Below are positions 1 to 59,237 of a stretch of 59,237 nucleotides of DNA, piece after piece; position 1 is the stretch's first letter; every line of letters begins with the position of its first letter. This stretch comes from a virus. The stretch lies in the IMG/VR virus record IMGVR_UViG_3300027896_000047, positions 1-59,237 of that record; one strand, 5' to 3'. Under the pieces are notes generated by a model, which was not told the DNA's origin, made no database searches, and was given only the letters and a program-made list of their open reading frames with translations. A program made the translations under genes and the position numbers.

Positions 1-415
1 TATAATAATGTTGTAGACCAGAACCACCTCGATACACACCAATGTTTGTTGTGTTGTACGGTTTAGTCCATCCAGCAGATGCAGTTTTAGTGGTGATTGT
101 GCCAGTAGGATTATTATTAGTAATTCCTGTTGTAGTATATGTGAATGTATTCCCACCAGTTACAGTTATTACAAACTCCCCATTGTATGCATTATCACTA
201 GATCCTGCGATAGTCTGCCTAGATGCTGATGTGAGTAAGTGATTGGAAGTTGTAGTTACTGTAACTAAACCTGCATTATTTGATAGACTTGTAACGTTTT
301 GTTGCCCATAACCGTTTACAAGGCATGCATCTAAAATGGGAATTAAGTACCCTGCATTCCCATAAAGTGTAGGAGCACCAGCATCAGTAGAACGAAATAT
401 TTTAACATTTCCCAT
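1..415 (-). CDS. Partial phage virion/tail protein (N-terminal part)
   Basis: An open frame on the minus strand begins at the ATG at 413-415 (protein starts MGNVKIFRSTDAGAP) and stays open to the left edge, so the C-terminus is outside the window. About 138 residues are visible. They are rich in Thr, Asn, Gly and Val, with short beta-prone stretches such as VTVTTTSNHLLT and GEFVITVTGGNTFTYTT, as in beta-sandwich modules of phage structural proteins. The start lies 20 bases from the end of the next minus-strand gene, so the two are probably co-transcribed. I do not recognise a family; virion or tail component is inferred from composition and context. Confidence 0.7.
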   Translation of the reverse strand, partial: MGNVKIFRSTDAGAPTLYGNAGYLIPILDACLVNGYGQQNVTSLSNNAGLVTVTTTSNHLLTSASRQTIAGSSDNAYNGEFVITVTGGNTFTYTTTGITNNNPTGTITTKTASAGWTKPYNTTNIGVYRGGSGLQHYY

Positions 416-435
416 TATTTACTATATCCCTTTTA

Positions 436-1419
436 TTAAGAAGAGGCAGCTTGCCCTCTAAGTATATGTTTAAAATTAGTATAAGTATTTGTATCTCCAG
501 CGGTTATAATTCTTTTAAACCAAAGTGCAATAGCTGAAGGGTATGTTACAAATGTTACAGTGTCATTTGTATTCCAGGTACCCTGCCAAATCCCATAATA
601 CAATACAAAGTAAGGGGCGTTCGTTAATGTATTTAAAGGGATAAAATTCTCTGTTATATTCCCATCCCCCACATACCCAAGTGAATCTCCATGTAATGTG
701 AAATGAGTTGAATTATAAAAAGAAAGAGTCCAAATTTGGTATGCAGTTCCAAGATTAACTGTATCAATATCGTATTCTGAGATATTTAATATACCAGAGG
801 AACTTGTAGTTGTTAATCCATCATATGTTGTAATTAAATCATTAACTGGCAAAATAGAACTGATTACAGTAGTAGATGAGGTATATGTGCCTTGTATAGA
901 ATCACCAGCATGTAAAGTGATTGCTATATTTAAATTATTTATACTTACTGTTACGTTATTAAAATATTCACTTTGTGTAGCATTTCCAATTCGTATGTTA
1001 TCACCAGTGACAAAAGTTACTATATTTACATTCTCTAAAGTGCCTTGTAAAATAGTTGCTCCAGCTGACACACTGATTCTAAGTTGTGCAGAGCCATAAA
1101 ATCTAGTTGTGTTTTGTATATCTAATTGTGTATCAGTGTTATTACCTTCACAAAATACAATAATATCATTACCCGACGTATATTGTGTCAATGCTACAAT
1201 AGGATTTCGTAATGCTAAATTACTACTGTTATTATTTTTCCAGAAGACTTTTCGCCATGTGGTACTGCCGTTTAGTTTCTCATTATCGGAAACATCTGGG
1301 AATATATTATCTTGTACACCACTTACAGCAATATTTGAGGACATTACCCCGCCATTACTCAAATCAGAGGTGTTTTTGGTAGCTGTATATAAAACTAAAT
1401 CAGTTGTATTAAATGACAT
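436..1419 (-). CDS. Hypothetical phage structural protein, 327 aa
   Basis: An uninterrupted minus-strand frame of 327 residues, rich in Thr, Ser, Asn and Ile with few charged residues and no signal peptide. It has many alternating beta-type segments (for example near residues 95-170) and no catalytic motif. Composition and orientation match the neighbouring partial virion protein and the late genes at 38-53 kb. It is divergent from the plus-strand block that starts at 1554. Its role as a tail, baseplate or appendage component is inferred from context only. Confidence 0.7.
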   Translation of the reverse strand: MSFNTTDLVLYTATKNTSDLSNGGVMSSNIAVSGVQDNIFPDVSDNEKLNGSTTWRKVFWKNNNSSNLALRNPIVALTQYTSGNDIIVFCEGNNTDTQLDIQNTTRFYGSAQLRISVSAGATILQGTLENVNIVTFVTGDNIRIGNATQSEYFNNVTVSINNLNIAITLHAGDSIQGTYTSSTTVISSILPVNDLITTYDGLTTTSSSGILNISEYDIDTVNLGTAYQIWTLSFYNSTHFTLHGDSLGYVGDGNITENFIPLNTLTNAPYFVLYYGIWQGTWNTNDTVTFVTYPSAIALWFKRIITAGDTNTYTNFKHILRGQAASS

Positions 1420-1488
1420 ACATACCCTATGCAGATTAAGAATTTATTTTACTATGTTTTACTTTAAGAAGATTTCGCTAATTTCTCA

Positions 1489-1517
1489 TTGCATTTTTGT
1501 TTGTATTTATGTATAAT
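1489..1517 (+). promoter_or_regulatory. Sigma70-like promoter, TTGCAT-N17-TATAAT
   Basis: TTGCAT at 1489-1494, a 17-base spacer ending in ATG, and a perfect TATAAT at 1512-1517. It lies 36 bases before the ATG at 1554 and reads into the plus-strand block. The same layout recurs before other plus-strand operons in the window (2251, 4594, 14036, 15573, 35836, 53654). Confidence 0.7.
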
Positions 1518-1553
1518 CATAACATATTAGAATTTATTTTTATAAGAGAATTT

Positions 1554-1823
1554 ATGCTATACAGAATGAACATATCAGAACTATCAGAGATAACTGATAT
1601 TGCTTCTTTAGATGACAAAGTAGTGGTTTATTTTATTAAATGCCCTATGTGTTCATATAAAAGGATTTCATATTCTCTAGATATAATTATGTCTGTGTGC
1701 AAAGCACACATTCATTATACACATCCTAAAGAAATGATTGACAATAAAAACATAGTATATAAGATGGTAACTATAGATAAAGATTTGTATTTACAATTAC
1801 ATGATGTTGTTTTAATAGATTAA
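1554..1823 (+). CDS. Small hypothetical protein with possible zinc-binding Cys/His pairs
   Basis: The likely product has 89 residues starting MLYRMNISELSE. An upstream TTG in frame (1497) falls inside the promoter, so the ATG at 1554, preceded by GAGAA, is preferred. Residues KCPMCSYKR and SVCKAHIHYTH give a CxxC pair followed by Cys and His residues, compatible with one metal site. It is the first gene of the plus-strand block, directly after a consensus promoter, so it is probably expressed early. Function unknown. Confidence 0.65.
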   Translation: MLYRMNISELSEITDIASLDDKVVVYFIKCPMCSYKRISYSLDIIMSVCKAHIHYTHPKEMIDNKNIVYKMVTIDKDLYLQLHDVVLID

Positions 1824-1834
1824 AAGGAGAAGAT

Positions 1835-2203
1835 ATGGGATGCCCTGAATCATGCGCACTCATTCAAAAAATAGCAGAAGAAGGATTACCAAGAGTAGAA
1901 GGAGCCTGTTCTACTTTAGAACAATCAATTAATGTAAGTGAAATTACTATAAAATCATTATATGAATTAATTGAATTGTACGAAGTGGCATTACATAGGG
2001 TCACTGATTACGAAAATAAGATTTTAAAGTTACGAAAAGAGAAATATTTACTAGAGCACGAAAATCAAAACCTTACCAACCAAATTATAGAATCTCAAGC
2101 GGAGAAACAACAGTTTATTGAGATACTAAAAAAATATAGTGATGAAGGGAAAGTATTTGATATCACTTCATTTTTAAATAAAACATGTGCTATAATCCAT
2201 TAG
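1835..2203 (+). CDS. Small hypothetical coiled-coil protein, 122 aa
   Basis: A good Shine-Dalgarno (AAAGGAG) lies just before the ATG, 11 bases after the previous stop. Residues about 45-105 have a charged heptad-like pattern (ILKLRKEKYLLEHENQNLTN) that predicts a coiled coil. The N-terminus holds Cys3 and Cys7 (MGCPESC). No enzyme motif is visible. It probably shares the 1489 promoter with the gene before it. Confidence 0.7.
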   Translation: MGCPESCALIQKIAEEGLPRVEGACSTLEQSINVSEITIKSLYELIELYEVALHRVTDYENKILKLRKEKYLLEHENQNLTNQIIESQAEKQQFIEILKKYSDEGKVFDITSFLNKTCAIIH

Positions 2204-2250
2204 TTTAAAAATCATAAATTTTTATTTTTAGTATTGTATGCATTTTTTTA

Positions 2251-2279
2251 TTGCATAATTATTTTTAATATATTATATT
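2251..2279 (+). promoter_or_regulatory. Promoter, TTGCAT-N17-TATATT
   Basis: TTGCAT at 2251-2256 and TATATT at 2274-2279 with a 17-base spacer, in the AT-rich gap before the 497-residue HTH-repeat gene. The -35 box is identical to the one at 1489. Confidence 0.55.
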
Positions 2280-2339
2280 GTATATCATACTCGTAAAGTT
2301 AATTAGTTAAGTCCACAAATTCAACTACAAATAGTTCAT

Positions 2340-3833
2340 ATGTATACAATGCAAGATCATACAAATTTTAGAAAAGTTGTCTCTAGTTCGATAGAGGCTA
2401 TCGTGCATACTAAATTAAATGCAGGTAATTTTTTACATAAGTGTGTAAGCACGTCAAAGAGTGGTAGCTTTCTTCCCTTTTATGAAAGGACTCTTTTACG
2501 TCTTAATGCATCTATGTCTACCACTGAATTTTTTAATTTAGGGATCAATAAAATACAATTACCTAAAAAAGAGGCTGAGAAAATTTTAACATACGAATTA
2601 ACTGAATCATATAGAGCTCTTCTTGGATTTGTCTATATGTATAGAAGAACTCCTAAAGGAGCGTGTTCAGTAATTGCTGGTAAGTTACATATAAATAGTA
2701 ACTATTTAAGGCAGGTTTTATCAGAATACGTTTCTTGTAGTTCTAAATTACTTAATTCTATCGCATCGTTATATGGCACTACTTATGAAACATTCGTAAC
2801 GATGGGAGAATGTGTACATAAAAGTGATTTTGCGACACTGGATACCACAATTTATAATTTAAAAGACACTATTGATTTCAAAAAAAATGAGATAGCAGTT
2901 GTACCTTTCACCAATACTTCAAATGCTGATTTTTCCGATCAACGCAATATGTCAATTCTTTTAGGTTTAGGTCTAAATAAATTATTACAAATTAAAGGAA
3001 TTGAACAGTCATTAAGTATAGCTTCAATGTTTGATATGAGTTCAGGGACATTTAATAAAATATTGAATTTTACTAAATTTCCAAATAATGTTTTTAATTA
3101 CACTATGTACCAAAGTATTGTGGATGGATTACATACAACATTTAATGAATTATTTACTATTGGTTTAACTGAGTATAATACATATAACCCTTCTTCATAT
3201 CTTGTTGAGAATGATCGTAAGCAGTTAGTGCATGATTCGATTATTAATGAAAGAAAAAAAGTACTGACAACATATAGAGATATTGTTACTTTACTTAATA
3301 TACCTTCATATAAAACAATCCTTGTTAATGTATCAGGGATAGACTTTCCACATTTAAGTAGAATCGATTCAATTGGTGCAATACCAAGTGAGAAAGTGTT
3401 AAGTAAAATAGCAAATGCTTTTGGATCAACATATCAATATTTTTTAGAGATAGGTAATCTCTCGAAAGAACTCAGAGAAATTGAGATTCGGAAAATTCTA
3501 AAACTTGACAGTCCTATTAATAAATATTACAAAGAAAAACAATGCGACGTAGTGACTGTTACAAAAGATATTTCAAATGTGTTACAGTATGTTGCTTTTA
3601 TGTATAAAGAAAAAAGTATACGTACTTGGGCAAAGAAAGCGAATATAAGTTACTCATGTATTCACAAAATTAAAAATGCTGGAAATAAACCATCAAAAAG
3701 AACCATTCAAAAATTAGCTGCTGTTGTAGGTATTGCTTCTGAAGATTTAATTGATATGGGTAAAAGTATTACTGATCCTTCTATTCCAATAACCTCTGAT
3801 TCACGTTTTGATGTTTTTCTAATATTTAAATAA
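2340..3833 (+). CDS. Protein with about five tandem degenerate XRE-type HTH repeats
   Basis: The 497-residue protein appears to be built from one module of 55-70 residues repeated about five times (near 13-69, 86-156, 205-276, 302-373 and 410-475). Each copy ends in a similar helix: TTEFFNLGI, TTYETFVTMGE, TTFNELFTIGL, STYQYFLEIGN, ASEDLIDMGK. The last copy is the clearest, with an XRE/Cro-like turn (IRTWAKKANISYSCIHKIKNAG, about 427-448, followed by PSKRTIQKLAAVVG). The earlier copies look eroded. XRE domains bind DNA, so a role as a regulator or DNA-coating protein is inferred. The gene has its own promoter and is followed by a strong terminator, so it is a single-gene unit. No catalytic motif is visible. 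Confidence 0.6.
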   Translation: MYTMQDHTNFRKVVSSSIEAIVHTKLNAGNFLHKCVSTSKSGSFLPFYERTLLRLNASMSTTEFFNLGINKIQLPKKEAEKILTYELTESYRALLGFVYMYRRTPKGACSVIAGKLHINSNYLRQVLSEYVSCSSKLLNSIASLYGTTYETFVTMGECVHKSDFATLDTTIYNLKDTIDFKKNEIAVVPFTNTSNADFSDQRNMSILLGLGLNKLLQIKGIEQSLSIASMFDMSSGTFNKILNFTKFPNNVFNYTMYQSIVDGLHTTFNELFTIGLTEYNTYNPSSYLVENDRKQLVHDSIINERKKVLTTYRDIVTLLNIPSYKTILVNVSGIDFPHLSRIDSIGAIPSEKVLSKIANAFGSTYQYFLEIGNLSKELREIEIRKILKLDSPINKYYKEKQCDVVTVTKDISNVLQYVAFMYKEKSIRTWAKKANISYSCIHKIKNAGNKPSKRTIQKLAAVVGIASEDLIDMGKSITDPSIPITSDSRFDVFLIFK

Positions 3834-3852
3834 TTTTTATTTATACTATTAC

Positions 3853-3888
3853 AAATCGCAGAGTGGGTGCTTACCTACTCTGCGATTT
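3853..3888 (+). terminator. Rho-independent terminator
   Basis: The stem AAATCGCAGAGTgGGT (3853-3868) pairs with 3873-3888 with one mismatch or wobble and a 4-base loop, followed by TTGTTTT. It lies just after the HTH-repeat gene. Confidence 0.85.
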
Positions 3889-3991
3889 TTGTTTTACTAC
3901 AGAAAAGTGTAGAACTTTCCTAATATTTCTGTTACTATAGAAATAATACTATTTTTGTTTATGCTTTGTTCATATTAAGAAAAGGAAATCA

Positions 3992-4579
3992 ATGGATTAC
4001 ACAAAATGTACTATTTGGGAACCTAGTATTAAAACACCTAAAATACCACTTGTAGAAATTAATAGTACTTTTATACCTTTATACCCTGTATTTATGACTC
4101 GTTTTAGCCCATCGTCATATAGAAGAGGATGGTTTTGGGTGTATGAATGTACAAAGTGTGGGAAAGAACGTCTAATGTCAAGAGGGTTTACAGTATACAA
4201 TGAATGTACATGTGTAGCCCATCGTCAAGTAACAAGAGTGCCAATATTTCCTAGAGAGGAACATGCATTATGTAGTGGATGTGGGAAAGATTTCGTGTAC
4301 ACAAAATTAGCCGGGACTCATTTTATAAAATATTGTGGTAATGAATGCACTGCTTTAGCTAAAAGTACTTTTCAAAAAAATTGGAGTGTTGAGCATAAAA
4401 AATTATCTGTGATTGAAGGATTTAATAGAGTCAAAATATGTATGAGATATGACGGGGTTTCATATGCATTATGTGATCATTATCATGTGTGTTTAACTTT
4501 TAGAATTGACGGGGATTTAGGACCTCATTATATTGAAGGTGGTGGATGTTACATATTTTCTGGGAAAAACATAGTATAA
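3992..4579 (+). CDS. Hypothetical protein with two zinc-ribbon-like Cys clusters, 195 aa
   Basis: Two treble-clef or zinc-ribbon-like regions are visible. The first is YECTKCGKERLM followed by NECTCVAH (about residues 50-75). The second is LCSGCGKDF followed by KYCGNECTALAK (about 91-128). Paired CxxC knuckles usually bind structural zinc. An AAAGGA ribosome-binding site precedes the ATG. The gene stands between a terminator and a promoter. The C-terminus (about 145-195) has no recognised motif. A nucleic-acid-binding role is possible but not shown. Confidence 0.65.
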   Translation: MDYTKCTIWEPSIKTPKIPLVEINSTFIPLYPVFMTRFSPSSYRRGWFWVYECTKCGKERLMSRGFTVYNECTCVAHRQVTRVPIFPREEHALCSGCGKDFVYTKLAGTHFIKYCGNECTALAKSTFQKNWSVEHKKLSVIEGFNRVKICMRYDGVSYALCDHYHVCLTFRIDGDLGPHYIEGGGCYIFSGKNIV

Positions 4580-4593
4580 AGTGTAAAAAACGC

Positions 4594-4622
4594 TTGTATT
4601 TGATTTATAAATAGTGTAAAGT
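4594..4622 (+). promoter_or_regulatory. Promoter, TTGTAT-N17-TAAAGT
   Basis: TTGTAT at 4594-4599, a 17-base spacer ending GTG, and TAAAGT at 4617-4622. It matches the plus-strand promoter pattern and precedes the paralogous pair at 4676 and 6198. Confidence 0.5.
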
Positions 4623-4675
4623 GTAATTAGATTTTTAAATTTCTACTATCTACTATTTTACTAAAGGAGTTATCC

Positions 4676-6160
4676 ATGCCAAGTTCTGAGAGTGTAAAAG
4701 AAATTAATGCCGAAGTAGTAACAGCACACCTTTTAAAATATCCTGGCGTTCCATTTAGAGCTACTAATTTTGCACGTAGTTTGCAAAAAGAAGGCTATAA
4801 TGTAAGCGTAGATGTAGCTAATAATTATCTCTGGGCAGTTAGTGCTTCAAAAAGTTTTAAATCTTTTGCGACTGTTACTTCTTCTAATAATTCTCTTTGT
4901 ATAAAAACTCGAAGAACTCGATTTTTAAAAAGTAATGGTACTGTTTTACAAATTGGACTGGTTGCTGAGTTAGAAAAAATGTATACAAAAATTAATCGCG
5001 AATTTCACATAAAAAAGAATGCATGTGTAGAGAAAAAATGTGATGAATTGCTTACTTATATTAATACCCCAACATTATTTTCCAGTACTGCAAATAATGG
5101 GGCATATCATACTAAATCGGTACTCCAGCATTTTTTTAAGAATCAGGGCGTCCTATTAACTGGTAAAATATTTTATAATATTTTACGAAAGGCGGATGTG
5201 TGGATAAGTAGATCTACTGTTACTTTGTATATAAAAGCTATCATAAATTCAAAAGCAATACGTCCTTATCTTACAAATTTATCAACTTCTACTCGTATAG
5301 GTATAAAAAGCATAGCAGCACAAATGCCTACAAGCATTGAAGAATTTCAACGAATTGAAAATAGTGTACGAAGTGAGTACAAAAATATTGATAAAATATA
5401 TCAAGATCGTTATAGAGTGAAAAAGAGGGATCGTTATATAGCGAAAAAACAAGAAGCACTGAAAGCACTACCATTAAAAGAAAAGATATCAAGAAGAACT
5501 AGGGCCTTGAGAATTGCTCCAAGTATGATGATCGACACATTTACTGGTTTGTCAGGATATGATATAAATTCTACTATGTTTCAAAAGTTAGTACAGGAAA
5601 AAGGGGTAAAAGTTAGTACTTCTACAGTATATAGGTATATGATGTCTTTTGTTTTGACGGATTCTTTCCGTGAATACATTAAACCTTCAGTTGTTAGTGG
5701 TACTCTATTTCTACAACATATTAATACTAATTTATATGCAACATTGTTAGACACTGAGAAGTCCCAAATTGTATCTGATATAACCACTACATATAAATTA
5801 ATTGTTAATAAAGACGCATCTGGGCATAAAGGAGCATTTTCAAATGTAATATTAGATGCTCGATTGAATAAAAAGAATTTTTGTACCTTTGTCAAGGAAT
5901 GTATTATACAAGATAAAAGTGATAAAGGGATTGATAAAAGAGTCAATGCAGCTCTCACCGAAAAACCTCAGACACGTTCTGAAGATGTACCAAAAGTAAA
6001 AAAGAAATTTGACGCATTACCTGATATTAGTACATCTCCTAGTATTACTCTTCCTTTAAATACAATAGAAGTTGTTATAGAGTTATTGAAAAGGGAAGAT
6101 TTTGAGAATGCGGTACTTACATCTTCAGGTTCTATTGTTTTTAATTTCAAAAATAAATAA
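4676..6160 (+). CDS. Protein with three tandem helical (wHTH-like) modules; paralogue of next gene
   Basis: A 494-residue basic protein. A module of about 55 residues occurs near 15-65 (LLKYPGVPFRATNFARSLQ), more divergent near 148-200 (VLQHFFKNQGVLLTGKIFYN), and near 285-338 (FQKLVQEKGVKVSTSTVYRY). Each copy ends with an aromatic helix and a hydrophobic strand, which looks like a winged-helix or HTH unit. A helix of type SVRSEYKNIDKIY follows module 2. The C-terminal about 30 residues (NAVLTSSGSIVFNF) form a short beta unit also seen in the next gene. A strong AAAGGAG precedes the ATG. Sequence-specific DNA binding is inferred; I do not recognise a named family. Confidence 0.6.
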   Translation: MPSSESVKEINAEVVTAHLLKYPGVPFRATNFARSLQKEGYNVSVDVANNYLWAVSASKSFKSFATVTSSNNSLCIKTRRTRFLKSNGTVLQIGLVAELEKMYTKINREFHIKKNACVEKKCDELLTYINTPTLFSSTANNGAYHTKSVLQHFFKNQGVLLTGKIFYNILRKADVWISRSTVTLYIKAIINSKAIRPYLTNLSTSTRIGIKSIAAQMPTSIEEFQRIENSVRSEYKNIDKIYQDRYRVKKRDRYIAKKQEALKALPLKEKISRRTRALRIAPSMMIDTFTGLSGYDINSTMFQKLVQEKGVKVSTSTVYRYMMSFVLTDSFREYIKPSVVSGTLFLQHINTNLYATLLDTEKSQIVSDITTTYKLIVNKDASGHKGAFSNVILDARLNKKNFCTFVKECIIQDKSDKGIDKRVNAALTEKPQTRSEDVPKVKKKFDALPDISTSPSITLPLNTIEVVIELLKREDFENAVLTSSGSIVFNFKNK

Positions 6161-6197
6161 ATCGAATTACGTAATTCTACTAGTAAAGGAGATGGAC

Positions 6198-6797
6198 ATG
6201 ATTAAACATTCAAAGAAACGGTATTCATTAGCAGCTGAGGATGCAGTTATGCATCTTTTGTCACGTCCTGGTGTTCCTTTTGGATCATCAACTTTTAGAG
6301 ACAGTTTACGAAAACAAGGGTACCCTATTAGTAATTCTACCGCTGGTAGATATTTTAAAGCATTTTGGAATACACCAGAAATAGCTCCTTTTATTGAACT
6401 TAAAGTTTCGGGTCGACATCGTTTTATTCGTTATAATGGAGGTAAAATAGATAAGTTTAATTCTATTGTTGATAGTGTTCGTCGAGAGTATAGCAAAATA
6501 ACAAATGCTTATTGGATTGCTAAAAAGGTAGCTGCTAGAAGTACAAGAGTAGAAGAGCACAATCATAAATCAGCAATAATTGAAAAGCAGTCTCAAATAG
6601 AGCCTGATAGAATCAAAGAATTGGATGATACTGTGCAGAAGAATACTAAATCAATTAAAGGATTTGTAGATACTCAAAGTACAGCATTACTAAAATTATT
6701 TGGGATTATACGTCACCCAAATATTAAAAAAGCAGTAATTGAGAAAAATGGAATGACTTTCAATGTAACTCTTGAAATCTCTGCTGATAAGGAATGA
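6198..6797 (+). CDS. Single-module paralogue of the preceding protein, 199 aa
   Basis: The start at 6198 is chosen because AAAGGAG sits six bases upstream; longer in-frame starts overlap the previous gene with no ribosome-binding site. Residues 16-65 (MHLLSRPGVPFGSSTFRDSL) match module 1 of the 494-residue neighbour. The following helix (DSVRREYSKITNAYW) matches that protein's linker, and the C-terminus (KKAVIEKNGMTFNV) matches its last 30 residues. The gene therefore resembles one complete repeat unit. It may form mixed complexes with its paralogue; this is inferred. Confidence 0.65.
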   Translation: MIKHSKKRYSLAAEDAVMHLLSRPGVPFGSSTFRDSLRKQGYPISNSTAGRYFKAFWNTPEIAPFIELKVSGRHRFIRYNGGKIDKFNSIVDSVRREYSKITNAYWIAKKVAARSTRVEEHNHKSAIIEKQSQIEPDRIKELDDTVQKNTKSIKGFVDTQSTALLKLFGIIRHPNIKKAVIEKNGMTFNVTLEISADKE

Positions 6798-6798
6798 T

Positions 6799-7278
6799 AT
6801 GACTATTAGAGTCGATTTAATTATAGCAGGTATGTTTATAGGTGCATTTTTGTATGGTTTGTTTTCTTTTTGGCGGTATTGGAAACAGCAAAAAAATATA
6901 CGTCTTCAACAAGAAAAAGAGAAGCAAATACGAGATGCTCTTTACGTAGAACGAGAATCACAACAAAAAGTCATGTATAAAAATTACACTACTAAAAATG
7001 ATAGGAATGTACGTGTAAATCGTTTACGAGACACAAATTTCATCTCTATAGTAGTTACAGAAGCTGCTATCGATGATGAGTATGAAGTGCCAGATCGATG
7101 TTTTGAAATACAGGATGATGTAGTTCTACCCACAGAAGAATTTACTAGTGGGGGAGGGCTATTTGAAGGAAGTGGAGCTAGTGGAAATTACGATAATAGT
7201 GATACATCTAGCACTGTTGATTCTTCTAGTTCTTTCGATAGTGGGTGTAGTTCTTCTGATTGTGGGTCTGGGGATTAA
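6799..7278 (+). CDS. Single-pass membrane protein with Ser/Gly/Asp-rich tail, 159 aa
   Basis: The start ATG at 6799 follows the previous stop by one base, with AAGGAA upstream. Residues 5-25 (VDLIIAGMFIGAFLYGLFSF) form one transmembrane helix followed by a basic coiled segment (KQQKNIRLQQEKEKQ), so the bulk is probably cytoplasmic. The C-terminal about 45 residues are low complexity (GGGLFEGSGASGNYDNSD and then runs of Ser, Asp and Cys), like the flexible tails of TPM/DUF2207-type small membrane proteins. Function unknown. Confidence 0.65.
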   Translation: MTIRVDLIIAGMFIGAFLYGLFSFWRYWKQQKNIRLQQEKEKQIRDALYVERESQQKVMYKNYTTKNDRNVRVNRLRDTNFISIVVTEAAIDDEYEVPDRCFEIQDDVVLPTEEFTSGGGLFEGSGASGNYDNSDTSSTVDSSSSFDSGCSSSDCGSGD

Positions 7279-7310
7279 TAGCATTAACATATTTAATATA
7301 TAGGTGGAGT

Positions 7311-7640
7311 ATGCAGCTTTATCAAATTAAAGACGAGAAATGTCCCGTTTGTGGCTCTCGAATAAAATCTGAAACACAAGAATCACAACATACAAATGGA
7401 CATTGGAATGAGACTCGGGTATTTGAATGCGGTGCTATTATCAGATGGTCTCCTAATTTTATAGATATTGATAGGGTGAGGTGCTATCAATGTCCTAAAA
7501 GTCCTGATGAAGTTTCAAAAAAGGATAAACGAATGGACGCTAAGAACAAAGTTCTTGCATATATTAAAAAATTAAAAGTTGATGATGTATTTAAAGATTC
7601 TCTTTTAGATGGCATTCAATATCGAAATATTGATTATTAA
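7311..7640 (+). CDS. Small zinc-ribbon protein, 109 aa
   Basis: The start MQLYQIKDEKCPVCG at 7311 has GGTGGAG directly upstream. The longer frame from 7260 lacks a ribosome-binding site and overlaps the previous gene. Cys pairs CPVC and CYQC, plus a Cys in FECGAIIRW, give a compact zinc-ribbon layout common in small phage proteins. The C-terminal 40 residues are a charged helix. Its partner or substrate cannot be read from the sequence. Confidence 0.65.
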   Translation: MQLYQIKDEKCPVCGSRIKSETQESQHTNGHWNETRVFECGAIIRWSPNFIDIDRVRCYQCPKSPDEVSKKDKRMDAKNKVLAYIKKLKVDDVFKDSLLDGIQYRNIDY

Positions 7641-7660
7641 AAGGACAGCTGGTGTAATGT

Positions 7661-8890
7661 ATGTATACAATAAATAACCTTAATATATTTTCTGATAGTA
7701 TTGATGGTGCTACTTTGAATCAGATGCATTCAGCATTAGACCATGATTGGGTAGTTAGAGGAGTATTACTTCCTGATGCACATTTAGGATATGGCCTGCC
7801 TATCGGAGGTGTAGTTTCTACGCGAGATGTAGTGGTACCTCCTTGGGTAGGCTACGATATAGGGTGCGGTATCTGTGCTGTTAAAACCCTTTTTAAACTA
7901 GATAATATTGGTTCTGAAGAGAGCATCGCAACATTTCGTGACATATACACACTTATTACTGATACCGTCCCTTTAGGTGTAGGTGTGTATCGGAAGAAAG
8001 CAGTTATGTCATCAAGGCAGATTTATGATAAATTTGAGATTGAGTGTTCTGATTTTTTAAAGGCTCGGATGGACCAAAAAATGGCATTGCAGTTAGGGTC
8101 CCTTGGGAGCGGTAACCATTTCATCGAAATTGGGCTAGATTCAGAGAGCTACTTATGGGTAATTATACATTCAGGATCAAGAGGCTTTGGCCACGGTTGT
8201 GCCACCCATTACATGGAGTTAGCTCAACCAGACGCTGGATCAAAAGAAGGATCTTATCCATTGGATATAAACTCAGTAAACGGAAAAAATTATATTAAAG
8301 ACCTTGCGTTTATGCTTGAGTTCGCATTGATAAATAGAGAAGTCATTATGAATGACGTTCTTAATTGCGTATACAAATGTATAACTGGTGAAAATTTCCG
8401 TTCTTTTGTGTATGTTAAGGGGCGTGATTTAATAACACATCCTATTAAAAAGCAAGCGTATGATGCAACACATGATGATAGAATTACAGTGTTCATTAAC
8501 CGCAATCATAATCATGCTGAGTTAAGAGACGGTTTATGGATTCATCGTAAAGGAGCCACGCATGCTGAAGATGGCATGTTGGGTGTTATTCCGGGGAATA
8601 TGCGAGACGGTTCTTTTATTGTAAAAGGTAAAGGCAATCCTGATTCATTGTGTTCATCTTCCCATGGAGCTGGGCGTATTTTAGGACGAAAACAAGCAAA
8701 AAGAATTCTTGATGTTTTGAAGTTTGTTAACACTATGAAAGATGTTGTTTGTGGTGTTTCGAATGATCCAGGTGGTTTGTTGGATGAAGCACCTGGAGCA
8801 TACAAAGACATTTTTACAGTTATGGATGAGCAAAAGGATCTTGTTGAAGTTGTTGAGCATGTTACACCTCTGATTAATGTAAAACGATGA
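7661..8890 (+). CDS. rtcB: RtcB-family RNA ligase (3'-phosphate/cyclic phosphate to 5'-OH)
   Basis: RtcB joins RNA ends with 2',3'-cyclic phosphate or 3'-phosphate to 5'-OH ends, using GTP and Mn2+. Family signatures are present in order: LPDAHLGYGLPIGG (about 37-50), YDIGCG (about 65-70, metal-binding Asp/Cys), GSLGSGNHFIEIG (about 147), IHSGSRGFGH (about 168) and SSSHGAGR with His335, the expected guanylylated histidine. Length (409 aa) is normal and no key residue is missing. The next gene overlaps by four bases (ATGA). Nearby genes for a Thg1-like protein and a tRNA-like RNA suggest repair of tRNA or rRNA cut by host nucleases (inference). Confidence 0.96.
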   Translation: MYTINNLNIFSDSIDGATLNQMHSALDHDWVVRGVLLPDAHLGYGLPIGGVVSTRDVVVPPWVGYDIGCGICAVKTLFKLDNIGSEESIATFRDIYTLITDTVPLGVGVYRKKAVMSSRQIYDKFEIECSDFLKARMDQKMALQLGSLGSGNHFIEIGLDSESYLWVIIHSGSRGFGHGCATHYMELAQPDAGSKEGSYPLDINSVNGKNYIKDLAFMLEFALINREVIMNDVLNCVYKCITGENFRSFVYVKGRDLITHPIKKQAYDATHDDRITVFINRNHNHAELRDGLWIHRKGATHAEDGMLGVIPGNMRDGSFIVKGKGNPDSLCSSSHGAGRILGRKQAKRILDVLKFVNTMKDVVCGVSNDPGGLLDEAPGAYKDIFTVMDEQKDLVEVVEHVTPLINVKR

Positions 8891-9081
8891 GTCAGAAGTC
8901 AATATCTCTAGAAGAACTCCTTGTCCGTATGCACGACATAAGTGCCCAGCATAAGTTAAAGGAAACTGCTTTAGAAATTGCTGGGCATAACAAAAGAAGC
9001 GATGTGTATTTAGAGTTGTTGAATACCACATTAGCTGAACTCACAGCTATTATGAATTATTACACTATACATAAGGACTAA
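8887..9081 (+). CDS. Small hypothetical protein, 64 aa
   Basis: Overlaps the stop of rtcB by four bases (ATGA), so it is translationally coupled to the ligase. It is predicted all-helical (SLEELLVRMHDISAQ, then ELLNTTLAELTAIMNYY). No motif is recognised. Coupling to rtcB makes an accessory role possible, but it does not look like archease. Confidence 0.6.
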   Translation: MSQKSISLEELLVRMHDISAQHKLKETALEIAGHNKRSDVYLELLNTTLAELTAIMNYYTIHKD

Positions 9082-9082
9082 T

Positions 9083-9640
9083 ATGTACAATATATTCAAA
9101 GACACACCATACATAGTGTTAAATGCTATAGCGGTAACAAGTGTTACACTTGTAGGGAATATTCATACTGAATACCCTCTTCCGTCAGGGAACTGCTTTT
9201 CAGTACAAGTGGGTAATGGTAAACATTATCGAATTGTTAACTTTAATCATGAAAATTTGGAAGAACTGATAAGAAGAGAAGTTATTTCATTCCCAATTAA
9301 AATAATGGTGTTGTCTGATAGGGTTGCTGTGATACATGATTCTCGTATTGACCACGATTGGTATGATACTAGATTCTGTGAAGTGTGTTGCCCTAACTCT
9401 TTATTACCATTGCCTCAGTTGTTATGTTGGGATAGAGATGAACGAGATGGGACTAGGACAACCACTGAATATGAGAACGGTTCAGTTATTGTTGAGCAGA
9501 AAATCAAATCATCTAAACGCAAGTTAGAAGGCACTTGGACTATCGATGTTGCTGATTATATTCCTATAGTTGAACAAAAAGCGGGTATCACTATGGAGAC
9601 TGAATTTTCTCGAATATTGTCAGGAAAAGATAATGAGTAG
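9083..9640 (+). CDS. Hypothetical protein, 185 aa
   Basis: Starts one base after the previous stop region, within the same operon. The first half is beta-rich (YIVLNAIAVTSVTLVGNI). A Cys pair occurs at FCEVCCPNS (about residue 98) and acidic or charged strands follow. No known family is recognised and no catalytic motif is visible. Confidence 0.65.
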   Translation: MYNIFKDTPYIVLNAIAVTSVTLVGNIHTEYPLPSGNCFSVQVGNGKHYRIVNFNHENLEELIRREVISFPIKIMVLSDRVAVIHDSRIDHDWYDTRFCEVCCPNSLLPLPQLLCWDRDERDGTRTTTEYENGSVIVEQKIKSSKRKLEGTWTIDVADYIPIVEQKAGITMETEFSRILSGKDNE

Positions 9641-10016
9641 TAAAAAAGATTTAATGCTAATTTGTGCTGATATGTGGGACGAAATAGTCAGACTTCTTAG
9701 GAAAGATGCCTTAGTACACATCATTATACTAAAACAGAAAGCTTTAAACACAGTTGTTCGTAATGAAGATCTTAAAAAATCTATTCGTGAACGACTGTAT
9801 TGCCCTGCTTGTTTTATTGCCCGTGAGAACTGTAAAAAATGCCTCATGCTTGATGTTTGGGGATATAAAGAAGGAGATACAGGAGTAAGTGATTATTTGT
9901 GTTCACGCCCTAATTCTCCTTACACAATAGTAGCTGATATAAATAACGGCACAAGTAGATTATCATCAGCACAAAAAATAGCAGATGAAGCTAGGAGGAT
10001 AGCAAATATATTATGA
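9633..10016 (+). CDS. Hypothetical Cys-rich protein, 127 aa
   Basis: The start at 9633 (MSSKKDLMLICADMW) overlaps the end of the previous gene by eight bases and has AGGAAAAG upstream. A cluster YCPACFIARENCKKC with a later LCSRP is compatible with zinc binding. The N-terminal half is helical. The following gene overlaps by four bases, so the operon is tightly coupled. Function unknown. Confidence 0.65.
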   Translation: MSSKKDLMLICADMWDEIVRLLRKDALVHIIILKQKALNTVVRNEDLKKSIRERLYCPACFIARENCKKCLMLDVWGYKEGDTGVSDYLCSRPNSPYTIVADINNGTSRLSSAQKIADEARRIANIL

Positions 10017-10495
10017 AAGAGAAAATGATAATGCGTAAAGCAATAATGGATAATATTCGTAAATACACATCATTTTTAAACCCAGCACTTGTTAAACAAC
10101 AAAAACTTACTAGTAAGAATTATGCTGCTTTAGTTGAATCACACCAACTTAAAAATGTTATATTTATCATGGCAGAGAATACTGAAAATGTAGAAACTCT
10201 TAGAATGTTAGCTAAAATGTTTGATGAACTCGAATTTGAACAGCAACGTCTTTGGGGGTTTCCTTTGGATCAAAACTATCATTATTTTTGGGATTTCCCA
10301 GCTTGTACTTGTCCAAAAATAGATAATTTGGACTCATTAGGCACTTCATATCATGTACATAGTGGTGTATGCCCTATTCATGGAGAAACTGTTATGGAGA
10401 GAGTGAAAGCACGGCTTGAACAGTCCTCAAAGAAAGAAACTGAATTTGTCAAACCACAAAGAGATGCCAAGGGGCGTTTTATTAAAAATAAATAA
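10013..10495 (+). CDS. Conserved-looking hypothetical phage protein with Cys/His cluster, 160 aa
   Basis: Overlaps the previous stop (ATGA). Its centre has an unusual aromatic and Cys/His block: LWGFPLDQNYHYFWDFPACT (about 81-100), then CPKIDN and SGVCPIHGE. The CTC and CPIHG elements could hold a metal ion. I recall similar blocks in small proteins of other phages but cannot name the family. The C-terminal tail is basic (KGRFIKNK). In-frame ATGs at 10025 and 10031 are alternative starts. Confidence 0.65.
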   Translation: MKEKMIMRKAIMDNIRKYTSFLNPALVKQQKLTSKNYAALVESHQLKNVIFIMAENTENVETLRMLAKMFDELEFEQQRLWGFPLDQNYHYFWDFPACTCPKIDNLDSLGTSYHVHSGVCPIHGETVMERVKARLEQSSKKETEFVKPQRDAKGRFIKNK

Positions 10496-10502
10496 GGAAT
10501 AA

Positions 10503-10733
10503 ATGACTACATCTAATGAGTTAGTTAAAAAATTTCAAAAAAGTGCTTTAGAGGAATTACATAGTCTTATATTATATCAACAGTCTTTTCTTTTAGATTT
10601 AGAAAAAACAATTAATAAAAAAGAAGCATGTGCTTTTCCAATTTCATATGCCTCATGTGTAGTTGGAAAAGCTCTTCAAATACATAATGAACTTGCAAAA
10701 GCAAACGGTGCTGTTCTTGTACATTCAAAATAG
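10503..10733 (+). CDS. Small hypothetical protein, 76 aa
   Basis: AAGGAA precedes the ATG, seven bases after the previous stop. Predicted helical (LVKKFQKSALEELHSLILYQ). Two Cys residues occur in the middle. No family recognised. Confidence 0.55.
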   Translation: MTTSNELVKKFQKSALEELHSLILYQQSFLLDLEKTINKKEACAFPISYASCVVGKALQIHNELAKANGAVLVHSK

Positions 10734-10747
10734 TAAAGGTACTTATT

Positions 10748-11569
10748 ATGCAGGATGATTTAGGCGACAGAATGAAAATGTTCGAAAAGGCATGTGCTCC
10801 TAGATGTATGCCTCTTCTTCCAGTATGTGTTAGACTTGATGGTAAGAATTTCAGTAAGTGGACTAAAGGGTTACATCGTCCTTACGATACTGAATTTAGA
10901 ACAGTAATGATAAACGTTACTAGGTATTTAGTACAAGAAACACAAGCTTGTATAGGGTATACACAATCTGATGAAATATCATTAATTTATTACAGTGACA
11001 CGCATGCCTCTCAAATATTTTTTGATGGTAAACTTCAAAAGATTTGTTCTGTGTTAGCTTCTATGACTACGATGAAATTTAATGAATTGATGGCTGAGAA
11101 AATCATTTTGCATGATAGATTTAGGCATAAATCGTTTGCCTTGTTTGATTGTCGTGTATGGCAAGTTCCTACTTTACAGGAAGCTGTAAATGTGTTAATA
11201 TGGCGTGAGCAAGATGCTACTAAGAATAGTGTTACATTAGCTGCATCATCTGTGTATTCTCATAAGCAATTAATGAATAAAAATGGTAAACAGAAACAAG
11301 ACATGCTTATGGAGAAAGGTATTAATTGGAATGATTACCCGTGGTTCTTTAAACGAGGTGTTTATGTCAAACGTGTAATCAGAGAAAAAGAATATACAAC
11401 TGAAGAGTTGGACACATTGCCAGAAAAACACCGTTTAAATATTATAAATATGGGTGCAGTTAAAAGATCGAGTATTGAAGTACTAGAGAATTTTCCAAAA
11501 CTTGCATCCATTAAAAACGCGGTCGATGTTATTTTTAATAATGTTGAAATAAAACTAAAGGATACGTAA
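10748..11569 (+). CDS. Thg1-like protein (tRNA-His guanylyltransferase / 3'-5' polymerase family)
   Basis: Thg1-family enzymes add nucleotides to RNA 5' ends in the 3'-to-5' direction; bacterial Thg1-like proteins can repair 5'-truncated tRNAs. Signatures: VRLDGKNFSKWTKGL with Asp31, YTQSDEISL with Asp75-Glu76 (the three carboxylates of the two-metal site), FDCRVWQVP, and the C-terminal WFKRGVYVKR-like element (WFFKRGVYVKR). Length (273 aa) is usual. The start follows AAAGG. With RtcB 2 kb upstream and a tRNA-like RNA 2 kb downstream, a function in tRNA or RNA end repair is inferred. Confidence 0.92.
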   Translation: MQDDLGDRMKMFEKACAPRCMPLLPVCVRLDGKNFSKWTKGLHRPYDTEFRTVMINVTRYLVQETQACIGYTQSDEISLIYYSDTHASQIFFDGKLQKICSVLASMTTMKFNELMAEKIILHDRFRHKSFALFDCRVWQVPTLQEAVNVLIWREQDATKNSVTLAASSVYSHKQLMNKNGKQKQDMLMEKGINWNDYPWFFKRGVYVKRVIREKEYTTEELDTLPEKHRLNIINMGAVKRSSIEVLENFPKLASIKNAVDVIFNNVEIKLKDT

Positions 11570-11778
11570 TGCATCAAAAACATTTAAAAAGATTAACACC
11601 AGAGGAACATGAACGTTTATTTTTTCTTGGGGAATGTCTTATTGTTAATGGTGAATTTGTGGTGGGCTTTCATAACCAAGATCTATGGCAAGAATTTAAT
11701 ACATTGACAAAGAAGAATACCACTAAAGTCATTGTTGAAACTGGTCCTTATGATCATTACATAATGCGTAAAAAGTAA
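11569..11778 (+). CDS. Small hypothetical protein, 69 aa
   Basis: The start codon overlaps the stop of the Thg1-like gene by one base, and the stop is followed at once by the next ATG. Contains RLTPEEHERLFFLGECL, a helical segment, and a basic C-terminus. No motif recognised. The tight coupling suggests co-expression with the RNA-repair genes. Confidence 0.55.
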   Translation: MHQKHLKRLTPEEHERLFFLGECLIVNGEFVVGFHNQDLWQEFNTLTKKNTTKVIVETGPYDHYIMRKK

Positions 11779-12486
11779 ATGAGAATAGTTGTCTTTGCAG
11801 ATACTCACACTAAACATGGTACCATGAAAGTGCCTGATGGTGATGTAGTAATATGTTGTGGTGATATATGTTCAACAAGATCAATAGGGGAGGTAACCAC
11901 TTTTATTAGTTGGTTTAAAAAACTCCCTCATCGATATAAAATACTTATCGCAGGGAATCATGATTGGGGATTTCAGCAATTTAATCCTGAAGCATTAATA
12001 CCACGTGATATTTATTATTTGTGTGATTCTTATACCTATGTAAAGGAACCAAATGATTTTACAGCAACTGCTAGTGGTATAAAAGTGTATGGAACGCCTT
12101 GGACTCCTAAGTTTTTCGATTGGGCTTTTATGTTGCCTAGAAATGAAGAGCAATTAAAAGCTAGAGTCGAAGCAATACCAAATAATGTTGATATTTTAGT
12201 ATCACATGGTCCTCCTTTTGAAATTCTAGATACCGTTCCATTATATGATAAATGGGGAGGGTATCTAGCAATGCAGAATGAAGGTTGCAAAATGCTTAGA
12301 CAAAGAGTATTCGAAGTCAAACCAAAACTCCATGTTTTTGGGCACATTCACGAAGGAAGAGGGTCTGTCTTTATGAATGGGACATTGTTTGTAAATGCTA
12401 CTATTTGTAACGGTAATTATGACCCTATATATAAACCTGTTGTAATTGATTATATTAATGGAATAATGTCACTTGTGGAGGCATAA
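11779..12486 (+). CDS. Calcineurin-like metallophosphoesterase, 235 aa
   Basis: All five metal-ligand blocks are visible: ADTHTKH (Asp8, His10), GDICS (Asp29), GNHDW (Asn60, His61), SHGPP and GHIHEG. This is the two-metal calcineurin-like phosphoesterase fold. Substrate cannot be deduced; members cleave phosphomonoesters, phosphodiesters or cyclic phosphates. Position between a Thg1-like gene and a tRNA-like RNA suggests processing of RNA ends (inference). The start abuts the previous stop. Confidence 0.9.
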   Translation: MRIVVFADTHTKHGTMKVPDGDVVICCGDICSTRSIGEVTTFISWFKKLPHRYKILIAGNHDWGFQQFNPEALIPRDIYYLCDSYTYVKEPNDFTATASGIKVYGTPWTPKFFDWAFMLPRNEEQLKARVEAIPNNVDILVSHGPPFEILDTVPLYDKWGGYLAMQNEGCKMLRQRVFEVKPKLHVFGHIHEGRGSVFMNGTLFVNATICNGNYDPIYKPVVIDYINGIMSLVEA

Positions 12487-12487
12487 A

Positions 12488-12844
12488 ATGGTAGGTGCAG
12501 TATATATTGTACGTAATGCAGATGAAATGCAAAAGTATCAAAGAGAATTAGTAATTAACCGCCTCAAGCAAAAATACGAAATAATTCTCACAAGTATTAT
12601 GCAGGGTATTTATTCCCATATAGATACATCGAATCAACAACAGTATGTTTGTGAGCTAACATACAATATAAATGACAGTCTTGGAGAAGATAATCCGACA
12701 TATGAAATTGTCTATCTTTTAAATCTACTTGGATATTCGGTGAATTGTAACCACTCTAAAATTGTACACGCTATTCAGGTGCATAGAATAAAACAATCAA
12801 ATGATACTACTATGGGAAGTATATCTATTACTATTACTTGGTAA
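12488..12844 (+). CDS. Hypothetical protein, 118 aa
   Basis: The start at 12488 has GGAGG seven bases upstream. It begins with a hydrophobic strand (VGAVYIVRN) and a charged helix (RELVINRLKQKYEIIL). No known motif. It is the last gene before the promoter at 12850, so it closes the RNA-repair operon. Confidence 0.6.
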   Translation: MVGAVYIVRNADEMQKYQRELVINRLKQKYEIILTSIMQGIYSHIDTSNQQQYVCELTYNINDSLGEDNPTYEIVYLLNLLGYSVNCNHSKIVHAIQVHRIKQSNDTTMGSISITITW

Positions 12845-12849
12845 ATTAA

Positions 12850-12878
12850 TTGTTGTATTTTGTTTAGTTATGTAGTAC
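12850..12878 (+). promoter_or_regulatory. Weak promoter candidate, TTGTTG-N17-TAGTAC
   Basis: TTGTTG at 12850-12855, a 17-base spacer ending ATG, and TAGTAC at 12873-12878. The spacing and the ATG before the -10 fit the local pattern, but the -10 is poor. It would drive the DUF7873-like gene and possibly the tRNA-like RNA. Confidence 0.35.
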
Positions 12879-12934
12879 TATTGTTTTTTAATTAGTAAAA
12901 ATCATTGTTAATTTTAAGTTAAGGAGTAAGAATC

Positions 12935-13693
12935 ATGGCACACATGCACGAGTTGTTGGCTGTAGAGTCAGATGTTCAAGGTCAGTTGAAATTAATTATG
13001 TCGGAAACTGACAGAGTATTCAAAGATAAATCAGCATTATTTCAGGGTTCTCATAGAAAGTTGGTTGTTTTTGATGACAATGATAAAACAGTCTATCCTG
13101 AGGAAAATCAAGCCCTAACTTCAACAGTGGAACAACGTCTCGACTATACTGCAAAGGCAATTGTTAAATGTTTTGATATAATGTTGCAGAAAGAATCAAC
13201 AAATCAAAAAGCAGTAGCAAACATTGTGGTTGATGGTGAAATTCTTGCTGAGAATGTACCTGCAACATTTCTTCTAGGTCTTGAAACTAAATTAAAAGAA
13301 GTACGATCGGTGTATGCTAACATACCTACCCTTCAAGTAGGTATTGATTGGGAAGAGGCTAGTGATCTTGGGAAGGGTATCTATCGTATGAAGTTTCCTG
13401 AAGAAAAATTACGAACTGAGTTAAAGTTCAGGTCTCAGGTACTTTATGAGGCTACTGAACACCATAAAGCAGAAATTGAGAAATGGCAGGAGCAGGTACC
13501 TACTGGTAAGTTTGTTAAGAGTGTTTGGTCAGGTATGTTCACTTCAGCTGAAAAGCATAAGGTACTCACTAATATCGACAAACTTATCTCAGCTGTAAAA
13601 CAAGCTCGTCAAAGAGCTAATATGCAAGAAGTTGTAGGGGGTAATATTGGTAAAAAACTTATTAAATTCATCAATGGTGAAGGTAGTAAGTAA
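12935..13693 (+). CDS. DUF7873-like conserved protein, 252 aa
   Basis: The protein matches, from memory, a conserved uncharacterised bacterial family (DUF7873). Typical blocks are HMHELLAVE at the N-terminus, VPATFLLGLE (about 108), YEATEHHKAE (about 170), QVPTGKF, VWSGMFTSAEKHKVLTNID (about 203) and AVKQARQRAN (about 228). No catalytic motif is evident; the protein is mostly helical. A strong AAGGAG precedes the ATG. Directly downstream lies the tRNA-like noncoding RNA, with no other gene between, so a functional link between protein and RNA is an attractive inference. Confidence 0.75.
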   Translation: MAHMHELLAVESDVQGQLKLIMSETDRVFKDKSALFQGSHRKLVVFDDNDKTVYPEENQALTSTVEQRLDYTAKAIVKCFDIMLQKESTNQKAVANIVVDGEILAENVPATFLLGLETKLKEVRSVYANIPTLQVGIDWEEASDLGKGIYRMKFPEEKLRTELKFRSQVLYEATEHHKAEIEKWQEQVPTGKFVKSVWSGMFTSAEKHKVLTNIDKLISAVKQARQRANMQEVVGGNIGKKLIKFINGEGSK

Positions 13694-13702
13694 CTATAAT
13701 TT

Positions 13703-13776
13703 TTGAGACAGCATCATTATTAATGTCAAAACCGTCTGAACCGGTATTTATTATCAAACTTATTCTTTTGTCTCAA
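13703..13776 (+). repeat. Inverted repeat enclosing a small hairpin, upstream of the tRNA-like RNA
   Basis: TTGAGACA (13703-13710) and TGTCTCAA (13769-13776) are perfect inverted repeats of eight bases. Between them ACCG/CGGT forms a small hairpin with a 7-base loop. No U-run follows, so this is not a simple terminator. It may be the 5' structured domain of the RNA that continues into the tRNA-like part, or a processing signal. Confidence 0.5.
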
Positions 13777-13798
13777 CAATTTTATTTTGAAAACTGCA

Positions 13799-14022
13799 TT
13801 ACTAGGCATTAGTAGATAAAACATTGCTTGTCAGTGGTTCGAATCCATTCTGCTCCTCTATGTACATAAAAATATACCTTATGTACATAGAGGAGCAGTA
13901 GCTCAGTGGTAGAGCAGGCTTTATAAATCTAACATCTGTTAATTGACTGAAAATGTAAGTGAGTAAACAAAACTATACAAGCAGAGGGGTTTCGGAAGGA
14001 TATCTGGAACCCCTCATTTTTT
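13799..14022 (+). ncRNA. Circularly permuted tRNA-like (Y RNA/YrlA-like) noncoding RNA
   Basis: The T arm comes first: stem AGTGG (13833-13837), loop TTCGAAT, stem CCATT (13845-13849). CTGCTCC, the 3' acceptor strand (13850-13856), follows without CCA. Next is a linker that extends the helix to 20 bp and closes with a 9-base loop (13870-13878). Then come GGAGCAG, the 5' acceptor strand (13892-13898), TA, and a D arm GCTC-AGTGGTA-GAGC (13901-13915). The halves are thus in reverse order to a normal tRNA gene and joined at the acceptor end. The flanks pair weakly where an anticodon stem would be (AGGC with GCTT, TTTAT with ATAAA). A small hairpin (13799-13815) precedes it and a terminator (13984-14022) ends it. 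This is the layout of the tRNA-like module of bacterial YrlA Y RNAs; a permuted tRNA gene is the alternative. Confidence 0.8.
13984..14022 (+). terminator. Rho-independent terminator of the tRNA-like RNA
   Basis: GAGGGGTTTC (13984-13993) pairs with GGAACCCCTC (14006-14015), 10 bp with one G-U pair and a 12-base loop, followed by ATTTTTTATT. It fixes the 3' end and the plus-strand direction of the noncoding RNA. Confidence 0.88.
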
Positions 14023-14035
14023 ATTAAAATATTTA

Positions 14036-14064
14036 TTGCAATTAATTTCTAGATAATGTATACA
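14036..14064 (+). promoter_or_regulatory. Promoter, TTGCAA-N17-TATACA, for the NAD operon
   Basis: TTGCAA at 14036-14041, a 17-base spacer ending ATG, and TATACA at 14059-14064. It lies right after the terminator of the tRNA-like RNA and 81 bases before the adenylyltransferase-Nudix gene. Confidence 0.5.
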
Positions 14065-14145
14065 TAAGATATAAACAAAACATAAACCTTCTAAACAAGT
14101 TCAAGATAACCTAGTTTAGAGTAACTGCATTAAGGAGGTATTGTA

Positions 14146-15060
14146 ATGGGTGAACGTCCTGTCACATCTCTAAGTGTGATTATTGCTCGTATTCAAGTAG
14201 ACGATCTACATGAAGGTCATTTAGAGCTATTTCAAGAAGCTTTCAATAATAGTACAACGATGCTTGTTATTATTGGGTTAAGTCCTTGTAAATGTACAAG
14301 GAACAATCCTCTTGATTTTAGCACTCGTTGTAGTCTTGTCCTTTCTCATTTCCCTAAAGCTAAAGTTGCCTATATTGAAGATATAGGTGATAATATTAAA
14401 TGGTCAAAAAAGCTTGATACTATTATTAAGCCTTTTGCCGATAAGCATGATACCACTATACTTTATGGGAGTCGTGATTCTTTCATTAAATCATATCATG
14501 GTACATACCTCACCAAAAATATAATGCAAAAGGTCATTATTTCTGGAACTGTTATAAGGAATCAAATAGCTGCCCGTTCTAGAGATACAGTTGATTTCAG
14601 AGCTGGGGCTATTTGGTATGCTCTTAATCAATATCCAAGAGTAGTTCCAACAGTTGATATTGCTGTTATAGATAAATCTTCAGAATTGCTTCTTTTAGGT
14701 CGTAAACCACATGAAGATTTGTATAGATTAGTTGGGGGTTTTGCAGAACCTGGTGAGACCTTTGAAGCCTCAGCTGTTCGTGAATTGCAGGAAGAAACAG
14801 GTCTTCGTGTTAAACCAGGGCAATTACATATTGAAAGATCATTTTTTATTGATGATTGGCGTTATAAGAATGAGGTTGATAAAATAACTACTGTTTTATT
14901 TACATTGTCTACATATAGTGGTCTGCCTATTCCAAATGATGATATATGTGAATTAAAATGGTTTAATATGTATACTGAGCTTACTTTAGATATAGTGATG
15001 CCAAATCATAGAGATATGATTGCTTATCTTATTAAAAAATATTGTCCGGATCGAGTATGA
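14146..15060 (+). CDS. nadM: Bifunctional NMN/NaMN adenylyltransferase-Nudix hydrolase
   Basis: The N-terminal domain (1 to about 160) is a nucleotidyltransferase fold with HEGH at 22-25 (HxGH motif) and ISGTVIR at 132-138 (ISxTxxR motif), the two ATP-binding signatures of NMN adenylyltransferases. The C-terminal domain (about 168-304) is a Nudix hydrolase with a full Nudix box at 198-220 (Gly198, Glu204, Arg212-Glu213, EE at 216-217). The same fusion occurs in bacterial NadM-Nudix proteins, which make NAD from NMN and hydrolyse ADP-ribose. It can supply the third step of the NAD route encoded nearby and remove ADP-ribose left by NADases (inference). GGAGG precedes the ATG. Confidence 0.92.
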   Translation: MGERPVTSLSVIIARIQVDDLHEGHLELFQEAFNNSTTMLVIIGLSPCKCTRNNPLDFSTRCSLVLSHFPKAKVAYIEDIGDNIKWSKKLDTIIKPFADKHDTTILYGSRDSFIKSYHGTYLTKNIMQKVIISGTVIRNQIAARSRDTVDFRAGAIWYALNQYPRVVPTVDIAVIDKSSELLLLGRKPHEDLYRLVGGFAEPGETFEASAVRELQEETGLRVKPGQLHIERSFFIDDWRYKNEVDKITTVLFTLSTYSGLPIPNDDICELKWFNMYTELTLDIVMPNHRDMIAYLIKKYCPDRV

Positions 15061-15350
15061 TAAATATTTTAAAGAAAATCGGAAATGCATTAATATTTCT
15101 AGGTATTTTAGGGGTTTTAGTAGTTATCGCTGGAGCTTTTGTTAAACGTTCTGATGACTATAATAAGAAACTTAAAGAGGAAAGTATACACTCAGCTATG
15201 TTTGATTGTGAAAGCAAACAACCATTCTCTACTGACTTAAATTTGCAACAATATGAAATTCGGAAGTGCAAAACAAAGAAAGGTAATGTTGAGTACCTGT
15301 TATTAACTACTCCAAATGGTGATGGTAGTCTTATGGAGTTTCATGAATAA
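15057..15350 (+). CDS. Small single-pass membrane protein, 97 aa
   Basis: Overlaps the previous stop by four bases (ATGA). Residues about 10-32 (ALIFLGILGVLVVIAGAFV) form one transmembrane helix, with the C-terminus probably periplasmic. Two Cys residues (FDCESKQ, IRKCKTK) could form a disulphide. The next gene, a lipoprotein, starts inside its end. The overlapped membrane protein/lipoprotein pair resembles spanins in layout, but the protein lacks a coiled coil, so that assignment is weak. Confidence 0.6.
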   Translation: MINILKKIGNALIFLGILGVLVVIAGAFVKRSDDYNKKLKEESIHSAMFDCESKQPFSTDLNLQQYEIRKCKTKKGNVEYLLLTTPNGDGSLMEFHE

Positions 15351-15558
15351 ATTTGTATTTTTATGTTTCTTATTTGTAAGTAGTTGTGCTAATAATCAAG
15401 ACGATGCCCCACAGCGAAGACAAGAACATAATCTTACATGTGGACCAGCACTACCAATATATGAAATGACTACTATTGAAATTAAGATGTGTACAACGTT
15501 AACTAATACCAAGGAACCAGATAGTTTATACATTGTAATACAAGGATCATTAAAATAA
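15343..15558 (+). CDS. Small putative lipoprotein, 71 aa
   Basis: The start at 15343 follows TGGAG. A hydrophobic signal (MNKFVFLCFLFVSSC) ends in a lipobox-like VSSC, giving Cys15 as the lipidated residue. The mature part has two further Cys residues. Its C-terminal strand (EIKMCTTL) resembles EIRKCKTK in the preceding protein, hinting at related periplasmic folds. It could be an outer-membrane or surface protein; superinfection exclusion is one possibility, unproven. Confidence 0.6.
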   Translation: MNKFVFLCFLFVSSCANNQDDAPQRRQEHNLTCGPALPIYEMTTIEIKMCTTLTNTKEPDSLYIVIQGSLK

Positions 15559-15572
15559 AGTGTATTTTTATC

Positions 15573-15601
15573 TTGTATTACTTCTACGAATAGTGTATAG
15601 T
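15573..15601 (+). promoter_or_regulatory. Promoter, TTGTAT-N17-TATAGT
   Basis: TTGTAT at 15573-15578, a 17-base spacer ending GTG, and TATAGT at 15596-15601. It lies 55 bases before the nicotinamidase gene and could drive the pncA-vWA part of the operon. Confidence 0.55.
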
Positions 15602-15655
15602 GTTTTACATAAGTGTTAGTTGTTAATTTAAAAACAAAAAGAAAAGGAGATTGTT

Positions 15656-16477
15656 ATGGACGTAAGATTGTTAATTATTGACCCACAGGTAGATTTTTGT
15701 GATCCAAAAGGTGCTTTGTATGTTGGAGTGCCTTCCGACCCCTCAACAGGAGCGGTGGCTGATTGCACTCGCACTGCTAAGATGATTGACCGTTTAGGCA
15801 AAAAAATTACTCGTATTTATACGACTTTTGACAGCCATTCTCAGTATCAGATTTTTCATCCAATGTTCTGGAAGAAGAGTGACAGCAACATCGTCGATCC
15901 TTTTACACTTATTAAATATTCGGATATTGTCGACGGTGTGTATACTCCAGTAGACCCACATATGCTGGATTGGGCTAAAAGCTATGCTAAAACTCTGGAG
16001 GATGGAGGTCGTTATCCTTTGTTCATTTGGCCTTACCATTGTTTAATTGGTACCCCAGGTTGGGCTATGAATCCTGAAATCATGCAATCCATTCATAAGT
16101 GGGAGCGTGATACATATCGTAGTTTCCGTCCAATTACCAAGGGTTCTTGTTTTAAAACTGAACATTATTCTGCAGTTAAGGCAGAAGTTGAAGTTCCGGA
16201 AGACCCTACCACTCAGTTGAACATGAAGGGCCTCATTGTACCTCTCGAGGAAGCTGATATGGTGCTCATCGGTGGACAGGCCCGCAGTCATTGTGTTGCA
16301 AATACAGTTAGGGATATTATGGCTAATTTTTCCGATCCTGCATATATTAGAAAAATGTATATCCTTGAAGATGCTACATCTGATGTTCCTGGATTCGAAC
16401 ATCTTGGTGATGCATTTATCAATGACTTCGTGCAGGCTGGTGGGAACATCACCACTACTGTTAAAGTTCTCGCGTAA
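15656..16477 (+). CDS. pncA: Nicotinamidase (isochorismatase-like hydrolase)
   Basis: Nicotinamidase converts nicotinamide to nicotinate. The family triad is visible: Asp9 in LIIDPQVDFC, Lys162 in PITKGSCF and Cys213 in GGQARSHCVANTVRD. A metal site is suggested by FDSHSQYQIFHP (DxH plus a second His), and WPYHCLIGTPGW matches the WPxHC block of PncA. At 273 aa it is longer than E. coli PncA, with insertions around 80-120 and 180-200. Placement beside pncB and nadE supports nicotinamide as substrate, but another isochorismatase-type amide cannot be excluded. AAAGGAG precedes the ATG. Confidence 0.85.
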   Translation: MDVRLLIIDPQVDFCDPKGALYVGVPSDPSTGAVADCTRTAKMIDRLGKKITRIYTTFDSHSQYQIFHPMFWKKSDSNIVDPFTLIKYSDIVDGVYTPVDPHMLDWAKSYAKTLEDGGRYPLFIWPYHCLIGTPGWAMNPEIMQSIHKWERDTYRSFRPITKGSCFKTEHYSAVKAEVEVPEDPTTQLNMKGLIVPLEEADMVLIGGQARSHCVANTVRDIMANFSDPAYIRKMYILEDATSDVPGFEHLGDAFINDFVQAGGNITTTVKVLA

Positions 16478-16513
16478 ATTCAATTTTAATCTACTAGTTA
16501 AGGAGTACATATT

Positions 16514-17263
16514 ATGGAAGAGACAAAATTCGAAATCCCCGATAATAATGCCTTCAGTTTTTCAGGTATCGATCCGGAAGACCTCGTTAATCCTGAAGAC
16601 GAGTACACTTTGGTATCAATTGCTGAAGATGTAAGTCCTTCTACAGGGGGTTGTCGGGTTGCTATGGCAGCAGGAATGAAAACTGTTAATCTCGCTTGTA
16701 AGAAAGATCCACGTTCCGACAAACTCATGGTACATTCTACCAGGTTTGGTGCTTCTATCCAGGAAATTCATGGCTTTAAACCTGTGAATGATATTGATGA
16801 AAATCTGTATTCTGCCTCTCCTAGTATTGGAGGATCTACTTGTTTGTATGATGCAATTTATAATGCAGTATCTGCATGTAGTCGGTATGCTGAAATTCTT
16901 GATAAATCTGGCGATATCAGTTCCAATGCTATTGTTTTTATATTCACTGATGGTATGGATAATTCGTCAACAGTTGGACCACAGACTATTATGGAAAAAC
17001 TGGAGGAAATCAAGATGAAGGAAGTATTGGAGTCCATCAAGATCATCATCCTGGGCTTTAGTGATCCTAATTCTTCTTACCAATCAACTGTCGCCAAGTA
17101 TTTGCAGCAATTAGTTGACGATCTCAAACTTGACCAGTATGTAGACATTGGAGCAATGACTCCTGCTCAAGCTGCAAAGGTCTTCGGATTTGTCAGTCAG
17201 TCCATTTCTTCTCAGAGTCAGCATCTCGGAACAGGTGGTGCAAGTCAAAATCTCGTATTTTAA
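16514..17263 (+). CDS. TerY-like von Willebrand factor A domain protein
   Basis: The 249-residue protein is essentially one vWA domain with an intact MIDAS metal site: DVSPS (DxSxS), Thr in GGSTCLYDAIYNAV, and Asp in IFTDGMDNSS. Such domains bind partners through a divalent cation. It is followed directly by PP2C and kinase genes; this is the vWA-phosphatase-kinase triad known from TerY-type tellurite/stress systems. It lacks the HEAT-like TROVE ring of Ro60, so it is not an Ro protein although Ro60 also has a vWA domain. The gene starts after AAGGAG and ends at a strong hairpin. Confidence 0.85.
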   Translation: MEETKFEIPDNNAFSFSGIDPEDLVNPEDEYTLVSIAEDVSPSTGGCRVAMAAGMKTVNLACKKDPRSDKLMVHSTRFGASIQEIHGFKPVNDIDENLYSASPSIGGSTCLYDAIYNAVSACSRYAEILDKSGDISSNAIVFIFTDGMDNSSTVGPQTIMEKLEEIKMKEVLESIKIIILGFSDPNSSYQSTVAKYLQQLVDDLKLDQYVDIGAMTPAQAAKVFGFVSQSISSQSQHLGTGGASQNLVF

Positions 17264-17286
17264 TTCGCTTTTATTAACAACACTAA

Positions 17287-17325
17287 TGATTAGAGTGGTG
17301 ATGTAACCACTCTAATCATTTTCTT
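17287..17325 (+). terminator. Hairpin/terminator between vWA and PP2C genes
   Basis: A perfect 13-bp stem (TGATTAGAGTGGT at 17287-17299 with 17306-17318) with a 6-base loop, followed by TTTTCTT. It may lower expression of the downstream phosphatase and kinase relative to the vWA protein, since no new promoter is evident before 17343. Confidence 0.75.
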
Positions 17326-17342
17326 CTATTTTGGTAGGCACT

Positions 17343-18239
17343 ATGAATGTTGATAATTTTTTAAAAATTGGGCATAGTCACACCATGTGCCAGGATTATA
17401 TTTTGTCTGGAACAGATCCCATACCTTATGTTATTCTGGCAGATGGTTGTTCGTCAGCAGCTGATAGTGACATAGGTGCTCGTTTGTTATGTCATACTGC
17501 TTTATCCTATTTAATTGAAAATTTAAAATATTTAGAGCAAGTAGATTGGTTCAGTTTAGGAACTACTATTGTCACCGATGCAGTACATGCTAAACGGAGC
17601 TATTTCAGTACATTGTCTGTAGAATGTCTGGATGCTACACTTATTGTAGCTTATAAATATAATAAGAGATATAAAGTGTTTATATATGGTGATGGTCATG
17701 TATATTATACTACACCTGATAATACACAATGTTATTATAAAGTTAATTTTACACCAAACGCCCCAGCTTATTTACGTTATTGGATTAACGGTAAACAACA
17801 GTATATTGATAATAAAGTACAGATGTCAGTTACTTCACATAATTGGATTAATGGTGCTAATTTTCTTGACGCGTTTACACCTTTTTTTCTTGACATACCA
17901 GAAGAGGAAATTAAAACTCTTATTGTAGCGAGTGATGGAGTTGAATCACTAATGTTTAAAGAAGAGGAATTAGTAAAAACAAAGTATCTAAAAATGTATG
18001 ATCTTATCAAGTACGCTAGGCAACATCCAACAATTACAGATGTTAAATGTATAGAATCTCAGTTAGTTCCTCAAGTTAAAGAACTTGCTTTTCTTGATTT
18101 ATTTAAAGATATGATAGAATTCAAGTTAACTAAAGGTCCCTTTCTTAGTCGTCGTGTTAAAAAAGTGCTTAAAGAACATCAGAAGAATGGTTTTGTTAAC
18201 GATGATGATCTATCCATCGGTTGTTTTTTGGAGGATTAA
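17343..18239 (+). CDS. PP2C-family protein phosphatase
   Basis: Motifs of PP2C Ser/Thr phosphatases are present: HTMCQDYIL (metal Asp), LADGCSSAADSDIGARL, LDATLIVAY, YGDGHVYYT, VASDGVESL and DDLSIGCFL (final metal Asp). ATG at 17343 is used; an upstream TTG is in frame but without support. Length (298 aa) suits a single PP2C domain. It presumably reverses phosphorylation by the kinase encoded three bases downstream, with the vWA protein as partner or substrate (inference from the triad). Confidence 0.88.
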   Translation: MNVDNFLKIGHSHTMCQDYILSGTDPIPYVILADGCSSAADSDIGARLLCHTALSYLIENLKYLEQVDWFSLGTTIVTDAVHAKRSYFSTLSVECLDATLIVAYKYNKRYKVFIYGDGHVYYTTPDNTQCYYKVNFTPNAPAYLRYWINGKQQYIDNKVQMSVTSHNWINGANFLDAFTPFFLDIPEEEIKTLIVASDGVESLMFKEEELVKTKYLKMYDLIKYARQHPTITDVKCIESQLVPQVKELAFLDLFKDMIEFKLTKGPFLSRRVKKVLKEHQKNGFVNDDDLSIGCFLED

Positions 18240-18242
18240 ATC

Positions 18243-19943
18243 ATGAAATATACTGTCCAAGGTAAAGGTACCGTTACACTTGTAGGTTCTGACTTCATGG
18301 CGTCTGGAGGAGAAGCACAGATCTTTAAAAAAGGCGGCTCCGTCTATAAAATATATCACAATCCTTCTGATATGATTCCTGACGGGAAGATTCAGGAATT
18401 ACAGCAAATAAAACGAAATAATGTCTTGATTCCAAAGGATATTATTCTGGACAGTAAAGGAAGCCGTGTTGGTTTTACAATGGACTATACACCTAATGTT
18501 GCTCCTTTGTGCAAGTTGTTCACAAATACGTATATAGAACAAAATGATATCTCAAATAACACTATAATTGATCTTGTGAAATACATGCAGGAAACAATTG
18601 AGGAGATTCATGCTGCTGCTTGTATTCAGGTTGACGGGAATGAATTGAACTACCTTGTTGACGAGAAGACACATAAAAATTGCTATTTTATTGATGTTAA
18701 CTCCTACCAAACAAAGTCATTCCCAGCTACCGTCATTATGCCTTCTGTACGTGACTGGACTGCCACTTCTTTTAATGAGTTAACTGATTGGTATTCTTTT
18801 GCAACAATTGCCTGCCAGTTGTTTATTGGCATCCATCCATATAAAGGAAAACATCCAGATTTCAAAAAATTCGACATTGAAAACAGAATGAAAGCACATG
18901 TGTCTGTTTTCAATAAGCAGACACAATTACCCAAGTCTGTAAGGGACTTTAGTAGAATCCCTTCCAATTACATGGATTGGTTTATCGATGTGTTAGAAAA
19001 AGGCAAACGTTTAGCCCCTCCATCTACAGTAGGGAAAGTTGATGCTAAAATCACTTATACAATTGTCGTTTCTACTGATAACTTTGATATTAAAGAGATC
19101 GATGTATTTGATGATACTGTGTTGTATCATTCTAATGCAAACAACATTCCTATAACTAGAACTAAGAAATCTGTCTATATTGGTTCGAATTCATACAGAG
19201 TTAGAAAAGGTACTTATTTAGTTCATACACCAAAAAAGTTAATGCCTGTATTGGTTGCAGTACAAGATGGTACATTATCTGTAAAATCACTTAGTAATCA
19301 TTTTGACGTTAAGGTAGGATCTACTATTAATGCTGAAGAATTAATAGTTATTAATAATACTGTGTATGTAAGAAGTGGCGGTAATTTACTTGAAACCTAT
19401 TTTCTTGAAAATAGCACCTCTGCTACATTAGTCACTAAAAATGTTTGGAGTATACACGAGAATTCTAGTACTTTTTTCAAGAACATGATAGTTCAAGATT
19501 TACTTGGATCTAAATACATTTCAATTCCTGTACCCAATATTAAAGATAGCGTTTTCCATAATATACGTTGTGCTGTTCTTGATAATTACAAAGTGTTAGA
19601 CGCTAAATACGAGGGTGGTATTTGTGTATTGTCGGTTTCACATGTTAAGGACAATGCTTATGGGTTAATCGTAATAACAGATTTTAAGGATGTTGAAAAT
19701 TCTAACAGATTTATTGCAACAGATGACTATAATCAAGTGAATTTTGTTGCATTGGATAACGGAATCGTGTTATTATTGCATGAAGATACTTTAGAAATAT
19801 TCAGTACTGCAAAAGCCTCTAAAGTTAAAATGATAAAGGATAAGCAATTAAGTACTGATATGATATTATGTAAAAGAGGAGCATCTGTGCGGTTCTTTAC
19901 AGATAATAAATTGTATAGTATCGCAATGAAACAATCCAAATGA
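18243..19943 (+). CDS. Protein kinase-like protein with C-terminal beta-rich domain
   Basis: Residues about 15-270 are kinase-like: glycine loop MASGGEAQIF, Lys36 in VYKIYH, catalytic-loop Asp131 and Asn136 in VDGNELNYL, metal Asp151 in FIDVNSY, and DWYSFATIACQLFIGIHPY as the C-lobe helix. The usual HRD and DFG forms are altered but the charged residues remain, so activity is likely. Residues about 290-566 consist of repeated beta strands (for example NNTVYVRSGGNLLETYF) resembling a beta-propeller sensor. The usual zinc ribbon of TerY-linked kinases is absent. It lies three bases after the PP2C gene. Confidence 0.8.
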   Translation: MKYTVQGKGTVTLVGSDFMASGGEAQIFKKGGSVYKIYHNPSDMIPDGKIQELQQIKRNNVLIPKDIILDSKGSRVGFTMDYTPNVAPLCKLFTNTYIEQNDISNNTIIDLVKYMQETIEEIHAAACIQVDGNELNYLVDEKTHKNCYFIDVNSYQTKSFPATVIMPSVRDWTATSFNELTDWYSFATIACQLFIGIHPYKGKHPDFKKFDIENRMKAHVSVFNKQTQLPKSVRDFSRIPSNYMDWFIDVLEKGKRLAPPSTVGKVDAKITYTIVVSTDNFDIKEIDVFDDTVLYHSNANNIPITRTKKSVYIGSNSYRVRKGTYLVHTPKKLMPVLVAVQDGTLSVKSLSNHFDVKVGSTINAEELIVINNTVYVRSGGNLLETYFLENSTSATLVTKNVWSIHENSSTFFKNMIVQDLLGSKYISIPVPNIKDSVFHNIRCAVLDNYKVLDAKYEGGICVLSVSHVKDNAYGLIVITDFKDVENSNRFIATDDYNQVNFVALDNGIVLLLHEDTLEIFSTAKASKVKMIKDKQLSTDMILCKRGASVRFFTDNKLYSIAMKQSK

Positions 19944-19956
19944 TACGAGGTTTATT

Positions 19957-21159
19957 ATGGGTTTACTAAGAACTACGAACATTATACGGTCGTTAGCAGA
20001 TACCGATCTGTACAAGCTGACAATGATGCAGGTTGTATTTGAAAAATACATGAATGTATCTGTTCAATATGATTTCAAATGTCGTAATATTAAGATACTG
20101 GATACAGTATTTGATAAAGAAGCATTTGTTAAATCAGTAAATAGAGAGATCGATAATTTTTGCTCTTTACGATTTACTGATGATGAACTACAGTACCTTT
20201 CTACTCTTAGATTTTTTAAACCAGGTTTTATTGAATTTCTTCGTATGTTTCGACTAAATAGAAGTCATACGAAAGTATATCTCAAAAATAACGATCTTGC
20301 AATTTCGGTGAAAGGGCCCTGGTTTGCTACCATTCCGGTAGAAGTGCCTGTGCTTGCTATTGTGAGTGAATTATATTCTGGTCAACGTATTGACGGTGAA
20401 ATGGTTGATGTACAATCGATGCTCAAAGAGCTATTAAGGTACAAAATTCAATATATCAATAATAATGTGCCTATAGAGGCAATGCCATCGTTGTTTATCA
20501 ACGATATGGGCACTAGGAGAAGATATTCTTACGAAGCTCAGAAGTATGTGTTAGAGACTATGGTAGAACATGGTTTATTAAGCGGCACTTCTAATATACA
20601 CTTTGCACAAATGTTTGGCATTAAAGCAATGGGAACGATGGCACATGAGTATATCTGTGCTCATCAGCAGTTAGCAAGAGTTGAGGATTGTCAAAAAGCT
20701 GCTTTTCAAGCATGGGCTGAAGTATATAGAGGTGATTTAGGTATTGCTTTGTCTGACACAGTTGGTTTTGCTGCTTTTCTTAGGGATTTTGATTTGTACT
20801 TTGCTAAGTTGTTTGATGGTGCTCGTCATGATTCAGGTGATCCATATGAGTGGTGTAATAAGTTAATTGAGCATTACAACAAACTCACTATTGATCCTAG
20901 AACGAAGATAGCAGTTTTTAGTGATGGGCTTAAATTCCCTACTATGGTTGAATTGTTTCTTGCGTTTTATAAAAGAATTAAAGTATCTTTTGGTATAGGT
21001 ACTGATTTAACCAATGATGTAGGGTTGTTAGCTTTGCAAATAGTTATGAAAATGGTTGAATGTAATGGTAGACCAGTAGCTAAAGTGGCTGATACTGTTG
21101 GAAAAGGTATGTGTCTTGATGCCGGTTTTGAAACTTATATCAAAAATATTTTTAATTAG
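19957..21159 (+). CDS. pncB: Nicotinate phosphoribosyltransferase
   Basis: PncB joins nicotinate to PRPP to form nicotinate mononucleotide. At 400 residues it has exactly the length of E. coli PncB and the same blocks: LADTDLYKLTMMQ at the N-terminus, KGPWFATIPVEVPVLA, MGTRRRYSYEAQ, GTSNIHFAQMFGIKAMGT, AHEYICAHQQ, RHDSGDPYEW, VFSDGLKFPT, SFGIGTDLTND and VECNGRPVAKVADT. The motifs are those of PncB rather than NAMPT, so the phage route goes through nicotinate. It is in one operon with nadE, 10 bases downstream. Confidence 0.95.
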   Translation: MGLLRTTNIIRSLADTDLYKLTMMQVVFEKYMNVSVQYDFKCRNIKILDTVFDKEAFVKSVNREIDNFCSLRFTDDELQYLSTLRFFKPGFIEFLRMFRLNRSHTKVYLKNNDLAISVKGPWFATIPVEVPVLAIVSELYSGQRIDGEMVDVQSMLKELLRYKIQYINNNVPIEAMPSLFINDMGTRRRYSYEAQKYVLETMVEHGLLSGTSNIHFAQMFGIKAMGTMAHEYICAHQQLARVEDCQKAAFQAWAEVYRGDLGIALSDTVGFAAFLRDFDLYFAKLFDGARHDSGDPYEWCNKLIEHYNKLTIDPRTKIAVFSDGLKFPTMVELFLAFYKRIKVSFGIGTDLTNDVGLLALQIVMKMVECNGRPVAKVADTVGKGMCLDAGFETYIKNIFN

Positions 21160-21169
21160 GAGCTAGAAC

Positions 21170-22018
21170 ATGAAATACTATTTATTTAATAGGCACGATA
21201 TGCCTCCTGTTATAGAAGGGATTGTAAATAATACATGTGCGTATTTAGTTAAATACCCAAATATAGAATCTTTTGTTTTTGGACTTTCCGGTGGCGCTGA
21301 TAGTGCTTTAGTTTGTGCTTTAGCTGTCAATGTCAGAACACGTATGAAAAATTCTTTTAATAGAGATATTAAAATTATTGCGAGAAGCCTCCCTATATTA
21401 ACTAATAAGCAGGATGAAATTGATAGAGCTGCTGCTGTTGGGAATGCATTTGATATTGATTTTGATACCTTTGACCTAAGTGTTATGTATAAAAGGGTAA
21501 CAGATTGTCTTAATGAAATGTTTGATGGTACTAATGCAGTACGATTAGGAAATATTAAAGCACGTTTACGGATGATTTATTTGTATAATTTAGCACATAG
21601 AAATAAGGGGCTTGTTTTATCAACTGATAATTACACAGAGCTTCTTTTAGGTTTTTGGACACTACATGGTGATGTAGGTGACCTTGGGATGATTCAAAAT
21701 CTTTGGAAAACTGAAGTTTTTATGCTATTAGATTATTATGCATGTAATGTGTATCAGTTACCAGGGGAGGGTAAAATTAGTAGTGCTTTAAAAGCATGTA
21801 GAGATGCGATTCCAACTGATGGGTTAGGAGTATCTGAATCTGACTATGCTCAGTTTGGTAATGCTACTACATATGAAGAGGTCGATCAGATTTTCATCAA
21901 TGCTTTAAACAGTGGATATACAAATACCATCAAGAAAGGTGGTGAAGTTCCTAAAGTGCTGACTATGTATGAAAATAGTATGTATAAGAGAGAGAATCCT
22001 TATAATATCCCAAGATAA
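21170..22018 (+). CDS. nadE: NH3-dependent NAD+ synthetase
   Basis: NadE amidates nicotinate adenine dinucleotide to NAD+. The PP-loop SGGADS is at 40-45. GNIKARLRMIYLYNLAH, STDNYTELLLGFW and GDVGDLGMIQNLWKTEVF are typical NadE blocks. At 282 residues without a glutaminase domain it should use ammonia. Residues IPTDGLGVSESDYAQFG match the C-terminal acceptor loop. Together with pncA, pncB and the adenylyltransferase it completes the deamidating NAD salvage pathway. GGAGC precedes the ATG. Confidence 0.94.
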   Translation: MKYYLFNRHDMPPVIEGIVNNTCAYLVKYPNIESFVFGLSGGADSALVCALAVNVRTRMKNSFNRDIKIIARSLPILTNKQDEIDRAAAVGNAFDIDFDTFDLSVMYKRVTDCLNEMFDGTNAVRLGNIKARLRMIYLYNLAHRNKGLVLSTDNYTELLLGFWTLHGDVGDLGMIQNLWKTEVFMLLDYYACNVYQLPGEGKISSALKACRDAIPTDGLGVSESDYAQFGNATTYEEVDQIFINALNSGYTNTIKKGGEVPKVLTMYENSMYKRENPYNIPR

Positions 22019-22069
22019 GATTTGATGTAGTTTGAAGTTGCTTATCTATATGCAGTATACACTTTTTTG

Positions 22070-22098
22070 TTTACTTCGGTTTTAGTTTAGTGTATATT
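22070..22098 (+). promoter_or_regulatory. Promoter candidate, TTTACT-N17-TATATT
   Basis: TTTACT at 22070-22075, a 17-base spacer ending GTG, and TATATT at 22093-22098, in the 150-base gap before the SPFH gene. The -10 and spacer fit the local pattern; the -35 is weaker. Confidence 0.45.
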
Positions 22099-22168
22099 GT
22101 TTATATTAATTCTAGATGTTCTAGAATATACAAACCATTTTTAGTTAAATTGTTAAAGGAGATATGGT

Positions 22169-23434
22169 ATGGAAAAGAAGATTGAAGTTAGTTTTGGGAG
22201 CTACCTGTTAAGGGTAGTGCTATCAATGGCATCGATTGCTATTTTTGGGTTTATTAATTTTATTTTGAATACGGGGTCGACTCTTGTAAGTGGTAAAATG
22301 GCAGGAGCACAATTTCAAAGTAGTGATACAGCGTATGTGGCATCAAATATCGGAATGTACTTGACTGGACATCTTGGTTTATCTTCTTTAATACTCATTT
22401 TTATTCTTGGTGTTTTGTGGTATAAACCTTTCAGAGTATATCAACAGACAATTGCTGTTGTAGCAGGGTTGTTATTTCTTTCTTGTATGAATGTAACTTC
22501 AGCACATGCATATTATGATAAAATGGACTACACTGAAGCCTATTTCATACTCCCAAATGAGTCATCGTTTTTTATCCCTGATGTAGGTGATAATAAAGGA
22601 AGCCAGAGTAAATTTGGATCAACTGCTTATCTGGAGGAACGAAAGATCCCAGCAAAAAGATTTACTATCCCACATACTAAATTTGCAGGATCCGGTGTTT
22701 GGTCTGATTATTATGTGCCTTCAGGACGTTTAATTATTGTTGACAGGACTCCGTATAACAGAGAGTGGACAGCATCAAAGCATAGAGGGACTTCAACTAA
22801 TGATCAAAGTTTTCCTTGCCAAAGTTCGGAGGGTTTAAATGTCACGGTAGAAATGTCAATAGAAGCTTCAGTAACTGAAGATGATGCTTCAAAGTTTCTA
22901 TATAATTTTGGTGTTAAACCACCTGCAGGTGATAGAACGCAACCTGCAGTTATATTTACCTCAGTGTTTTACGGAAAGAGTTTACTTGAGGTTATGGAAG
23001 GAGTTGGACGTGGTGCTGTACAGACCGCAGTTTGTAGTGAAATTTCTACTCGTACCTTGGATAAAGTAAATGTAGAAGCTGATAAGATTCTTACAGCAGT
23101 TAATGTAAAATCAAAGACATGGTTTGAATCAAAAGGTATTACTCTAGGGTATCTTGGATGGGCAGGTACGTTTTCATTCGATGCTGATATTCAAGATGCT
23201 ATTAATCGTGTGTATGTAGCTGAGAAACAAAAAGCGATTGCTGGTATGTTAGCTCCTCATGTAGACACTATCCAAGCTATTGCAAGTGCTGATGCATTGC
23301 GTACCGTGGCTAATAAATTTGATGGTAAGTTGCCTACATCATTGTCACTTTGGAGTCTTCCAGAGGTAGTTACGAAAATGTTTTCTGGGTCTGGGAAAGA
23401 CGCGAAATCGGGTGTTGCAGCACCAAAACAGTAA
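22169..23434 (+). CDS. SPFH/Band-7 domain membrane protein
   Basis: Three hydrophobic segments (about 12-34, 70-88 and 93-113) precede a soluble region that looks like an SPFH/Band-7 (stomatin-prohibitin) domain: GLNVTVEMSIEASVTEDDAS (about 224-243), FYGKSLLEVMEGVGRGAVQ, and an alpha-helical tail with VNRVYVAEKQ-type repeats (actual segment INRVYVAEKQKAIAG). Such proteins form large membrane rings. The second and third hydrophobic segments could place the SPFH part outside the membrane; topology is uncertain. It has its own promoter and terminator-like hairpin. A protective role at the host membrane is conceivable but inferred. Confidence 0.7.
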   Translation: MEKKIEVSFGSYLLRVVLSMASIAIFGFINFILNTGSTLVSGKMAGAQFQSSDTAYVASNIGMYLTGHLGLSSLILIFILGVLWYKPFRVYQQTIAVVAGLLFLSCMNVTSAHAYYDKMDYTEAYFILPNESSFFIPDVGDNKGSQSKFGSTAYLEERKIPAKRFTIPHTKFAGSGVWSDYYVPSGRLIIVDRTPYNREWTASKHRGTSTNDQSFPCQSSEGLNVTVEMSIEASVTEDDASKFLYNFGVKPPAGDRTQPAVIFTSVFYGKSLLEVMEGVGRGAVQTAVCSEISTRTLDKVNVEADKILTAVNVKSKTWFESKGITLGYLGWAGTFSFDADIQDAINRVYVAEKQKAIAGMLAPHVDTIQAIASADALRTVANKFDGKLPTSLSLWSLPEVVTKMFSGSGKDAKSGVAAPKQ

Positions 23435-23440
23435 TTCTAC

Positions 23441-23478
23441 TGAAGGGTAAACATGTAATGATGTATGTTTACCCTTCA
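23441..23478 (+). terminator. Strong hairpin after the SPFH gene
   Basis: A perfect 14-bp stem (TGAAGGGTAAACAT at 23441-23454 with 23465-23478) with a 10-base loop, followed by ATTTT. It stands between the SPFH gene and thyX, eight bases after the stop, and probably acts as a partial terminator. Confidence 0.7.
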
Positions 23479-23492
23479 ATTTTGGAGCAGAT

Positions 23493-24449
23493 ATGAAAAT
23501 TGTAAAACCATCTTATGAAATACTCAATCGAAGCCATCAAACAACCATCCAAAAAATAGAAGATTTTGGACGGCTTGCTTATAAATCAGAAGATAAAAAA
23601 ACTAACGATTCAGCAGTTCCATTCGTTCAGAAAATTATTAATAGCGGTCATTTTCCTGTAATTGAAGGAGCCAATTTACATATAAGAGTAGATGCTGATA
23701 GATCTGATATAACATCGTTTATTTTAAAGAATCTAAATAAATTTAAATATCTTCAGTTATATTATGCAGTTCAAGATTCATATTTAGTTATCTCAGGAAC
23801 TATTAGAGCATTTAGAGAAGCTATTAATTCTGTAAATTCCCTTGTAGGGGCTCAGATAGCTGCTTTTTTATATACTTATAACTCTATGTTATTTGATAAT
23901 CAAGCATTAGAAGGAGTTTTTGATTCAAGTATTATAGTTACTGAATTAACAAAACATGACATTATGCATTTAGCTGATGAACATGCTGATTTTTTTGCTT
24001 CTGAACATTTAATGTGTGCTGTTAAATTTATTGTTAATAGAGCAGTAAGTCATGAGGTAGTGCGGCATCGACCATCCAGCTACATTCAAGAAAGTCAAAG
24101 ATATTGCCGCTATGATAATGATAAATTTGGAAATGAGGTCACATTTATTGATCCAGAACCTTTCTTCTCTACATATTTATCCTCTCCTGAACGTGTAATG
24201 TGGGAAAAATCTTGTAAAGAGTCAGAAAAAATTTATTTACAGTTACTTAGTATGCATAAAGTTACTCCACAAGGAGCACGGACAGTTTTGCCTAATTCAT
24301 GTAAGACGGAAATTATAGTATACACAACCCTTGCAGAGTGGCGTCATATTTTTAAATTACGTACTTCCCAAGCAGCAGAACCTTCAATGCGTGAAGTTAT
24401 GGTACCACTTGAAAAAATATTTTGGCGATGTTCGGGGTGCTTTGAATGA
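23493..24449 (+). CDS. thyX: Flavin-dependent thymidylate synthase
   Basis: ThyX methylates dUMP to dTMP using FAD, NADPH and methylenetetrahydrofolate. The signature RHRxxSxxxxSxRY is present (RHRPSSYIQESQRY from Arg191), with the C-terminal RTSQAAEPSMREVM block. The 318-residue length is slightly above the usual 220-270, with an extended N-terminus. A TTGGAG site precedes the ATG. It fits the phage's nucleotide set (dUTPase and dNMP kinase at 54-56 kb). Confidence 0.94.
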   Translation: MKIVKPSYEILNRSHQTTIQKIEDFGRLAYKSEDKKTNDSAVPFVQKIINSGHFPVIEGANLHIRVDADRSDITSFILKNLNKFKYLQLYYAVQDSYLVISGTIRAFREAINSVNSLVGAQIAAFLYTYNSMLFDNQALEGVFDSSIIVTELTKHDIMHLADEHADFFASEHLMCAVKFIVNRAVSHEVVRHRPSSYIQESQRYCRYDNDKFGNEVTFIDPEPFFSTYLSSPERVMWEKSCKESEKIYLQLLSMHKVTPQGARTVLPNSCKTEIIVYTTLAEWRHIFKLRTSQAAEPSMREVMVPLEKIFWRCSGCFE

Positions 24450-24649
24450 TGCGTGTTATATGCATCATATTCACATTAGTATTGGGTAGTTGTTGTGCCT
24501 GCCCACCCAATACTAATGTTGATAATAGTTATAGTAGTTTGAAAGATATTGTGCATTTAAAAGAAGTTGAAAATAAAAAGTATGATGAATGTGTAATACT
24601 CAAGAATAAAGAATTAATTCAACACATTAAAGATACAGAAAATAAATGA
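24446..24649 (+). CDS. Small putative lipoprotein, 67 aa
   Basis: Overlaps the thyX stop by four bases (ATGA). The N-terminus MMRVICIIFTLVLGSC is a short signal with a lipobox LGSC, followed by CACPP. The mature part is charged and helical (DIVHLKEVENKKYDEC). The next gene again overlaps by four bases. It may be a surface-exposed exclusion factor or a spanin-like protein; function unknown. Confidence 0.6.
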   Translation: MMRVICIIFTLVLGSCCACPPNTNVDNSYSSLKDIVHLKEVENKKYDECVILKNKELIQHIKDTENK

Positions 24650-24990
24650 AAAGTTGTAATTTACAGGATATGCTTTTAGAAACTACTATTGAACCTGAAT
24701 GTAAAGGTAACATTTATAAGTGTAGAATAACTTATTATTTAGATACTAAAGGTACTTATACTGAAAAGATTACTATGACACCTTTAAAGAGGCAATCATG
24801 CCCTGGGTGTGAGCAGTGTGGACCTATATTAGATCAATTACCGGATTTTGTTAGTAATGATACTTCTCCACTAATAGAATTACCAGAACATAATGCTTTA
24901 TACCGTCTTGCAATTGTAAATGAATCAAGAGACTGGGAATCAGGTATAATAGATAGTTGGGATATGCAGTTTTCAAAATTAGTTAGTTAA
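24646..24990 (+). CDS. Small Cys-rich hypothetical protein, 114 aa
   Basis: Overlaps the previous lipoprotein gene by four bases. Cys residues occur at MKSCN, EPECKGNIYKC and SCPGCEQCG, which could be metal-binding or disulphide bonded. No signal peptide is visible. Its beta-type stretch YKCRITYYLDT is the only clear secondary-structure cue. No family recognised. Confidence 0.55.
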   Translation: MKSCNLQDMLLETTIEPECKGNIYKCRITYYLDTKGTYTEKITMTPLKRQSCPGCEQCGPILDQLPDFVSNDTSPLIELPEHNALYRLAIVNESRDWESGIIDSWDMQFSKLVS

Positions 24991-25000
24991 AAAGGTAATT

Positions 25001-26206
25001 ATGCAAAGTGTGAAAGCTGTTATAGGTGCAGGTTTTGGTAACGAAGGTAAAGGAAAAGTTGTCAACACATATGCCAGGGATTGGGCAGATATTGTAGTTA
25101 GGCACAGTGGTGGGTGCCAATCCACGCATACAGTAGAGCATCGAAATGGGTTTACACATGTGTTCAGTCATTTAGGAGCCGCATCAGTAGACAATGTGCC
25201 TACCTATCTTAGTGAATATTTTGTAGTAAATCCCTCATCATTTTTAAAAGAACTTGATATTTTATCCTTCAGGAGCGATGGTCTTAGTATTAGTGAAGTG
25301 TTAGTCGATAGTAAGTGTATAATCACCACTCCCTTTGATATACTTATAAATCAACTATTGGAACTCAGTAGAATGCATAATAGACATGGTAGTCGAGGTA
25401 TGGGTATAAATGAAACGATTATTCGTAATAAAATAGTTGATGTATCTTTAAATGTAGCAGAACTAGATAGTATGAATTCAAAAGGTCTTTTTAATTTATT
25501 AACACGTATTCGTACATACACAATCAATAGACTTCAAAAATTAAGTATCTCTATACCTGATGATTTGCAATACATGTTTAAAAGTGATGAGGTACTCAAA
25601 ACATGGATCGATGAGATGTTTACTTTTCTTGAAAACATTTTAATATTACCTGACAGTACTTTTTTAAGATTATACGATAATATACTTTTTGAAGGTTCAC
25701 AAGGTTTATTACTTGATGCAGGGTACAAATGGTTCCCACATGTCACACATGCACGAACTGGTATTACAAATGTCTTGAAAATAATGCAATCAGTTGGTGC
25801 AATGGAAAGAGTCATAAATGAGAAGCAAATGGAAGTGACATATGTTACTCCTCCTTATATGAAAAGACATGGAGCGGGGCCCTTTCCATCAGAAGTTACA
25901 ATATTAGGTGAGTTTGACATTGTAGATGAAACCAATAGACCTAATCAATTTCAAGGCAGTTTACGTATAGGATACCTTGATATCCTATTGCTTAGAGACG
26001 CAATATTAAATGATACTATGCTTATTCCAGGTACTGCATTTACAAAAATACATATGACATGTATGGACCATCTTTTGGATGTAGAGAATTTTAAATATAA
26101 GGATACAACTGGAAGTATAAATACATGCAGTGCTGAAAGTATTCCTGCCTTATTTGTGGGAGTAGCTAATGGTTTTGAATTTAGCAATTCTCCATATTCA
26201 GATTAA
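25001..26206 (+). CDS. Divergent adenylosuccinate synthetase-family enzyme (PurA/PurZ-like)
   Basis: PurA joins IMP and aspartate using GTP; the phage branch PurZ uses dGMP to make the precursor of 2-aminoadenine (base Z). Family blocks are clear: GFGNEGKGK (11-19), RHSGGCQSTHT (34-44), SRGMGINETI, FEGSQGLLLD, FPHVTHARTGITNV, YVTPPYMKRHGAG and GYLDILLLRDAI. The catalytic Asp of PurA (GDEGKGK) is Asn14 here, and the AGHT block is STHT, keeping His43. These departures suggest a substrate other than IMP. Whether it is a true PurZ cannot be settled; no DatZ or MazZ is in the window. Confidence 0.85.
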   Translation: MQSVKAVIGAGFGNEGKGKVVNTYARDWADIVVRHSGGCQSTHTVEHRNGFTHVFSHLGAASVDNVPTYLSEYFVVNPSSFLKELDILSFRSDGLSISEVLVDSKCIITTPFDILINQLLELSRMHNRHGSRGMGINETIIRNKIVDVSLNVAELDSMNSKGLFNLLTRIRTYTINRLQKLSISIPDDLQYMFKSDEVLKTWIDEMFTFLENILILPDSTFLRLYDNILFEGSQGLLLDAGYKWFPHVTHARTGITNVLKIMQSVGAMERVINEKQMEVTYVTPPYMKRHGAGPFPSEVTILGEFDIVDETNRPNQFQGSLRIGYLDILLLRDAILNDTMLIPGTAFTKIHMTCMDHLLDVENFKYKDTTGSINTCSAESIPALFVGVANGFEFSNSPYSD

Positions 26207-26215
26207 AGAGGTAAT

Positions 26216-26983
26216 ATGAAATTTGCATCATTTGATTTAGAATCAGCTCAAGCATTCCCTGATGATATGACATATAGTGAAGAACATTTTAAAGAACTCG
26301 GTATTACATGTGCTGCGGTAGCTTTAGCAGATTCAGATATTCATCCTAAATGGAGTCTTACTGAAGATTTTCGATTTTGGAGTAGTGATACAGTTGAACG
26401 TTTATCAAAAGATGATTGTGTGCAAATAGTTTTTGAATTAATGGATTTAGTCAAGGAAGACTATATATTTGTAACGTGGAATGGTTTAAGTTTTGATTTC
26501 AAATTGCTTGCAGTACAATCAGGAATGTATTATGAGTGTGCTGATATTGCTTACAATCATCATATTGATATGATGCTATTTCCTGTTTTTTATAAAGGGC
26601 ACTATGTGAGCCTTCAGAAAGCATTAGATGGAATGGGAAGTCAAGGTAAATTACACGATGTCGTTTTAAGTGATGGTACTATACTGGATAATATGACTGG
26701 TGAAAAAGCACCTGAACTATGGGCAAAAGGTGAATTTGAGGCTGTTTTAGAGTATCTTAGTTACGATGTTTCTGAACCTTTGGGTCTATTGCAGTTTATG
26801 TATCAAAAGAAAAGATTACAATGGTATTCAAAGAAAGGAAATATGCAAGTATTATTAATCCCTGATATATACATTGTAAAAGATTTACTGTATAATACAA
26901 AAGATCATGAAGAATGGAGTAAAATGGGTATTACAAGAGCACAATTCATTGATTGGTTTCCTGCTGGGATTATTTGTAAGTAA
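26216..26983 (+). CDS. RNase H-like 3'-5' exonuclease (DEDD type), 255 aa
   Basis: Exo I motif FDLES (Asp7, Glu9), Exo II motif WNGLSFDFKLL (about 88-98) and a C-terminal Exo III-like YLSYDVSEPL (about 180) indicate a DEDD exonuclease. HHIDMMLFPVFYKG and SLQKALDGMG resemble the corresponding region of DnaQ-like phage proteins. There is no polymerase domain, so it acts alone or as a separate subunit. It follows the PurA-like gene by nine bases, with AGAGG upstream. Confidence 0.8.
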   Translation: MKFASFDLESAQAFPDDMTYSEEHFKELGITCAAVALADSDIHPKWSLTEDFRFWSSDTVERLSKDDCVQIVFELMDLVKEDYIFVTWNGLSFDFKLLAVQSGMYYECADIAYNHHIDMMLFPVFYKGHYVSLQKALDGMGSQGKLHDVVLSDGTILDNMTGEKAPELWAKGEFEAVLEYLSYDVSEPLGLLQFMYQKKRLQWYSKKGNMQVLLIPDIYIVKDLLYNTKDHEEWSKMGITRAQFIDWFPAGIICK

Positions 26984-27004
26984 AACATAGGGTAAAGGAC
27001 TTTA

Positions 27005-27415
27005 ATGCTTAAAACTATAGTTGACATCATAGGTTGTTTACCATTAGATATTGAAATGGAAAGGAAATTAGAAGAATATTTTGCATCTAAACCATTTAAA
27101 ACTAAGAAATTATACGAGGCCATGGAAATAGCATATATTGTAATGAAAAGTAACAAGACTGATGAGAGTGATAATTTTCTTCCTGTATGTGTATTTGATA
27201 TTTGGGAGAAAGCTGATGCATTGCTTAATGAATGTACAAAGTATAATGAAACAGCGCCTCAACCTCCTGAAGGGGATGCGGCTGCCTGGGAAGCTTTTGG
27301 TAATACTATGGATGAATGGCGTAATAATCACCCTTTGAAAAAGTATAATCAAAAATGTAAAGTAAAAACAACTGATTACTATAGTGTAGTAGTAACTCCG
27401 GTTATTCAATCATAA
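27005..27415 (+). CDS. Hypothetical protein, 136 aa
   Basis: AAAGGA precedes the ATG. Mostly helical, with a proline-acidic linker (TAPQPPEGDAAAWEAFG) in the second half and a C-terminal beta strand. The GDAAAWEAFGNTMDEW segment is unusually acidic and Trp-containing. No motif recognised. It sits between two nuclease genes in the same operon. Confidence 0.6.
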   Translation: MLKTIVDIIGCLPLDIEMERKLEEYFASKPFKTKKLYEAMEIAYIVMKSNKTDESDNFLPVCVFDIWEKADALLNECTKYNETAPQPPEGDAAAWEAFGNTMDEWRNNHPLKKYNQKCKVKTTDYYSVVVTPVIQS

Positions 27416-27424
27416 GGTGCTTAA

Positions 27425-28195
27425 ATGTTTCAAAAATTCTTAATATTGTTATTTTGTTTTCTTCTGTTCATGGTAGGGTACTCGTACGCTGGGCCTCTTG
27501 AAGATTGTGCTGAATATACGGTTGTAGGCGTTCCAAGTGTAGAAGGAACTTTACTTTGTCGAAAAGGATACCTTTTAGCACATAATTCAGATAACAAAAC
27601 GCCTAATTGGGTGATCGAACATCTTACTTTTGAAAAAGTAAGTAGCAAAGAAGCAAAAAGATCCAATAATTTTGCACCAGATCCTGATCTTACGAAAGGT
27701 GAAAGAGCTGAACTAAATGATTATAGAAATAGTGGCTTTGATAAGGGCCATATGGCCCCATCTGCTGATATGGAATGGGATCAACAAGCAATGAATGAAT
27801 GCTTTTACTTGAGCAATATGGTTCCTCAAGTAGGTAAAGGCATGAATCGTGATATATGGTCACATCTTGAAAGAATGATACGAGATTCAGCAATGCATAG
27901 AAAAGAACTGTATGTTATTACAGGTCCTATTTACCATGATACACCTCATCAAACTATCGGAAATGATAATGTATCAGTGCCAACACATTTATTTAAAATA
28001 GCGTATGATCCAAAAACGAAAGAAGCGATTGCCTTTATCATGCCAAATGCCTCACTTAATCTTATTGATATGCCTAAATACATAGTTACAATCAATGAAG
28101 TAGAACAAGAAACACATCTTATATTTCTAAGAACCCTTGATGAGGCGTCACAAATAAAAGTGAAAAATACAAAATCTGAAGCACTCTGGCAGTAG
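27425..28195 (+). CDS. Exported NUC1-type DNA/RNA non-specific endonuclease
   Basis: Residues 1-22 form a signal peptide (hydrophobic core LILLFCFLLFMVGY, cleavage near YAGP). The mature part has the beta-beta-alpha-metal nuclease motif DKGH (106-109; DRGH in most members) with FYLSNMVPQ and MNRDIWSHLE supplying the metal-binding Asn. YVITGPIYH is a further family block. The predicted site of action is the periplasm, where it could degrade incoming competitor DNA or released host DNA (inference). One conservative change, Arg to Lys, is present in the motif; His109 is intact. Confidence 0.9.
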   Translation: MFQKFLILLFCFLLFMVGYSYAGPLEDCAEYTVVGVPSVEGTLLCRKGYLLAHNSDNKTPNWVIEHLTFEKVSSKEAKRSNNFAPDPDLTKGERAELNDYRNSGFDKGHMAPSADMEWDQQAMNECFYLSNMVPQVGKGMNRDIWSHLERMIRDSAMHRKELYVITGPIYHDTPHQTIGNDNVSVPTHLFKIAYDPKTKEAIAFIMPNASLNLIDMPKYIVTINEVEQETHLIFLRTLDEASQIKVKNTKSEALWQ

Positions 28196-28203
28196 GAGAA
28201 CAT

Positions 28204-29055
28204 ATGATATGCATTTATGATAGTACTACGTTTGACGGTGTTTGTGCTGCTGCTATAGTTAAAAGAAAATTTGCAAAAGTAAAATTATTACCTTTTAATG
28301 AAACTAATACACCACCATGGCAATTAATAAAAACAGATGCTGAATCATCTGTTTTTATTCTTGGATGTGCGTTTGATATGCAGATTATGAAACAATTGGT
28401 CGATTCAGCTAAAGTTACCTGGGCTGTACATCATAAAAATTTAATAGATGCTTCAGTAGCAATAGGTTTGATAGCATCAACTCATTTAACTAGTACTATA
28501 AAATCAACATGCCAACTTATATGGGAGCATTTATACCCATATGAAGAAGTACCTCCTGGCATTGAAGCTATAAGTGCTGATGCTGTACATAACGATTTGC
28601 ATCAAAGTAAAGAATATATTACAGGGTTATCTACTTATTGGGATTTAAAACCTTCAGATGATATATGGGGAAATTTACTTCACCCATCTTCTAAGTTATC
28701 GTATCAAGACGTAATAGAAAGAGGTAAGAACGTACTAGCATATAAACGAAATGAATTTGCAAGACAAGCTAACGTCGCATGTTTTTCAACATACTTCCAC
28801 GGTCATAGAGCTTTAGTTATTAATAGTCAGGATGTAGATATCGAAGTTTTTCAGAAAGCTGCATGTAATGATACTGCTCCTTTTACTTTATATATTGCAT
28901 TTGCATGGATGAAAGATGCATGGCATTGTACATTGTATCCATCATCGTCATCATGTTCTTTTGATGTAGGTGATATTGCAAAAGCATATAATGGTGAGGG
29001 TACTAAAGAGAAAGCTTCTTTCGCATGTGATGAAATACCTTTTGCATTGACATAA
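28204..29055 (+). CDS. Degenerate DHH-phosphoesterase-like protein, 283 aa
   Basis: The N-terminal region follows the DHH fold: YDSTTFDGVCAAAIVKRKF, VFILGCAF and VTWAVHHKNLIDA, then an all-helical middle and a C-terminal beta part (SCSFDVGDIAKAY). In active members the second block ends in an Asp (ILDFSY-type) and the third reads DHH. Here they read ILGCAF and VHH, so two metal-binding Asp residues are replaced. The protein may have lost phosphoesterase activity and kept binding to a nucleotide or nucleic acid. AGGAG precedes the ATG. Confidence 0.65.
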   Translation: MICIYDSTTFDGVCAAAIVKRKFAKVKLLPFNETNTPPWQLIKTDAESSVFILGCAFDMQIMKQLVDSAKVTWAVHHKNLIDASVAIGLIASTHLTSTIKSTCQLIWEHLYPYEEVPPGIEAISADAVHNDLHQSKEYITGLSTYWDLKPSDDIWGNLLHPSSKLSYQDVIERGKNVLAYKRNEFARQANVACFSTYFHGHRALVINSQDVDIEVFQKAACNDTAPFTLYIAFAWMKDAWHCTLYPSSSSCSFDVGDIAKAYNGEGTKEKASFACDEIPFALT

Positions 29056-29057
29056 TT

Positions 29058-29153
29058 ATGTTGATAGAATTTGTGATAGGTTGTATTATTTATGTAATTA
29101 TACCTATAATTCTTGCAATATGCGCTAATTATTCATTTAAAAATAGACGTTGA
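29058..29153 (+). CDS. 31-residue membrane microprotein
   Basis: A very short frame starts three bases after the previous stop and ends three bases before the next start, filling the gap exactly. The product is one transmembrane helix (EFVIGCIIYVIIPIILAIC) with a basic tail (SFKNRR). The Shine-Dalgarno is weak, but coupling to the upstream gene is possible. Packing and hydrophobicity support it as real. Confidence 0.5.
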   Translation: MLIEFVIGCIIYVIIPIILAICANYSFKNRR

Positions 29154-29155
29154 CT

Positions 29156-29515
29156 ATGCCAAAAAAATTATTGTTTTCAGTAAGTAAAAAAGATCTTGTA
29201 ATTACTTATTTTTCGGGGACTGGAGCCGGTGGACAACATCGTAACCGTCACATGTGCTGTTGTAGGATGACACATCCTGAATCTGGTGCTACTTCTACAG
29301 GTCAATCTAATAGAGAGATGCAGGCTAATTTAAAGGAAGCCTTTCAAACATTAATAAATTCACCAAAATTTAAAATCTGGCATACTCAAAAGACGCATGA
29401 AATACTCAGTGGTATAACAGTAGAAGAGGCTGTAAATGCACAACTTGTACCTGAGAATCTAAAAATCGAGTGTAAAGACGATGAGGGACGATGGGTGAAT
29501 TTTGTCGAATCTTAA
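29156..29515 (+). CDS. RF-1 domain (GGQ) peptidyl-tRNA hydrolase-like protein
   Basis: The class I release-factor catalytic motif GGQ is at 25-27 (SGTGAGGQHRNRH), followed by the block MTHPESGATSTGQSNREMQ as in RF-1/ArfB/PrfH proteins. At 119 residues only the GGQ domain and a short tail are present; no codon-recognition domain. It should hydrolyse peptidyl-tRNA on stalled or damaged ribosomes. PrfH, a bacterial GGQ protein, is paired with RtcB2 in repair of cut 16S rRNA, and this phage also has an RtcB, 20 kb away. The ATG at 29156 is preferred over a TTG two codons upstream. Confidence 0.88.
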   Translation: MPKKLLFSVSKKDLVITYFSGTGAGGQHRNRHMCCCRMTHPESGATSTGQSNREMQANLKEAFQTLINSPKFKIWHTQKTHEILSGITVEEAVNAQLVPENLKIECKDDEGRWVNFVES

Positions 29516-30170
29516 AAAATGTGTATCAGTCGAATATGATAACATTGGGCGTGTATATGTATTTGAAGACGGAACTAAATACCATTCAGTAACTACTATG
29601 TTAGGTGCTACTTCTGATAAAAGTGGCCTTGATAGATGGAGAAGAAGAGTTGGTAATGTAGAAGCTTTACGAGTCGGTAAAGTCGCTACACATATGGGGG
29701 AGCAGTTTCATTTACTTGGAGAGCATTTTTTGAAGGGTAAATTGACACAACCATCTGTTAACCCTATATCAAAACATATATTTAATAATACAACGAAAAG
29801 AATACTTGAAAAACATGTAACTAAAGTCATCTCGGTTGAAGAGGTGCTATACACAGATCGATTTAAATTAGCAGGTAGAGCAGATTCTATTTTAGAATGG
29901 GATAATGAGTTAGTTGTGTTTGATTTTAAATTATTAAATAATGATGATAAAAAATGGTTAACCGATTATTGGGTACAAACTACAATTTATGCACATTGTT
30001 GGGAGGAGATGTACGGTATATTACCTAAAAAATTAGTACTAGTTATTGGCAATAAAAAAACTTTTAGTTCAAAATACTATGTATCTAATATTAAACCTTA
30101 TATTTCTAAAATGCATTATAGAGTAACACATTTTAATGCTTTAATGGAGCATGGTTATGGAATCAACTAA
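29502..30170 (+). CDS. PD-(D/E)XK exonuclease (RecB/MGME1-like)
   Basis: Active-site residues fit the PD-(D/E)XK superfamily: Asp128 in LAGRADSILEW, then Asp141 and Lys143 in VVFDFK. DGTKYHSVTTMLGAT at the N-terminus and YWVQTTIYAHCWEEMYG are the conserved flanks of this phage exonuclease family. No ATG is in frame near the start, so TTG at 29502 is used, overlapping the previous gene by 14 bases with GGGTGA upstream. A role in DNA recombination or host DNA degradation is likely. Confidence 0.82.
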   Translation: MSNLKKCVSVEYDNIGRVYVFEDGTKYHSVTTMLGATSDKSGLDRWRRRVGNVEALRVGKVATHMGEQFHLLGEHFLKGKLTQPSVNPISKHIFNNTTKRILEKHVTKVISVEEVLYTDRFKLAGRADSILEWDNELVVFDFKLLNNDDKKWLTDYWVQTTIYAHCWEEMYGILPKKLVLVIGNKKTFSSKYYVSNIKPYISKMHYRVTHFNALMEHGYGIN

Positions 30171-30558
30171 AAGAGGTAAAAGAGAAGAAATACAGAATAT
30201 AATAGTCGATATTTCTGATGGGCAAGTACCGTGTAAAGGTATTGTTTTAAATGTCTCCCTTAAAGGTTTAGCAATAACTGATATTCCAAGTAAATTTATT
30301 GAGAAGGCGTGTGCAAAAAATGTGAAAAGGTTCACAGCTATTGTATCAAGTGACACGGATACAATTAGAATCACATTAATACCTAGATGGGCAAATAAAA
30401 AAGAGAAGAATAGTGTTTATGCAAATGCCGGTTTTGAAATAGCTAATGAACTGAGTAAGTGGCAGCATTTTGTTATGCATAGAACTTCAATAGTTCTTGA
30501 ATCAAACGAGGATGATTGTGTATGGGGGAAGAATAATACTAAATATTTAAGAGTTTAA
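30157..30558 (+). CDS. PilZ-like beta-barrel protein, 133 aa
   Basis: The start at 30157 is preferred to the ATG at 30151 because GGAG is seven bases upstream. LNVSLKGLAITDIP matches the (D/N)xSxxG block of PilZ domains, and LIPRWANKKEKNSVYANAGF matches their second half. The upstream RxxxR element is only approximate (KRGKREE). PilZ domains bind cyclic di-GMP, so the phage may read or sequester that signal; this rests on a moderate motif match. Confidence 0.5.
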   Translation: MESTKRGKREEIQNIIVDISDGQVPCKGIVLNVSLKGLAITDIPSKFIEKACAKNVKRFTAIVSSDTDTIRITLIPRWANKKEKNSVYANAGFEIANELSKWQHFVMHRTSIVLESNEDDCVWGKNNTKYLRV

Positions 30559-30566
30559 AATCGTTT

Positions 30567-30637
30567 TAGCGTACCTGTAAAACATAAATAGAGTTTTAAG
30601 TAGTATTTATTAAAAATAAATTCAGAAGGATACGCTA
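30567..30637 (+). promoter_or_regulatory. Inverted repeat flanking the ribosome-binding site of the next gene
   Basis: TAGCGTA (30567-30573) and TACGCTA (30631-30637) are inverted copies 57 bases apart. The second copy lies between the ribosome-binding site AGAAGGA and the ATG at 30642, so pairing could hinder initiation. No promoter is obvious in this gap. Confidence 0.3.
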
Positions 30638-30641
30638 CACT

Positions 30642-30992
30642 ATGTCGATGTCTTGTGCATACCCAAACAAAAGTACTTCTCACGCTGCCGAACGTTCAGG
30701 AGTATTTGCCGAAGATTTAGCTGAATTCGATTTATCCCATTATTACACTGTAGCAATTGAAGAGGAACTTTGCTTATTTTTTGCAAGAGTATTTAATATT
30801 GACATATTACATAATCCATTAAATGCAAATGATGATAAAGGTAGATTTAAGGATGTTGATATGAATATTTTAGTGTATCAATGGGACGATATTCCTGTAT
30901 TACAATTCACTTTAGTTCCAGATAATGAATCATACAATTATGATATACATTGTGTACGAATGTATGTAGTTGACGAAGAATTTCAAAATTAA
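30642..30992 (+). CDS. Hypothetical protein, 116 aa
   Basis: AGAAGGA precedes the start. The sequence is acidic with alternating strands (IPVLQFTLVPDNESYNYDIH) and no recognised motif. It sits directly before the caspase-like gene and is probably co-expressed with it. Confidence 0.6.
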   Translation: MSMSCAYPNKSTSHAAERSGVFAEDLAEFDLSHYYTVAIEEELCLFFARVFNIDILHNPLNANDDKGRFKDVDMNILVYQWDDIPVLQFTLVPDNESYNYDIHCVRMYVVDEEFQN

Positions 30993-31017
30993 ATAAAGTT
31001 ATTTTAAGAGGTTACTT

Positions 31018-31914
31018 ATGTGTTCAATGAAAGCAGTTTTAATAGGAATAGACTCATATCCAATTGTAAATAAAGGGTGTGTAAATGATGTGCTTGCAAT
31101 GCGTGATATTTTACGCTTCAAGCATTCAGTAGTAGAACAAGATATTCGTCTACTTACAAATAAACGAGCTAACACGGACGCTATTCTAGAACGTTTAGAA
31201 TGGTTAATTGACTGTAGCAATACTCAAAAGACACAAAATCTTCTTTTTTATTTTAGTGGGAATGGTGCCCAAATCCCAAACAGAGATTACGCTGTCGATA
31301 TTGGTGTTAATACTTTTGATCAAGTGCTATGTCCTGTAAACTTTGATTGGGATTATAATCCCGGCATTACAGATAGTGATATTCAGAATATTATCAGTAA
31401 AAAGAATAAAAACTGTCGATTAGTGATGGTATTTGATTGTTCTTATGCAGGGGAAGTTTTCAGTTTTGGACAAAATCCAAGTGACGTTATTTTTAAATCA
31501 ACAACAAAAACAATTAGTACACCTGTTGATTTCTTGTCCAGAGTGTCTGGTTTCAATTCAAATACAATCGTTAATATTGTAACTTCTGGAGAGCGTTTTT
31601 GGGGGTTCGTAAACGAAGCAAACACTTCTGAAAAGCCTTCAATTACACCACGTCATAGTATAGATGTACCGAATACTATTCTTCTGGAAGCATGTTCCGA
31701 TTATCAGGTTGCAATTGATGCTGATTTTAAAACTCGGTATCAAGGTGCATTTAGTTATTGTCTTCAGAAATTCCTATATACACATCCTGAATTTTCAATG
31801 CGCGAAGTACAAGAAAGTACTGAAAGATATTTAAAATCATTTGGGTTCTCACAAACACCTGTATTCAACATAGCAAGAGAAACAAATGCTCGTCGATGTA
31901 TTATTACAAATTAA
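31018..31914 (+). CDS. Caspase-fold (peptidase C14/metacaspase-like) protein with both catalytic residues replaced
   Basis: The N-terminal strand-helix pattern is that of a caspase domain: AVLIGIDSYP, GCVNDVLAMRDIL, DIRLLTNKRANTDAILERLE, LLFYFSGNGAQ, VMVFDCSYAGEVF and LLEACSDYQVA. In active members the fourth block is FSGHG and the fifth DxCxSG. Here the His is Asn82 and the nucleophile position, two after the Asp, is Ser142 (a Cys stands at 141, one position early). The substrate-side elements (EACSDYQVA, GAFSYCL) are kept. The fold therefore seems intact while the dyad is lost: probably a pseudoenzyme. AGAGG precedes the ATG. Confidence 0.88.
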   Translation: MCSMKAVLIGIDSYPIVNKGCVNDVLAMRDILRFKHSVVEQDIRLLTNKRANTDAILERLEWLIDCSNTQKTQNLLFYFSGNGAQIPNRDYAVDIGVNTFDQVLCPVNFDWDYNPGITDSDIQNIISKKNKNCRLVMVFDCSYAGEVFSFGQNPSDVIFKSTTKTISTPVDFLSRVSGFNSNTIVNIVTSGERFWGFVNEANTSEKPSITPRHSIDVPNTILLEACSDYQVAIDADFKTRYQGAFSYCLQKFLYTHPEFSMREVQESTERYLKSFGFSQTPVFNIARETNARRCIITN

Positions 31915-31937
31915 TTTTGTTATTTTAAGGACTATGT

Positions 31938-32336
31938 ATGAAAGTTACTGTTGAATTCGTAGTTAATATAGGATGTATGACACGTCAAGGTACTGTCGAA
32001 ACAATCTCAAAATCATTAGGTGATTTTGTAAGTGATGAAAGTAGTACTGCTTATCAAAAGTTAGTTAAAAGTGTGTTACAATTATCTGAGGTCACTGACT
32101 ATACTGAAATTATTTGGGTTATGGTAGGTTTTATTTCTATACAACCGGGTACATATGTACCTTTAGTAATTATGACAGGCACGTTGGAATGGTTTCAATC
32201 GGTACAATATTTTAAAAAACTTGTTGGTAGTGAAGGAGTACTTATATCCGAGCCTGTTTCATGTGGATTTATTGATTATTCCAGGAATTTACGAGTTGAA
32301 TTAGAAAATGGTGTTATTCAATTAAGTTCCATCTAA
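31938..32336 (+). CDS. Hypothetical beta-rich protein, 132 aa
   Basis: TTAAGGA precedes the ATG, 23 bases after the caspase-like gene. Strand-rich at both ends (VTVEFVVNIGC, YVPLVIMTGTLEWF). No motif or family recognised. Adjacent to the pseudo-caspase and the large 870-residue protein, in one operon. Confidence 0.6.
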   Translation: MKVTVEFVVNIGCMTRQGTVETISKSLGDFVSDESSTAYQKLVKSVLQLSEVTDYTEIIWVMVGFISIQPGTYVPLVIMTGTLEWFQSVQYFKKLVGSEGVLISEPVSCGFIDYSRNLRVELENGVIQLSSI

Positions 32337-32337
32337 C

Positions 32338-34950
32338 ATGTTTGATGATCATAGACACATAGGAGCACATAAAGTAGGTGAGGGGAGAAACATAGTAAAT
32401 GTAAGCTCCCCTTTCCATTACTCAAGAAGGTATATTCCTGATGATTTAGGAGAATTCCTTTTGATGTGTGATACAAATAAGTATTTCTCACTAATCGATA
32501 GTCAATTTCAATCGCCGGAAGGTGGTGTAGTTCCTGAAAATAGTTACATTAAAACTGATTTTAAATCAGGTTCTTGTAATGCATATGCTAGTTATATACG
32601 CCCAGCGGATAGTCCAACGGTTGGGTATATAATACAACCAATATTAGTAACCGGTTCTAGCACTACTTATTTTGCTAAATGTGATTTAGATACGATTTAT
32701 ATAGATCCTAATAACAATGCTGCTTTAAAAACAGTGACTACCGGGATCCCTCATAGTATGTCAGGGCATTTTGGATCATTTTATCCAGGACAAAGAGATG
32801 TTGTAGGGGATTATCAGATAGGGCAACTCACAACTGTTGGAGTTCCTTTATTAAATACTAATACTTACAGTGGTATAAATAGATTTATTACTGATGCTAA
32901 TACCGGTGCAGTTCCTTTGTTAGCATCGTATGTTGGTAGGTATCAGATTAGAGTTGGCACACAACTTGCTAATCGTTTATATAGCACATTTTCCGCAAAT
33001 TCAGCATTTCCTAGTAATTCCTGTCTCGCAACAAACTATAATATATATCCTGGAAATTCATACACAAAATATTCAAGACCTACTGAATTGCCTCCAGCAT
33101 CAGATGCTAGTATTTTGGCATATTCTTTATGTTATCCAACTAGTTTATTGGGTAATGCTACTCCTTTTCTTGTAGAATTATTCAAAGACCCTGTTAATTT
33201 CCTAGTTAACAATGGGGAATATGCTCGTCCGTTATGTAGAGGGTATCAAATTTATGGTATGGGTACATATTTTTCATACGTGTATACTGCCGCTAGTTTT
33301 GATATAGGACCATCGGCTCTAGGAGTGCTGCTTTCATATGTCCCTCAAAAAATGGACTTATATTTTACGAATTATACAGTAGCGACTGATAAAACTACTG
33401 TGTACTCATGTGGTATGTATGCTAATACTGATATGCTTTTTTGTGATGTATTGGATATTGGTGTTGGCGCATTAACAGCCGGTTTCCATTTTCAAGTTCT
33501 TAGAAGTCGAAGAGGCTCTTTAGTAATTAGATACATGCCAGTTAGTGATCATTATATCAATTTAGATATTGCTGGTGCAGACTCTCCTAAACTTATTGAA
33601 TCGACTGATTTATTTTATGTAAATAATGGTGCAAATCCTGAAGAATATAATTATTGTGATGGTTTTCTTTATGGAAAACAATATTTTAAATATAGTACTT
33701 TTACAAAAACATCCCCTTCCCCTGTAATTACTAATGGTGCTTGGTCACCTGGGGATCAAAGTACACTTCTTAGAGCTATTCGAGTAACTCTTGAAAAAGG
33801 GTTAATTCAACACGCATTTACAGCAGTTCCTAATCCTAATAATCCTGGTACATTAGTATGGAAATTTGATGACATTACTATTAATTCTTTATCTCAAGGA
33901 ATTGGGAGTCTTAATCAAGTAGTACTTACTTTTATGGACTCTAATACAGTACGGACCAAAATGGGTCCAGACAGAGGATTTTTATCATCATGTCAAGCTC
34001 CTTATGATACTGTTTTTTGTGATGGAGAAGCTGTAGGAATTCCAGTACTTATTGATAATTGTCTAATAATGGGATTAACAAGTTCTCAAGGTATTCTTGA
34101 TGATATATACGATGGTATTGTTGCACAAGTATCAACTGTATTGATAACTAATACAATAGGTAATGCCCCTATAAAAACTGGATCGTTTACCATTCCAATG
34201 CATAGTATCGTTTTAGTAAATACTGATGCGACAGCATTAAATGAAGCAGCAATTTCGTTTGAATCAGTGCATCTTGATCATGGTGTAAGTGGTTTAGATA
34301 TAGCAGTAACAGGAATGAATCCAGCAGCACGTATTTTAGCAGGAACTTCATTTATACAAGGAGGTACTACATACAAATATATTTTGTTTTCACAAATACT
34401 TACAATTGAGTATATGTATACTTTTGATGTTAAATTACAACCCGGCGATGCCATTGCGGCTGTATTTAATGATTTTCCTTTCGGGTCATGCACATCTACA
34501 TTTTCATCTGCTCAAGTTTCTGTAAATGCGGATTCATTTCTTATCCCTTTAATAATAAATAAGTTAGTCATTACAGGAAGTACTCCTACGTTATTACCAA
34601 TCCCTAGTAATGCTCCTCCTATTACACCTTCCTCTGTACTTACAAATACAGGTATTAATTCTTTTGTATTTAATATAAGTGCAATACCAGGATTAGTATT
34701 ACAAGATGGTAACGGTTTAACATTCCCAAAGATCTGTACTTATAATAATTATGTGTTTACACATTCAGCTAAATACATTATTATGTTGGATAACTTAGGT
34801 AATGAATTATATAGAGATCAACTTGCGTGTGTCAAATATCAATCAGCACAACATACGTATTTCGATAGATTTGATATATTAATCAAACAAGGTTATGGCG
34901 ATTATATAATCGATGCATATTTTAAATCTATTACACCTACTACACCTTAA
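32338..34950 (+). CDS. Large hypothetical probable virion protein, 870 aa
   Basis: Begins one base after the previous stop with no clear ribosome-binding site, so it may depend on translational coupling. The protein is rich in Ser, Thr, Asn, Gly and Tyr, beta-type throughout, with few charged residues and no signal or membrane segment. Composition is that of phage structural or appendage proteins. It is odd for such a gene to lie in the middle of the plus-strand metabolic block rather than the minus-strand late block. No known fold is recognised. Confidence 0.6.
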   Translation: MFDDHRHIGAHKVGEGRNIVNVSSPFHYSRRYIPDDLGEFLLMCDTNKYFSLIDSQFQSPEGGVVPENSYIKTDFKSGSCNAYASYIRPADSPTVGYIIQPILVTGSSTTYFAKCDLDTIYIDPNNNAALKTVTTGIPHSMSGHFGSFYPGQRDVVGDYQIGQLTTVGVPLLNTNTYSGINRFITDANTGAVPLLASYVGRYQIRVGTQLANRLYSTFSANSAFPSNSCLATNYNIYPGNSYTKYSRPTELPPASDASILAYSLCYPTSLLGNATPFLVELFKDPVNFLVNNGEYARPLCRGYQIYGMGTYFSYVYTAASFDIGPSALGVLLSYVPQKMDLYFTNYTVATDKTTVYSCGMYANTDMLFCDVLDIGVGALTAGFHFQVLRSRRGSLVIRYMPVSDHYINLDIAGADSPKLIESTDLFYVNNGANPEEYNYCDGFLYGKQYFKYSTFTKTSPSPVITNGAWSPGDQSTLLRAIRVTLEKGLIQHAFTAVPNPNNPGTLVWKFDDITINSLSQGIGSLNQVVLTFMDSNTVRTKMGPDRGFLSSCQAPYDTVFCDGEAVGIPVLIDNCLIMGLTSSQGILDDIYDGIVAQVSTVLITNTIGNAPIKTGSFTIPMHSIVLVNTDATALNEAAISFESVHLDHGVSGLDIAVTGMNPAARILAGTSFIQGGTTYKYILFSQILTIEYMYTFDVKLQPGDAIAAVFNDFPFGSCTSTFSSAQVSVNADSFLIPLIINKLVITGSTPTLLPIPSNAPPITPSSVLTNTGINSFVFNISAIPGLVLQDGNGLTFPKICTYNNYVFTHSAKYIIMLDNLGNELYRDQLACVKYQSAQHTYFDRFDILIKQGYGDYIIDAYFKSITPTTP

Positions 34951-34973
34951 ATATTTTAAAGGTATAAACATAA

Positions 34974-35828
34974 ATGAATATAATTGATATTAATACATGG
35001 CGTACATACATCTATGAGCAATTGGATACCTGTTCAGAAGTTTACGCAAGTTCAGCGATGTTAGGCGCATTTGTATTCAAGTCAAAGAGACTTGCTTCTG
35101 ATTCATTAGCATTGTGGAATACTAGTATGTTACAAGCAAAGACTATGTTTTCAAAGTTATCTCCTGATAAACAATTAGAGTTTTCAAGAAATGTAGTAAT
35201 TAAAATACCTTTTATTTTTAATCGACCTATTCCTTTGTCAGATATACTGACTCTTAACGATACGAGCGGAGGTTCTGCACATATATTAGGTTTCTTGTCC
35301 TGTACAAGACAAGCATTCCCAGTTTATAAAGATGTTGTAACGCATGTACGTATTTCAGAAAATTATATTAGAAGTATGTTTCAAAATGCTTTCAAGGCAC
35401 AATTTAGTGAATATGTGCATTTAATTAATGGAGAGTGTTATATTTCTGGTTCTTTATTAGCTTATCTATCATTGGATCAGCATTCATATTTAAAGCATAT
35501 AAATAATAGAGAAATTAATGAATTACAAATATATGATATTAATGGGGAGGGGTGGAATGCATGCATCCTTGAACGTGAAGGAAATAATTGGTGCTCATTT
35601 GTAATAAATGCTCGTAGAAGTGTATTAAAAGATTTCGATATCCATGCTAATTGTGTGTGTTCAAATATAGCAGCAGTGGCATCACAAGAATTAAATAGAA
35701 GAAATATAACAGGAGATCAAGTTACTCATTTAATTACTGTATTTGATGTACAAAAAACTTTAGATAGCTTACATGATTGTTTATGTGAAACTGAGACACT
35801 TGATGTATTAACTAATTTATTAGTGTAA
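34974..35828 (+). CDS. Hypothetical protein, 284 aa
   Basis: AAAGGT precedes the ATG. Mixed alpha/beta, with several Cys residues in the second half (HANCVCSNIAA, LHDCLCETE). No recognised motif. It follows the 870-residue protein and ends just before the ligA promoter, so it closes this operon. Confidence 0.6.
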   Translation: MNIIDINTWRTYIYEQLDTCSEVYASSAMLGAFVFKSKRLASDSLALWNTSMLQAKTMFSKLSPDKQLEFSRNVVIKIPFIFNRPIPLSDILTLNDTSGGSAHILGFLSCTRQAFPVYKDVVTHVRISENYIRSMFQNAFKAQFSEYVHLINGECYISGSLLAYLSLDQHSYLKHINNREINELQIYDINGEGWNACILEREGNNWCSFVINARRSVLKDFDIHANCVCSNIAAVASQELNRRNITGDQVTHLITVFDVQKTLDSLHDCLCETETLDVLTNLLV

Positions 35829-35835
35829 AAATAAC

Positions 35836-35864
35836 TTGCAAGTTTATTAAAAATTATGTATAGT
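35836..35864 (+). promoter_or_regulatory. Promoter, TTGCAA-N17-TATAGT, for ligA
   Basis: TTGCAA at 35836-35841, a 17-base spacer ending ATG, and TATAGT at 35859-35864. It lies 55 bases before the ligase start and matches the plus-strand promoter pattern closely. Confidence 0.65.
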
Positions 35865-35903
35865 ATTGTACATAATAGATTAACTATACATTTTTTAATT
35901 TAA

Positions 35904-38460
<2,557 letters not shown>

Positions 38461-38484
38461 GTACTCGTTAAATTATGTTGTTAG

Positions 38485-38910
38485 TTATTTGATGGTCGCC
38501 TCAAAAAACATATGTCCTAAAGAATCAGTAAACATAGTTGCTTGTAGATGTTTTGTACCAGCTTTAACCGCATCATAATCTGATTGATTTGCAATCATCG
38601 GTTCCAAAATGTATGATGAAGATGCAGCATCAGTGTTATTAACAAATACAAGAATACCTTTTGCAGCACCGCCTCTTCGTGTACCAGTAACAACTGGTGT
38701 ACCTACAGTCGTGACAGTAGGGGCAAAATATTTAATGACCCCAACATCATCGGTTGCGATAGTAGCTGAAACCTCAAGAGTTCCTCCTTCTAATGAAAGA
38801 AACTGTGCATGAGTAACAGTGATAGGCTCTGCAATGTACATTGAAGTTTCAGCAGAGTCAGAACAAATAAGAGTAATGATTCCTTTTACGGGTCCGTTAT
38901 TTCTAGCCAT
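38485..38910 (-). CDS. Capsid decoration-like protein (two-copy module), 141 aa
   Basis: Two copies of one small beta module are visible: KGIITLICSDSAETSMYIAE (about 9-28) and KGILVFVNNTDAASSSYILE (about 84-103), each followed by a strand-turn-strand segment. The first copy also matches the N-terminus of the next protein (38967-40040). Position downstream of the major capsid gene, small size and beta character suggest a head decoration or vertex protein; this is inferred. GAGAGG precedes the start. Confidence 0.65.
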   Translation of the reverse strand: MARNNGPVKGIITLICSDSAETSMYIAEPITVTHAQFLSLEGGTLEVSATIATDDVGVIKYFAPTVTTVGTPVVTGTRRGGAAKGILVFVNNTDAASSSYILEPMIANQSDYDAVKAGTKHLQATMFTDSLGHMFFEATIK

Positions 38911-38931
38911 GATTTAAATACCTCTCTTTTA

Positions 38932-38939
38932 TATTTATA
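38932..38939 (-). promoter_or_regulatory. Candidate late promoter (T4-type TATAAATA)
   Basis: On the minus strand the sequence TATAAATA stands 21 bases before the start of the decoration gene, the placement expected of a T4-like late -10 box. Related but weaker matches precede the capsid (TATAAGTA) and protease (CATAAATA) genes. Confidence 0.4.
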
Positions 38940-38966
38940 GTTAGTTAAAATGTTATAATTTGTTGA

Positions 38967-40040
38967 TTACAGTACTGTACGAACAAAAGTAGCAGTTATA
39001 GGAGCATGGTTAGTAGGAGCTGAACTGAATACTACATTAAGAACACCTGCCGCTGTTATTGAACCGCTTGTAATACCGGCGCCAGAAATAACACCTGAAC
39101 CGTTAGAAGTTCCAGTTACACCACCAGTCACAACAGTAAACGCACTACTGAGTAATATTGGGATTTCAGTAAATGTATGTGCATAAGTTGTAGTTGTACC
39201 GTCACCCATAGCGACTAATGAAGTTGTCACTTGAATAGTATCATCAGTAGTTGATGTTACCATGCCTGTAGCTGCTCCTGTAGCTGCTCCTCTGTTAAAG
39301 CTGGCAGTTATGACAGTATTAGTAGGAGGTGCAACAGTGAATGTAAGAGAACATACACCACCAGCATTTATTGTACCACTTGTAATTCCATATCCCGTAA
39401 TATTACCGGCCACATCAGAATTACCAAATACATTCCCAGCTTGGATTTTTAAGCTGTTAAAAACTATAGGCAGTTCAGTGAACGTTTTGCTGAATACAGT
39501 TGTTGTATTGTCGCCTTTTCCAATGTATGAATTAGTAACAGTTACAGGGTCAATTGTAGAATAAGCTCCTCTGGTATATGTAGCAGTTACAGGCGTTAAA
39601 GAAGCAGGGGCACTTGCTAAAGTAACAGTAATCACACCAGCAGCAGAACAACTACCACTTGTAATACCAGCACCAGAGATAACACCTAAATCACTTGTAG
39701 TTCCAGTCACACCACCAGCTGTAATTACTAATGAATTACGGATTAAAGGTAAAGCAGTAAGTGTCGTTCCAAAAGTAACTAGAGCAGCGTTACCAACACC
39801 AAGTGAGACACCTGTAACTGTTACAGTGTCAATTGAACCGATTGCAGGTGTTGCATACCTAATGGCAGGATAAGAATCGCTTGTAGAGATAGTGCTTGTA
39901 AAACTTCCAGTACCTCGTAATACTGCTTGGTATTGGATATCGGAAAGATGTAGAGATTCAGCTATTACTTGAGTGGACTCGGCTTTTTCATCATTCACTA
40001 ATACTAGTAACCCTTTAGTTGGGCTCATATATCTTGCCAT
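38967..40040 (-). CDS. Modular capsid decoration-like protein, 357 aa
   Basis: The N-terminus (KGLLVLVNDEKAESTQVIAE) is paralogous to the module in the 141-residue neighbour. It is followed by three tandem copies of a module of about 88 residues, each with a core like GVISGAGITSGS plus AAGV and a TATYTRG/TASFNRG/TATFVRT ending. Tandem Ig-like or jelly-roll modules of this type decorate capsids or fibres. AAAGGAG precedes the start. Repeat number may vary between related phages by slippage. Confidence 0.65.
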   Translation of the reverse strand: MARYMSPTKGLLVLVNDEKAESTQVIAESLHLSDIQYQAVLRGTGSFTSTISTSDSYPAIRYATPAIGSIDTVTVTGVSLGVGNAALVTFGTTLTALPLIRNSLVITAGGVTGTTSDLGVISGAGITSGSCSAAGVITVTLASAPASLTPVTATYTRGAYSTIDPVTVTNSYIGKGDNTTTVFSKTFTELPIVFNSLKIQAGNVFGNSDVAGNITGYGITSGTINAGGVCSLTFTVAPPTNTVITASFNRGAATGAATGMVTSTTDDTIQVTTSLVAMGDGTTTTYAHTFTEIPILLSSAFTVVTGGVTGTSNGSGVISGAGITSGSITAAGVLNVVFSSAPTNHAPITATFVRTVL

Positions 40041-40093
40041 CGTTTTCTCCTTTAGGAATTTGGGCTATGCTATGTTATTTTATTTATTTTTGA

Positions 40094-40167
40094 CTTGTTT
40101 CTATCCTTGTACTTATAAAATTTAATATAAGTACAAGGATAGAAACAAGGATTTAACCCTTGTTTCT
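40094..40167. repeat. Long palindrome with overlapping alternative hairpin downstream of the capsid gene
   Basis: 40094-40117 and 40126-40149 are perfect inverted repeats of 24 bases (TTATAAGTACAAGGATAG core) around an AT loop. The arm AGAAACAAGG (40141-40150) can instead pair with CCTTGTTTCT (40158-40167), so two exclusive hairpins are possible. No U-tract follows on either strand. It lies between the capsid and decoration genes and may be an RNA-processing or stability element. Confidence 0.7.
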
Positions 40168-40177
40168 ACCTTACTGA

Positions 40178-41266
40178 TTACGAGAATGCGATAGTTACTG
40201 TACCATAAAGGTCAGTCATCGGATACGATTTAGCATAGAACGAACCTACTGAACGAATCCATGACCAGTTCTCAACATTGTACCAAGAATCCATAACGAT
40301 AAGAGGGATATAAGGTGCATAAATACCACCAACCTCGATCTCGCTATTACCTTTGTAACCAAGTAACAACTTATTGGTTGCAAGATTCGGTACAACATAC
40401 ATTGCGAACTCATCATTCAATGTACCCATTAAGAACAAACGTTTCAACATAGAAACTTGTCCTTTTTCAGCAGTCGGGGCAACATAGTCACCTGAACGTT
40501 TGAAGTATGCAGCGATCTTCGGATTACAAACTACGAAGTTCGGATATCTACGAGTTTTGTTGTAAATTTCACCAGCAGCGTCAACTACTGTATAGAACAA
40601 CTCTTTCTCTTTACGTGTTTTGATGTCAGGAGCGTCACCAACAAGAGGTGCAGTCCAAGTCTGACTGGTAGAACCAGTAGCTTTGGCGTAAAGGTCAGAA
40701 AGGATCTCAAAATTTGTTTCGTCAACAATTTTTGCAGAAAGTGCCTTGGTGATTTCTTGTTCAACATTGATGCCGAGTTTAGAAGATGCATCACCAGCCT
40801 CAAATGTCCATTTACCAGCAAGTTTTCTCTGACGAGCTTTGACGCCTTCTTCTCTTAACACGAAGTCAAGAGTTGAAGTAATACTTTGTCCCTCACCAGG
40901 ATCGTTGGAGTAAGCAAGAGATACATTGTCGATAGCTGAAGAACCAGCTGCGATAGTGCCACCTGCTTGATCAAGAGCAGATCCAGTATATACGTAATCC
41001 AAATACTGCACAATAGCAACACGATCAGGGATCGGCTGAATACCAACAACTTTGTTGATAATGGAATCACGTGCTAATTTTTTAATTGCCGGCAAGAAAA
41101 CTGTAGCAACACGGTCAATACTTGCTGTAGTTGTCTGCTCTGAAACTCTCTGAAGTTCCATACCTTGATTTTCCAGAAGCGCATGATAGATATCAACCAT
41201 ATCCTCAGATATATTAGTAATATCTTTTTTAGCTTCGTCTACATATGCTCTAATTTTGTCATCCAT
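40178..41266 (-). CDS. Major capsid protein
   Basis: The 362-residue protein follows a protease-scaffold gene and precedes decoration genes, the usual place of the major capsid protein. FLPAIKKLARDSIINKVVGI, DIKTRKEKELFYTVVDAAGE, NFVVCNPKIAAYF, LFLMGTLNDEFAMYVVPN and GIYAPYIPLIVM are typical of T4 gp23-like HK97-fold capsids. The N-terminal about 45 residues (MDDKIRAYVDEAKK and on) are helical and may be a scaffolding or cleaved region. AGGAGG, the strongest ribosome-binding site of the late block, fits high expression. Confidence 0.9.
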   Translation of the reverse strand: MDDKIRAYVDEAKKDITNISEDMVDIYHALLENQGMELQRVSEQTTTASIDRVATVFLPAIKKLARDSIINKVVGIQPIPDRVAIVQYLDYVYTGSALDQAGGTIAAGSSAIDNVSLAYSNDPGEGQSITSTLDFVLREEGVKARQRKLAGKWTFEAGDASSKLGINVEQEITKALSAKIVDETNFEILSDLYAKATGSTSQTWTAPLVGDAPDIKTRKEKELFYTVVDAAGEIYNKTRRYPNFVVCNPKIAAYFKRSGDYVAPTAEKGQVSMLKRLFLMGTLNDEFAMYVVPNLATNKLLLGYKGNSEIEVGGIYAPYIPLIVMDSWYNVENWSWIRSVGSFYAKSYPMTDLYGTVTIAFS

Positions 41267-41296
41267 CCTAGTTTCCTCCTGGGATACTTTTGTTTG

Positions 41297-41304
41297 TACT
41301 TATA
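41297..41304 (-). promoter_or_regulatory. Weak candidate late promoter for the capsid gene
   Basis: TATAAGTA on the minus strand, 31 bases before the capsid start, differs by one base from the TATAAATA late box seen at 38932-38939. Confidence 0.25.
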
Positions 41305-41346
41305 GTGTACGTTTTAATAAAAAACCGTCTTATACTTTAAATTGTG

Positions 41347-43971
41347 TTAAATGGAACCCATAATTTTTTTGAATGAAACCATTCCGGCACTATCAGGTGC
41401 AACAGTGACAGGAGGAACAACAGCATGACTTTTCTGTGTAGCAGTAGGATCAAGGACATCCTCAACTTTAACAGATTCAGTTACAACTGTTTTAGCAGTT
41501 TCAACTTCAGCAATTAATTTAGCAGTAACAGCTTCAAGTTCTTCGATTGTAGTAGCAGCAGTGATTTCAGTACTAATAACTTCTTCAGTTACACCAGCAG
41601 CAGCTAGAACAGCAGATTTATCTTTTTTAGCAGTTGCGAATTCAAGAGCTTTCATTTCTGCGAAAGTCATCTCGTAATCAGCAACAAGTTTCTCTACCAC
41701 TTTTGTTAGTTCTTCAGGTGTATTAATTGCAACACCTTCGAATCTTTTCTCTAGTACAACTTTAAGATCGTCAAATAGCATTTTATCATCGCCTCCAATT
41801 TCGGTTTGTTCGGTTACAGGATTATTTTTAGCACCAGTATTAATATTTTGATTATCAGGAAGTGCATTACCACCCTCTCCGGTTTCATCGTTTTCAGGAG
41901 TAATAACTGAAGCGATAGCCTGGAAAGCAGCAGTAATATAGTCACTTACATTTGTGTCATCGGAAGCATCAACCATAGCTTGTGTAAATGTTGAAACTGC
42001 CATTTGGATCATGCCAAGAGCAATCATGATGTTGTCACTATTTATTGAATCGTTTAATGGTCCAATAAATTTGTTCATGAAGTCATCTTGATTCTGGATA
42101 CCGAATGCATCAGAAAAATCAGTAGGACTTCCATCAGGACTAGTGATTAAAGTATCAATGAATGAAGAAAGAGGATCATCACTTGATGTAGCTGTACTTC
42201 CGTCATCAGCTGCACCACCCATCATACTACCCATTGAGGCGGTAGAGGTCATTTCAGTTACTTTTGCAGCTTTAGCTAGTAAAGTACCCTTATTGATACC
42301 AAGAATAGTATTTGAAATAGCAGCAGCTATGTTATCATAAGCAACTGCACGACTTACCATAATTGTATCATCAACTTCTTCACTTCCTTCAGTTACTTTT
42401 TCCTTCGGAGTGACAAGAACCATACCATTGAAGACAGCGGATTCGATTACAGCTTCAGTGAATGCATCAGGCTCATCAAATTTAATTTTGCTTAATACTT
42501 CCGATCTAGCACTTACATCTTTTAAGAACTCAGGAATTTCACTAATACCAGCAGTCTCGAGTTCAGTGTATTTAGTATGTAAGAAACTAACTGCTTGCAT
42601 TTTTTGAGCAGCTGACATAGACATACTTTCACGAGCTACTAAATAATCTGATGTTGCTTGAAGAGCATTATTATTTAGTACAAGATCAATGTCATGTTCG
42701 GTACTTGTAGACTGGAATGCTTGATAGACAGGACAAGATAAAGTACCCTCAGAAACAGCAAATACTTGTTTATTAAGAGTTTCATTGTTTGTTAAAGCAA
42801 CGAGCTTAACAATTTTTGAAGCATCAACAAGATTCCAATCAGCATTTGTAGTTTTTTCAGAGGATTCAATTACTCTGATTTTTGGCGGGGCATCAGAAGT
42901 GAATAGCTTACCGGCGATACGTACAGTGCTTTGATTTTCTGCTTTAACATTAAGCTCTTGGTATTCAGCAGTTAATTTTTCGTAATTTGTATTTAAACCG
43001 TCGATTTTACTTTCAGTTACAGCGAGTTCTTCTTTTTTTGCATTTAGTCTTTCTTCAAGTTGACTTAAACCGGTTACGATTTGTTGACTGTTAGAAATTT
43101 TTGCATCAAGATCAGCAATAACTACTTTCTTTTCATCGGCAGAAAGTGTATTTTGCTCTAATTCTTTTTTAAGAGAAGCAATCTCTGCAGACAGTTTGTC
43201 TTTTTCGACGCTAAGTCTATCGACTTGCACCTGAGCTTCACGTACTTGCAATTCATCCATATCAAGAGTCTCCTCTGCTACATTTTTGTTTACGGGTATA
43301 GTTAATAAGGTTTTAATATCTTCTGTTAAAATACCATATTCAGTTGAGGTATCTTTTATGAAATTCTCTAGAACTTCTGAATATGCCATTGTATTATCTC
43401 GACACAATGAAGGCAGTATTGAATCTAATGCGTCTACACTTTCATCAGATGATTTTTCTGATATATTTGCTTTTGAAGCATTAGTGACGATATATGAAGG
43501 GTACACAACAAAATCAACGCCTTCTAATTTTAAATTGAAACGTTGATTTACTGATATTGTATTTCCACCAAGTTCTATTGACGAAGGTTGTGATTCGGCT
43601 TTTCCACGTAAGGAAATACCAACATGGTATTCATTAGACAGTAACCAAGCTATGAATTGCCCCCATATAGTAGGAAGTAATGTAAAATCAGCTTGTACTG
43701 TTCCTTCTGCATCGTTAAAATAGATATCATCAATAGCAGCGGCTATTAATCCAATCCATTCTTCATCACTATCTTTCGGGTGTTTTGCAAAGGAGTATTT
43801 ATATGTAGGATCTAAAGCAATTAATTTTTTATAATATACAATTGCTTCTTTTAGAACAGCGGTAGAATATATATTCCGATTCCTACCTGGTTTATCGGCA
43901 AAAACAACATCGACTTTCGTGATTTTCATCGGTTTAAATTTATCAACCATGAATGCTGTTGGTATTGCCAT
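41347..43971 (-). CDS. Prohead protease fused to coiled-coil scaffold-like protein, 874 aa
   Basis: Residues 1 to about 180 resemble T4-type prohead (U9/S77-like) proteases: GRNRNIYSTAVLKEA, AKHPKDSDEEW with His64, and VGISLRGKAE with Ser120 as the likely nucleophile. Residues about 220-350 are a long coiled coil (VDRLSVEKDKLSAEIASLKK), typical of scaffolds. The rest is acidic and Ala/Glu-rich with segments such as MLFDDLKVVLEKRFEGV near the C-terminus. The fusion would place protease and core in one chain next to the capsid gene. Cleavage sites cannot be assigned here. Confidence 0.75.
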   Translation of the reverse strand: MAIPTAFMVDKFKPMKITKVDVVFADKPGRNRNIYSTAVLKEAIVYYKKLIALDPTYKYSFAKHPKDSDEEWIGLIAAAIDDIYFNDAEGTVQADFTLLPTIWGQFIAWLLSNEYHVGISLRGKAESQPSSIELGGNTISVNQRFNLKLEGVDFVVYPSYIVTNASKANISEKSSDESVDALDSILPSLCRDNTMAYSEVLENFIKDTSTEYGILTEDIKTLLTIPVNKNVAEETLDMDELQVREAQVQVDRLSVEKDKLSAEIASLKKELEQNTLSADEKKVVIADLDAKISNSQQIVTGLSQLEERLNAKKEELAVTESKIDGLNTNYEKLTAEYQELNVKAENQSTVRIAGKLFTSDAPPKIRVIESSEKTTNADWNLVDASKIVKLVALTNNETLNKQVFAVSEGTLSCPVYQAFQSTSTEHDIDLVLNNNALQATSDYLVARESMSMSAAQKMQAVSFLHTKYTELETAGISEIPEFLKDVSARSEVLSKIKFDEPDAFTEAVIESAVFNGMVLVTPKEKVTEGSEEVDDTIMVSRAVAYDNIAAAISNTILGINKGTLLAKAAKVTEMTSTASMGSMMGGAADDGSTATSSDDPLSSFIDTLITSPDGSPTDFSDAFGIQNQDDFMNKFIGPLNDSINSDNIMIALGMIQMAVSTFTQAMVDASDDTNVSDYITAAFQAIASVITPENDETGEGGNALPDNQNINTGAKNNPVTEQTEIGGDDKMLFDDLKVVLEKRFEGVAINTPEELTKVVEKLVADYEMTFAEMKALEFATAKKDKSAVLAAAGVTEEVISTEITAATTIEELEAVTAKLIAEVETAKTVVTESVKVEDVLDPTATQKSHAVVPPVTVAPDSAGMVSFKKIMGSI

Positions 43972-44096
43972 TGTATTCTTTACCTTTAATAAATAAAAAT
44001 TATTAAACCATATGCTATTTATGTTTTAAGAATACAATAAAATTTTAAATTAAATATATCAAAGAGTTCAATTAGAAATGAGTGCATAAAAAATAC

Positions 44097-44130
44097 AAAT
44101 GCACAGTTTAAGCTAATAAACTGTGCATTT
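44097..44130 (-). terminator. Terminator after the tape-measure-like gene
   Basis: AAATGCACAGTTTA (44097-44110) pairs perfectly with 44117-44130, 14 bp with a 6-base loop. On the minus strand it is followed by GTATTTTTTATG; the plus strand also has TTTTTAT, so it may work both ways. It follows the 2163-residue gene. Confidence 0.85.
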
Positions 44131-44157
44131 TTATATCTATTTAATAAAATACTTTGA

Positions 44158-47100
44158 TTAGCTACTAGTATCTTTTATATAGATAACTTTAGCACCATAA
44201 AAATGTGCATCTCCTGATATTTGGTTACCAGAGTCATCATTTGTAGGTGCATTTCTTGCTTGATATGCATCCATCCTATATGCCATCGCTTGACTTAATG
44301 CCATCTGTTTTTCAGTAGCAAATTGAATATCAAGACCTCCTGAATGATATGTAGTTCCGGGGTTTTGACTCATCATACTCATCTGTTCACCTATTTCACT
44401 CATCGACATATTACCAGTAGGTGCTACAGTTTCCCCTTGGTTTAACATATCTCTTAAAGCACTTGACATTTCTTCTTTGTCAGCTTGTGTTCCGTCTGTT
44501 TGAGGAGAAAACCATCCCGCAGTAGTAGGTGAGCCACCAGTTTCACCTGCAGGCATATTCCAACGTTGCATAAACCCAGTAGGTGAATATTGAGTTAATT
44601 GTCCACCAGAACCTGTATCACGATTAAATTTATTATGGCTTTCAGGTGCTTTTGCTCTTTGTTCCCTTTCTAAAGCAGTTGTGTATCCAGAATTACTTGT
44701 TTCTGCATCTACTCTCTCTTGAACAGGGTTACCTTTTTCAGAATTATCCCAGAATTTTTCTTGTTGTTTTTTAAATGCTCTATCTTCATCTAGTTGATCA
44801 GGATTAGGAACTCCTAAATCTTTTGCCGGTTTGTCCTTATACTGTTCTGGTAATTCATCGGCTACTGCTTCAGATACAAAAAAATTACTAAGGCGATCAA
44901 GTATACTTTTATCTGGTTTTGGAATTGATGAAATAGCATTAAACTCAGGTTCAATAGCAGCAACACCGTCCCCTACAGTTTCTTTTTTATCTTTGATAAA
45001 TTTTTCTATATTTTTTTGTTTTTCATCGAATTCCTTACGAGCATTTTCTTCATATGGGGTTACTTTTTCTCCCCATATCCCACTACTTTCATTTTCTCTT
45101 CTTTCACTTTCTGTCTTTTTATTTTCTGATAATTCGCTTTGTAATGCACCTAATCCCATAGCACGGTGTTCTTTACTCCATGCCTCTTGTTGGGTCTCTT
45201 TTTTAGACACCCAAGATTCTATATTTAATTCTTTTTGAGTGTCCCCTTTATGTTCTTCAGGTTCTTCTGTTGCACTTTTACTTGCTCCTTTGTTGTTCTT
45301 CGGGTTATCGAAACTTTCTACTGTTGTTAAAAATGTTGTTAATGCTGCGGTAAGAGTATCTAATGATGAAGCTGATGAACCGGCTACATTACCAATACTA
45401 CTAAGAGCTTCAGTCATAACATCCATCTCTTTTGTATCTCTAGCTGAGAAACCTGATGGCATCTCTTTTTTGTCTATTTGTCGCATAAAACCAGCTTCAT
45501 TTTTAAGTATACCAGTCATATGTTTGTCATAATTCATGCTGCCAAGTTCTTCAGCTCTTTCTTCACCTACAACTCCTGCCACTCTCATACGCATAGCAAG
45601 ACCACCAGGACCTGCCATTGCTTTAGGGTCAATGTTACCATTTTCAAGCATTTTTGCTTCGTATGCACCTTGAGCCTTCTCATACGCTAGAGCTTTTTCA
45701 GGGGATACACCCCATAGTCCTACACCAGAAGTCATTACCTCATCAACACTCCCTGCACCTTCTTTCTGTAATGCATTAGCTTTATTTATATTACGTACTA
45801 CTTTTTCACCTAATGCCTGCATAGCTTGAGGTGTATCAAATGAGTCTTTAGCAACATCTTCAGGTCTAGTATTTCCAAATCTAGCATCTCCTACAAAGTT
45901 TCTTATAGAGTCAGATGCAGTATTTTTAAATCCTGCTATAACATTTGCTTTGGTATCATCATACCCCTTTCTTCCACTATCTATTTTAGATAGTAGTACA
46001 CCGATAGCACTTGATGCTTCTTTATCACCTAATCCTAAACCTTTAAATTTACTAGTTAAATCTGCAAGTACATCACTTTTTACTGTATTGGTAATTATAC
46101 CATCTTTTTGTGTATATACAGCTTCTGGATGTGCAAAAGCACGACTTGCGAAATCTTGCATTAGAGGTTGTACTCCTCTAATAAAATCATTTTCTTTCCC
46201 TAATTTATTTGTTTCTTCTCCCCAACCTTTATTATGTTCTTGTTGAGATGAATCGTATATTTTTAGTAGATCAGAATTTAATCCTTTTGTTGATTCTATA
46301 TGATAAGTACTAAGAGTTTCATTATTTTTCCGAAACTCATCTAAATCCTTACCTTCCATTACAGCATCTAAATGAGCATTACGGGAGTATGCATCAAAAG
46401 ATTTACCCATTGCTGTTTTTGTATCAGTTTCAGGTATAGTAATAGTCTGTCTTAATATTTCATCACGTTGTTCAGATATATCTTTATCTTTTTTAAACGT
46501 TTCTTCTTCTTTTTCTTTTGACTTTCCTCCAAAATAATTTAGAGCACCCCCTATACCGGATGCAAGTAACCCAAGAGCTGTAACAACCGTCCCGGCTACA
46601 GGAATAAATGGACCTATTGCAGCCGTTGCACCTCCAATAGCTTGTACCCAAGATCCCGTTGTTTGCATAGCATTATTGGAACCATTATTTGTTATTAAAT
46701 CATGTGCTCCAACTGCTGCTGATACTGTACCACCTACAACTCCTAAACCTTTCCCTAGATAGCTTCCAAAAAAACCCTTAGTAGTATATGCACTTGTTGC
46801 TAGTGCAGCATCTTCGCCAGTTAATTTAGGAACTATGCCGCCTCGTGCTTTAGATAAAACAGCGGTACCGAATAGACTTTCAACAGCAGCGTTTAATCCT
46901 GATCCCGATTCCTGTTTCCATGTGGTTTTCATCAATCCAGTAGTTGGATCTAAAGCCTGTGTAGAAGAAAGTATACCACTTTCTTTTCTTCTTTTATTTG
47001 CTAATACAAAGGCATCGGACCCTGAAAACATTGTAACTGCATCAACTACACCTCCACCTATTGCACCCGCTCTACCAAATAAACCTTCTTCAACTGCTCC

Positions 47101-50100
47101 TACATTTGCCGCCGTTACACCATGTCCTGTAGATAGTCTACTTGCTGATCTATTCACAGATGTAGCTACCGCTCTATTTAATGTACTAGTAAATACCTGC
47201 GGTAACATTGTTAATGCAGTTCCAAATGCTCCACTCAATAATGCACTAGTACCACCACTACCATCAGCAAGTTCGCTAATACCTTGAGATACTAATGATA
47301 AGCCCCCGAATTTTGCAGCGGCACGTAATGGTGCAGTTCGTAGTCCTGCAATACCTTGTTGCCACGCCAACATACTAACAGCACTTGCAGCGCCACGCAT
47401 AACCCCTTCAGAAGTACCTAAACCCTCTTTTTTATCTGCGTCACTCGAAGTGCCTGTAAGTGTTCTAAATGTCTTACCAACTACATGCCCCACACTTTTA
47501 GTCATATCAAGGGCTTCACCACCAATTGCTGATAAACCACCTCCTATCATAACTCTAGGAATATCTATAGCAGTTTTAGCAGTTTGTATCATAATAGCTT
47601 TACCAATAGGTGCGAAAACTTCTTGCGCTCCTATACGAACGGTGTCAGTAACTTCTTTGATAATTCCTTTAAGTTCTGATTTATCAACCGATGCTGCAAC
47701 TGAATGGATAGCTCCTCTCACATCCGAAAAGAAACCAGAAACAAGTTCATGTGCAGCAGCTTTACGTTCAGAATCACTATTAGAACTCTTATCTGCTTGT
47801 GCTACTTTTGTATCATATGTATCCATTCTTCCCATAAAAGGAGTTAGGAAACCATTCATAGCACTACTAATTCCAGCTGATGGAGAGAAATTTGTTAATA
47901 CAGATCCTAAAGCTTTATTAATACCTGTTAATATTAATGATTGAGCACCTGCCGGCGTGCCATACAAACTCTCTACATTATTACGTGTTTGTTGCCCAAC
48001 ATCACGAGAAAGCATTTCTTTATTTCTATCGTATGAGCCTCCTCTTTTCTCAGTGTACTTTTGAGCTAATGAGTCAATAGAATCTTCACGTTCATATTTA
48101 ACTCCATATCTTCCTGCTACTGATTCTAATGCAGCTCCTCGAATAGCTTGTTGTTGAGAATCTGGTAATAAACTTGTTAATTTACCCATGTCTCCAGGTT
48201 TAGTACCCATCGCATTTCTAAGCAATGCGAGAGTCGCTGGATTTTGCTCACTAGCCATTGGGTTTAGGATACTTGACGCCATTGTATCAGTAATATTTTT
48301 AGTTACTACAGCGCCTTCAGCGCCTTTACGCATTAAGATTTCTGAACCACCAAACATACCCATTAAAGATTGGTTCATAGTGTTCATCATCTCTACACCA
48401 GATAAGGATTTCATCTGAGTAGTTGTTTTACCTGCATAAGAAGCTAATAAATCAGGAGACATCTGGAAACGCATTTGTAAAGAACGGTATTGTCCAGCAA
48501 GCATTTCACGGATAGCAAATAATGCACCGCCAGTTCCCTGCTCAGGATTAACCATCCCCAACATCTGGACGTTTTCAAGCATTGTTTTCTGAAATGCAGG
48601 ATTTGCAGCTTGTGACTTAATGCTAGGCAACGTAGCCATTGAAGTCATGACCTGCATAGCTTCAGTAAAATGGATTGGCTGGGTTTTTGCTATATCAAGT
48701 GCTGAACTAACCGCCTGTGTAGCAGCAGATCTGGAACCTAATAATGATTGTAATGAGTTTGTTCTATCCTGTATTTCTCCTAAGATTGCAGGGGAACGCT
48801 CACCAAAACCCATCACCTCATTCTTAAGAGGTGATAAACCCATAATATTCGAAATACCTGAATACACAGGTTGTACTGTTTCGTATGTGGCTTGTTGAGG
48901 TATTTGAGAAAGTGCTTGAAATACAGTCCCTGAAAAAGCAAACATTAATGACCACTGCAAGTTTTTCATCATTGCAGCAGCAAATTCGTTACCGCCAGCT
49001 ACTTTATCATCAACTACGCCTTTTACTTTTTCAGCTCTAGTCATTTCAGCTGTGCCTTCATACACACTAGAACCATGCTGTACTTTATTTACAGTATCAA
49101 GAGTAGCACCGATTTTTTGTAATGATTGATCTCCACTTTTATTAAGTTTCTGTATATCAGCATTTGTAAACGCATTTGTAATATCTGAACGACCTTGTTT
49201 GTATATATTTTCAGCTAAATCTCTTTGTGTTTCTACCGCAGAGCTTCTTTTATCCAGAGTTTCTATACGATCTTGAATCTTTTGAACTTTAGGGCTTTTA
49301 TATTTTCCAGTAGCTTCGTCTTTTTCATCACCATGTGGTTCTTCTTGTATTACTTTGTTTAATTCTAAGTTTTTAGCTAGGCGTTGTTCATTTAATTTCA
49401 TTAAAGTGTTGTGAGCATTACCTGCTTTTTCTTGAGCACTTTGAACACTTTGTAAATTAACATCACCTAAATTAACACCCACTCCTTGTATTTTTTCTGC
49501 CATTCCAGGAGTTAAAATATTTGATACAACATTATCCCTAATTGAATTAGCTTTATTTCTAATATCATTAACTACTGATTGTTTAACATCTCCAGCAGTT
49601 AATGCCTGATCCATGCTAGTCATTGTCTGTAAAAGACCGGCACCATATGCACCCATCTGATCAGCTTTCATATAACTTTTAGTACTGACAGTCTGCCCAG
49701 GTTCCCCTTCGCCACCACTTAAAGAAATAAAAGGACTATATTTTGTACCTGCACTTTGATGTGCTGATATTAATCTACTTAAACTAGATCCAGCCTGACT
49801 TGTGAGCATTCCTGAATCACGCATTGCTCTTTCATTCAGCCCAACATTCATCAAACCTTGTTCTCTAAGAGTTACAGGTGTACCTGCCGCTGCTTGAGAT
49901 GCATAGAATGATTGCATTTTTGACCTAGCAAAAACAGTATTTCTATAATCGTCCCCAGTTTGTCCAGCATTTTGAGCATACTCATAGGACTTTCCAAGAC
50001 TTCCCTGAAGGGTTCTGATCATCATTTCATTTTTACCTAAGAATGATTTCAGATCACTTCCTATACCAATTGAGTTATCATGGGTTGGGTATTGCCCTCT

Positions 50101-50649
50101 CTCAGCTCTTCCAGAAAGTCCAAGATTTAAACCTAGTAAATCATTAGAACGATGTAATGTGGAAAGAGGGGAAGGTTGTAATGTAGGACCTTGTGTAGCA
50201 AATGTGGGGATATCTGTATTAACTCTACCAGAACCTATTTGCTGCATATGGCGTTGCATTTCAGCAACTTGCCCAGCACTATATATAGCTTTCCCACCAG
50301 GTATCTGTTCCGGTGCTTTATTGGAATCAGTAAGAGTTTGGTTTAATGTTCCTACTGTTCTAACCAAACGTTCCATAACACTAGAAATATCAACAGGTGT
50401 AGCTACTCCAGGCGATGCCATGCCTGCACCACCTACTCCAGGCATTCCATTTGACGCTGAAGAACCCGATGGGCGATTCATTTTATCAAGGCTGCCTTGT
50501 AATGAGCTTAGTGAGTTAGTAATACCATCTACTGATGAACGAATCCCTTCAACAGTAGATGTCATTAATTGCTCAATTGCACTTACTATATCAGTGATAT
50601 TACTAGCCTCACCGTTATTAGAACCACCATTCTCAGTATTATCAGCCAT
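44158..50649 (-). CDS. Very long tape-measure-like tail protein, 2163 aa
   Basis: The largest gene in the window. The N-terminus is Ser/Gly/Asn-rich (low complexity). Residues about 560-770 (TSMATLPSIK, LFAIREMLAGQYRSLQMRF) resemble tape measure proteins of large myoviruses. Hydrophobic Gly/Ala-rich stretches (GLGVVGGTVSAAVGAHDL, FIPVAGTVVTALGLLASGIG) could insert in the host membrane during DNA entry. The C-terminal third is charged and helical. By the usual length rule, about 2160 residues would correspond to a tail of roughly 300 nm, but the gene lies between head genes rather than tail genes, so an internal virion protein is an alternative. Confidence 0.75.
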   Translation of the reverse strand: MADNTENGGSNNGEASNITDIVSAIEQLMTSTVEGIRSSVDGITNSLSSLQGSLDKMNRPSGSSASNGMPGVGGAGMASPGVATPVDISSVMERLVRTVGTLNQTLTDSNKAPEQIPGGKAIYSAGQVAEMQRHMQQIGSGRVNTDIPTFATQGPTLQPSPLSTLHRSNDLLGLNLGLSGRAERGQYPTHDNSIGIGSDLKSFLGKNEMMIRTLQGSLGKSYEYAQNAGQTGDDYRNTVFARSKMQSFYASQAAAGTPVTLREQGLMNVGLNERAMRDSGMLTSQAGSSLSRLISAHQSAGTKYSPFISLSGGEGEPGQTVSTKSYMKADQMGAYGAGLLQTMTSMDQALTAGDVKQSVVNDIRNKANSIRDNVVSNILTPGMAEKIQGVGVNLGDVNLQSVQSAQEKAGNAHNTLMKLNEQRLAKNLELNKVIQEEPHGDEKDEATGKYKSPKVQKIQDRIETLDKRSSAVETQRDLAENIYKQGRSDITNAFTNADIQKLNKSGDQSLQKIGATLDTVNKVQHGSSVYEGTAEMTRAEKVKGVVDDKVAGGNEFAAAMMKNLQWSLMFAFSGTVFQALSQIPQQATYETVQPVYSGISNIMGLSPLKNEVMGFGERSPAILGEIQDRTNSLQSLLGSRSAATQAVSSALDIAKTQPIHFTEAMQVMTSMATLPSIKSQAANPAFQKTMLENVQMLGMVNPEQGTGGALFAIREMLAGQYRSLQMRFQMSPDLLASYAGKTTTQMKSLSGVEMMNTMNQSLMGMFGGSEILMRKGAEGAVVTKNITDTMASSILNPMASEQNPATLALLRNAMGTKPGDMGKLTSLLPDSQQQAIRGAALESVAGRYGVKYEREDSIDSLAQKYTEKRGGSYDRNKEMLSRDVGQQTRNNVESLYGTPAGAQSLILTGINKALGSVLTNFSPSAGISSAMNGFLTPFMGRMDTYDTKVAQADKSSNSDSERKAAAHELVSGFFSDVRGAIHSVAASVDKSELKGIIKEVTDTVRIGAQEVFAPIGKAIMIQTAKTAIDIPRVMIGGGLSAIGGEALDMTKSVGHVVGKTFRTLTGTSSDADKKEGLGTSEGVMRGAASAVSMLAWQQGIAGLRTAPLRAAAKFGGLSLVSQGISELADGSGGTSALLSGAFGTALTMLPQVFTSTLNRAVATSVNRSASRLSTGHGVTAANVGAVEEGLFGRAGAIGGGVVDAVTMFSGSDAFVLANKRRKESGILSSTQALDPTTGLMKTTWKQESGSGLNAAVESLFGTAVLSKARGGIVPKLTGEDAALATSAYTTKGFFGSYLGKGLGVVGGTVSAAVGAHDLITNNGSNNAMQTTGSWVQAIGGATAAIGPFIPVAGTVVTALGLLASGIGGALNYFGGKSKEKEEETFKKDKDISEQRDEILRQTITIPETDTKTAMGKSFDAYSRNAHLDAVMEGKDLDEFRKNNETLSTYHIESTKGLNSDLLKIYDSSQQEHNKGWGEETNKLGKENDFIRGVQPLMQDFASRAFAHPEAVYTQKDGIITNTVKSDVLADLTSKFKGLGLGDKEASSAIGVLLSKIDSGRKGYDDTKANVIAGFKNTASDSIRNFVGDARFGNTRPEDVAKDSFDTPQAMQALGEKVVRNINKANALQKEGAGSVDEVMTSGVGLWGVSPEKALAYEKAQGAYEAKMLENGNIDPKAMAGPGGLAMRMRVAGVVGEERAEELGSMNYDKHMTGILKNEAGFMRQIDKKEMPSGFSARDTKEMDVMTEALSSIGNVAGSSASSLDTLTAALTTFLTTVESFDNPKNNKGASKSATEEPEEHKGDTQKELNIESWVSKKETQQEAWSKEHRAMGLGALQSELSENKKTESERRENESSGIWGEKVTPYEENARKEFDEKQKNIEKFIKDKKETVGDGVAAIEPEFNAISSIPKPDKSILDRLSNFFVSEAVADELPEQYKDKPAKDLGVPNPDQLDEDRAFKKQQEKFWDNSEKGNPVQERVDAETSNSGYTTALEREQRAKAPESHNKFNRDTGSGGQLTQYSPTGFMQRWNMPAGETGGSPTTAGWFSPQTDGTQADKEEMSSALRDMLNQGETVAPTGNMSMSEIGEQMSMMSQNPGTTYHSGGLDIQFATEKQMALSQAMAYRMDAYQARNAPTNDDSGNQISGDAHFYGAKVIYIKDTSS

Positions 50650-50712
50650 GACAATTTATTCCTAATGGATATTGTGCATCTATTACGTACATCAACTCTT
50701 ATAACTTATATA

Positions 50713-51465
50713 TTATAGGAGAGCTTCGACAAAACCATTACCTAAAGTAACTTCAGCACTCATCCATGTTTCATGTTGTAACAGTTCATTAATAGTTGAT
50801 TCAGAGAGATTGGTATGTGCAACAAAAAATTTAACAATTTGTACTTGCATATCTTCATAATGTTTCATATAATCAAGTAAATCTTGTCTTTTTCCTTGAA
50901 TAGCTGCTCTGAATTGATGGATTAGTACATGTGTATTTTTAGTCAGTGTTCTTTTCTTACCGGCTAAAAGAACCATAACACCCATAGACGCGACAGTACC
51001 TGTACCTATTGTGTTAATAGGAATATAAAAATTATTCATAAAATCAATTAAATCCCAACCAGCTGAAATAACTCCTCCAGGACTAGCAATACGAAGATCT
51101 ATATGCATTTGATTAGGATCGTGAATCCCTAATTGATGATATTGTGTAAGTACTGTTTGTCCAGTAGAGATGATAGTTTGTTTTAACATATCAACACTAT
51201 CTTTACTTATCTCCCCATCAAAGTGAATTGTATTACCATCAGTATATATAGTAGGCATATCAGCAAACATAAAACCCCATACTAAATCAACTTGTGGGAT
51301 CATACCTTGTCTTGAAATTACAGGTTGATTAGTATTTGGAGTAACATCAATACTAACATCGCAATTTGAATTTACATCTTCTTTCACTTTTGTACCGGCC
51401 TTTTTTTCTTCTTCAAGAGTAAGCATATCATTTACTGGTACAAAACTCCCTTTTTTGACAGTCAT
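50713..51465 (-). CDS. ClpP-like serine protease (head-associated), 250 aa
   Basis: The ClpP fold signatures are visible: HFDGEISKDSVD, LRIASPGGVISAGWDLIDFM, GTVASMGVMVLLAG with Ser160, and HVLIHQFRAA with His183. The Asp of the ClpP triad aligns with Glu232 (QHETWMSAEV), a conservative change. The first 60 residues are an extra charged extension. Phages often encode such proteases beside terminase for prohead maturation; here a second protease is fused to the scaffold, so the division of labour is unclear. AGGAG precedes the start. Confidence 0.87.
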   Translation of the reverse strand: MTVKKGSFVPVNDMLTLEEEKKAGTKVKEDVNSNCDVSIDVTPNTNQPVISRQGMIPQVDLVWGFMFADMPTIYTDGNTIHFDGEISKDSVDMLKQTIISTGQTVLTQYHQLGIHDPNQMHIDLRIASPGGVISAGWDLIDFMNNFYIPINTIGTGTVASMGVMVLLAGKKRTLTKNTHVLIHQFRAAIQGKRQDLLDYMKHYEDMQVQIVKFFVAHTNLSESTINELLQHETWMSAEVTLGNGFVEALL

Positions 51466-51486
51466 TGTGTTCTCCTAAGTGTATTT

Positions 51487-53628
51487 TTAGAATGTGCTAA
51501 TTATAAAATCATCTTCATCGTCATAATCAATTACTCTACTTACATATTTATGTTCATCACTATGTTTTATACCATTTAAAAGCTCTTTCTCTTTCTCTTC
51601 AGACTTTTTGATTTTGAATTTTGATCTAAGGGAATCTAAATCAACTTGATCTTTTTGTATATATTTTCTATCTTGCTTTTCTTTCCAACGACTGAGGTAC
51701 TCAGCGATAGGATGTCCTTCTTCCTTCACTAATAATGAACTACTAAGTAACAAATCGTCATCGATTTCATTTGCTGAATAGTCAGATGAATGCATGCGTA
51801 AAAATTCTTTATATCTAACAAGCATTTTAAATCCAAGTATACCTATAGCATACGCCAAAATATGGTCATCATGGTACCCTGATTGTGCAGTCCATTTACC
51901 ATCAGGTTTTTGTATATATGTTCTTAATTCATTACAAAATTCAAAAGGTAAACTAATTTCGTTTTTATATGTTGTTACGTAATCTTGAAATGTAGCTATA
52001 AGCAGCATTTTTGACGCTGGTTGTGTCCCCCATCCTTTTACACCTACTGTAAAAACAGATTTAATTGCATCAAATCTGTTAAGTATTAAATCCTCTTTAT
52101 ATTGCCCATCTTCCACAAAATATGATAAAAGAACATGCCCATGGTTATTTCTTTCAGTATTTATCCACGCATTGTTGTAAAATGTCCCTATTAAACGCAC
52201 TATATCAGTAAATCTACGTATAGAAATACTATTGCTTGCATATTTAGCTACCACCTGAGCCAGAACCCCGTCATTTAGTGTTTTAGGGAGTTTAAAAACT
52301 ATTACCACACTCGAATCACTTTTAACACCCTCAGCAGTGTCAACGCCCAGCATATATTCTCCATCATCAGTAGGAGGCGAATATACAATCAATCCTGGTA
52401 TATCTGTGTCTAGAACCATAATGTCTTCAACTACATTTTCTAAACAATTCTGAGTTAGAACCTCAATTACTTTAGCATCCATGGTATTCCCAGATGCTGC
52501 GAAGTCCAGATCTAATTCCTGTGCAATTGCTTTTGCACCTTTCTCCATTGAAATCTTTGAGCACATATGCTTGTACCAATTCAATGAAGAAGTAAATCCA
52601 CGTCTTGAGAACTCACTTTCTGGTAATTGCGACCAATGTACTGCCATTGGTCTAAATACAGATAATGCCTGTTGTGCTAGATCTATTGCTACTTGGTTTT
52701 CTAATGTCTTATTAGTACTAACTGTTAGAGTTAATGACTTATTAGTCATTTGCCATATCTTGTGATATAGATTACCAACGCCTTTAGGAGTAGCGATAAT
52801 TACAATAATACCACCTGCAGATACTGACATAGAAACTGAAGTCCATACTTTTTCAGCATGGGCGTATTCAGCAAACTCATCAAGTACAACTAAGTTAGGA
52901 GAATAAGAACGTCCGGCTTTTGCAGTAGGTGGAAGTGCTTGAATGCCTGATCTTTTTGATTTATCTCCTGTTATACTGCACCAGAGTTCGTGCTCATTTG
53001 CATTTAATAGTTTTGATTTTAAGGGACCAGGAATTTCAGAGTACACAGCATTAAGATCACCAAGAAATTTAATAGCCTCTCTATCGGTTTGGGACATTAC
53101 AAGATCGTAAATATTTCGATTAAAATTAATATGCCATGCTACAAGAACTTGGAAAATTGTAGAAAGTCCTGTCTGTCTGGATTTCAGTAATATAGTATCA
53201 ACACGAGTATTAAAATCAGTATGTTTTGATGTTACTTTGTAGAAATTATGGAGTTCAGCAGGGATAACACGAGATAATTCAATATTTTTCTCAGCTATAT
53301 TTTTCCACCACTTTTCATATTCAAATTTATATTTGAATGAACGTAGAGATTCTATTGATGCAACTGATCTTTTCTGATGTAATGTTTGTGATATTGGAAG
53401 TGCTACATCTAGTTGGAAATCAAATGGTTTCATTTGAATTACACCAACATTTGGATGTCTGATACGTGCGTAATGATTAATAAAATATTCAAAATCGTTT
53501 TTACATTTTGTAAATTCGGTTACAACTAATTCTCTTTTCTCTTTAACTGTTAATGACGTAAATTCATCTGCTTCAAAATTAATTGGCATATTCGTTATAC
53601 AATCCTTGTTAAAATTTAACGGAAACAT
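51487..53628 (-). CDS. Terminase large subunit
   Basis: ATP-driven packaging motor and nuclease. Walker A-like SRQTGLST is at 150-157, Walker B LVVLDEFAEY at about 246-255 (Asp250, Glu251), and motif III is IIVIIATPKGVGN. The nuclease domain starts with GVDTAEGVKSDSSVVIVF (Asp430), with later Asp residues near HDDHILAYAIG. At 713 residues it is somewhat long. It starts the minus-strand late block, divergent from the dNMP kinase gene. Confidence 0.94.
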   Translation of the reverse strand: MFPLNFNKDCITNMPINFEADEFTSLTVKEKRELVVTEFTKCKNDFEYFINHYARIRHPNVGVIQMKPFDFQLDVALPISQTLHQKRSVASIESLRSFKYKFEYEKWWKNIAEKNIELSRVIPAELHNFYKVTSKHTDFNTRVDTILLKSRQTGLSTIFQVLVAWHINFNRNIYDLVMSQTDREAIKFLGDLNAVYSEIPGPLKSKLLNANEHELWCSITGDKSKRSGIQALPPTAKAGRSYSPNLVVLDEFAEYAHAEKVWTSVSMSVSAGGIIVIIATPKGVGNLYHKIWQMTNKSLTLTVSTNKTLENQVAIDLAQQALSVFRPMAVHWSQLPESEFSRRGFTSSLNWYKHMCSKISMEKGAKAIAQELDLDFAASGNTMDAKVIEVLTQNCLENVVEDIMVLDTDIPGLIVYSPPTDDGEYMLGVDTAEGVKSDSSVVIVFKLPKTLNDGVLAQVVAKYASNSISIRRFTDIVRLIGTFYNNAWINTERNNHGHVLLSYFVEDGQYKEDLILNRFDAIKSVFTVGVKGWGTQPASKMLLIATFQDYVTTYKNEISLPFEFCNELRTYIQKPDGKWTAQSGYHDDHILAYAIGILGFKMLVRYKEFLRMHSSDYSANEIDDDLLLSSSLLVKEEGHPIAEYLSRWKEKQDRKYIQKDQVDLDSLRSKFKIKKSEEKEKELLNGIKHSDEHKYVSRVIDYDDEDDFIISTF

Positions 53629-53653
53629 AATTATTTATTGATGTTTTATTCAG

Positions 53654-53682
53654 TTGCATTTTGATACATTAGATGCTATATT
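53654..53682 (+). promoter_or_regulatory. Promoter, TTGCAT-N17-TATATT
   Basis: TTGCAT at 53654-53659 and TATATT at 53677-53682 with a 17-base spacer, in the divergent gap between terminase and the dNMP kinase gene. The -35 is identical to those at 1489 and 2251. Confidence 0.6.
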
Positions 53683-53711
53683 ATTTACATTAATTTAAAT
53701 AGAGGAGTAGT

Positions 53712-54341
53712 ATGCAGAAAGAGAGATTTGTTTTAGGAATACATGGTGATATAGGATCTGGAAAATCTATAGTTTCAAAATTTTTAGTGAATAAACTTGA
53801 TTTTAAGTGTCTATCATTTGCAGATCCAGTTAGGAGAGCGTGTTTTGCTATATTTAATTTTACACCTGATCAAATGAGTGATCGTAATCATAAAGAAATT
53901 GTTGACCCTAGATGGGGTATTTCCCCAAGAAATGCAATGCGTTTACTTGCTACTGATCTTTTAAGAGAAAAAGTATGTGAAGATATATGGATTCGAAATC
54001 TGCATCAAAGAATAGAAACATTCTGTACTCAAAATTCTATTGTTATTGATGATGTACGATATCAAAATGAAGTTGATTTTATTGAAAATGAACTAAAAGG
54101 TACAGTAATACATATAATGCGTCATAAAAATCCATTCGAACCCCATTCATCAGAACATTCATCTGATTGTCAACAATTAGCTATAAAATCAGGTGTTGTT
54201 ATATATAATGATGCAGGAATTGATGAGATACAAGTACAATTGTTATTCCTATTATATAATATAGGGTATTTTAATAAGCACATATTTGAAAAAATGGTCG
54301 AGATATTAAATCGTACTACTGATGTATGTAAAAGATCATAA
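53712..54341 (+). CDS. Deoxynucleoside monophosphate kinase
   Basis: The P-loop GDIGSGKS is at 12-19, and the sequence follows phage dNMP kinases (T4 gene 1 type): LSFADPVRRACFAIF, PRNAMRLLATDLLRE, SIVIDDVRYQNEVDFIE and HIMRHKNPFEPHSSEHSSD. It phosphorylates dNMPs for DNA synthesis. Length (209 aa) is normal. AGAGGAG precedes the ATG. Confidence 0.9.
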   Translation: MQKERFVLGIHGDIGSGKSIVSKFLVNKLDFKCLSFADPVRRACFAIFNFTPDQMSDRNHKEIVDPRWGISPRNAMRLLATDLLREKVCEDIWIRNLHQRIETFCTQNSIVIDDVRYQNEVDFIENELKGTVIHIMRHKNPFEPHSSEHSSDCQQLAIKSGVVIYNDAGIDEIQVQLLFLLYNIGYFNKHIFEKMVEILNRTTDVCKRS

Positions 54342-54363
54342 TCTTAAAGTTAAAGGAGTTAAT

Positions 54364-55416
54364 ATGGCACACGAAATAATGGAACATGACGAGATATTAT
54401 CAGTAAGGGAAAAACCTTGGCATGGAATTGGTGATATTATTGAAGATGATATCTCGGTCGATGATGCTCGTAGACGTTACCTTACCTGGATTGCTACTAA
54501 AGTTAACACATCAGCTGAGATTCCTGGAGCTAATGGTGTGACTAATTATGTACGTATACCAGAGAAATATGCTATCATGCGTGAAGATACACAGGGTCTT
54601 TTAGGATCATGTACTGGTCGATATCGGATATACCAAAATTCAGATATGTGGGATGTTATTGATACACATGTTATGAAATCCGGTATGACAATTGAGACCG
54701 TAGGATCACTCAAAAATGGTAAGTATACCTGGATCCTCTTAAAAGGAGATACTTTTGAAGTAGTTAAAGGTGATCCTATTGAAAAGTTTCTATTATTTAG
54801 AAATGCTTTTACTGGTAATGTCCCAGTAAGTATTTTGTTCACTAATGTACGAGTTGTTTGTGCTAACACGATTTTAGCTGCTTTTGAGGGTGCAAAACAT
54901 ACATATAACGTTCGCCATATGGGAGATGTTATTTCAAGAGTAGCAGAAATTGAAAAAATGATTGCGGCACAAAAGAAATACCAGGATAAAACTAAGGAGG
55001 CTCTTCAAACATTATCGGGGAAACAAATGCTTTTGAAGGATATGAAAGCTATTCTGGAGGATACAATTTTCCCTTATGATGAGAATTCTCTTATTGTAAC
55101 TTCCAATAGTAAGATTATCCCTATCAACACTCTTAGGGCTCAGGTGTTACGTGAAAAACAACAACTCCTCAAACAAAAAAGAGATAGAAAAGTTGCACAA
55201 GTTCTTGATTTAGTCGAGAATGGTGCAGGTTCTGATATTATAGGGGTTAAAGGCACCGCTTATGGGTTGTATCAAGCTGCCATTGAATGGGCAGATCATA
55301 GTAAAATTGTTCGTACATCTCTGCACAATACAAGTGCTGCACGGTTTGAGAATGCTATGTATAATTCAGAACCGTTTAAAATCAATGTAATGGATACACT
55401 TCTAAAGGCCGCATAA
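54364..55416 (+). CDS. DUF932 (phage/plasmid-like, TIGR03299-type) protein, 350 aa
   Basis: The start at 54364 has AAAGGAG upstream. The N-terminus SVREKPWHGIG and the blocks YAIMREDTQGLLGSCTGRYR, FLLFRNAFTGNVPVSILFTN and RVVCANTILAAFEGAKH are typical of the DUF932 family found in phages and plasmids. Biochemical role is not established. It follows the dNMP kinase by 22 bases and ends next to the RBS-masking hairpin. Confidence 0.85.
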   Translation: MAHEIMEHDEILSVREKPWHGIGDIIEDDISVDDARRRYLTWIATKVNTSAEIPGANGVTNYVRIPEKYAIMREDTQGLLGSCTGRYRIYQNSDMWDVIDTHVMKSGMTIETVGSLKNGKYTWILLKGDTFEVVKGDPIEKFLLFRNAFTGNVPVSILFTNVRVVCANTILAAFEGAKHTYNVRHMGDVISRVAEIEKMIAAQKKYQDKTKEALQTLSGKQMLLKDMKAILEDTIFPYDENSLIVTSNSKIIPINTLRAQVLREKQQLLKQKRDRKVAQVLDLVENGAGSDIIGVKGTAYGLYQAAIEWADHSKIVRTSLHNTSAARFENAMYNSEPFKINVMDTLLKAA

Positions 55417-55426
55417 AATAAAAAAC

Positions 55427-55476
55427 ACAAGCCTCCCTAAAACATAAGTAAACACTACTGTTTTAGGGAGGTTTGT
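55427..55476 (+). promoter_or_regulatory. Hairpin covering the ribosome-binding site of the endonuclease VII gene
   Basis: 55427-55444 pairs with 55459-55476 (18 bp, one G-U) around a 14-base loop. The whole Shine-Dalgarno AGGGAGG (55465-55471) is inside the 3' arm, two to seven bases before the GTG at 55478. Transcripts arriving from upstream should therefore translate the endonuclease poorly; a transcript starting within the hairpin would not. Confidence 0.75.
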
Positions 55477-55477
55477 T

Positions 55478-56008
55478 GTGAATATAGATGCATTGATACA
55501 ACTTGAAACGAAAGAGCTGTTTGCTTTAAGAGAGAGATTACATAAAGAACAGAACGGGATTTGCCCTATCCTCAAGCAGAAATTCCCTGTTGATATGATG
55601 GTAGTAGACCATCAACATCGGAGGTCGAATTCAAAAATAGGTAAAAATGGAGGTGGGTTAATAAGAGGTGTCATTCATAGACAAATTAACTCTTACGAAG
55701 GCAAAGTTTCAAAGAATTTTATACGTACAGGTCTTGCAGCATTAGGTTTCTCCCTCCCAGAAGTTCTTAGAGCTTTAGCTGATTATTACGAACGCGAAGC
55801 ACTTCCTTATGTACACCCAAATGAAAAGCCTAGAGGAAAAACACTAGGTAAACAACTGTTTAATAAAATTAGTAAAGCATATAGTATTGCTTACCCAAAA
55901 AGAAAACCGTTAGAATACCCACAAATGAGAGGACCTAAAAAAACAAAACCTCCTCTTCTAACTGCGAAATGGATTGAATTAATCAAAGAACTAAACATTA
56001 AGGAGTAA
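55478..56008 (+). CDS. Endonuclease VII-like (HNH-type) resolvase
   Basis: GTG start after AGGGAGG. The core NGICPILKQKF, then VVDHQHRRSNSKI, then GGLIRGVIHRQINSYEGKV matches the recombination endonuclease VII family (T4 gp49-like), although zinc-binding Cys residues are reduced. Such enzymes resolve branched DNA before packaging. The C-terminal half (KTLGKQLFNKISKAYSIAY) is basic and likely DNA-binding. At 176 aa it is near the T4 length. Confidence 0.82.
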   Translation: MNIDALIQLETKELFALRERLHKEQNGICPILKQKFPVDMMVVDHQHRRSNSKIGKNGGGLIRGVIHRQINSYEGKVSKNFIRTGLAALGFSLPEVLRALADYYEREALPYVHPNEKPRGKTLGKQLFNKISKAYSIAYPKRKPLEYPQMRGPKKTKPPLLTAKWIELIKELNIKE

Positions 56009-56014
56009 AAATTT

Positions 56015-56464
56015 ATGGATTGTAAGTGTTCAAAAGAGTTGACGTTAAAAGTTAAAGATATTTCAGGAATTCAGGATTGTTCTAGACCACATTCGACTGA
56101 TGCTGCATTTGATGTACGTTCTTCGGAAAATGTTATTATGGGATCCGGTGTTTGGTGTATAATTAGCACAGGCCTATTTCTTGACATTCCTCCTGGGCAT
56201 GAAATACAAGTACGCCCAAGATCTGGTATAGCATTTAAAAAGGGTGTTACTGTTCTTAATAGTCCTGGAACAATTGATGAGCATTATACTGATGAATGTA
56301 AAGTTATTTTAATAAATCATAGTAAAGAAGTGTTTTATGTTAATGTAGGTGATCGCATAGCTCAATTTGTATTATCACCCATTCCAAAATATACAATTGA
56401 GTTTGTAGATGAAATCAATAAAGAATCTCGGGGTGGAGGATTTGGACATTCAGGAGTAAAATAA
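56015..56464 (+). CDS. dut: dUTP diphosphatase
   Basis: All five dUTPase motifs can be found, some altered: DAAFDVRS (I, usually DAGYDL), RPRSGIA (II), NSPGTIDEHYTDECKV (III), GDRIAQFVL (IV) and RGGGFGHSG (V). It hydrolyses dUTP to dUMP, the substrate of ThyX. Length (149 aa) is typical. AAGGAG lies upstream at a somewhat long distance. Its stop overlaps the next ATG. Confidence 0.93.
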   Translation: MDCKCSKELTLKVKDISGIQDCSRPHSTDAAFDVRSSENVIMGSGVWCIISTGLFLDIPPGHEIQVRPRSGIAFKKGVTVLNSPGTIDEHYTDECKVILINHSKEVFYVNVGDRIAQFVLSPIPKYTIEFVDEINKESRGGGFGHSGVK

Positions 56465-56667
56465 TGCCAAAGAATATTTTTGCTTATACAGAAACAGAAT
56501 ATAATACATACCCTGGGTATGTTTCTCTAAATCAAACATACAATGGTAGAGTGGTATTATCTGTACGTTCAAAAAATAGTGCAGATGTTTCAGAAATTGA
56601 ACTTCCTTTAGAGCAACTTAAAGAATTAGCGTATTCAATAGCTAATAGTAGCATAGTAGATTTGTAA
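56464..56667 (+). CDS. Small hypothetical protein, 67 aa
   Basis: Start overlaps the dut stop by one base. Beta-alpha pattern (GRVVLSVRSKN, then LPLEQLKELAYSIANS). No family recognised. It is followed by a strong terminator, so it ends the operon. Confidence 0.6.
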   Translation: MPKNIFAYTETEYNTYPGYVSLNQTYNGRVVLSVRSKNSADVSEIELPLEQLKELAYSIANSSIVDL

Positions 56668-56694
56668 GTATTAAAATACTCTATATTTTTAAAT

Positions 56695-56729
56695 AAAAGG
56701 GCGTTACCTGTGATGGGTAACGCCCTTTT
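56695..56729 (+). terminator. Rho-independent terminator
   Basis: AAAAGGGCGTTACC (56695-56708) pairs perfectly with GGTAACGCCCTTTT (56716-56729), 14 bp with a 7-base loop and a following TTTATT. It closes the nucleotide-metabolism operon. Confidence 0.93.
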
Positions 56730-56810
56730 TTATTATGTGGATGTAAAACATCAGAAAAGTATTTGTTTTTACCGTGTTGTTAATTTTTTAAATAAAAAGA
56801 GAGGTTATTT

Positions 56811-57017
56811 GTGGAAACAACAGACATCTGGTTTGCATCGTATTTGAGACACAAGAATTTTGAGCTGCTTGATTTTGAAGTGATTCACAGAGGTAAAGGA
56901 AAATATAAATTTAATATTACTGAAGATGAATGGAAAGCATTAAAATTAGAGTTTTCAACTTCTGAAACAAATGCTATTAAATCATTTCATTTGTCACTTA
57001 AAGACATGACATATTAA
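56811..57017 (+). CDS. Small DUF5659-like protein, 68 aa
   Basis: GTG start after AGAGAGG. The pattern DIWFASYLRHKNFELLDFEV followed by KYKFNITEDEWKALKLEF and FHLSLKDMTY matches small DUF5659-type proteins, widespread in phages and of unknown function. It lies between a terminator and the tail genes. Confidence 0.6.
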   Translation: METTDIWFASYLRHKNFELLDFEVIHRGKGKYKFNITEDEWKALKLEFSTSETNAIKSFHLSLKDMTY

Positions 57018-57066
57018 TTTATATCTCTTTATTAAACAAAAAGAATATATTATGAAGGTGTAATGC

Positions 57067-57450
57067 ATGATTCCTGCATATGTTGATTTAGGAAGTCAAA
57101 CAGAGGGTGATACTTGGGAAGGTCTTGAAATTGGGCCTGTTGTTGATCAAGATAGTAACCCTATGCCACATCCCTGTGCTTCATGTAGGATTGATTTTAG
57201 ACATAAAATATCAGGTATGCTTGGTGTTCGTTTAACATCAATACCTACAACAGTAAATCAAGTTATTACTGTACCTGCTACTATTCTTATACTTGATGCT
57301 AATGCATGGTTATTTAGCATTCCTGAACTTAACTTAGGGTTAAAAGCAGGGCCATACGAATGGGAATTTGAAACAACAGATACATCAGGGGTGGTAAGAT
57401 CTTTATATTCAGGGGATCTTGTTATTGTAGTAGATATTACACATGACTGA
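57067..57450 (+). CDS. Small tail/fibre-associated virion protein, 127 aa
   Basis: Beta-rich (VITVPATILILDANAWLF, EWEFETTDTSG, LYSGDLVIVVDIT), as in small proteins encoded beside phage tail fibre genes. HPCASCRIDF gives a Cys pair. No signal peptide. AAGG lies upstream. The next gene is the tail fibre, 17 bases away. Confidence 0.6.
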   Translation: MIPAYVDLGSQTEGDTWEGLEIGPVVDQDSNPMPHPCASCRIDFRHKISGMLGVRLTSIPTTVNQVITVPATILILDANAWLFSIPELNLGLKAGPYEWEFETTDTSGVVRSLYSGDLVIVVDITHD

Positions 57451-57467
57451 AATTTGAGGTAGTATAA

Positions 57468-59237
57468 ATGATTAGCATTACAGCCCCTATTTCGATTCTA
57501 CAATCGACTATATCAGCACCAATTATACAGAATATCTCTACTATTAATGCTCCAATACAAGTAGGTATTAGAGGAGACTCTGCGTATCAGGCATGGTTAA
57601 ATGCTGGTAATAGTGGGACTTTACAAGATTTTGTTGCTTCTCTTAAAGGAGACGACGGCAAATCTGCATATCAGGTTTGGTTAGACTTAGGGCATACGGG
57701 CACTGAACAAGATTTTCTTGAATCATTAGTTATATCAGCTAATGGTATTGAAATAGGAGATAATTCTCATAATGTAATGACAAATGTCTTACATTTTAAT
57801 AACTCTAACAATGTATCTTTTGGATATACAAACGGAACTTTAACAGCTTCAGTAAATGTTGGAAATCAGTCATCATTAGTTTTCCAAGGTTCAAATAATG
57901 TACATTTTGGAATAAATGGTTCGACTTTAACAGCATCTGTAGATACTATTGCACAATCTGCATATGTATTCTCAAATAGTAATAATGTATCTTTTGGAAC
58001 AAATGGAAGTACTGTAACAGCATCTGCATCTTATCCAAATCAATCAATACAAACACAAAATTCGGTATTAGTTTTAAATAGTTCAGGAAATGTTAGTTTT
58101 GGTAATGCTAATGGAGTTACTTTTGGTGGCAATAATGGAACTATTACTGCATCTGTACTTCCATTTAATCAGACAGTACAAACCCAAAATGTAGTTCAGA
58201 TTTTAGGTAGTTCTGGAAATATATCATTCTCAAATAGTAATGGAATTACTTTTGGAGCTGATGGATCCACAATTACAGCTAGTCATAATGGACTGACTAC
58301 TCAAAGTGGACAGGCTGTTAGTGCTTCAGGAGGTTCATCTACATTTCAGACATTAGTATTTGCTAATTCAAATGGAGTTACATTTAGTAATTCTAATGGT
58401 TCGATTATAGCATCATACACTGTTCCCACTATTCCTGGAGCAACAGTTTTTAACAATGGCAATAATGTAACATTTGGATTAAATGGATCCACAATGACTG
58501 CTTCTGTGTCATTTATCCAAAGTCAACAGCCGGTTTACTTTTCAGCATCTGGAACAAATACAAGTGGAAATACACTTCAATTCGGTAATTCTAATGGAGT
58601 GAGTTTCTCATTAAGTAATGGCTCATTGATTGCTACTGTTAAAACAGACTATCAATCAAGTAATGCTAATTATATAACATCACAATCTATACAAACCCAA
58701 AATTCAGTTCAAATACTTGGGAGTTCAGGTAATGTATCATTTGCAAATAGTAATGGTATTACATTTGGTGCAAATGCATCAACAATTACTGCCAGTCATA
58801 ACGGACTTACTACAGCAGCTCAATCCAATCATTCACATGGTAACCCTACATTAGCATTAACAAATTTAACTGGAACAACTGCTAGTAACAGTAATGGATT
58901 TACATTATCACTTTCAGCCGCTCCTGGGGGGTTAGGAGCTGATGGTTTTAATATACTTGGTGTAAATGGGGCTGGTACTCAATCAGCTACTACTTTACAA
59001 CTAAGTAATAGTAATAATGTAAGTTTCGGTCTTAATGCTGGTACAATTACAGCCTCAGCCTCTTACCCATCACAAACTATACAAACACAGAATGTTCATA
59101 ATCTGACATTTAGTGGTAACACAGCAGGAGTAATGGCACAAGTATCATCTGGAGTGCTTACAATCGCTGGTGGTAATAATATTACAATATCACAAAACGG
59201 TAATGCTATTACATTGAGTGGTGCTAATATAGGTGGG
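57468..59237 (+). CDS. Tail fibre protein with tandem beta repeats (partial, runs off window)
   Basis: The frame opens at the ATG at 57468 (GAGG upstream) and stays open to the right edge, 590 codons. A duplicated head motif (GDSAYQAWLNAGNSGTLQDF, then GKSAYQVWLDLGHTGTEQDF, about 35-85) is the G/SAY-type module found in many fibres. It is followed by more than ten repeats of a segment of 25-35 residues with cores such as NNVSFGTNGSTVTAS and NGITFGADGSTITAS, often preceded by QTQNSVQIL. The repeats suggest a trimeric beta-helical shaft. The receptor-binding tip lies outside the window. Repeat number may change by recombination. Confidence 0.88.
   Translation, partial: MISITAPISILQSTISAPIIQNISTINAPIQVGIRGDSAYQAWLNAGNSGTLQDFVASLKGDDGKSAYQVWLDLGHTGTEQDFLESLVISANGIEIGDNSHNVMTNVLHFNNSNNVSFGYTNGTLTASVNVGNQSSLVFQGSNNVHFGINGSTLTASVDTIAQSAYVFSNSNNVSFGTNGSTVTASASYPNQSIQTQNSVLVLNSSGNVSFGNANGVTFGGNNGTITASVLPFNQTVQTQNVVQILGSSGNISFSNSNGITFGADGSTITASHNGLTTQSGQAVSASGGSSTFQTLVFANSNGVTFSNSNGSIIASYTVPTIPGATVFNNGNNVTFGLNGSTMTASVSFIQSQQPVYFSASGTNTSGNTLQFGNSNGVSFSLSNGSLIATVKTDYQSSNANYITSQSIQTQNSVQILGSSGNVSFANSNGITFGANASTITASHNGLTTAAQSNHSHGNPTLALTNLTGTTASNSNGFTLSLSAAPGGLGADGFNILGVNGAGTQSATTLQLSNSNNVSFGLNAGTITASASYPSQTIQTQNVHNLTFSGNTAGVMAQVSSGVLTIAGGNNITISQNGNAITLSGANIGG

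What the first reader, a model, noticed from the sequence alone, without database searches (positions are those of the whole stretch)
13799..14022. Permuted tRNA-like noncoding RNA next to RNA-repair genes
Seen: a T arm, 3' acceptor strand, closed loop, 5' acceptor strand and D arm in this order, the reverse of a tRNA gene. The seven acceptor pairs are perfect and continue to a 20-bp helix. The D arm and T loop have consensus tRNA bases, and a terminator fixes the 3' end. Known: YrlA Y RNAs of bacteria use this tRNA-mimic layout and occur near ro60/rsr and rtcB genes, also in some phages. No Ro60 gene is in the window, so either its partner is another protein (the DUF7873-like one is adjacent), or the locus is a permuted tRNA needing ligation, with RtcB and Thg1 as possible processing enzymes.
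Basis: partly seen in the sequence, partly recalled or inferred. Interest (0 to 1): 0.92.

Follow-up and report, generated by a model that had tools for sequence, protein, structure and literature searches.

The report
Phage permuted tRNA-mimic RNA with DUF7873
The stretch encodes a real, folded non-coding RNA that imitates a tRNA with its two halves swapped, and in about a hundred phage genomes it sits directly behind one gene for a protein of unknown function (DUF7873), which points to an undescribed phage RNA-protein partnership resembling the bacterial Y RNA/Ro60 system but without Ro60.

Summary
T arm, 3' acceptor, closed 20-bp helix, 5' acceptor and D arm lie at 13833-13915 in permuted order, ending in an intrinsic terminator (13984-14015). 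Chance does not explain it (strict module: 0 in 150 shuffles).

Right behind the DUF7873 gene, on the same strand, a permuted tRNA module is found in 91/96 viral contigs, 13/15 further phage loci and 13/24 bacterial loci, and never on the opposite strand. A reverse search with RNA motifs led back to DUF7873 in 4 of 5 contigs.

The RNA (about 315 nt) has a 5' hairpin, a 10-bp lower helix, an anticodon-like stem without a loop, the tRNA core with a conserved N-C-C-A after the acceptor, and a 3' hairpin with loop [ACT]GGNNA. Many relatives add an anticodon arm or whole cloverleaf. Covariation is overwhelming.

Ro60 (TROVE) and RtcB are missing from most records, so neither is the obligate partner. 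The layout is YrlA-like, but Y RNA membership is not met. DUF7873 folds confidently (pLDDT 91) without a known structural relative.

Best reading: a Y-RNA-like tRNA-mimic RNP with DUF7873 in Ro60's place. Function as decoy or tether is inferred.

The parts
12935..13693 (+). DUF7873 gene (252 aa), proposed protein partner of the RNA
   Evidence: Pfam PF25283 E 2.8e-67; 79-sequence alignment A4; AF2 model pLDDT 90.6; genetic linkage
13703..13776 (+). 5' hairpin domain, closing helix TTGAGACA 13703-13710 / TGTCTCAA 13769-13776
   Evidence: seen in the sequence; an equivalent helix before the A[AG]NTTTA motif is supported across 69 loci, z=7.4; weaker than the other helices, and earlier looser tests were negative
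13778..13785 (+). AATTTTAT, window version of the conserved AGCTTTAG / AAACTTA motif
   Evidence: k-mer enrichment in the 5' region of relatives; assignment in the window by position
13808..13817 (+). lower helix, 5' strand ATTAGTAGAT
   Evidence: pairs with 13934-13943; covaries in relatives (helix 1: 10/10 pairs with double changes, 66.5% of cells paired)
13826..13829 (+). anticodon-like stem, 3' strand GCTT (pairs AGGC 13916-13919)
   Evidence: unselected stem, z=14.5 over 132 modules; helix 2
13833..13849 (+). T arm, loop TTCGAAT
13850..13856 (+). 3' acceptor strand CTGCTCC
   Evidence: helix 4, 99.9% paired, 7/7 pairs with double changes
13857..13860 (+). T-CTA, window version of the conserved N73-C-[CT]-A (tRNA 3'-end mimic)
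   Evidence: C74 98%, C75 77%, A76 87% in 97 CM-aligned relatives
13857..13891 (+). acceptor extension: 13 more base pairs closing a 9-nt loop
13892..13898 (+). 5' acceptor strand GGAGCAG
13901..13915 (+). D arm GCTC-AGTGGTA-GAGC
13916..13919 (+). anticodon-like stem, 5' strand AGGC
13920..13933 (+). internal-loop strand; family consensus has conserved T, A, T and A positions (UNA...UNA pattern)
   Evidence: consensus from A8: T88, A89, T81, A84 per cent
13934..13943 (+). lower helix, 3' strand ATCTGTTAAT
13984..14022 (+). 3' terminal hairpin and intrinsic terminator, apical loop AGGATA 13997-14002, then U tract
   Evidence: the loop [ACT]GGNNA with a long stem occurs in 75 of 103 relatives
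13806..13944 (+). match to covariance model R1 of the DUF7873-associated RNA
   Evidence: 84.4 bits, E 4.5e-24; the window is one of the 44 training sequences

Best explanation
The locus makes a non-coding RNA of roughly 315 nt, possibly released from the 3' part of the DUF7873 transcript. It belongs to a conserved phage RNA family that travels with the DUF7873 gene. It works like the bacterial Y RNA YrlA: a lower helix carries a circularly permuted tRNA core (T arm, acceptor, D arm), and the place of the anticodon loop is opened into that helix. Shown: the RNA anatomy, its covariation, the conserved N-CCA and 3' hairpin loop, the constant neighbourhood with DUF7873, and the usual absence of Ro60. 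Inferred: DUF7873 binds the RNA (probably the non-tRNA parts: lower helix, 5' motif region or 3' hairpin), taking the place of Ro60, and the RNP presents the tRNA mimic to tRNA-binding factors of the infected cell. The most likely purpose is to occupy or redirect such a factor, either a tRNA-cutting or tRNA-modifying defence enzyme or a processing nuclease such as PNPase. The cloverleaf or anticodon arm that many relatives add fits a tRNA decoy.
For: Linkage: module within about 50-700 nt behind DUF7873 on the same strand in 91/96 viral, 13/15 phage and 13/24 bacterial loci, 0 on the opposite strand. Four of 5 contigs found with sequence patterns of the RNA carry DUF7873 directly upstream (three of them contigs already known); the fifth is an ordinary tRNA array. 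Structure: covariation score 0.665 against 0.210 shuffled on MAFFT alignment A6 and 0.822 against 0.215 on 97 CM-fitted sequences, with every slid register far lower. The anticodon-like stem was not used to pick the sequences: at least 4/5 pairs in 111/132 modules against 36.5 expected. tRNA-mimic details: T loop UUCRA, D-loop GG and C74 98%, C75 77%, A76 87%. 43/75 have a hairpin with a 7-nt loop between module and 3' hairpin, against 5-15 for any other loop size, with U33 in 36. 3' hairpin loop [ACT]GGNNA in 75/103. TROVE absent from 45/50 viral records and 14/15 further records. DUF7873 has no Pfam enzyme domain and no fold match. For YrlA itself the review PMC8394870 describes a basal stem bound by Rsr and a tRNA-like domain that binds PNPase; PMC7790460 proposes that the tRNA-like domain could inhibit an anticodon nuclease.
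Against: No binding or expression data. DUF7873 is not notably basic (mean pI 6.9). The window lacks the extra anticodon arm or cloverleaf (34-nt spacer) and has T-CTA instead of N-CCA. About half of the chromosomal Bacteroidota homologues lack the RNA, so DUF7873 can exist without it. No sigma-70 promoter pattern lies in front of the RNA, so it could be only a 3' UTR element. No single function is pinned down.
Confidence: 0.66

Rival explanations
1. A true Y RNA (YrlA) that binds a Ro60 protein supplied by the host or by a missing part of the phage genome; DUF7873 is an unrelated neighbour.
For: Same topology; full-length sub-threshold YrlA match. When a TROVE gene is present it lies within 8 kb of DUF7873 in 5 of 6 genomes, and Rhizobium phage Y65 has four more permuted modules in front of its TROVE gene.
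Against: TROVE missing from 14 of 15 records including complete phage genomes and from 45 of 50 viral records. The RNA follows DUF7873, not TROVE. The model of the DUF7873-linked RNA scores the TROVE-side modules of Y65 at 53 bits or less against 80.6 for the DUF7873-side one. The internal loop of the 3' strand is longer than in YrlA.
Confidence: 0.12
2. A permuted tRNA gene: RNase P and 3' processing open the acceptor loop at G1 and N-CCA, and the two halves act as a two-piece tRNA or are joined at the anticodon loop by RtcB.
For: N-C-C-A strongly conserved after the acceptor; anticodon-like stem conserved; RtcB and Thg1 in the window; two-piece permuted tmRNA is a known precedent (own knowledge).
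Against: No conserved anticodon or acceptor identity; the anticodon loop is replaced by an internal loop on a 10-bp helix. RtcB in only 7 of 50 records. Position 1 is G in only 87/133. In the window the acceptor runs unbroken into a 13-bp extension with no CCA.
Confidence: 0.1
3. A cis-acting 3' UTR element: DUF7873 or a tRNA-binding host protein binds the tRNA-like end of the DUF7873 mRNA and controls its stability or translation.
For: Always downstream on the same strand and close; no promoter pattern between gene and RNA; terminator at the end.
Against: Size, multidomain build and duplicated modules are more than a control element usually needs; some loci have 470-680 nt between gene and module.
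Confidence: 0.1

Closest known systems
YrlA / bacterial Y RNA with Ro60 (Rsr), Rfam RF02553
   Same: Permuted order T arm - acceptor - D arm on a lower helix; anticodon-like short stem; D- and T-loop consensus; seen with RNA-repair genes in some genomes
   Different: Partner gene is DUF7873, not Ro60; N-CCA in the acceptor loop; longer internal loop; 5' motif region and [ACT]GGNNA 3' hairpin; many members add an anticodon arm or cloverleaf; Rfam score 31-40 bits against gathering 69
Two-piece (permuted) tmRNA, RF04321/RF01851
   Same: Permuted tRNA-like domain in which the 3' acceptor part is encoded first, with CCA
   Different: Only 12-14 bits; full D arm; no tag reading frame identified (not searched for specifically)
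Permuted tRNA genes of algae and archaea
   Same: 3' half encoded before the 5' half
   Different: No conserved decoding anticodon; ends lie in a lower helix rather than at a splice site; acceptor closed in the window
Plant-virus tRNA-like structures
   Same: Viral RNA imitating tRNA
   Different: Those are genomic 3' ends of RNA viruses; here a separate DNA-phage locus with a partner gene (comparison from own knowledge)

Membership tests
YrlA / bacterial Y RNA | Permuted tRNA-like domain (T arm, acceptor, D arm) on a lower stem | tested here: met
YrlA / bacterial Y RNA | Score above the Rfam gathering cut-off of RF02553 (69 bits) | tested here: not met
   31.4 bits in the window, 32.5-39.7 in relatives; the TROVE-side phage modules of Y65 also fail, so the cut-off is strict
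YrlA / bacterial Y RNA | Encoded with and bound by a Ro60/Rsr (TROVE) protein | tested here: not met
   no TROVE in the window, in 14/15 and 45/50 records; binding not testable; the window is an incomplete contig
YrlA / bacterial Y RNA | Ro60-binding motif in the lower stem | tested here: inconclusive
   a lower helix exists, but its internal loop differs from the YrlA consensus; the motif itself was not scored separately
Permuted (split) tRNA gene | Both halves of an anticodon loop with a decoding anticodon | tested here: not met
   anticodon stem present, loop replaced by internal loop and helix, no conserved triplet
Permuted (split) tRNA gene | Processed ends, aminoacylation or splicing | not testable with these tools
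   no RNA data
tmRNA (permuted) | Rfam match above gathering score | tested here: not met
   12-13.8 bits, below the gathering scores of 47 and 70
RAGATH-7 (RF03159) | Match above gathering score in family members | tested here: not met
   30 bits in the window but no match over the cut-off in 50 relatives

The most novel reading that the evidence does not exclude
A previously undescribed phage RNP: a multidomain tRNA-mimic RNA (permuted core with N-CCA, often with a second anticodon arm or whole cloverleaf, and a [ACT]GGNNA hairpin) bound by DUF7873, a fold without known relatives, that acts as a decoy or tether to neutralise host tRNA-targeting defence during infection.
Probability: 0.3. Interest if true: 0.95.

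Novelty: new variant of a known kind. Interest (0 to 1): 0.86.

Why it matters
Permuted tRNA mimics were known as Y RNAs of Ro60. A widespread second system with a different, structurally novel partner protein would show that this RNA topology evolved or was re-used outside Ro60. It would give DUF7873 a first functional assignment, and offer culturable phages in which the open question of what the tRNA-like end of Y RNAs is for can be tested. No paper in the library names DUF7873 or, in the searches made, reports permuted tRNA-like RNAs with such a partner in phages; the library omits most subscription journals.

Tried and rejected
Direct DNA similarity to phage records: only ordinary tRNA D arms and weak A/T-rich matches. 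RtcB/Thg1 as obligate partners: RtcB rejected by co-occurrence; Thg1 co-occurrence not searched. RAGATH-7: rejected. Ordinary tRNA: rejected by ARAGORN and by topology. Chance: rejected. PDB sequence search with the DUF7873 profile: no match; Foldseek PDB and viral: nothing at E<=0.001, top hits with TM 0.1-0.2. A helix for the 5' domain failed in loose tests (plus a mis-specified run) and passed only when anchored on the motif, so it is given less weight. An alignment of all 16 phage DUF7873 proteins was too diverse for pattern search and was split into two groups.

Full report
Observation. The sequence shows T arm 13833-13849, 3' acceptor 13850-13856, a hairpin, 5' acceptor 13892-13898 and D arm 13901-13915. 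The whole acceptor helix is 20 perfect base pairs. A terminator with U tract closes the unit at 13984-14022. The fold energy of 13800-14025 is 7.6 standard deviations below shuffles. ARAGORN reports no tRNA. Rfam reports nothing at its gathering scores; at lower threshold YrlA is the best-scoring family, aligned over its full length at 31.4 bits. A scanner for this topology gives one top-scoring hit in the window, against 0.027 per shuffled window, and none of 150 shuffles gives a hit with strict criteria.

The neighbouring gene. The ORF 12935-13693 just upstream is DUF7873 (PF25283, E 2.8e-67). A relative from a viral contig (L001, 46% identity) has a YrlA-like match about 190 nt behind its DUF7873 gene. 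Translated search found 70 phage records with DUF7873 in phages of Rhizobium, Vibrio, Klebsiella/Serratia, Gordonia, Rhodococcus and cyanobacteria. I fetched representatives and then 100 viral and 26 bacterial loci.

A conserved pair. A scanner for the permuted module finds it on the same strand within 700 nt behind the DUF7873 stop codon in 91 of 96 viral loci, 13 of 15 phage loci (L001 among those it misses) and 13 of 24 bacterial loci, and in none on the opposite strand; 8 viral loci also have a module in the kilobase upstream. The covariance model R1 adds several that the scanner missed, for example L001, L054, L058 and L091 (the L091 hit lies 1.5 kb downstream). The reverse test used only sequence motifs of the RNA against 2.9 million viral contigs. 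Five contigs matched; four have DUF7873 directly upstream (three of these were already known, one was new), and the fifth is an array of ordinary tRNAs. About half of the chromosomal Bacteroidota homologues lack the RNA; others have it with acceptor loops of 115-170 nt.

RNA anatomy. On 44 sequences aligned by MAFFT the structure covaries with a score of 0.665 against 0.210 +/- 0.012 for shuffles, and collapses when slid by one column. On 97 CM-fitted sequences it is 0.822 against 0.215 (this alignment leans towards the model). Acceptor, T and D stems were used for selection, so their near-100% pairing is partly built in, but all seven acceptor pairs show many double changes. The anticodon-like stem was not used for selection and is still strongly supported (z 14.5; 111/132 with at least 4 of 5 pairs, 36.5 expected). 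A lower helix of about 10 bp starts some 15 nt before the T arm and 18 nt after the D arm; in the window it is ATTAGTAGAT/ATCTGTTAAT. The strand between D arm and lower helix has conserved U, A, U and A positions, and the loop after the 3' acceptor begins N-C-C-A (C74 98%, C75 77%, A76 87%). The 3' end is a hairpin, mostly of 11-14 bp, with apical loop [ACT]GGNNA in 75 of 103 loci. In 47 of 106 loci ARAGORN calls a collinear tRNA downstream of the module, in about 30 of them between core and 3' hairpin; many of these lack CCA and have unusual anticodons. Of 75 loci, 43 have a hairpin with a 7-nt loop in that interval, 36 of them with U at position 33 (some of these are T arms of the collinear element). 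In some, such as L043, L063, L117 and L118, an anticodon arm stands alone. The window has neither. Many phages carry two permuted modules about 150 nt apart. The 5' region is enriched in AGCTTTAG/AAACTTA-type motifs and has a closing helix supported at z 7.4 when anchored on that motif.

Partners. TROVE is missing from the window, from 14 of 15 further records and from 45 of 50 viral records. Where TROVE exists it lies within about 8 kb of DUF7873 in five of six genomes (L002, L038, L052, L054, L117; positions). RtcB occurs in 7 of 50. So neither is the regular partner, and DUF7873 is the only gene seen in constant company with the RNA.

The protein. The AlphaFold2 model from 79 sequences is confident (pLDDT 90.6, pTM 0.80), a mix of long helices and long beta hairpins. 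There is no PDB sequence relative and no significant fold match in the PDB or viral libraries. Invariant or nearly invariant residues include N90, P109, L113, E117, W139, K222, R225, A228 and N229. No enzyme family matches. The protein is near neutral in charge, so RNA binding is not obvious from charge alone.

Mechanism. By layout the RNA works like YrlA. In YrlA the basal stem is bound by Rsr/Ro60 and the tRNA-like domain binds PNPase (PMC8394870); a role of the tRNA-like domain as competitor of an anticodon nuclease has been proposed (PMC7790460). I infer that DUF7873 takes Ro60's place and that the tRNA mimic engages a host tRNA-binding factor. The conserved N-CCA, the tRNA-type D/T loop residues and the added anticodon arms suit an RNA that must pass for a tRNA without decoding. 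The window neighbourhood, with RNA ligase, Thg1 and NAD-salvage genes, fits phage repair and counter-defence functions, but this is context only.

Membership. It should not be filed as a Y RNA: the defining Ro60 partner was looked for and is generally not there, and the family score is not reached. It does work like one in topology. It is not RAGATH-7, tmRNA or an ordinary permuted tRNA gene.

Limits. No expression or binding data were available. The window is an incomplete contig. Relatedness of sequences inflates shuffle-based significance; the slid-register control and the unselected anticodon stem are the safer evidence. The window was one of 44 training sequences of R1, so its R1 score is not independent; the YrlA match and the shuffle test are. 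The paper library omits most subscription journals, so novelty is judged on open papers and on Rfam and Pfam.

Noticed in passing
window 14146-22018: An apparent NAD+ salvage set: Nudix protein with an N-terminal nucleotidyltransferase-like match (14146-15060), weak isochorismatase/nicotinamidase-like ORF (15656-16477), nicotinate phosphoribosyltransferase (19957-21159) and NAD synthase (21170-22018). It may serve NAD reconstitution against NAD-depleting defence.
   Followed up: partly
window 16514-19943: PP2C phosphatase (17331-18239) between two ORFs that read by eye like a VWA-type protein and a protein-kinase-like protein; only the PP2C has a Pfam match.
   Followed up: no
window 7661-12486: RtcB, Thg1-like and a metallophosphoesterase gene lie close together, a possible tRNA-repair cluster.
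   Followed up: partly
L002 13237-14041: Rhizobium phage RHph_Y65 has four permuted tRNA modules directly in front of its TROVE (Ro60) gene, besides the DUF7873-linked one: two permuted-RNA systems in one phage.
   Followed up: partly
L052, L038, L054, L117, L002: When a TROVE gene is present it lies within about 8 kb of DUF7873 in five of six genomes.
   Followed up: partly
L003 9103-9176, L020 6367-6438, L041 5998-6069 and about 25 more: A collinear tRNA-like cloverleaf, often without CCA and with unusual anticodons or Ser anticodon without long arm, sits between the permuted module and the 3' hairpin. Standard pipelines annotate these as tRNA genes.
   Followed up: partly
L148 200-1000: A phage array of tRNA genes that each seem to hold an insert with a repeated motif (TTAATCTGACAAGATTACGTTCAGCA-like) near the anticodon arm; possibly tRNA introns.
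   Followed up: no
L121-L123, L125, L131, L132, L135-L138, L140: Chromosomal Bacteroidota DUF7873 homologues without a detectable permuted RNA: either loss or a role of the protein without the RNA.
   Followed up: partly
L123 5900-6200: The sequence behind one Bacteroidota DUF7873 gene reads by eye like a cobalamin riboswitch.
   Followed up: no
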